Below are positions 1 through 22,029 of a stretch of DNA of 22,029 bases, one piece after another; position 1 is the first letter of the stretch; the number at the start of each line of letters is the position of its first letter. A program made the translations under genes and the position numbers. The stretch is from positions 1-22,029 of the IMG/VR virus record IMGVR_UViG_3300025151_000341; one strand, written 5' to 3'. The DNA comes from a virus. The notes under the pieces were generated by a model, which saw only the letters and a list, made by a program, of their open reading frames with translations, had not been told where the DNA came from and ran no database searches.

Positions 1-156
1 GCTACAGAGTATGATTTGGGTATGAAGTTTAACAATGGGTATGCAAAACCCGAAATTAAGTCTAACGACGGTGAAGTTATTTACATAGATAATAGAAGAG
101 CAATTGGTCGTGCAAATGACCAAATCGAAGATATCAAAATCGTAATCGAATTCTAA
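1..156 (+). CDS. 8: C-terminal fragment, probable baseplate wedge subunit gp8 (5' end outside window)
   Basis: Reading frame 1 is open from the first base to a TAA at 154-156 and gives the last 51 residues of a protein ending in IEDIKIVIEF. The stop shares its final A with the ATG of the next gene (TAATG), so the two are probably translationally coupled. The pattern 'GEVIYIDNRR ... DQIEDIK' looks to me like the C-terminus of T4-type gp8, part of the baseplate wedge. The position agrees: T4 order is 8-9-10-11-12-wac-13-14-15-16, and gp13 to gp16 lie downstream here. The open frame is certain. The gp8 identity rests on a short tail and on gene order, and another baseplate or fibre protein is possible. 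Confidence 0.55.
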   Translation, partial: ATEYDLGMKFNNGYAKPEIKSNDGEVIYIDNRRAIGRANDQIEDIKIVIEF

Positions 157-3100
157 TGGCACAGAACACCAATCTCAATGTAACCCCCTACTACGACGAT
201 TTCGATAAGGATAAAAACTTTTATCGAGTATTATATCGTCCTGGGTATCCGATTCAGGCAAGAGAACTCACGACGATGCAGAGTATTCTGCAGAATCAGG
301 TTGAGAATGTTGGATCTCATCTGTTCAAAGATGGTGCCATGGTTATTCCTGGTCAAGTCGGTTATGACCTAAATGTCCAAGCAGTTCTTCTTCAGGAATC
401 ATTTTTAGGTAGTGATGTTGAAACATATAGATCTCAACTCACAGGTACGATTATTGAAGGTCTTACTACTGGTGTAAAAGCAAAAGTTCTTTATAGTATC
501 TCTGCATCAGAATCAGAAAAGGGATATATCACCCTTTATGTAAAATATATTGATTCTGGAGATACTACATCAGCAACTAGTCTGAAGACTTTCCAAATCA
601 ACGAACAGTTAGTTACTGATAAAGAAATTACATTCGGTTCAACTCTGATTGAAGTAGGAACTCCGTTTGCTCAACTTCTTCCTGTTAATGCTATTGCACA
701 GGGATCTTCTGCATATATTAGTGATGGTGTCTATTATATTAGAGGACATTTTGTAAATGTACCATCTAACTATTTGATTCTGGATCAATATGGTAGTAAT
801 CCTTCTTACAGAGTTGGTTTAGAAGTTTTAGAATCTATTGTTACTCCAGAGGACGATGAGTCTCTGAATGACAATGCTGCAGGCACTTCAAACTATTCTG
901 CACCTGGTGCTCATAGATTTAAAATTCAAACGCAGTTTGTAAAACGATTAATTTCTGATGAAGCAGATAAAGACTTCATCGAACTTTTAAGAATTAATAA
1001 TAGTAGAGTAGAAAGTTACGTTCAAAGAACTGAATATAGTGAGTTAGAAAAGTCTCTGGCTCGTAGAACATATGAAGAATCTGGTGACTATGTAATTGAT
1101 ACATTCAATGTCACAATGCGAGAGCATTTGAATGATGGATTTAATAATGGTGTTTATATTAAAGGTCAAAATTCCGATCAAGGAAATCCTGCATCTGATG
1201 AGAAGTTAGCAATTGAAGTTTCCCCTGGTAAAGCATATATTAGAGGATATAGAACAGAATTTATTAGTCCGCGTTATATTGATGTAGATAAACCTAGAGA
1301 TTTTGAGACTCGTCAGAACGGCATTATTAATTTCAATCTTGGTAATTTTGTAAAAGTATATGATGTTTATGGTTGGCCAGAAGTTTCTGGAGATGGTGTT
1401 AGTGATGCATATCAGATTCTAAATCTATATGATGACTGGGCGGCAAATGCAACTAGTTCAGTAAAGTCTGGTGCCAATAGAATTGGTAGATGTAGAACGG
1501 TACAATTACAAAAATCTAGTAGTGCATTAGCAGCAACGTCACCCTTTGGAATCGAACCCAGCATTACTGGTGGTGTTTATGATCTTTGGTTCTTTGATGT
1601 TCAGATGTTTACTGCTCTGAACATTTCAAGTCCCGTAACTTACACCGTAGGTACTAAAGTTGTAGGTAAAACTTCTGGTGCTGTAGGTTATATTGCAGAT
1701 ACAGGTAATAATACACATTACATCTATCTTGAGCATGTAAGTGGTGTTTTTACTAATGGAGAACTCTTATCAATTAATGGTAGAGACTCTGGAACACTTG
1801 AAGCAGCACATAGTTATCAACTAAGTGATGTTAGATCTTCCTTTGGTCTTGATGGTTCTCAGAATGTTAGATTTGGTGCAAACTGGATCTTGAATGATTC
1901 TCGTCCTATCGAGTCTTCAACTGTAAATATTGACGAAACTACGGGTGATATCCTTACTGTAGATACCATTGGCGCTGCAGATTCTTCTAGAACAGCAGGT
2001 ACATATACTATTGGTACTTCTAATTATTCTGTTTCTCCTAGTGGTGGTACTGGTGCTACCTTCTCTATCGTAGTTGATGGTAGTGGTGCCGCTACCGTTA
2101 CTGTTACCGCTGCTGGTAGTGGATACTCTATCAACGATACTATCACCGTTGCCGATGCTCAACTTGGTAGTGGCGGCGGCGCAGCATTGACATTTGATGT
2201 TGCTAGTGTCGGACGTGAAAATGTTACTGGTTTCCGTACAAGATTTGAAAAAGACTTGAGACCTGGTGATGTTATTACTCCAACAATCTCGGATTTGGAG
2301 GGTACGAATACTGTTCGTGTCAAGAGAGTTGATCCTACTGCTATTGCTACAACTGCTACAAACAGAAAGTCTACTGTTTTAGAAGGAGATGCAATCTTTG
2401 ATTATACTAATCAAACTGCTAGACTTGATACCGCGTTAAAAGTTGGTACAGTTGGTGCTGGTGAATACGGAGAATTAGTAAGATTACGTCCGTTTATCTT
2501 CCAGAAAGATTATCAAAATGGAGAACTTTCTTTTGACCTCCCTGAAGACACAATGAAGTCTCTGGATGACGAATCGTTCTTCGTCTTTAGAAACTTCGCT
2601 TCTAAGACAGTAACCTCTGGTTCTATTACATTCACTCTTCCCGAAACTGAAGCATTTGGTGCATTGTCTGGTGATAACTATGTTCTCACGATTATTGACA
2701 ATGGAAGCTCTGTAGTATTTGCTGATGGTGAAAACGTAGACATTGATGCCGAGGTAGATGCTGGTGTATTGACAACATCTTTTGGTTCTGATAATCAGTC
2801 TTTCTCGATCAGTGGTCTTACTGGTGTTGCTACAGTTACGCTCACAGCATTAGTTTCTAAAAATACTGTTGCTAGAAAGATTAAAACTGCTTCTAAGATG
2901 AAGACGTTAAAAGTCTTTAAAACAGATAGAGATGTAGAGGAGCAACCAACAGGTCTTGTTTATAGTGCTCTTTATGGAACTAGAGTTGAAGATTTAGATA
3001 TTTCTTTTGGTGTTAATGACGTTTATAATGTTCATGCAATCTATGAATCATTTGATGATAATGACGCATCTTCTCCATATGTTGTTCTCACCGAATCCGT

Positions 3101-6100
3101 CTTCTTTGCTGCAAGTACACTGATTATTGGTAAAACTTCAGGTGCTAGAGGTAGAGTCATCACTTTCTCTAACTCAGATTTAAAACTTTATTATGTTGCT
3201 CTGAACGAGATTCCCTTTATTACAGGCGAAACTATCACGGGTGAAAACTCTGCGGGAGACGAAATTACTGGTATTATTGATGATGGCGAGGATTCTATCT
3301 TTGCTGGAAGTAAAGTTATTACTGATCAATTTGAATTTGAACCAGGACAAAGAACTAACTTCTATGATGTTTCGAAACTTGTTCGTCTTCCCTCTACGGT
3401 AGCACCCACAAGAAGATTGTTGGTAATCTTTGACTTCTTCTCTCATGAAGCATCTGGCGATTACTTCTCAGCAGAGTCTTATAGTGGAATCAGTTATAAG
3501 GATATTCCCAACTATAAGTTAGATGGATCTATTAAGTATATTAGAGATCAGATTGACTTCCGTCCTGCTGTTAAAGAACTGAGAAATGGTTCAGGAACTG
3601 TTAGTGCTCCCTACTATGTAAACTGTACAACTTTTGACTTTGTTTCTAGAGTCTTTGATACAACTGGTGGCGCTGGTGGTGCTACCATCTTTGATATTAT
3701 GCAAGTTAACTCTTCGTTCAGAGCAGACTATGCATGGTATCTCCCAAGACTTGACAAACTGTATCTCTCTCATGATGGTCAACTGATTGTTAGTAAAGGT
3801 GTGTCTGGATATTATCTCATTCCACCTCCAAAGATTGAGAATGCTATGCTCTTAGCGACTCTTGAATACAAACCATATGTATTTGATCCAGAAAGAGATG
3901 TTCTGATCAGCACTGAGGTTATTCGTCGTTATACGATGAAAGATATTGGTGATCTTGAGCAAAGACTTACTCATGTTGAGTATTATACTTCTCTCTCGAT
4001 GCTTGAATCACAAGCAGAAAACACTAAGACTTATGATGAAAATGGATTTGATCGTCTGAAGAATGGTTATGTTGTTGATGATTTTACCGATCATACAACT
4101 GGAGATGTTCTTCATCCTGATTATAAGTGTTCTCTTGATTTCAGAGAGGGTCAACTACGTCCACAACACTATACTACAAACGTAGCACTTCAGTATAATG
4201 CAGATGATTCTACAAATATTGTAAGAACTGATGGTAATGTTTTGATGCTGCCTTATGAAGATTTGGCACTCATCACACAACCTTATGCATCTAGAACTGA
4301 AAACGTTAACCCATTCAACGTCTTTACCTTTATCGGTCGTATTGACCTTACACCTGCATCTGATGACTGGATTGATACTGTTCGTCTTCCTGCTCGTGTT
4401 GAGAACGTTGAAGGTGACTTCTCTGCCGTTTCTAGAGACCTTCAGGTTGACCAGAATGGTTTTGCTCCTATCCAATGGGGTTCTTGGCAAACCAACTGGA
4501 CTGGTGAAACACTAACATCTACTTCTCAGCAACAATCTAGATCTGGTACTTATGGTATTGGTCGTCAGTTGGGTCGTGCTGGTCACGGTCAACGTCGTCA
4601 AGGTCTGTTCTATCTCCACGAACGTCGTACCTTCCGTGTTGTTAATAACCAAGCACGTCAGGGTATTCGTACCAGAGTTGTTCCTAAGATTGAGCGTAGA
4701 TCTTTAGGTGATTCAGTTCTTTCTAGGAGTAATATTCCTTGGATTCGTTCTCGTAATATTGGATTCAATGTTGATCGTTTGAAACCTCGTACAAGAATGT
4801 ATGGATTCTTCGATGGTGTTGATGTAACCAATTACATCACTCCTAAGGTGATTGAATTGATTAAGAACTCCTCTACGGATGCAAGAACAAATGAAACTCC
4901 TTTCGTTGTTGGTGAAACTGTAATTGGTGAAACCTCTGGTTGTCAATTAAAGGTTGCTGCACCCGATGATGGTTATAAGACTAATCCTTATGGCAGAGGC
5001 ACAGAAGTTCTTCCCACATCATATGCTTCTCAGACAGCACTTATTAATCATGACATCACTGCAATTTCGGAAACTGTTTCTCCAGACTTCTTTGGTAATA
5101 TGCAAGTTGGTGAAGTTTTAGTTGGTCAAACATCTGGTGCTAGAGCAGTTGTTCAAGATCGTCGTTTGCTAACTGATAATGTTGGCAACATGCAGGGTAC
5201 ATTCTTTGTTCCTTCTCCTAAGAATGATGCAAATCCACGTTGGGCGACAGGAACTCGTGCATTTAGATTCACAACTTCTTCAACGAATAGCAAATCGCCT
5301 GGTGCAGTAGATTCTTCTGCGGATGCAACTTACTCGGCAACAGGTACTTTACAAACAGTTCAAGAAAATATTCTTGCTGTTCGTAATGCAGAAATCGTTA
5401 GAGATACTGTTTCTGAAGATAGAGTTGTTCAAACAACCAGAACTGAGACACGTCAGATCGGTTGGTATGACCCTCTTGCACAATCCTTTATCCATGAGGA
5501 AGAAGGTGGTGTATTCGTCTCTGCTGTTGAAATCTTCTTCAATACGAAGGATGATAATATTCCTATCTCCATGCAGATCAGAACTATGGAAAATGGTTAT
5601 CCCACAAAAACCATTCTCCCCTTCTCTGACGTTACCATCACACCTGATCAGGTAGAACTTTCCGAAACTGCTGCAGTTCCTACTAAGTTCACTTTCAAAG
5701 CACCTGTTTATCTCAAGGCATCTGTTGAATATTGCTTTGTTCTTCTGTCTGACTCGAATGAGTATCAGGTTTGGATTTCTAGGATGGGTGATGTTGAAGT
5801 TAGCGGAGATAGAACTATCTCCGAACAACCTTATGCTGGTGTTCTGTTTAAATCACAGAACGCATCTACCTGGACTGCCGACCAGTACGAAGATCTGAAG
5901 TTTACAATTTATCGTGCAAACTTTACCGAAACTCAAGGAACAGTTGCATTGAATAATAGTGCTCAGGGCAAAGGTAATGGTGGTGTTCACAGACTGATTG
6001 ATAATCCTATTCAGACTATCAAACCAAAACTAACTCTCACTGCTGGTCCAGCTGGCACACAATATACATTTAGTATTGGTGCTCGTTTACTGCAACTTAC

Positions 6101-7778
6101 CTCTAATGCTGAGGCAACTGTAGTTTCTTCCACAACATCTAATAGTGTTGCAGATACCATTACAGTCAATGATGTTGATGGTAACTGGTTAGCGGGATCA
6201 TCGTCTACCTTCTTAGTTAGATCATCTGAAGCACTAGCAACTATGGTTGTTGGTAACGTATCTGGAAGTCTTCAAGTTGGTGATGTTGTTACTGGTGCAA
6301 CTTCTAATTCTGTTGGTATTGTTAAGACTTGGAATGGATCTAATGCATTGGTACTTCATTATATTACTGGTGCATTTACTGACACCGAAACTCTAAACGA
6401 AGCAGGAGGTTGGACTGCAACCGTAACATCATCTACTGAAAGTGGTGATTCTTTCGGCGCTTATCTATCTGCTGCACCTACCTATGCAAATGACGAGAAA
6501 GAAATTCTTGTTTATCATAGAAACAATGGTATGCATAGCAGACAGAATAATGTTAAGATTGAAGGTGTTATTTCAGAAATTTCTGACACATCTTTAACCA
6601 GTGCATTAGCAGCAGCTGCAACATCAATCTCTGTAGATAATGCAACTGCATTCCATACAGTTGTAAATGGTTCTGCAATTAGTGATGCTAATCCAGGATA
6701 TATCAAGATTGGTGATGAGATTATCAAATATAATGCTGTTTCTAGTGACGGTAAGACAATTACTGTTGCTACTTCTGGTAGAGGATCAAACGGCACTACT
6801 GACGTAACTCATGCGTCTGGCGCGATTGTTCAGTGTTATAATCTTGATGGTATTCCTCTTATCGACATCAATAAGATTCATACAAGTCTTGAATGTCCTT
6901 GGATGGATACTTATATGCTTCAAATGGCAGGTGTTGCAAATAACGGCATTCGTGCAGGTGGCAATCAAGTCTTTGCTTCTCAGAATGTTCAATTTGAAAC
7001 TCTTACACCAACTGTTTCTGTCATGAATATGCCTGAAACAGATATCACTGCTAGAATTAATACAACTACCGCAACATCTGTTGGAGATGGTGGTGGTGAA
7101 GGCGGTTCTTCTCCTAGAGATCAAGCATCATTCGTTAACGATGGTTCTTATATTCCCATCACACTGAATGATCTTAACTTCTTCCCCAATCCTAAGATGG
7201 TTGCTTCCGAAGTTAATGAGAATTCTAAATTGGATGGTCAGAAATCACTGACTATGCTCATTGATCTGTCTACAACTAAGTCTACACTTTCTCCTGTTGT
7301 TGACCTTGATAGATGTTCTCTGATTACAACATCCAATAGAATTAATGAATGGCCAGGTGGTTCTTCTCCTTATGGTCAGCAAGGTCTAATTGATCGTACA
7401 CAAGATGTTTCTCTTCTCCCACTGGGCGATCAGAATGATTGTGTATATATTACAAGACTTGCTCGTCTGATTAGAGAGTCTAGATCTCTGAGAGTTGATT
7501 TCCAAATGTCTCGCCCACCCGAAGCAGATGTTAGAATTTACTATAGAGCATTTAGCACTGGCACTAACGAAGATCTCGATTCTATCGGTTGGGTTCAAAT
7601 GGACAAACCTCTTCAGTATGATGATTCACCTAGTGAAGAAATTCTTTGGAAGGATTATTATTATGAAGTAAGTGGTTTAAACTTCAATGCATTCCAACTT
7701 AAGTTTGTATTGAGATCTTCCAGTCAGGCAAGAGTACCACTAATTGCTGATTTACGCGCTATCGCACTTGCAACCTAA
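156..7778 (+). CDS. Giant DUF4815-type virion structural protein (baseplate or tail-fibre associated)
   Basis: A 2540-residue protein. The N-terminus (YYDDFDKDKNFYRVLYRPG, then QARELTTMQSILQNQ) matches what I know of the DUF4815 family of T4-like cyanophage virion proteins. Two further stretches look conserved: around residues 1264-1350 (RLKNGYVVDDF, then GQLRPQHYTTNV) and around 1770-1835 (DPLAQSF, then GVFVSAVEIFFNTKDD). Between them are low-complexity beta-rich inserts. Five copies of a 'VGExVxGxTSGA' module lie near residues 494-548, 982-1045, 1579-1612, 1648-1682 and 2028-2096. A Gly-rich 'GxGY' module lies at 615-685, and a 'GYIKIGDEIIKYN ... GRG' module at 2144-2226. No signal peptide or transmembrane segment is evident. 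It is coupled to its neighbours by TAATG overlaps at both ends. Its place between gp8 and gp13 suggests it does the work of T4 gp9/gp10 (fibre attachment at the baseplate rim). That role is inferred; membership of the virion structural class is well supported. Confidence 0.8.
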   Translation: MAQNTNLNVTPYYDDFDKDKNFYRVLYRPGYPIQARELTTMQSILQNQVENVGSHLFKDGAMVIPGQVGYDLNVQAVLLQESFLGSDVETYRSQLTGTIIEGLTTGVKAKVLYSISASESEKGYITLYVKYIDSGDTTSATSLKTFQINEQLVTDKEITFGSTLIEVGTPFAQLLPVNAIAQGSSAYISDGVYYIRGHFVNVPSNYLILDQYGSNPSYRVGLEVLESIVTPEDDESLNDNAAGTSNYSAPGAHRFKIQTQFVKRLISDEADKDFIELLRINNSRVESYVQRTEYSELEKSLARRTYEESGDYVIDTFNVTMREHLNDGFNNGVYIKGQNSDQGNPASDEKLAIEVSPGKAYIRGYRTEFISPRYIDVDKPRDFETRQNGIINFNLGNFVKVYDVYGWPEVSGDGVSDAYQILNLYDDWAANATSSVKSGANRIGRCRTVQLQKSSSALAATSPFGIEPSITGGVYDLWFFDVQMFTALNISSPVTYTVGTKVVGKTSGAVGYIADTGNNTHYIYLEHVSGVFTNGELLSINGRDSGTLEAAHSYQLSDVRSSFGLDGSQNVRFGANWILNDSRPIESSTVNIDETTGDILTVDTIGAADSSRTAGTYTIGTSNYSVSPSGGTGATFSIVVDGSGAATVTVTAAGSGYSINDTITVADAQLGSGGGAALTFDVASVGRENVTGFRTRFEKDLRPGDVITPTISDLEGTNTVRVKRVDPTAIATTATNRKSTVLEGDAIFDYTNQTARLDTALKVGTVGAGEYGELVRLRPFIFQKDYQNGELSFDLPEDTMKSLDDESFFVFRNFASKTVTSGSITFTLPETEAFGALSGDNYVLTIIDNGSSVVFADGENVDIDAEVDAGVLTTSFGSDNQSFSISGLTGVATVTLTALVSKNTVARKIKTASKMKTLKVFKTDRDVEEQPTGLVYSALYGTRVEDLDISFGVNDVYNVHAIYESFDDNDASSPYVVLTESVFFAASTLIIGKTSGARGRVITFSNSDLKLYYVALNEIPFITGETITGENSAGDEITGIIDDGEDSIFAGSKVITDQFEFEPGQRTNFYDVSKLVRLPSTVAPTRRLLVIFDFFSHEASGDYFSAESYSGISYKDIPNYKLDGSIKYIRDQIDFRPAVKELRNGSGTVSAPYYVNCTTFDFVSRVFDTTGGAGGATIFDIMQVNSSFRADYAWYLPRLDKLYLSHDGQLIVSKGVSGYYLIPPPKIENAMLLATLEYKPYVFDPERDVLISTEVIRRYTMKDIGDLEQRLTHVEYYTSLSMLESQAENTKTYDENGFDRLKNGYVVDDFTDHTTGDVLHPDYKCSLDFREGQLRPQHYTTNVALQYNADDSTNIVRTDGNVLMLPYEDLALITQPYASRTENVNPFNVFTFIGRIDLTPASDDWIDTVRLPARVENVEGDFSAVSRDLQVDQNGFAPIQWGSWQTNWTGETLTSTSQQQSRSGTYGIGRQLGRAGHGQRRQGLFYLHERRTFRVVNNQARQGIRTRVVPKIERRSLGDSVLSRSNIPWIRSRNIGFNVDRLKPRTRMYGFFDGVDVTNYITPKVIELIKNSSTDARTNETPFVVGETVIGETSGCQLKVAAPDDGYKTNPYGRGTEVLPTSYASQTALINHDITAISETVSPDFFGNMQVGEVLVGQTSGARAVVQDRRLLTDNVGNMQGTFFVPSPKNDANPRWATGTRAFRFTTSSTNSKSPGAVDSSADATYSATGTLQTVQENILAVRNAEIVRDTVSEDRVVQTTRTETRQIGWYDPLAQSFIHEEEGGVFVSAVEIFFNTKDDNIPISMQIRTMENGYPTKTILPFSDVTITPDQVELSETAAVPTKFTFKAPVYLKASVEYCFVLLSDSNEYQVWISRMGDVEVSGDRTISEQPYAGVLFKSQNASTWTADQYEDLKFTIYRANFTETQGTVALNNSAQGKGNGGVHRLIDNPIQTIKPKLTLTAGPAGTQYTFSIGARLLQLTSNAEATVVSSTTSNSVADTITVNDVDGNWLAGSSSTFLVRSSEALATMVVGNVSGSLQVGDVVTGATSNSVGIVKTWNGSNALVLHYITGAFTDTETLNEAGGWTATVTSSTESGDSFGAYLSAAPTYANDEKEILVYHRNNGMHSRQNNVKIEGVISEISDTSLTSALAAAATSISVDNATAFHTVVNGSAISDANPGYIKIGDEIIKYNAVSSDGKTITVATSGRGSNGTTDVTHASGAIVQCYNLDGIPLIDINKIHTSLECPWMDTYMLQMAGVANNGIRAGGNQVFASQNVQFETLTPTVSVMNMPETDITARINTTTATSVGDGGGEGGSSPRDQASFVNDGSYIPITLNDLNFFPNPKMVASEVNENSKLDGQKSLTMLIDLSTTKSTLSPVVDLDRCSLITTSNRINEWPGGSSPYGQQGLIDRTQDVSLLPLGDQNDCVYITRLARLIRESRSLRVDFQMSRPPEADVRIYYRAFSTGTNEDLDSIGWVQMDKPLQYDDSPSEEILWKDYYYEVSGLNFNAFQLKFVLRSSSQARVPLIADLRAIALAT
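1998..2210 (+). repeat. Gly-rich 'GxGY' beta-repeat module in the giant virion protein
   Basis: Residues 615-685 of the 2540-residue protein contain two linked units of the form 'GGTGATFSIVVDGSGAATV ... AAGSGYSINDTITV'. The same pattern returns near the tail fibre C-terminus (13285-13497) and inside neck protein gp14 (15134-15367). It is absent from the flanking DUF4815-like sequence. This suggests an inserted or exchanged surface module; I do not know its function. Confidence 0.6.
6586..6834 (+). repeat. 'GYIKIGDEIIKYN ... GRG' module in the giant virion protein
   Basis: Residues 2144-2226 run from an alanine-rich TSLTSALAAAATSI segment through GYIKIGDEIIKYN to a GRGSNGTT ... HASGA ending. 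I recognise this as a recurrent module in phage virion proteins with no assigned function. It follows directly after the last VGE-type module, which makes this part of the protein a chain of interchangeable domains. Confidence 0.45.
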
Positions 7779-8032
7779 TGAATGAACTAGAAGGATTGAT
7801 TCCAGTTGAAGGTAAGGAGGGTCTTTATAGAGATCCTTCTTCCAATGCTATCGTCAGGGGCAACGTTGACGAATATGATAAATATATGGCATCTTACAAT
7901 AAGAGGCAAAAAGAAGAGGCAGAGAAGAAGGCTTTACAAAAAGACGTTTCTGATCTAAAATCTGAAATGGGTGATATCAAGTCGCTCCTACTAACGTTAG
8001 TCCAAAATCAAAGTAAACATTATGACGATTGA
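7778..8032 (+). CDS. Small conserved cyanophage protein with C-terminal coiled coil
   Basis: An 84-residue protein of unknown function. The N-terminal part contains 'GKEGLYRDPSSNAIV', a motif I associate with small hypothetical proteins of T4-like phages. Residues 40-80 are rich in Lys, Glu and Leu with heptad spacing (KDVSDLKSEMGDIKSLLLTLV), which predicts a coiled coil. The ATG shares a base with the stop of the giant virion protein (TAATG). The 3' end overlaps the next gene by 11 bp, and that neighbour also encodes a short coiled coil. The pair could form a small oligomer or assembly factor for the adjacent tail proteins, in the position of T4 gp11/gp12 or fibritin. That role is only inference. 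Confidence 0.7.
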   Translation: MNELEGLIPVEGKEGLYRDPSSNAIVRGNVDEYDKYMASYNKRQKEEAEKKALQKDVSDLKSEMGDIKSLLLTLVQNQSKHYDD

Positions 8033-8246
8033 ACAAGTTGCTCAACCTGAGATGCTCCGTCAATTCAAGGAGCGATTCACTGCATTGCTTGAAGAAAATA
8101 AGCAGTTGGCGGAGAAAATGAAAGAGAATGAAGTTACTGCATTGAAACTGCAGGGTGCTATTGAAGCACTTGAATATTATAATCCTGAAACTATGTCCGC
8201 ACCCCCTGAAGAAGAGGATGCAGAAGAGGAAGAATCCGCAGAATGA
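8022..8246 (+). CDS. Small coiled-coil protein with acidic C-terminus
   Basis: A 74-residue protein of unknown function. Residues 10-52 (RQFKERFTALLEENKQLAEK onward) have heptad-like Leu/Ala spacing that predicts a single helical coiled coil. The last 15 or so residues are almost all Glu, Asp, Ala and Pro (APPEEEDAEEEESAE). It overlaps the upstream gene by 11 bp and has no clear Shine-Dalgarno of its own, so it probably depends on coupling. An intrinsic terminator follows the stop within 6 bases, making this the last gene of the upstream unit. An acidic tail on a coiled coil could suit a chaperone or scaffold, but nothing shows that directly. Confidence 0.65.
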   Translation: MTIEQVAQPEMLRQFKERFTALLEENKQLAEKMKENEVTALKLQGAIEALEYYNPETMSAPPEEEDAEEEESAE

Positions 8247-8251
8247 ACACA

Positions 8252-8273
8252 GGGGCAGTAATGCCCCTTTTTT
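8252..8273 (+). terminator. Rho-independent terminator
   Basis: A perfect 6-bp GC-rich stem (GGGGCA at 8252-8257, TGCCCC at 8262-8267) with a GTAA tetraloop is followed at once by six T residues (8268-8273). It lies 6 bases after the stop of the 74-residue gene and just before a late promoter box, so it divides two transcription units. This is the cleanest terminator in the window. Confidence 0.88.
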
Positions 8274-8278
8274 AATGG

Positions 8279-8286
8279 CATAAATA
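8279..8286 (+). promoter_or_regulatory. T4-type late promoter box upstream of the tail fibre gene
   Basis: CATAAATA matches the T4 late -10 consensus TATAAATA at 7 of 8 positions. It sits directly downstream of the terminator and 36 bases before the tail fibre ATG. In T4-like phages this element is read by the phage late sigma factor gp55 and needs no -35 box. The setting, between a terminator and the first gene of a late block, supports the call. Confidence 0.7.
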
Positions 8287-8288
8287 AC

Positions 8289-8305
8289 TGAGAAGCATGT
8301 TCTCA
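8289..8305 (+). promoter_or_regulatory. Hairpin in the 5' leader of the tail fibre mRNA
   Basis: TGAGAA (8289-8294) and TTCTCA (8300-8305) form a perfect 6-bp inverted repeat with a 5-nt loop, starting three bases after the late box. A transcript starting about six bases after the box would begin inside or just before this stem. It may stabilise the 5' end. Chance occurrence is possible because the stem is short and AT-rich. Confidence 0.35.
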
Positions 8306-8322
8306 TAGAGTTGTCGTAAACA

Positions 8323-11300
8323 ATGGCAAATAGAATTCAGTTAAGACGTGGTGGCGCTCAGGAATGGCAAAACGCGAACCCAATCCTCGCTCAAGGTGAG
8401 TTAGGAATTGAACTTGACACTGGTCGTATTAAGATTGGCGATGGTGTCACATCATGGAACACTCTGAGATATGAGCGTCCCATCGAGTCTGTATCTAATA
8501 CAGCAAATACTTTGGTGCAAAGAGATGCCGATGGTAATTTTTCGGCAGGCACCGTTACCGCAACTCTGATTGGTAACTCCGCAACTGCTTCTAGACTTGC
8601 TTCTTCCCGACAAATTCAATTATCTGGTGACGTTGAAGGTTCTGAAATTTTTGACGGATCTCAGAATATTACAATTACTGCAACTCTTGACTTACTGTCA
8701 TCACTGCCTCACCACGACAACACTGATACATCAGAAGGAACTTATACAAAAGTTGTTGTAGACGCTAAAGGTAGAGTCAAAAATGCTTCTAGTCCAACAA
8801 CTCTTGCTGGATATGGACTGGACACAAACATTGAAGGAACTGGTGCTCAACCATATGATTTAGATCTTCAAGCAGTTGCTAATCTTACTACCACTGGTTT
8901 GATTAGTAGAAGTGCTACAAATACTATGGTAACCCGTACAATTACGGGTACAGCAACTAGAATTGCAATTACTGATGGTGGTGGTATTAATGGTAATCCC
9001 ATTATTGACCTGATTACAACTGCTGTTCAAGCAGGTAATTATAATACTGAATCACTCACATCAGTATCTGCTGCTGGATCTAACAGTGAACCCTATGGCA
9101 CTCAGACTGTAAACGCTACGAAATTTACAGTTGACGCTTATGGTAGATTAACCAGTGCAACAAATGTACCTATCGCTACCGCCACTGAGGGTAGTAAGTA
9201 TCCTAACTATGATGCAGGGACTGCTTACACTAGATATGCAATCATTCAGAATGCATCAAAAGTATACCAAGCAATTGCGGACATTAGTGCTGGTGCTGGT
9301 GCTCCTACTCATTCCAGTGGTGATACTGGATCATGGCGTTACCTCGCGGCTGAAGCAACGGAACAGAAGGGACTGGCTTCCTTTGCACAGGAAGATTTCG
9401 ATGTTGACAGCAACGGGCACGTCACCATCGCTGCATTAGGCGTAGATAACACACAATTACAAAATAATCGTATTGGTTTCGCTGACGGTAATACCGTAGA
9501 GAATTTTGAACTTGATCAAGAACTAACTGCAACTACTGGTTACAGAGGTTTCAACTATCTTAATTATGTTAAAGTTAATGATACTAGTGGCAACTTACTG
9601 TTTGGCGCTAATAATACAGGTGACAGTGGCGCTGGTGAGATTGATGTTAACGTCCGTTCCTATTTTTCTGATCCTGATATTACTCTTGATGGAGCAGCTT
9701 CTCAGACATTGGATAAGTCTGGGGATGGTAACCTTACCTTCTCTCTGACACAGGACAGTGCAAATGCTAGAAACCTTAGCATTCTCTCTACAAATGCTGG
9801 GGATGGCACAAGCACAGTTACTATCACTGCAGAAGATGTTGTTGACATTGATGCCTCTGCTGCAACTGGTAAGGTTCATGTAGAAAATTCTAGATTCCAA
9901 GCAAACTACATCGCCACAACTGATGCGACGATGAATCTTGACCCTGGCGATGATCGTGCCGTAACTGGTCTGGTTCGTGTCTGGGGTGATCTTCAAGTTG
10001 ACGGTGTAACAACAACTGTAAACAGTACAACCTTACAAGTTGATGATGTCATCATGACTCTGGGCGGTGACACTGCTCCTGGTTCCGATGACAACAAAGA
10101 TCGTGGTGTTGAGTTTAGATATTATGATTCTCAAGCACGCTTAGGTTTCTATGGTTGGGACACTAACTATACTGATTTGGCTGGTCATGAAGGTGGTTTT
10201 ACTTTCCTTCATGCTGCTACAAATACTTCCGAAGTCTTTACTGGTACTGCTTCTGGTATTACTGCTGGCAACCTTAAGTTAACTTCTGGTACTGCATCAT
10301 CTTCCAATACAACTGGTGATCTGGTTGTTGCTGGTGGTGCTGGTATCACTGGTGCGGTTAACATCGGTGGTAATACTGATATTGATGGCACTCTGCGTGT
10401 CACTAGCACCTCTCGTTTCGATGACAGCATTGTTCTGCAAGGTGCATCCAAGACCCTGCAATTGAACAATGGTTCTGGGACAACTAAGATTGAATTCCAA
10501 TCAACAACTGGTAATGCAAGCATTGGCGGTGTAACTGATGTAACAGGTAACTTCAATGTCAACACTAATAAATTCAATGTTGTTGCTGCTTCTGGTAACA
10601 CTACTATTGCTGGCACCCTAGGTGTCACTGGAGGAACTACTCTAACTGGTGCTCTTGATCTCAACAACACATTAAATGCTTCTGGTGATGTTCATTTTGA
10701 AAGCACTAATGACATTACCACTGCTAAGAATGGCACGACTGGTGAATGGGAGATTCAATCTAACGATTATGGTGCATTAAGAGTTGATGGTGGTGCATAT
10801 GTTGCAGGTTCTGCTCTGGTTGATGGTACACTACACGTTAACGGTGCTATTGAAGTTAAGGATAGTGCGACCGAGGCAGAATCGAGACTTAACTGGTTGA
10901 GAGTCAGATATAGAGGTCGTTTCGGTGACACCTATCAGGCAGATCCTTCATACGCATCTCATAACGTTTCTACCATTAAGGCACATGGTGGTGCAGGTAT
11001 CATGAGATCCCTGTATGTTGGTGCTACTGGATCTGGTGAAAGATTCTCTGTTGGTAAGAAAAACTCTGGAGATACTGAGAAGTTTACTGTTATTGGTGCA
11101 TCTGGTGATACTACAATTGAAGGCACACTAACTGTTAATGATAATGTAAACTTCAACGGCACTCTGGATGTTGATGCAGATTTCGCTGTTAGAAACGGTA
11201 CAACTGACAAGTTCTTTGTTGATAATATAACTGGTAATACTAACATTGAAGGCACTCTGACCGCTGATGGTCATACTGAATTAAATTCAACCTTGAATGT

Positions 11301-13662
11301 TGATGCTGCTACAACTCTTGGTAGCACTCTGGTTGTTACTGGCAACTCCGAGTTTAATGGCACTGTTGATGTTGATGCTAATTTTGCTGTTAGAAGTGGC
11401 ACTACTGACAAGTTTACTGTTGCTTCTTCCTCTGGTAACATTGCAACTGATGGTACTTTGGTTGTTGCAGGTCAGACAACTATCAACGATTCTCTGATCA
11501 TTCAAAGCGATAATGAAGTCCTGAACATTAACAATGGTTCTGGCACAACTAAGTTTAGTGTTGATACTGATAATGGTAATACTAATATCATTGGTACACT
11601 TACTGTTGGTGATGCAACTCAGATTAATGATACTTTAGGTGCTTCTGGTGTTGTAACTTTCACAAGAAACACGCAACAAACTCTGACTGGATCTTACGCT
11701 GCTGATGGTGCATTCCGTCTGACTGGTGGTGCTGCTATCGGTAAGAATCTCGCAGTTAGTGGTGATGCTAGAATCTATGGTGCTACTGAACTGACTGGTG
11801 CTTTAGATCTCAATAGTAGTGCAGACATCTCTGGTGCTCTGGTAACTCACGACAATGTGACTATCACTGCAGATAACAAAACATTTGCTATCCAAAATGC
11901 ATCTGCTGCTAACAAACTTACAGTAGATACCGACAACGGTAATACTGATATTCGTGGCACTTTGGATGTTGGCGGTGACGTAACTGCTGAATCTAATCTT
12001 ACTATTACTGGAAACCTCACTGTCAATGGAACAACCACTACTGTTAATTCTACGGTCACAACTCTCGATGACCCTATTATTACTGTGGGTGGTGACACAG
12101 CACCATCGTCTAACGACGGTAAGGACCGTGGTGTTGAGTTCCGTTATTACGACGGCTCTGCGAAAATTGGTTTCTTCGGATATGACAGATCCGCCAACCA
12201 ATTCGCATTCCTGACAAGTGCATCCAACTCCTCTGAAGTTCTTACTGGTACAGATGGCGCTCTTCGTGCTGGTAGTCTCAATCTTACTGGCGGTGGCACA
12301 TCTCTCGATGTTGATGCCAATGCCAATATTGATGGCACTCTGACTGTAGATGGTCAAATTGTTTCTCAGGTTTCTTCTGGTCCTGCTCTGGTTATTCCTA
12401 CCACTGCTAAGATCAATAATCTGAACGCTGACCTTTTGGACAGCATGACAACTGCAAGTGCAAACACTGCATCTACAGTTGTTAATCGTGACTCCTCTGG
12501 CAACTTTGCTGCTGGAACTATCACTGCTGCTCTGGTTGGTAACGCTTCTACAGCAACTACCTTAGAGACTGCAAGAGACATTATTCTTGAGGGTGTTGTT
12601 ACTGGCACAGTATCTTTCAATGGATCTGCCAATGTAAGTATTACAACATCTTATAGTGATGCTGATATCACTGCACTTGCTGCAATGAGTGGCACTGGTC
12701 TGGTGGCAAGAACTGCTAATAATACCTATGCACAACGCTCTGTAACCGCTACATCATCCTCTGGTATCACTGTTACCAATGGTGATGGTGTTTCTGGTAA
12801 TATCACCATTAACGTCGCTTCTACAGCGAATAACTCAGCAAACAACCTTGTCCTTCGTGACGCATCTGGTAACTTTGCTGCTGGTACAATCACTGCAGCA
12901 CTGACAGGTAACGTAACTGGTAATGTTACTGGTAATCTTACTGGTGATGTAACGGGTGACGTTACTGGTGATGTGACAGGAACTGTTTCCAGTCTGGCTA
13001 ATCATGATACTGCTGATCTGGCAGAGGGCACCAACCTTTATTACACTAATGCTCGTGTCGATGAAAGAATTTCTGCGGGATTCGGATCTAGAGATACTGA
13101 TGACCTGGACGAAGGTGTTGCTAATCTTTATTATACAGAAGCAAGAGTTCAGGACAAACTTGATAATGCTTTTGAACAACTGAGAGCAATGCTCAATAAT
13201 CTTGCAACCAGCACCACTTTGGTTCTTAACTTATCAGGTGATCCTACACCTGGTGACGTAACTGCACTAAACAATTCTTCTTTGTCTGGTGGTACAGGTT
13301 ATAACACAGCAACTGCAGTTGCCACTACATCTAGTGGTGATGGCACAGGTCTTACAGTTAATATCACTGCTTCTGGTGGTATTATTACTGCTGTTGCTAT
13401 TAATGCTGATGGTTCTGGTTATGCAGTTGGTGAGACTATTACAATCACAGGTGGTGGCGGCAACGCTACTATCGATGTCTCTGCTGTTGTTGAGATGGCA
13501 GTTGGAGATACTCTCACTGGTGGCACATCTGGAACCACTGGTGTTATTACTGCAGTTGGAACCAACCAAGTCACCGTAAATACTGTCAATGGTTTCTTCA
13601 AGAAAACTGAGACTGTTGCTGCTGGTGATGTGTCCACACTTACTATCCAATCATTTGCTTGA
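8323..13662 (+). CDS. Large tail fibre / adhesin with Mtd_N-like attachment domain
   Basis: A 1779-residue protein. Residues 1-50 (IQLRRGGAQEWQNANPILA, then GELGIELDTGRIKIGDG) match the Mtd_N-type domain by which phage receptor-binding proteins attach to the baseplate. Residues 293-343 resemble small carbohydrate-binding (CBM5/12-like) modules. Most of the rest is beta-rich repeat sequence of the form 'FxV...GNTxIxGTLxVxG', expected to make a fibrous trimer. A segment of about 95 residues with core GGDTAP ... KDRGVEFRYYD occurs twice (556-651 and 1230-1319). Residues 1529-1552 are six GNVT/GDVT tetrapeptides. 'NLYYTxARV' repeats lie near 1571 and 1602. A Gly-rich module and a VGD-type module end the protein. 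No Peptidase_S74-type intramolecular chaperone is visible. A host-recognition role is inferred from these domains and from the position before gp13. A terminator, late box and leader hairpin precede it; the ribosome site is weak. Confidence 0.85.
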   Translation: MANRIQLRRGGAQEWQNANPILAQGELGIELDTGRIKIGDGVTSWNTLRYERPIESVSNTANTLVQRDADGNFSAGTVTATLIGNSATASRLASSRQIQLSGDVEGSEIFDGSQNITITATLDLLSSLPHHDNTDTSEGTYTKVVVDAKGRVKNASSPTTLAGYGLDTNIEGTGAQPYDLDLQAVANLTTTGLISRSATNTMVTRTITGTATRIAITDGGGINGNPIIDLITTAVQAGNYNTESLTSVSAAGSNSEPYGTQTVNATKFTVDAYGRLTSATNVPIATATEGSKYPNYDAGTAYTRYAIIQNASKVYQAIADISAGAGAPTHSSGDTGSWRYLAAEATEQKGLASFAQEDFDVDSNGHVTIAALGVDNTQLQNNRIGFADGNTVENFELDQELTATTGYRGFNYLNYVKVNDTSGNLLFGANNTGDSGAGEIDVNVRSYFSDPDITLDGAASQTLDKSGDGNLTFSLTQDSANARNLSILSTNAGDGTSTVTITAEDVVDIDASAATGKVHVENSRFQANYIATTDATMNLDPGDDRAVTGLVRVWGDLQVDGVTTTVNSTTLQVDDVIMTLGGDTAPGSDDNKDRGVEFRYYDSQARLGFYGWDTNYTDLAGHEGGFTFLHAATNTSEVFTGTASGITAGNLKLTSGTASSSNTTGDLVVAGGAGITGAVNIGGNTDIDGTLRVTSTSRFDDSIVLQGASKTLQLNNGSGTTKIEFQSTTGNASIGGVTDVTGNFNVNTNKFNVVAASGNTTIAGTLGVTGGTTLTGALDLNNTLNASGDVHFESTNDITTAKNGTTGEWEIQSNDYGALRVDGGAYVAGSALVDGTLHVNGAIEVKDSATEAESRLNWLRVRYRGRFGDTYQADPSYASHNVSTIKAHGGAGIMRSLYVGATGSGERFSVGKKNSGDTEKFTVIGASGDTTIEGTLTVNDNVNFNGTLDVDADFAVRNGTTDKFFVDNITGNTNIEGTLTADGHTELNSTLNVDAATTLGSTLVVTGNSEFNGTVDVDANFAVRSGTTDKFTVASSSGNIATDGTLVVAGQTTINDSLIIQSDNEVLNINNGSGTTKFSVDTDNGNTNIIGTLTVGDATQINDTLGASGVVTFTRNTQQTLTGSYAADGAFRLTGGAAIGKNLAVSGDARIYGATELTGALDLNSSADISGALVTHDNVTITADNKTFAIQNASAANKLTVDTDNGNTDIRGTLDVGGDVTAESNLTITGNLTVNGTTTTVNSTVTTLDDPIITVGGDTAPSSNDGKDRGVEFRYYDGSAKIGFFGYDRSANQFAFLTSASNSSEVLTGTDGALRAGSLNLTGGGTSLDVDANANIDGTLTVDGQIVSQVSSGPALVIPTTAKINNLNADLLDSMTTASANTASTVVNRDSSGNFAAGTITAALVGNASTATTLETARDIILEGVVTGTVSFNGSANVSITTSYSDADITALAAMSGTGLVARTANNTYAQRSVTATSSSGITVTNGDGVSGNITINVASTANNSANNLVLRDASGNFAAGTITAALTGNVTGNVTGNLTGDVTGDVTGDVTGTVSSLANHDTADLAEGTNLYYTNARVDERISAGFGSRDTDDLDEGVANLYYTEARVQDKLDNAFEQLRAMLNNLATSTTLVLNLSGDPTPGDVTALNNSSLSGGTGYNTATAVATTSSGDGTGLTVNITASGGIITAVAINADGSGYAVGETITITGGGGNATIDVSAVVEMAVGDTLTGGTSGTTGVITAVGTNQVTVNTVNGFFKKTETVAAGDVSTLTIQSFA
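9199..9351 (+). other. Carbohydrate-binding-like module inside the tail fibre
   Basis: Residues 293-343 of the fibre contain 'YDAGTAYTRYAIIQNASK', then VYQAIADISAGAGAPTH and GSWRYL. The order of an AGTAY entry, a VYQA strand, a Pro-rich loop and a closing W resembles CBM5/12-like sugar-binding modules found on phage fibres and chitinases. The following segment (LASFAQEDFDVDSNGHVTI) is a separate common fibre motif. Assignment is by pattern only. Confidence 0.45.
9988..10275 (+). repeat. Tail fibre internal duplication, copy 1
   Basis: Residues 556-651 begin DLQVDGVTTTVNST and run through GGDTAPGSDDNKDRGVEF and RYYDSQARLGFYGWD to TGTASGITAGNL. They align over their length with residues 1230-1319. 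This copy carries a few extra residues (TDLAGHEGG) where copy 2 has ANQ. The match is strong in protein and looser in DNA, so the duplication is not recent. Confidence 0.8.
12010..12279 (+). repeat. Tail fibre internal duplication, copy 2
   Basis: Residues 1230-1319 begin GNLTVNGTTTTVNST and run through GGDTAPSSNDGKDRGVEF and RYYDGSAKIGFFGYD to TGTDGALRAGSL. They pair with copy 1 about 2 kb upstream. The two copies flank the central block of GTL-type fibre repeats, so recombination between them would delete or expand about 670 residues in frame. Confidence 0.8.
12907..12978 (+). repeat. Six tandem 12-bp repeats coding GNVT/GDVT
   Basis: Six consecutive 12-bp units: GGTAACGTAACT, GGTAATGTTACT, GGTAATCTTACT, GGTGATGTAACG, GGTGACGTTACT and GGTGATGTGACA. 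They code GNVT, GNVT, GNLT, GDVT, GDVT and GDVT. Several differences between units are silent, so the peptide is kept while the DNA has drifted. Because the unit is a multiple of three, copy number can change without a frameshift. Confidence 0.85.
13285..13497 (+). repeat. Gly-rich 'GxGY' module at the tail fibre C-terminus
   Basis: Residues 1655-1725 carry SGGTGYNTATAVATT, then IITAVAINADGSGYAVG and TITGGGGNATIDV, two units of the pattern also seen at 1998-2210 and 15134-15367. A 'VGDTLTGGTSGTTGVI ... NGFFKKTETV' module follows and closes the protein. Placing such a module at the fibre end suggests an exposed position, but no function is known to me. Confidence 0.6.
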
Positions 13663-13668
13663 TAACTA

Positions 13669-14475
13669 ATGTCCGCTACAAGACCCGCTACTAAAACCGA
13701 ACTAAGAGATTACGCTCTTCGTCGTTTGGGTTATCCAACGATTGACATCAACGTTGCTTCGGCACAATTGGATGACTTGATTGAAGAAGCTATTGATTAC
13801 TATCAGGAATACCATTACAATGGCAGTTACAAGTCCTTCATCCGAATTGAAGTGACTGATGCTATTAAGACTGCTGCAAAGTCTACAACTCAAATGGGTT
13901 CGACTGATTGGTATGAAGGTAATGAATATGTTTCACTCCCACCTGGAGTGATGAGTGTTAATAGAGTGTTCAGTCAGATTGGTGCTTCTAGTATTGTCCC
14001 TGGAAATATTTTTAATATTAAATATCAGATTTTCTTGAATGATATTTACTCCATGACTCATGGACAAATTTTACATTATTATATGACATCCCAATATCTT
14101 GAGACATTAGATTGGGTTACTAATAATAACAATAGTCGCAGGGTTCGCTTCAATGAACATCAGGGAAGACTCTATCTTGATTTTGATTGGGAAGAGTTGC
14201 AGGTAGGTGATTTTATTTTAGTAGAAGTTCTGATGCGTCAGGATCCTGAAACCTATACTGACATGTATAATGATAACTGGATGAAGGATTATGTTGAAGC
14301 ATTGTTCCAACAACAGTGGGGTCGTAACCTAAGTAAGTATGACGGCATTCAAATGTTAGGTGGTGTTACTCTTAACGGTCGTCAAATTCTTGAAGATGCA
14401 AGTCAATTCAAGAAGGATCTTGAAGAAGAGATCCGTTCTAAATATGAAATTCCTCCTATGGATCTGGTAGGTTAA
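13669..14475 (+). CDS. 13: Head completion / neck protein gp13
   Basis: A 268-residue protein whose N-terminal region ([20 protein letters not shown], then [17 protein letters not shown]) matches gp13 of T4-like cyanophages. In T4, gp13 and gp14 form the neck that closes the filled head and receives the tail. The protein is somewhat shorter than T4 gp13 (about 309 residues). It starts 6 bases after the tail fibre stop and is separated from gp14 by one base, followed in turn by gp15 and gp16: the order of the T4 neck and packaging block. No membrane segment or signal peptide is present. Expression is presumably late, driven from the promoter at 8279 or from within the fibre gene. Confidence 0.87.
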
Positions 14476-14476
14476 T

Positions 14477-15643
14477 ATGGCGTTTACAAATTCACCAGCA
14501 GGGGACTTTGTTTTTAGAGATCATACCAATCTTCTAAAGGCAAATGGATCTGCTCAAGAACAAACTTTTATTGAAAATCTGATTGTAGAAAGTATTGAAA
14601 TCTACGGTCAGGATATTTATTATCTACCTAGAACTTACGTCAATAGAGATACTATCTTAGGCGAAGTTGAAAATAGTAATTTTACACAGGCACTTGCTGT
14701 TCGTGCTTATGTTAACAATGTAGAAGGATGGGAAGGTCAAGGAGAACTTCTTAGTAAGTTTGGTGTAAGGATTGAAGATAAGACAACGTTTGTTTTTTCT
14801 AGAGAAAAGTTTACTTCAGCAGTAGATGATAATGCTGTTCTGAATGTTGAGGGTCGTCCAAATGAAGGAGACCTGATTTGGTTTCCATCAACAAAACACC
14901 TTTTTGAAATTAAGTTTGTAGAAGCAGAGAGACCGTTCTATCAACTGGGGAAAGGATATGTCTGGGAGTGTCAATGCGAACTCTTTGAGTACAGCGACGA
15001 AGACCTCGACACTGGTGTTGCAGAGATCGATGCTATCGAGACTGCCTTCGCCAATGCTATCAAGTTGGTTATGGATGCTGGCGGTTCTGGAGCATTTACA
15101 GTCGGTGAGGAGATTGTTGGCGATCAGTTCCGCGCAGCAGCGACTGCAACGATTAATTCGGGGGCAGTAAACGCAATCACGGTTACAGATGGAGGAGAGC
15201 ACTATAAGTCTGCTCTACCACCTACAGTTACTATTACAGGAGGAGGGGGAAGTGGTGCTACAGCGACTGCTACGGTATCTAGTGCTGGTATTGTCACTGG
15301 CATTTCTGTCACTGCTGGGGGCACAGGTTATACTAGTGTTCCTACTGTATCAATTGACTACTCCCCTAAAGACAGTAGAGCAGAAGTCAAGTCCTGGAAC
15401 AGTTCTACAAGAGAACTCCAAGTCATTAACCGTACAGGAACCTTCAACACTGCTGAGACAGTGAAGGGTCTGACCTCTGGCGCTCTCTGGAGTCCTGAGT
15501 CTTACAACACACTAAATAACACTAATACCGCTGATAGCATTGATCAGAACTATAGTTTTGAGACTGCTGATGACGATATTATAGATTTCACAGAAGGTAA
15601 TCCCTTCGGTTCTATTGGGTCCACTACTGACACTACAATCTGA
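14477..15643 (+). CDS. 14: Neck protein gp14 with an inserted repeat domain
   Basis: A 388-residue protein. Residues 1-200 ([20 protein letters not shown], then [16 protein letters not shown] and [20 protein letters not shown]) carry the gp14 neck core. The end (residues 350-380, [14 protein letters not shown]) also looks like the native gp14 C-terminus. T4 gp14 is about 256 residues; the excess is explained by residues 206-338, which are unlike the core. That block starts with [10 protein letters not shown], passes through two Gly-rich 'GxGY' units, and ends with a [19 protein letters not shown] segment. The gene overlaps gp15 by one base (TGATG). The neck assignment is firm; reading the block as an insertion is my inference from length and composition. 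Confidence 0.87.
15092..15490 (+). repeat. Nested module insertion in gp14
   Basis: Residues 206-338 of gp14. The outer parts (206-219 and 299-338) together resemble one VGExVxG ... SGA module of the giant virion protein. Two tandem 'TVTDGGEHY / TVTAGGTGY' Gly-rich units of about 38 residues (220-297) interrupt it. The stretch around 15100-15300 appears more GC-rich than the gp14 core, with runs such as CCGCGCAGCAGCGACTGC, which suits a separate origin. Confidence 0.6.
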
Positions 15644-16431
15644 TGTTAGGTACATATTCATATCACGAGATTTTTAGAAGAACTGTTGTTGCGTTTGGTA
15701 CGCTATTCAACAACATCGAACTTCGTCGTTCAACTGAGGTAATGAAAGTACCTTTGGCATATGGACCAAAGCAAAAGTTTCTAGCACGTCTGGACCAAAA
15801 TCCAGATCCTACAAACAAGAGAGTTCAAATCACTCTGCCTAGAATTTCATTTGAGATCAATGGCATTCAATATGATTCTAGTAGGAAAGTATCGCCTACA
15901 CAGAAGATAAAGTTTGCAAAGGATACTGATGAGAACAAAAATGTTTTCATGCCAGTTCCATATAATCTATCATTTGAATTAGCAATTATTTCAAAAAATC
16001 AAGAAGATGGTCTTCAAATTCTTGAGCAAATTCTTCCCTTTTTCCAACCTCATTTTAATCTAGCAGTTAAGTTAGTTCCAGATGTTGATGAAACAAAGGA
16101 TGTTCCTGTTGTCTTGAATAGTGTTGACTATGAAGATGACTACGAGAATAACTTTCAAACTCGTAGAGCAATCATTTATACACTTCAATTTACTGTGAAG
16201 ACATATCTGTACGGTCCTGTTACCGATGCAAAAGTCATCAAAAAGGTTATCACCGACATGTATACAGATACGAATACAACTTCTGCACCAAGAGAAGTTC
16301 GTTATACTGTTCAACCAGATCCTATTACAGCAGATGCTGATGATGATTTCGGATTTGGTATTGTTGATGAAGACTTCACGGACTTCAAGAAACGTAATCC
16401 TACTAGTGGCGCTGACGAGGCAATAACCTAA
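15643..16431 (+). CDS. 15: Tail completion and sheath stabiliser protein gp15
   Basis: A 262-residue protein with the typical N-terminus of cyanophage gp15 (LGTYSYHEIFRRTVVAFGTL, then FNNIELRR). A conserved middle carries 'ITLPRISFEINGIQYD', then 'VPYNLSFELAIISKNQEDG' and 'QILPFFQPHFNLAVK'. In T4, gp15 forms a hexamer on the last tail ring, holds the sheath and is the surface that meets the head neck. Length is close to T4 gp15 (about 272 residues). The ATG overlaps the gp14 stop by one base, and the TAA overlaps the gp16 start by one base. The acidic C-terminal 40 residues look less conserved. Confidence 0.88.
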   Translation: MLGTYSYHEIFRRTVVAFGTLFNNIELRRSTEVMKVPLAYGPKQKFLARLDQNPDPTNKRVQITLPRISFEINGIQYDSSRKVSPTQKIKFAKDTDENKNVFMPVPYNLSFELAIISKNQEDGLQILEQILPFFQPHFNLAVKLVPDVDETKDVPVVLNSVDYEDDYENNFQTRRAIIYTLQFTVKTYLYGPVTDAKVIKKVITDMYTDTNTTSAPREVRYTVQPDPITADADDDFGFGIVDEDFTDFKKRNPTSGADEAIT

Positions 16432-16862
16432 TGGCAAATCCTTTTGATGGACTAAATGATGCTTTTGGAACAGAACCTTCTGAACTCCAGAAGCATGTTG
16501 AAAAAGTGAAACCAGAACTTAAGAAAACAGATACTCCTGATGTGAAGCAGGATTATGAGACAACTCGTGCTCAACTTCATAACTTAGTAATGAAAGGTCA
16601 GGAGGCAGTCGATGGCATTCTTGATGTGGCACGAGCGTCAGATCATCCTCGTGCTTATGAAGTTGCAGGTCAACTTATTAAGAATGTAGCAGACACCGCT
16701 GACAAACTCATTGATTTACAAAAAAAGATGAAGGAGTTAGATGCCGAGGATAAAAAGTCGGGACCGTCTACTGTTAATAACACGATGTTTATTGGCAGTA
16801 CTGCGGACCTCCAAAAAATGCTAAAGAAGCAAAAGGAGATAAATAATACTGACACGAACTAA
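16431..16862 (+). CDS. 16: Small terminase subunit gp16
   Basis: A 143-residue protein starting NPFDGLNDAFGTEPSELQ, with a helical middle (YETTRAQLHNLVMKGQEAVD, then AYEVAGQLIKNVADTADKLI) expected to give the coiled-coil ring core of T4-type gp16. In T4 this subunit (164 residues) recognises DNA for packaging and stimulates the large subunit gp17. It is joined to gp15 by a TAATG overlap. The large subunit does not follow: the downstream genes are a structural-like protein, two basic mosaic proteins and metabolic genes. Gp17 therefore lies beyond the window. The last codons contain a late promoter box for the next gene. Confidence 0.85.
   Translation: MANPFDGLNDAFGTEPSELQKHVEKVKPELKKTDTPDVKQDYETTRAQLHNLVMKGQEAVDGILDVARASDHPRAYEVAGQLIKNVADTADKLIDLQKKMKELDAEDKKSGPSTVNNTMFIGSTADLQKMLKKQKEINNTDTN
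16838..16845 (+). promoter_or_regulatory. T4-type late promoter box inside the end of gp16
   Basis: GATAAATA matches TATAAATA at 7 of 8 positions and ends 23 bases before the ATG at 16869. The nearby AAAAGGAG lies upstream of the box, so a transcript starting here would not carry it. The position just before a gene with a different role from gp16 favours a real promoter for the 178-residue protein and perhaps the two basic genes after it. Confidence 0.6.
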
Positions 16863-16868
16863 CATGAC

Positions 16869-17405
16869 ATGACAGTATTAAATGTTTTAAGCACCAATGC
16901 AATCGCTGCTGATGCTACTGAGTATCAAGTTGTACAGACTGGATACTATCGCGTAGTTGCAACTGCAGGTGATGCAACTGTTGCATTCAATGGTGGTCCT
17001 GCGATCACCCTCATCCAAGATCAGGCACTCCTGCTTAGAGGTGGCAAACCTGGTCAAGCAAGAATTGTCAAGGCAGTAGATGATTCCACTGCAGACTATC
17101 AACTTGGTACAAATCTTGGTGAACTTAGTGATACTCATCCATTCTCTGTAGGAGATTTTATTGCTGTAGAAGATGCTAGCACCTCTCCTGCTATCGATTC
17201 CAACTTCCTTTCTGCTGGCACCGCTGGCAAGAAAGTCACTGCGGCAACAGGAAACACAATCAGCACTGATATCGATTCATCTTCTGCATCTGCTGATTAC
17301 ACCTATGCTTACAGCGGACCTCAAGCAATCGTCAAACGTTGCGTGAAAATCGCTGCAACTGGTAATGCAATTGTTGTTGAAGAAGTACAAGTTGTAGGCG
17401 GTTGA
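16869..17405 (+). CDS. Probable virion structural protein, beta-rich
   Basis: A 178-residue protein rich in Ala, Thr, Val, Gly and Asp, with alternating hydrophobic strands (YQVVQTGYYRVVATAGDATV, then QALLLRGGKPGQARIV). Low Lys and Cys, and no signal peptide or membrane segment. The composition suits a small capsid decoration or tail surface protein, and I recall similar sequences next to gp16 in other cyanomyoviruses annotated as structural. An ATG at 16864 runs into TGA after one codon, so 16869 is the start. A late box lies 23 bases upstream and one base separates the stop from the next ATG. Its exact place in the particle is unknown. Confidence 0.65.
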   Translation: MTVLNVLSTNAIAADATEYQVVQTGYYRVVATAGDATVAFNGGPAITLIQDQALLLRGGKPGQARIVKAVDDSTADYQLGTNLGELSDTHPFSVGDFIAVEDASTSPAIDSNFLSAGTAGKKVTAATGNTISTDIDSSSASADYTYAYSGPQAIVKRCVKIAATGNAIVVEEVQVVGG

Positions 17406-17406
17406 T

Positions 17407-18873
17407 ATGGCTGAGGGTTTTAAGTCTGATATTCCACCTGCAATTAATTCTACCGCTAAGAAATACATTAGGGGTATGATGAAGGGTAAGTCACGATGGG
17501 CTAAGTTATATGGCAGTCGTGACAAGGAAGTCATGCATAAGACCGCAAATAAGATGGCGATGGGAGAAATGCAAAAAATGCCACCTACATATAGTGATGT
17601 GTTTGGTGGCATCAGTGAAAAAGCAGTCTCCAAAAAGCAACAAAGATTCTTCGGGATGGTTAGAGCGGCTCAAAAAGGGGAAATGGAAAATCCCTCGCCT
17701 GAGGTTGCCAAAGTTGCTTCCTCCGCCAGCGTGTCCGACGTAAAGAAATTTGCTAAAACCAAACACAAAGGATTGCCGATGAAGAAGAAAGTTGAAGAAG
17801 CAAACAAAAGTGGTGATAGTTCTCTGCGTGACTGGTTTGGCAAGAGTAAGTCTTCTGATGGCAAGCCTGGGTGGGTTCAGTTGGGTGGTAAATATGCAGG
17901 AAAACCCTGTGCCAAACAACCAGGACAAACAACTAAACCCAAGTGTGGGTCTAGTAAGATGAAGAGAAACCTAAATAAAGACGAAGAGGAAGCAGCATTC
18001 CGTCGCAAGAATGCTAAAGATCCTAATCCTAATCGTAAAGGTAAGGCAATCAACGTGAAAACAGAAGATCTCGATCTCAAAAAAATGTCTAAGGAATTGG
18101 CTGGTGCATCCAAAATGCACAAGGGTCAATCCGAACGCATTAAAAAGCATTTGAAAAAAATGAAAGAAGCAGTTATTTCTGAGCGTGGTGATTACTGGCA
18201 TCCCGATCCCGATGAGGATCGTAAACTAGGTGGTCCTGGTGCAAACCAGCGTGCTCGTGAAGATCGTGCTGCAGCATCTAAACCCGCTGCTAAGAAGGCA
18301 GATCCTAAGAAACTGAAACCAGGTGAGTCTTACATGGACTATGCCAAGCGTCAGAAGGGTTATAGTTCTGCTAAACCTAAGAAGAAGTCTTTACTTGGTC
18401 GTTTAGGTTTGAAAAAAGAAGAAGTGCAACAGGAAGATTGCTGGGATGGATACGAGAAGAAGGGTATGAAGACTATGTTTGGTAAAAGATATCCAAACTG
18501 TGTTAAGAAAAAGAAGACTAAGAAAGAAGAGTTTGAAGTCCAAGAGGGCGTTGGTGATATGGTGATCAAAGCCATTGATAAAACCAAACCTCCCTATCTT
18601 AGTAAGCGTTCTGAATTGATTCGTAAGATTAAACAGAAGCAACTTGATAATTATCTCAAAAAGAGAGATAAGAAAAAGATGGGTGAAGACTTTGAGTATC
18701 AAGGCGAACTGATGACTGAAGAGCAGTTCGATGAGGCAGCAGGCGAGAAGGATGCTTGCTACAAAAAAGTTAAGGCACGTTACAGCGTTTGGCCAAGTGC
18801 ATATGCATCTGGTGCTCTCGTCAAGTGTCGTAAAGTCGGTGCAGCAAACTGGGGGAACAAGAGTAAAAAATGA
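17407..18873 (+). CDS. Lysine-rich mosaic phage protein (DUF3008 and DUF5872-like domains)
   Basis: A 488-residue, strongly basic protein made of short modules. Residues 1-60 are a helical segment (WAKLYGSRDKEVMHKTANKM). Residues 72-125 match DUF3008 (VSKKQQRFFGMVRAAQKGEM, then PEVAKVA and FAKTKHKGLP). Residues 138-220 match the DUF5872 pattern (LRDWFGKSKSSDGKPGWV, then C168, PKC180 and RRKNAKDPN). A 'CWDGYEKKGMK ... GKRYPNCVKKK' motif lies at 345-370. Residues 449-488 are a common phage C-terminal module (YSVWPSAYASGALVKCRKVG). Cysteines occur in pairs near Pro/Lys turns. No enzyme motif, membrane segment or signal peptide is seen. The CW ... GMK ... PNCV motif recurs at the start of the next gene, joined by an ATGA overlap. 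Candidate roles are packaged internal protein or nucleic-acid binding; neither is shown by the sequence. Confidence 0.7.
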   Translation: MAEGFKSDIPPAINSTAKKYIRGMMKGKSRWAKLYGSRDKEVMHKTANKMAMGEMQKMPPTYSDVFGGISEKAVSKKQQRFFGMVRAAQKGEMENPSPEVAKVASSASVSDVKKFAKTKHKGLPMKKKVEEANKSGDSSLRDWFGKSKSSDGKPGWVQLGGKYAGKPCAKQPGQTTKPKCGSSKMKRNLNKDEEEAAFRRKNAKDPNPNRKGKAINVKTEDLDLKKMSKELAGASKMHKGQSERIKKHLKKMKEAVISERGDYWHPDPDEDRKLGGPGANQRAREDRAAASKPAAKKADPKKLKPGESYMDYAKRQKGYSSAKPKKKSLLGRLGLKKEEVQQEDCWDGYEKKGMKTMFGKRYPNCVKKKKTKKEEFEVQEGVGDMVIKAIDKTKPPYLSKRSELIRKIKQKQLDNYLKKRDKKKMGEDFEYQGELMTEEQFDEAAGEKDACYKKVKARYSVWPSAYASGALVKCRKVGAANWGNKSKK

Positions 18874-19409
18874 AAACATTTAATCAGTTCCAAGCAGAAT
18901 GCTGGAAAACACACAAGAAAGTAGGTATGAAAATGAAGGGTGGCAAACTTGTCCCCAACTGTGTACCTAAGAACGAAGAGGTTCAAATCGAAGAAGGACC
19001 CAAATACGACAAAAAAGGTTATGATAAGTTTGATCGTTACAAGCGTATGGTCCGCCATAAGCAAGACAAGTATGGTGTCTCTACACTCAAGCAACGTCTG
19101 ATGCATGGTGGTGTGGACTATAACATTGATAATGAGAAGAAATCCAAGAAGGTTAAAAATGAAGGAGCTGCCTGGACTAAGAAGGCAGGAAAGAATAGTG
19201 AAGGAGGATTAAATGAAAAAGGTAGAAAGTCGTATGAGCGTGAAAACCCAGGAAGCGATCTTAAGGCACCTTCAAAAAAAGTTGGGAACCCTCGTAGAGC
19301 GAGCTTTTGTGCGAGAATGAGAGGAATGAAAAAGAAGTTGACATCTAAAAAAACTGCTTCTGATCCCGATTCTAGAATCAATAAATCCCTTAGAGCGTGG
19401 AATTGTTGA
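18870..19409 (+). CDS. Basic Cys-containing phage protein (DUF6321-like)
   Basis: A 179-residue, Lys/Arg-rich protein. Residues 5-35 repeat the upstream protein's motif (FQAECWKTHKKVGMKMKGGK, then PNCVPK). The C-terminal 80 residues (AAWTKKAGKNSEGGLNEKGR, then SFCARMRGMKKKLTSKKTA and DPDSRINKSLRAWNC) match the phage domain I remember as DUF6321. It ends on a conserved cysteine. The ATGA overlap with the 488-residue gene and the shared motif suggest the two act together or arose by module shuffling. The stop codon lies inside the -35 region of the promoter for the metabolic block. Function unknown; the charge suggests nucleic-acid contact. Confidence 0.7.
   Translation: MKTFNQFQAECWKTHKKVGMKMKGGKLVPNCVPKNEEVQIEEGPKYDKKGYDKFDRYKRMVRHKQDKYGVSTLKQRLMHGGVDYNIDNEKKSKKVKNEGAAWTKKAGKNSEGGLNEKGRKSYERENPGSDLKAPSKKVGNPRRASFCARMRGMKKKLTSKKTASDPDSRINKSLRAWNC
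19213..19320 (+). CDS. Possible 35-residue gene nested out of frame in the DUF6321-like gene
   Basis: A perfect Shine-Dalgarno AAGGAGG (19201-19207) stands 5 bases before an ATG that is +1 relative to the host gene. The frame stays open for 35 residues (starting MKKVESRMSVKTQEAILRHL) and ends at TGA 19318-19320. The peptide is basic and helical. Against it, AAGGAGG is also the coding of a Glu-Gly-Gly that the domain appears to conserve, so the ribosome site may be a by-product. Low confidence. Confidence 0.2.
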   Translation: MKKVESRMSVKTQEAILRHLQKKLGTLVERAFVRE

Positions 19410-19433
19410 CAAACTGTGTCAATGTGCTACAAT
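19406..19433 (+). promoter_or_regulatory. Sigma70-type promoter of the metabolic gene block
   Basis: TTGACA (19406-19411), a perfect -35 box, is followed after 16 bp by TACAAT (19428-19433), one mismatch from TATAAT. Transcription would start near 19440, giving a leader of about 30 bases with AAAGGA at 19455-19460 before the ATG at 19472. This is the type of promoter read by host RNA polymerase early in infection. The -35 box is also one arm of the palindrome TTGACA-AACTG-TGTCAA (19406-19422), which may be an operator. Confidence 0.75.
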
Positions 19434-19438
19434 AAATA
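19431..19438 (+). promoter_or_regulatory. Late promoter box overlapping the sigma70 promoter
   Basis: AATAAATA matches the late consensus TATAAATA at 7 of 8 positions and shares its first three bases with the TACAAT box. The same start region could thus be used by host sigma70 early and by the phage late factor afterwards. Confidence 0.5.
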
Positions 19439-19471
19439 GGTAAACCCACTATACAAAGGATACTGCATTTT

Positions 19472-19771
19472 ATGACTGATCCAAAGGAAGTTTCGTCTTT
19501 TTCCATGGAACGGAAGGAGTGCGAGAAGTGTGGTGCCGTTTGGTTGAACGGTCAGCATATGTGGACAGGAACTGGTCAGAAAGGTAACGAATTAGATCTG
19601 GCGGGACTCGTTTGCAACAATATTTCAAAAGAAGATCCAGATTATAATAAATGTATAAACGCTAGTCGTGGACAGGTAGGTGGACAGACCTGGGACTATC
19701 GAAGAGGGTATGTAGATGGTCAACTTGACGCTGCTCTCAAAAAGTCTCAAAACCCTGACAATTCAATTTGA
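19472..19771 (+). CDS. Small cysteine-containing cyanophage protein, unknown function
   Basis: A 99-residue soluble protein. Cysteines lie at 17 and 20 (CEKC), 48 and 61, with His29 between. The CxxC plus two later Cys could form a small zinc site or disulfides. Other recognisable segments are 'WLNGQHMWTGTGQKGNE' and 'YRRGYVDGQLDAAL'. I have seen similar proteins in cyanophages and picocyanobacteria without an assigned role. It is the first gene after the strong promoter, with AAAGGA 11 bases before the ATG. A stem-loop begins five bases after its stop, which may end part of its transcription before petE. Confidence 0.6.
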   Translation: MTDPKEVSSFSMERKECEKCGAVWLNGQHMWTGTGQKGNELDLAGLVCNNISKEDPDYNKCINASRGQVGGQTWDYRRGYVDGQLDAALKKSQNPDNSI

Positions 19772-19776
19772 ACCTT

Positions 19777-19827
19777 AAACTTCATTGAGTAAATAGCATT
19801 AGTTGCTAGAACTTAATGAAGTTTTTT
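19777..19827 (+). promoter_or_regulatory. Stem-loop with T-run that buries the petE start codon (terminator or translational switch)
   Basis: AAACTTCATTGAGT (19777-19790) pairs with ACTTAATGAAGTTT (19811-19824) over 14 positions: 13 Watson-Crick pairs and one G-U. The loop is 20 bases and holds a small inner stem (TAGC 19794-19797, GCTA 19805-19808). Six T residues at 19822-19827 follow, as in an intrinsic terminator. The petE ATG (19816-19818) lies inside the downstream arm. In a transcript reading through from 19440 the start codon would be paired. A terminator for the upstream gene and a translation block for petE are both consistent. Confidence 0.7.
19788..19795 (+). promoter_or_regulatory. 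Possible late promoter box inside the petE hairpin
   Basis: AGTAAATA keeps the TAAATA core of the late box TATAAATA (6 of 8). A transcript starting about six bases further on (near 19801) would lack the upstream arm of the stem and so leave the petE ATG unpaired, with a leader of about 15 bases. The match is weaker than the other late boxes in the window, so this is tentative. Confidence 0.35.
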
Positions 19828-20139
19828 ATTGCCGTTTTCGCTTCGTTGTTTCTTGCCCTCCCTGCATGGGCAGTAGATGTTCAAATGGGATCAAATGGTA
19901 ATCTTGTGTTTGATCCTGCAGAGGTTACTATCTCTGCTGGCGAGTCGGTGCATTTTGTTAATAATATGCTCCCTCCTCATAACGTTATTGTTGAAGATCG
20001 TCCTGACTTAGGTCATGAAGCCCTTGCAATGATGCCTGGTGAAGAGTTTGATGTTGCATTTCCAGAGGCAGGTGACTATACTTACTGGTGTGGTCCCCAT
20101 AAAGGTGCAGGAATGATCGGTACAGTTCACGTCGAATGA
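19816..20139 (+). CDS. petE: Plastocyanin (phage-encoded photosynthetic electron carrier)
   Basis: A 107-residue precursor of the blue copper protein that carries electrons from cytochrome b6f to photosystem I (or to terminal oxidases) in the thylakoid lumen. Residues 1-19 form a Sec signal peptide (Lys2, a hydrophobic core, then LPAWA before VDV). The type I copper ligands are in place: His55 (LPPHNV), Cys92 and His95 (WCGPH) and Met100 (GAGM). The mature part, about 88 residues, is slightly short for plastocyanins. An in-frame TAG at 19807 sits 9 bases upstream and the next in-frame ATG would remove the signal peptide, so 19816 is the start. The ATG lies within a strong stem-loop and has no good Shine-Dalgarno. 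The stop overlaps the next gene by 4 bp (ATGA). Carriage by cyanomyoviruses is known. Confidence 0.93.
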   Translation: MKFFIAVFASLFLALPAWAVDVQMGSNGNLVFDPAEVTISAGESVHFVNNMLPPHNVIVEDRPDLGHEALAMMPGEEFDVAFPEAGDYTYWCGPHKGAGMIGTVHVE

Positions 20140-20303
20140 ATTCAGACCAAAGAAGAGAGTTTTACAAATCTCTTAGAGAAAGAATAAAACAACTCAGAAT
20201 GGAACATTTATTTGAAGAACCTTGCCCCCTTTATGAACCAGAGTGGGAAGAAGACCACTATTGGGACTGTCGTTTAACTTACGATCACGATGAAGAAATT
20301 TAA
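20136..20303 (+). CDS. Small acidic protein between plastocyanin and PTOX
   Basis: A 55-residue open frame from the ATG that overlaps the petE stop (ATGA) to a TAA at 20301-20303, running 14 bp into PTOX. It fills exactly the gap between two established genes and is linked by overlap on both sides, which is the main argument that it is real. Residues 5-22 are basic and helical (QRREFYKSLRERIKQLRM). The rest is acidic and aromatic (CPLYEPEWEEDHYWDC), with two Cys 16 apart and three His. No membrane segment or signal peptide. I do not recognise a family. It may only couple translation of the two redox genes, or may have its own job. Confidence 0.6.
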   Translation: MNSDQRREFYKSLRERIKQLRMEHLFEEPCPLYEPEWEEDHYWDCRLTYDHDEEI

Positions 20304-20796
20304 CGAGATTATTTTAAACATCACAGTTGCTATACTCGACTTTTTATATCGGGGTCGGGATTATCAAAGATTCTGGGTGCTTGAGGAAATTGCTCGAGCA
20401 CCCTATTTTGCGTTTTTAAGTGTATTACACTTTCGTGAAAGTATGGGACTTCGCGGTCCCGAGCATCTATATTTGATGAAACAACACTTCGAGCAGTCAG
20501 TCAATGAAACAGAGCATCTGGAGTATATGGAAAGCAGGGGTGGCAATACTTATTTTATCGATCGTTTTGTTGCCAAGCATCTCGTCCTTATCTACTATTG
20601 GACTAACGTGGTTTATTATTGGGTATCTCCTCGCAATGCTTACCATCTCTCTTACGAAGTAGAGATCCATGCAGCAGAAACTTATGCTAAGTTTCTTGCT
20701 TTTAATGGGCATGACGACAAGATCCTTGAGATTTTGAATGATGAACTACACCATTCAAAAGAATTACATGATGCAATGGAGTTAATTAATGTTTAA
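20290..20796 (+). CDS. ptox: Plastoquinol terminal oxidase (PTOX)
   Basis: A 168-residue diiron oxidase of the alternative oxidase family. It oxidises plastoquinol and reduces oxygen to water at the thylakoid membrane, bypassing cytochrome b6f and photosystem I. The expected iron ligands are visible: Glu32 in LEEIARAPYF, Glu73 and His76 in NETEHLEYM, Glu125 in YEVEIHAAETY, and Glu152 and His155 in DELHH. The active-site WVSPRNAYH stretch is also present. Association with one membrane face through hydrophobic helices is expected for the family; helix 95-112 is hydrophobic. Cyanophage versions of about this length are known. It follows the 55-residue gene with a 14-bp overlap and ends 8 bp inside the next gene, whose GGAG Shine-Dalgarno (20778-20781) lies in its last codons. 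Confidence 0.93.
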   Translation: MKKFNEIILNITVAILDFLYRGRDYQRFWVLEEIARAPYFAFLSVLHFRESMGLRGPEHLYLMKQHFEQSVNETEHLEYMESRGGNTYFIDRFVAKHLVLIYYWTNVVYYWVSPRNAYHLSYEVEIHAAETYAKFLAFNGHDDKILEILNDELHHSKELHDAMELINV

Positions 20797-21007
20797 AGAC
20801 TGGGGCAAAGGAGTTGAACCTCCTGATCATATAACTAGAGAAGAATGTCAGCAAATGATTGATGATGCTATACGCAAACACAATCGTAACGCTGGCATCA
20901 TCAGCATGTTTGTTGGGTTCTTCATTCTAGGACTTTTCTCTGAAGGTCTTCTTAGATTGATCGGAGCAATACCACCACTCTTCCCATGGCTCAAGATAAC
21001 TTTATAG
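20789..21007 (+). CDS. Small single-pass membrane protein, unknown
   Basis: A 72-residue protein. Residues 1-35 are polar and helical (DHITREECQQMIDDAIRKHN). Residues 38-65 are hydrophobic (GIISMFVGFFILGLFSEGLL) and predict one membrane segment, with a short hydrophobic tail. A good Shine-Dalgarno (GGAG, 20778-20781) stands 7 bases before the ATG. It overlaps PTOX by 8 bp and the next gene by 22 bp, so it belongs to the same transcript. Being linked to PTOX suggests a membrane role in the infected cell, but nothing identifies one. Confidence 0.6.
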   Translation: MFKDWGKGVEPPDHITREECQQMIDDAIRKHNRNAGIISMFVGFFILGLFSEGLLRLIGAIPPLFPWLKITL

Positions 21008-21192
21008 AATGGGTAGGAGTAGTTACACTATTTTTGTTTGGAATCACTATAATATGTCAAGGACATTTTATCTTTCATCAGAAACATGGCTACTCCAGAA
21101 AAGAAACCGAAGATCCAGAAGCAAGAGACCGAATCAGACGACAAGTCGAAGCGGTCCTCAGAGGAAATAGCAAGGATGATTCATCCTCATGA
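20986..21192 (+). CDS. Small membrane protein, unknown, sharing 107 bp with the next gene
   Basis: A 68-residue protein. Residues 7-27 are hydrophobic (EWVGVVTLFLFGITIICQG) and predict one membrane segment. The rest is charged (SRKETEDPEARDRIRRQVEA). The start overlaps the previous gene by 22 bp. The last 107 bp (21086-21192) are also the first 36 codons of the following gene in another frame, so the charged tail here is written over the charged head there. One of the two frames could be shorter in reality, but the membrane segment lies before the overlap and argues that this gene exists. Confidence 0.5.
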   Translation: MAQDNFIEWVGVVTLFLFGITIICQGHFIFHQKHGYSRKETEDPEARDRIRRQVEAVLRGNSKDDSSS

Positions 21193-21358
21193 TGATGAAC
21201 CTGATCCTACAGCATACATGGGTAATTACAATTTTCCCCAGATGTTATTCGCATTCTGTGTAGGTTTTGCTACTATGTTTGTCTTAGCAGTCGATGAGAT
21301 AAACGATTTTAAGGGATGTCCACTCCCAGAATATTTTCAAAACGAGGTAAAAGGATGA
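21086..21358 (+). CDS. Small membrane protein with charged N-terminus, unknown
   Basis: A 90-residue protein. Residues 1-30 are very rich in Lys, Glu, Ser and Asp. Residues 31-48 contain 'MIHPHDDEPDPTAYMGNYN'. Residues 52-68 (MLFAFCVGFATMFVLAV) predict one membrane segment, followed by a short tail with one Cys. I recall similar short membrane proteins in cyanophages. An in-frame ATG at 21176 would give a 60-residue form that avoids nearly all of the overlap with the previous gene; the longer start is preferred because the N-terminal segment is open and starts with a favourable MAT, but this is not decisive. The stop overlaps the gnd start by 4 bp (ATGA). Confidence 0.55.
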   Translation: MATPEKKPKIQKQETESDDKSKRSSEEIARMIHPHDDEPDPTAYMGNYNFPQMLFAFCVGFATMFVLAVDEINDFKGCPLPEYFQNEVKG

Positions 21359-22029
21359 AAGTCGGAATGATCGGATTAGGACGGATGGGAGAAGGAATGT
21401 CCCGTCGTCTTATCAAAGCAGGGCACGAAGTACATGGTTACAGAAACAATTATGCAAAAGCTGAAGAACAATTTGAAAAGGGTTATATCAGTGGATGTAC
21501 CACTTCTCTGGAAAGCCTTGTTCAAGTAATACACGAAGGATCGCCCATGACTGGCAAAGTGCCAGGAGTATTCATGATGGTTGTGCCAGCAGAAACAGTG
21601 GAGGATACACTCGATGAGTTACTACAGTTTTGTAGTGAAGGAGATATTATTATTGATCACGGCAATAGTAATTTTAAAGACAGTAGGAGGCGAGCAGAAC
21701 GTCTTGCTAAACTGGGCATGTCGTATATTGACTGTGGCACTAGTGGCGGTGTTTACGGTTTGGACCGTGGATACTGTCTTATGGTTGGTGGTGCAAATTT
21801 TGCAGTATCCGCCTGCGCTCCTATCTTTAGAGCACTCGCACCAGGTATCGGAAGTGCTCCCAGGACTGACCCTCTAGATTACTACGAAACAAGTGCTGAG
21901 CATGGTTGGTTGCACTGTGGACCACCAGGAGCAGGTCACTTTGTAAAGATGGTCCATAATGGAGTTGAGTATGGAATCATGCAAGCATACGCAGAAGGAT
22001 TTAATATCCTGCATGAAGCTAATGCTGGG
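21355..22029 (+). CDS. gnd: 6-phosphogluconate dehydrogenase (3' end outside window)
   Basis: The first 225 codons are open to the window edge. The enzyme decarboxylates 6-phosphogluconate to ribulose 5-phosphate with production of NAD(P)H in the oxidative pentose phosphate pathway, in the cytoplasm. Visible motifs are the Rossmann GLGRMG (7-12), DHGNSNF (101-107), the substrate-site DCGTSGGVYGL (126-136), and GHFVKMVHNGVEYG (194-207), in which Lys198, His201, Asn202 and Glu205 occupy catalytic or substrate positions of the family. The form looks like the shorter class (about 300-340 residues), as reported in cyanophages. GAGG at 21344-21347 stands 7 bases before the ATG, which overlaps the previous stop. 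In cyanophage infections it would supply NADPH and ribose for nucleotide synthesis, matching the electron-flow genes upstream. Confidence 0.92.
   Translation, partial: MKVGMIGLGRMGEGMSRRLIKAGHEVHGYRNNYAKAEEQFEKGYISGCTTSLESLVQVIHEGSPMTGKVPGVFMMVVPAETVEDTLDELLQFCSEGDIIIDHGNSNFKDSRRRAERLAKLGMSYIDCGTSGGVYGLDRGYCLMVGGANFAVSACAPIFRALAPGIGSAPRTDPLDYYETSAEHGWLHCGPPGAGHFVKMVHNGVEYGIMQAYAEGFNILHEANAG

Follow-up and report, generated by a model that had tools for sequence, protein, structure and literature searches.

How is the synthesis of plastocyanin timed in a T4-like cyanophage whose petE start codon lies inside a stem-loop that also carries a promoter-like core? The scheduling of host-derived metabolic genes by phages is mostly read from transcript levels, and petE transcript abundance would misstate the timing of the protein if read-through mRNA is barred from translation. 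The initial annotation of this DNA had proposed that the hairpin keeps petE silent or attenuated on a transcript from an upstream promoter, and that a late promoter inside the hairpin escapes it. The reading that we favor, and regard as probable though far from secure, is that the hairpin acts in cis as a lock on petE translation with an embedded, probably late, promoter, of the T4 e/I-TevI type.

The window, i.e., the whole stretch of DNA analyzed here, is an entire 22,029-base IMG/VR record from a T4-like cyanophage, in which structural genes are followed by a short ORF (phrog_484), petE, a small ORF, PTOX, and gnd (Table 1). The same gene order is found in Syn9, where the genes upstream of petE are structural and the series continues into zwf and an endonuclease; the petE-PTOX-gnd-zwf region of Syn9 is a possible mobile cassette according to Sullivan et al. 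(PMC3037559). Just upstream in the window, an ORF with a DUF6321 domain (PF19846; 18870-19409) shares phrog_727 with the preceding ORF (17407-18873), and the two look like one gene split in this record.

Table 1. Features of the petE region in the window, with the basis for each assignment.
Feature	Position	Strand	Basis or remark
Composite promoter, sigma70-like (TTGACA-16-TACAAT) + TAAATA	19406..19438	+	TAAATA at 19433-19438 overlaps
ORF upstream of petE	19472..19771	+	phrog_484, T4-GC 392 family; gp116 position in Syn9
Upstream (5') stem arm, AAACTTCATTGAGT	19777..19790	+	Sequence, fold; conserved across two petE lineages
TAAATA core (AGTAAATAG) of a putative T4-type late promoter	19790..19795	+	Predicted start near 19801
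Inner hairpin in loop, 19794-19798 with 19804-19808	19794..19808	+	RNA fold
Predicted 15-nt leader of short transcript, without 5' arm	19801..19815	+	Inferred from T4 late spacing
Downstream (3') stem arm, ACTTAATGAAGTTT, containing petE start codon and codon 2	19811..19824	+	Sequence, fold, alignment
petE, plastocyanin with signal peptide	19816..20139	+	PF00127 E 5.8e-20; phrog_515
T6 tract in petE codons 3-4; U-tract of a possible terminator	19822..19827	+	
Small ORF, gp118 position	20136..20303	+	phrog_2505
Plastoquinol terminal oxidase (PTOX)	20290..20796	+	Profile/phrog match
gnd, 6-phosphogluconate dehydrogenase	21316..22029	+	Truncated by record end

Direct reading confirmed the stem that had been described, 14 pairs joining 19777-19790 with 19811-19824, of which one is G-U (19787-19814) and three are G-C. 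The petE ATG (19816-19818) is paired with 19783-19785, and the run of six T residues is also present, three of them lying within the stem. As RNA, 19770-19832 folds at -21.6 kcal/mol (z -5.57), and none of 200 shuffles was as good. The pairing of the inner hairpin differs among relatives and in some lengthens the outer stem, so that many members have over 20 almost uninterrupted pairs. No Rfam covariance model matched 19400-20200 up to an E of 1.

A collection of 323 petE loci gave 158 distinct start regions. Two annotations in this collection are at odds with the gene: petE of S-SCSM1 is labeled 'tail tip protein Tal', and the annotated petE start of S-MbCM100 is too far downstream. The stem group was defined as the 34 distinct starts that have a TAAATAG core at the right distance, the upstream arm being unused in the choice except for its last base. 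The folding z-score was below -3 in 31 of these 34 (mean -5.2) and in only one of 118 other petE starts (mean -0.1); the stem is thus not a by-product of the petE start sequence. It is present in two petE lineages that share 62% protein identity and are split by a 100/100 branch, and its carriers among cultured phages are Syn9, S-SM1, Syn19, S-RIM2, ACG-2014d, and ACG-2014a. Conservation in petE lineage A is 0.95 for the upstream arm, 0.75 for the flank, and 0.79 for petE third codon positions, and at TAGATA-type petE loci nothing is conserved upstream of the core.

The element is nevertheless dispensable. Several stem members have a mismatch, the stem is largely lost in L120 and L353, and the majority of petE loci are without the hairpin, including some with the same upstream promoter and many at the same locus. 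Because most petE genes do without it, even beside that promoter, a lock here would be a modulating and non-essential device. On the petE tree, the stem label requires at least six changes, and the leader may have recombined with different petE bodies or the stem may have been lost and regained. Three loci of one petE lineage (L067, L071, and L076; petE -50 to +27) have a different, 12-pair hairpin, GTAAAGAAGAAC with GTTCTTCTTTGC, around the core and start codon; its z is about -2.5, and it is perhaps an independent version of the lock. A candidate second hairpin in L017 was rejected, as it did not rise above shuffles (z -1.2 and +1.2 in two runs).

A maintained stem had been expected to show compensatory changes in relatives, and the alignment contains both these and conservation of the stem itself. 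Among ACG-2014a relatives, the 19778-19823 pair is U-A instead of A-U, petE codon 3 having changed from TTT to TAT; 19788-19813 goes from A-U to G-C in L243 and L269, and 19787-19814 from G-U to U-G in L269. Consistent one-sided changes give G-C in L226 and A-U in L206. A two-sided C-G to U-A cell in L353 stands in a row without a remaining stem and is probably due to chance. In one alignment variant, a single base missing from the ACG-2014a group was represented by a hand-placed gap (a placeholder). With this gap, 93% of cells are paired, compared to 28-54% in slid controls, and the two-sided counts were reached by 0/500 shuffles; without it, 88.9% of cells are paired, and the two-sided pairs were reached by 24/500 shuffles and the cells by 4/500. 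Support from covariation is therefore good rather than overwhelming: the two-sided events are few, perhaps three of them independent, and the signal is weaker without the hand-placed gap. Different bases, the promoter core among them, pair in the upper stem of ACG-2014a and S-RIM12, and the hairpin has kept its stability there (z -5.6 and -6.4). The most constant pairs are those opposite AUGAAG, and the most variable are the outer ones by the U-tract and the upper ones, which favors hiding of the start as the selected function. Judged by these comparisons, the stem is real and selectively maintained.

The TAAATA core is likewise where it had been placed, at the end of the upstream arm. The window contains 15 copies of TAAATA against 16.3 expected, neither rarer nor commoner than chance, and the significance of this copy thus comes from its conservation and not from the bare match. 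The core is invariant in the stem group by the way that group was chosen, and TAGATA takes its place in other petE lineages. We infer a late class for the internal promoter because TAAATA fits the NATAAATA type, the late promoter type used for comparison (PMC2984593), because there is no conserved -35 box, and because homologues of the late transcription factors gp55, gp33, and gp45 are annotated in Syn9, itself a stem carrier; note that AGTAAATAG is neither the best match to NATAAATA nor the commonest context. We dropped AATAGT as a general sigma70 -10 box for the internal promoter, as the window clade has AATAGC and a -35 box is not conserved.

Two further elements were seen near petE starts. 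Other petE lineages carry TAGATAGTGTAGTTGC in place of the TAAATA-type core, as a block some 20 nt ahead of the petE start codon that is conserved in many distinct loci (e.g., L013, L029, and L073) and has no Shine-Dalgarno; TAGATAGTGTAGTTGC was searched for elsewhere in Syn9 and was not found, and the block is possibly a petE-specific form of late promoter and leader. Many stem members, the window not among them, have a second TTAAATAA core at about -58 relative to the petE ATG, ahead of the 5' arm, and a transcript from that core would still be locked.

A transcript starting at 19440 had been proposed as the silent one, and the promoter behind it is present: a sigma70-like TTGACA-16-TACAAT at 19406-19433, which overlaps a TAAATA. 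Middle expression in such phages has been proposed to come from early and late promoters that overlap (PMC2984593), and this composite promoter could be the source of read-through transcripts. An upstream sigma70-like/late promoter or late core was found at 32 of 33 stem-bearing loci, in some as TAAATAG near -602, the association of the stem with the composite promoter being confounded by genomic locus. Read-through into petE could also be late, as the upstream neighbors in Syn9 are structural. The upstream stop lies 5 nt ahead of the stem in the window, where petE might be translationally coupled to the gene before it; in Syn9, ACG-2014d, and S-RIM12, however, the gap measures some 28-40 nt.

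Predicted folds separate the two kinds of transcript. The AUG has a pairing probability of 1.00 on transcripts from 19440 (19440-19900) or 19700 and of 0.16 on one from 19801. Accessibility was measured as opening energy; a helix count in which loop contacts had been included was discarded. In the stem group, opening the start costs 13.6 kcal/mol on average on the long transcript and 5.0 on the short one, a drop of 8.6, whereas the change at 92 other petE loci is 0.7. Among 225 genes of Syn9, petE ranks first, both for the cost of opening its start on a long transcript (17.9, against a mean of 5.5 with an sd of 2.9) and for the drop (14.0; the next is 9.3). The same measure applied to a 28-kb stretch of T4 singles out e, I-TevII, and 49, which have been described as hairpin-regulated (PMC3014915, PMC2988022). 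The proposal of a hidden start codon therefore holds to the extent that it is closed on the long and open on the short transcript in predicted folds and that its signature matches the T4 precedents; in all likelihood, the stem hides the petE start on read-through RNA. Elsewhere in Syn9 (DQ149023, 5141(-)/5179(+); L222), divergent, facing TAAATAG cores between gp48-like and gp4-like genes form a hairpin across both start regions, with a high opening cost both ways.

The serious rival is that the hairpin primarily ends or attenuates transcription of the upstream unit, as an intrinsic terminator into which the next promoter and start codon have been packed, start hiding being a by-product. The stem runs directly into a U-tract, and codons 3-6 include at least five consecutive T residues at 35 of 37 TAAATAG-core loci but at 55 of 127 others. 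At four loci (L023, L026, L048, and L060), the petE promoter is instead immediately preceded by a GC-rich terminator of the ordinary kind, and several Syn9 start codons are on the U-tract of an upstream terminator: the annotated starts at 119464, 160626 (talC), 164187, and 168349 lie on or after the tract of the preceding gene's GC-rich terminator. The petE hairpin itself, however, does not have the GC-rich stem and short loop of an intrinsic terminator. Its G-C pairs number only 3-5, and a simple terminator scan did not contain it, a miss explained by the long loop. ACG-2014d and L269 have a broken tract (UUUCUUUUU), the region would be U-rich in any case because of its F codons, and the pairs by the tract are among those that vary most, the ones opposite the start codon being the most constant. 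We consider termination unlikely as the primary role, but termination and start hiding are compatible functions, not separable by sequence, and the former is to be taken seriously as a rival or as a second function.

The other readings are much less probable. Were the hairpin a processing site, a double-strand RNase would cut read-through RNA in a stem of 20-24 pairs and free the petE mRNA; the length of nearly continuous pairing in many members would suit such an enzyme, but cuts in the arms would have unpredictable effects, taking the start codon away or laying it bare, there is no known motif, and processing is unneeded if a promoter lies inside, all of which makes this very improbable. We give equally little weight to a block of promoter and start region that is spread by recombination and conserved irrespective of pairing. 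Such a block does move between petE lineages, and CATTGAGTAAATAG is kept in L353 though the stem is gone, but changes in the upstream arm track those in the coding arm, S-RIM12 and ACG-2014a have re-formed the upper stem from other pairs, and TAGATA-type loci lack conservation upstream of the core. The least likely reading is that the inverted repeat acts as DNA, as an operator that overlaps the promoter and binds a dimeric repressor. The repeat does surround the promoter core, and in T4, I-TevI is a DNA-binding protein at the late promoter of its own gene (PMC2988022); the arms, however, are separated by a spacer that varies by several bases with no fixed phase, and G-U pairs (the usual one at 19787-19814, and A-U to G-U changes in L005, L015, and L212) break a DNA palindrome but not an RNA stem. 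Variable spacing and tolerance of G-U pairs thus argue for RNA rather than a DNA operator.

Under the translational lock that we favor, a transcript entering from upstream would carry the 5' arm, which in silico takes up the start codon and the bases around it in a helix, and ribosomes would be blocked. The TAAATA core would start a short transcript near 19801 that is without this arm and leaves the start codon free, such that expression of petE, the first gene of the petE-PTOX-gnd-zwf cassette, would depend entirely on the promoter within the hairpin, probably a late one. As a possible second layer, the hairpin, ended by its U-tract, may also terminate part of the read-through. A broader and doubtful, though not far-fetched, version is a dual RNA switch on petE and thereby on the whole cassette: the hairpin would both terminate and silence read-through, the internal late promoter would bypass both, and the leader would recombine among petE bodies and be refitted by compensatory changes, freeing the mobile cassette from its landing site. 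Our literature search found no paper describing the ends of petE transcripts or a stem-loop at a phage plastocyanin gene. What would be new is the T4 lock with an embedded late promoter on a new class of gene: if the reading is true, a control known for lysis, capsid, and homing-endonuclease genes extends to a marine photosynthesis gene. Syn9 is cultured, has known hosts, and carries the element, making the question directly testable.

The closest precedents are T4 e, soc, and 49, in which a hairpin locks the start region on early transcripts and late transcripts free it (PMC3014915; Syn9 is listed there only as being without gene e). Common to these genes and the arrangement proposed for petE are a T4-like phage, a late-type core in the 5' strand with the start codon in the 3' strand, and a short transcript without the 5' strand. 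The opening energies from long to short transcript are also like those of petE, 15.5 to 1.0 for e and 12.4 to 2.7 for 49. Unlike them, petE is a photosynthesis gene atop a metabolic cassette, has no visible Shine-Dalgarno, and has a U-tract after the stem. T4 I-TevI, I-TevII, and segB, and Aeh1 mobE (PMC2988022), resemble the arrangement proposed for petE in the hairpin on read-through RNA of the host unit, in the late promoter inside it, and in the location of the gene on a possibly mobile segment, but the target at petE is a plastocyanin gene and not an endonuclease. An intrinsic terminator before a late promoter, an arrangement present at other petE loci, likewise places a hairpin and U-tract between two units; the petE hairpin differs from the ordinary kind in being AU-rich, in its long loop, and in holding the start codon within its stem.
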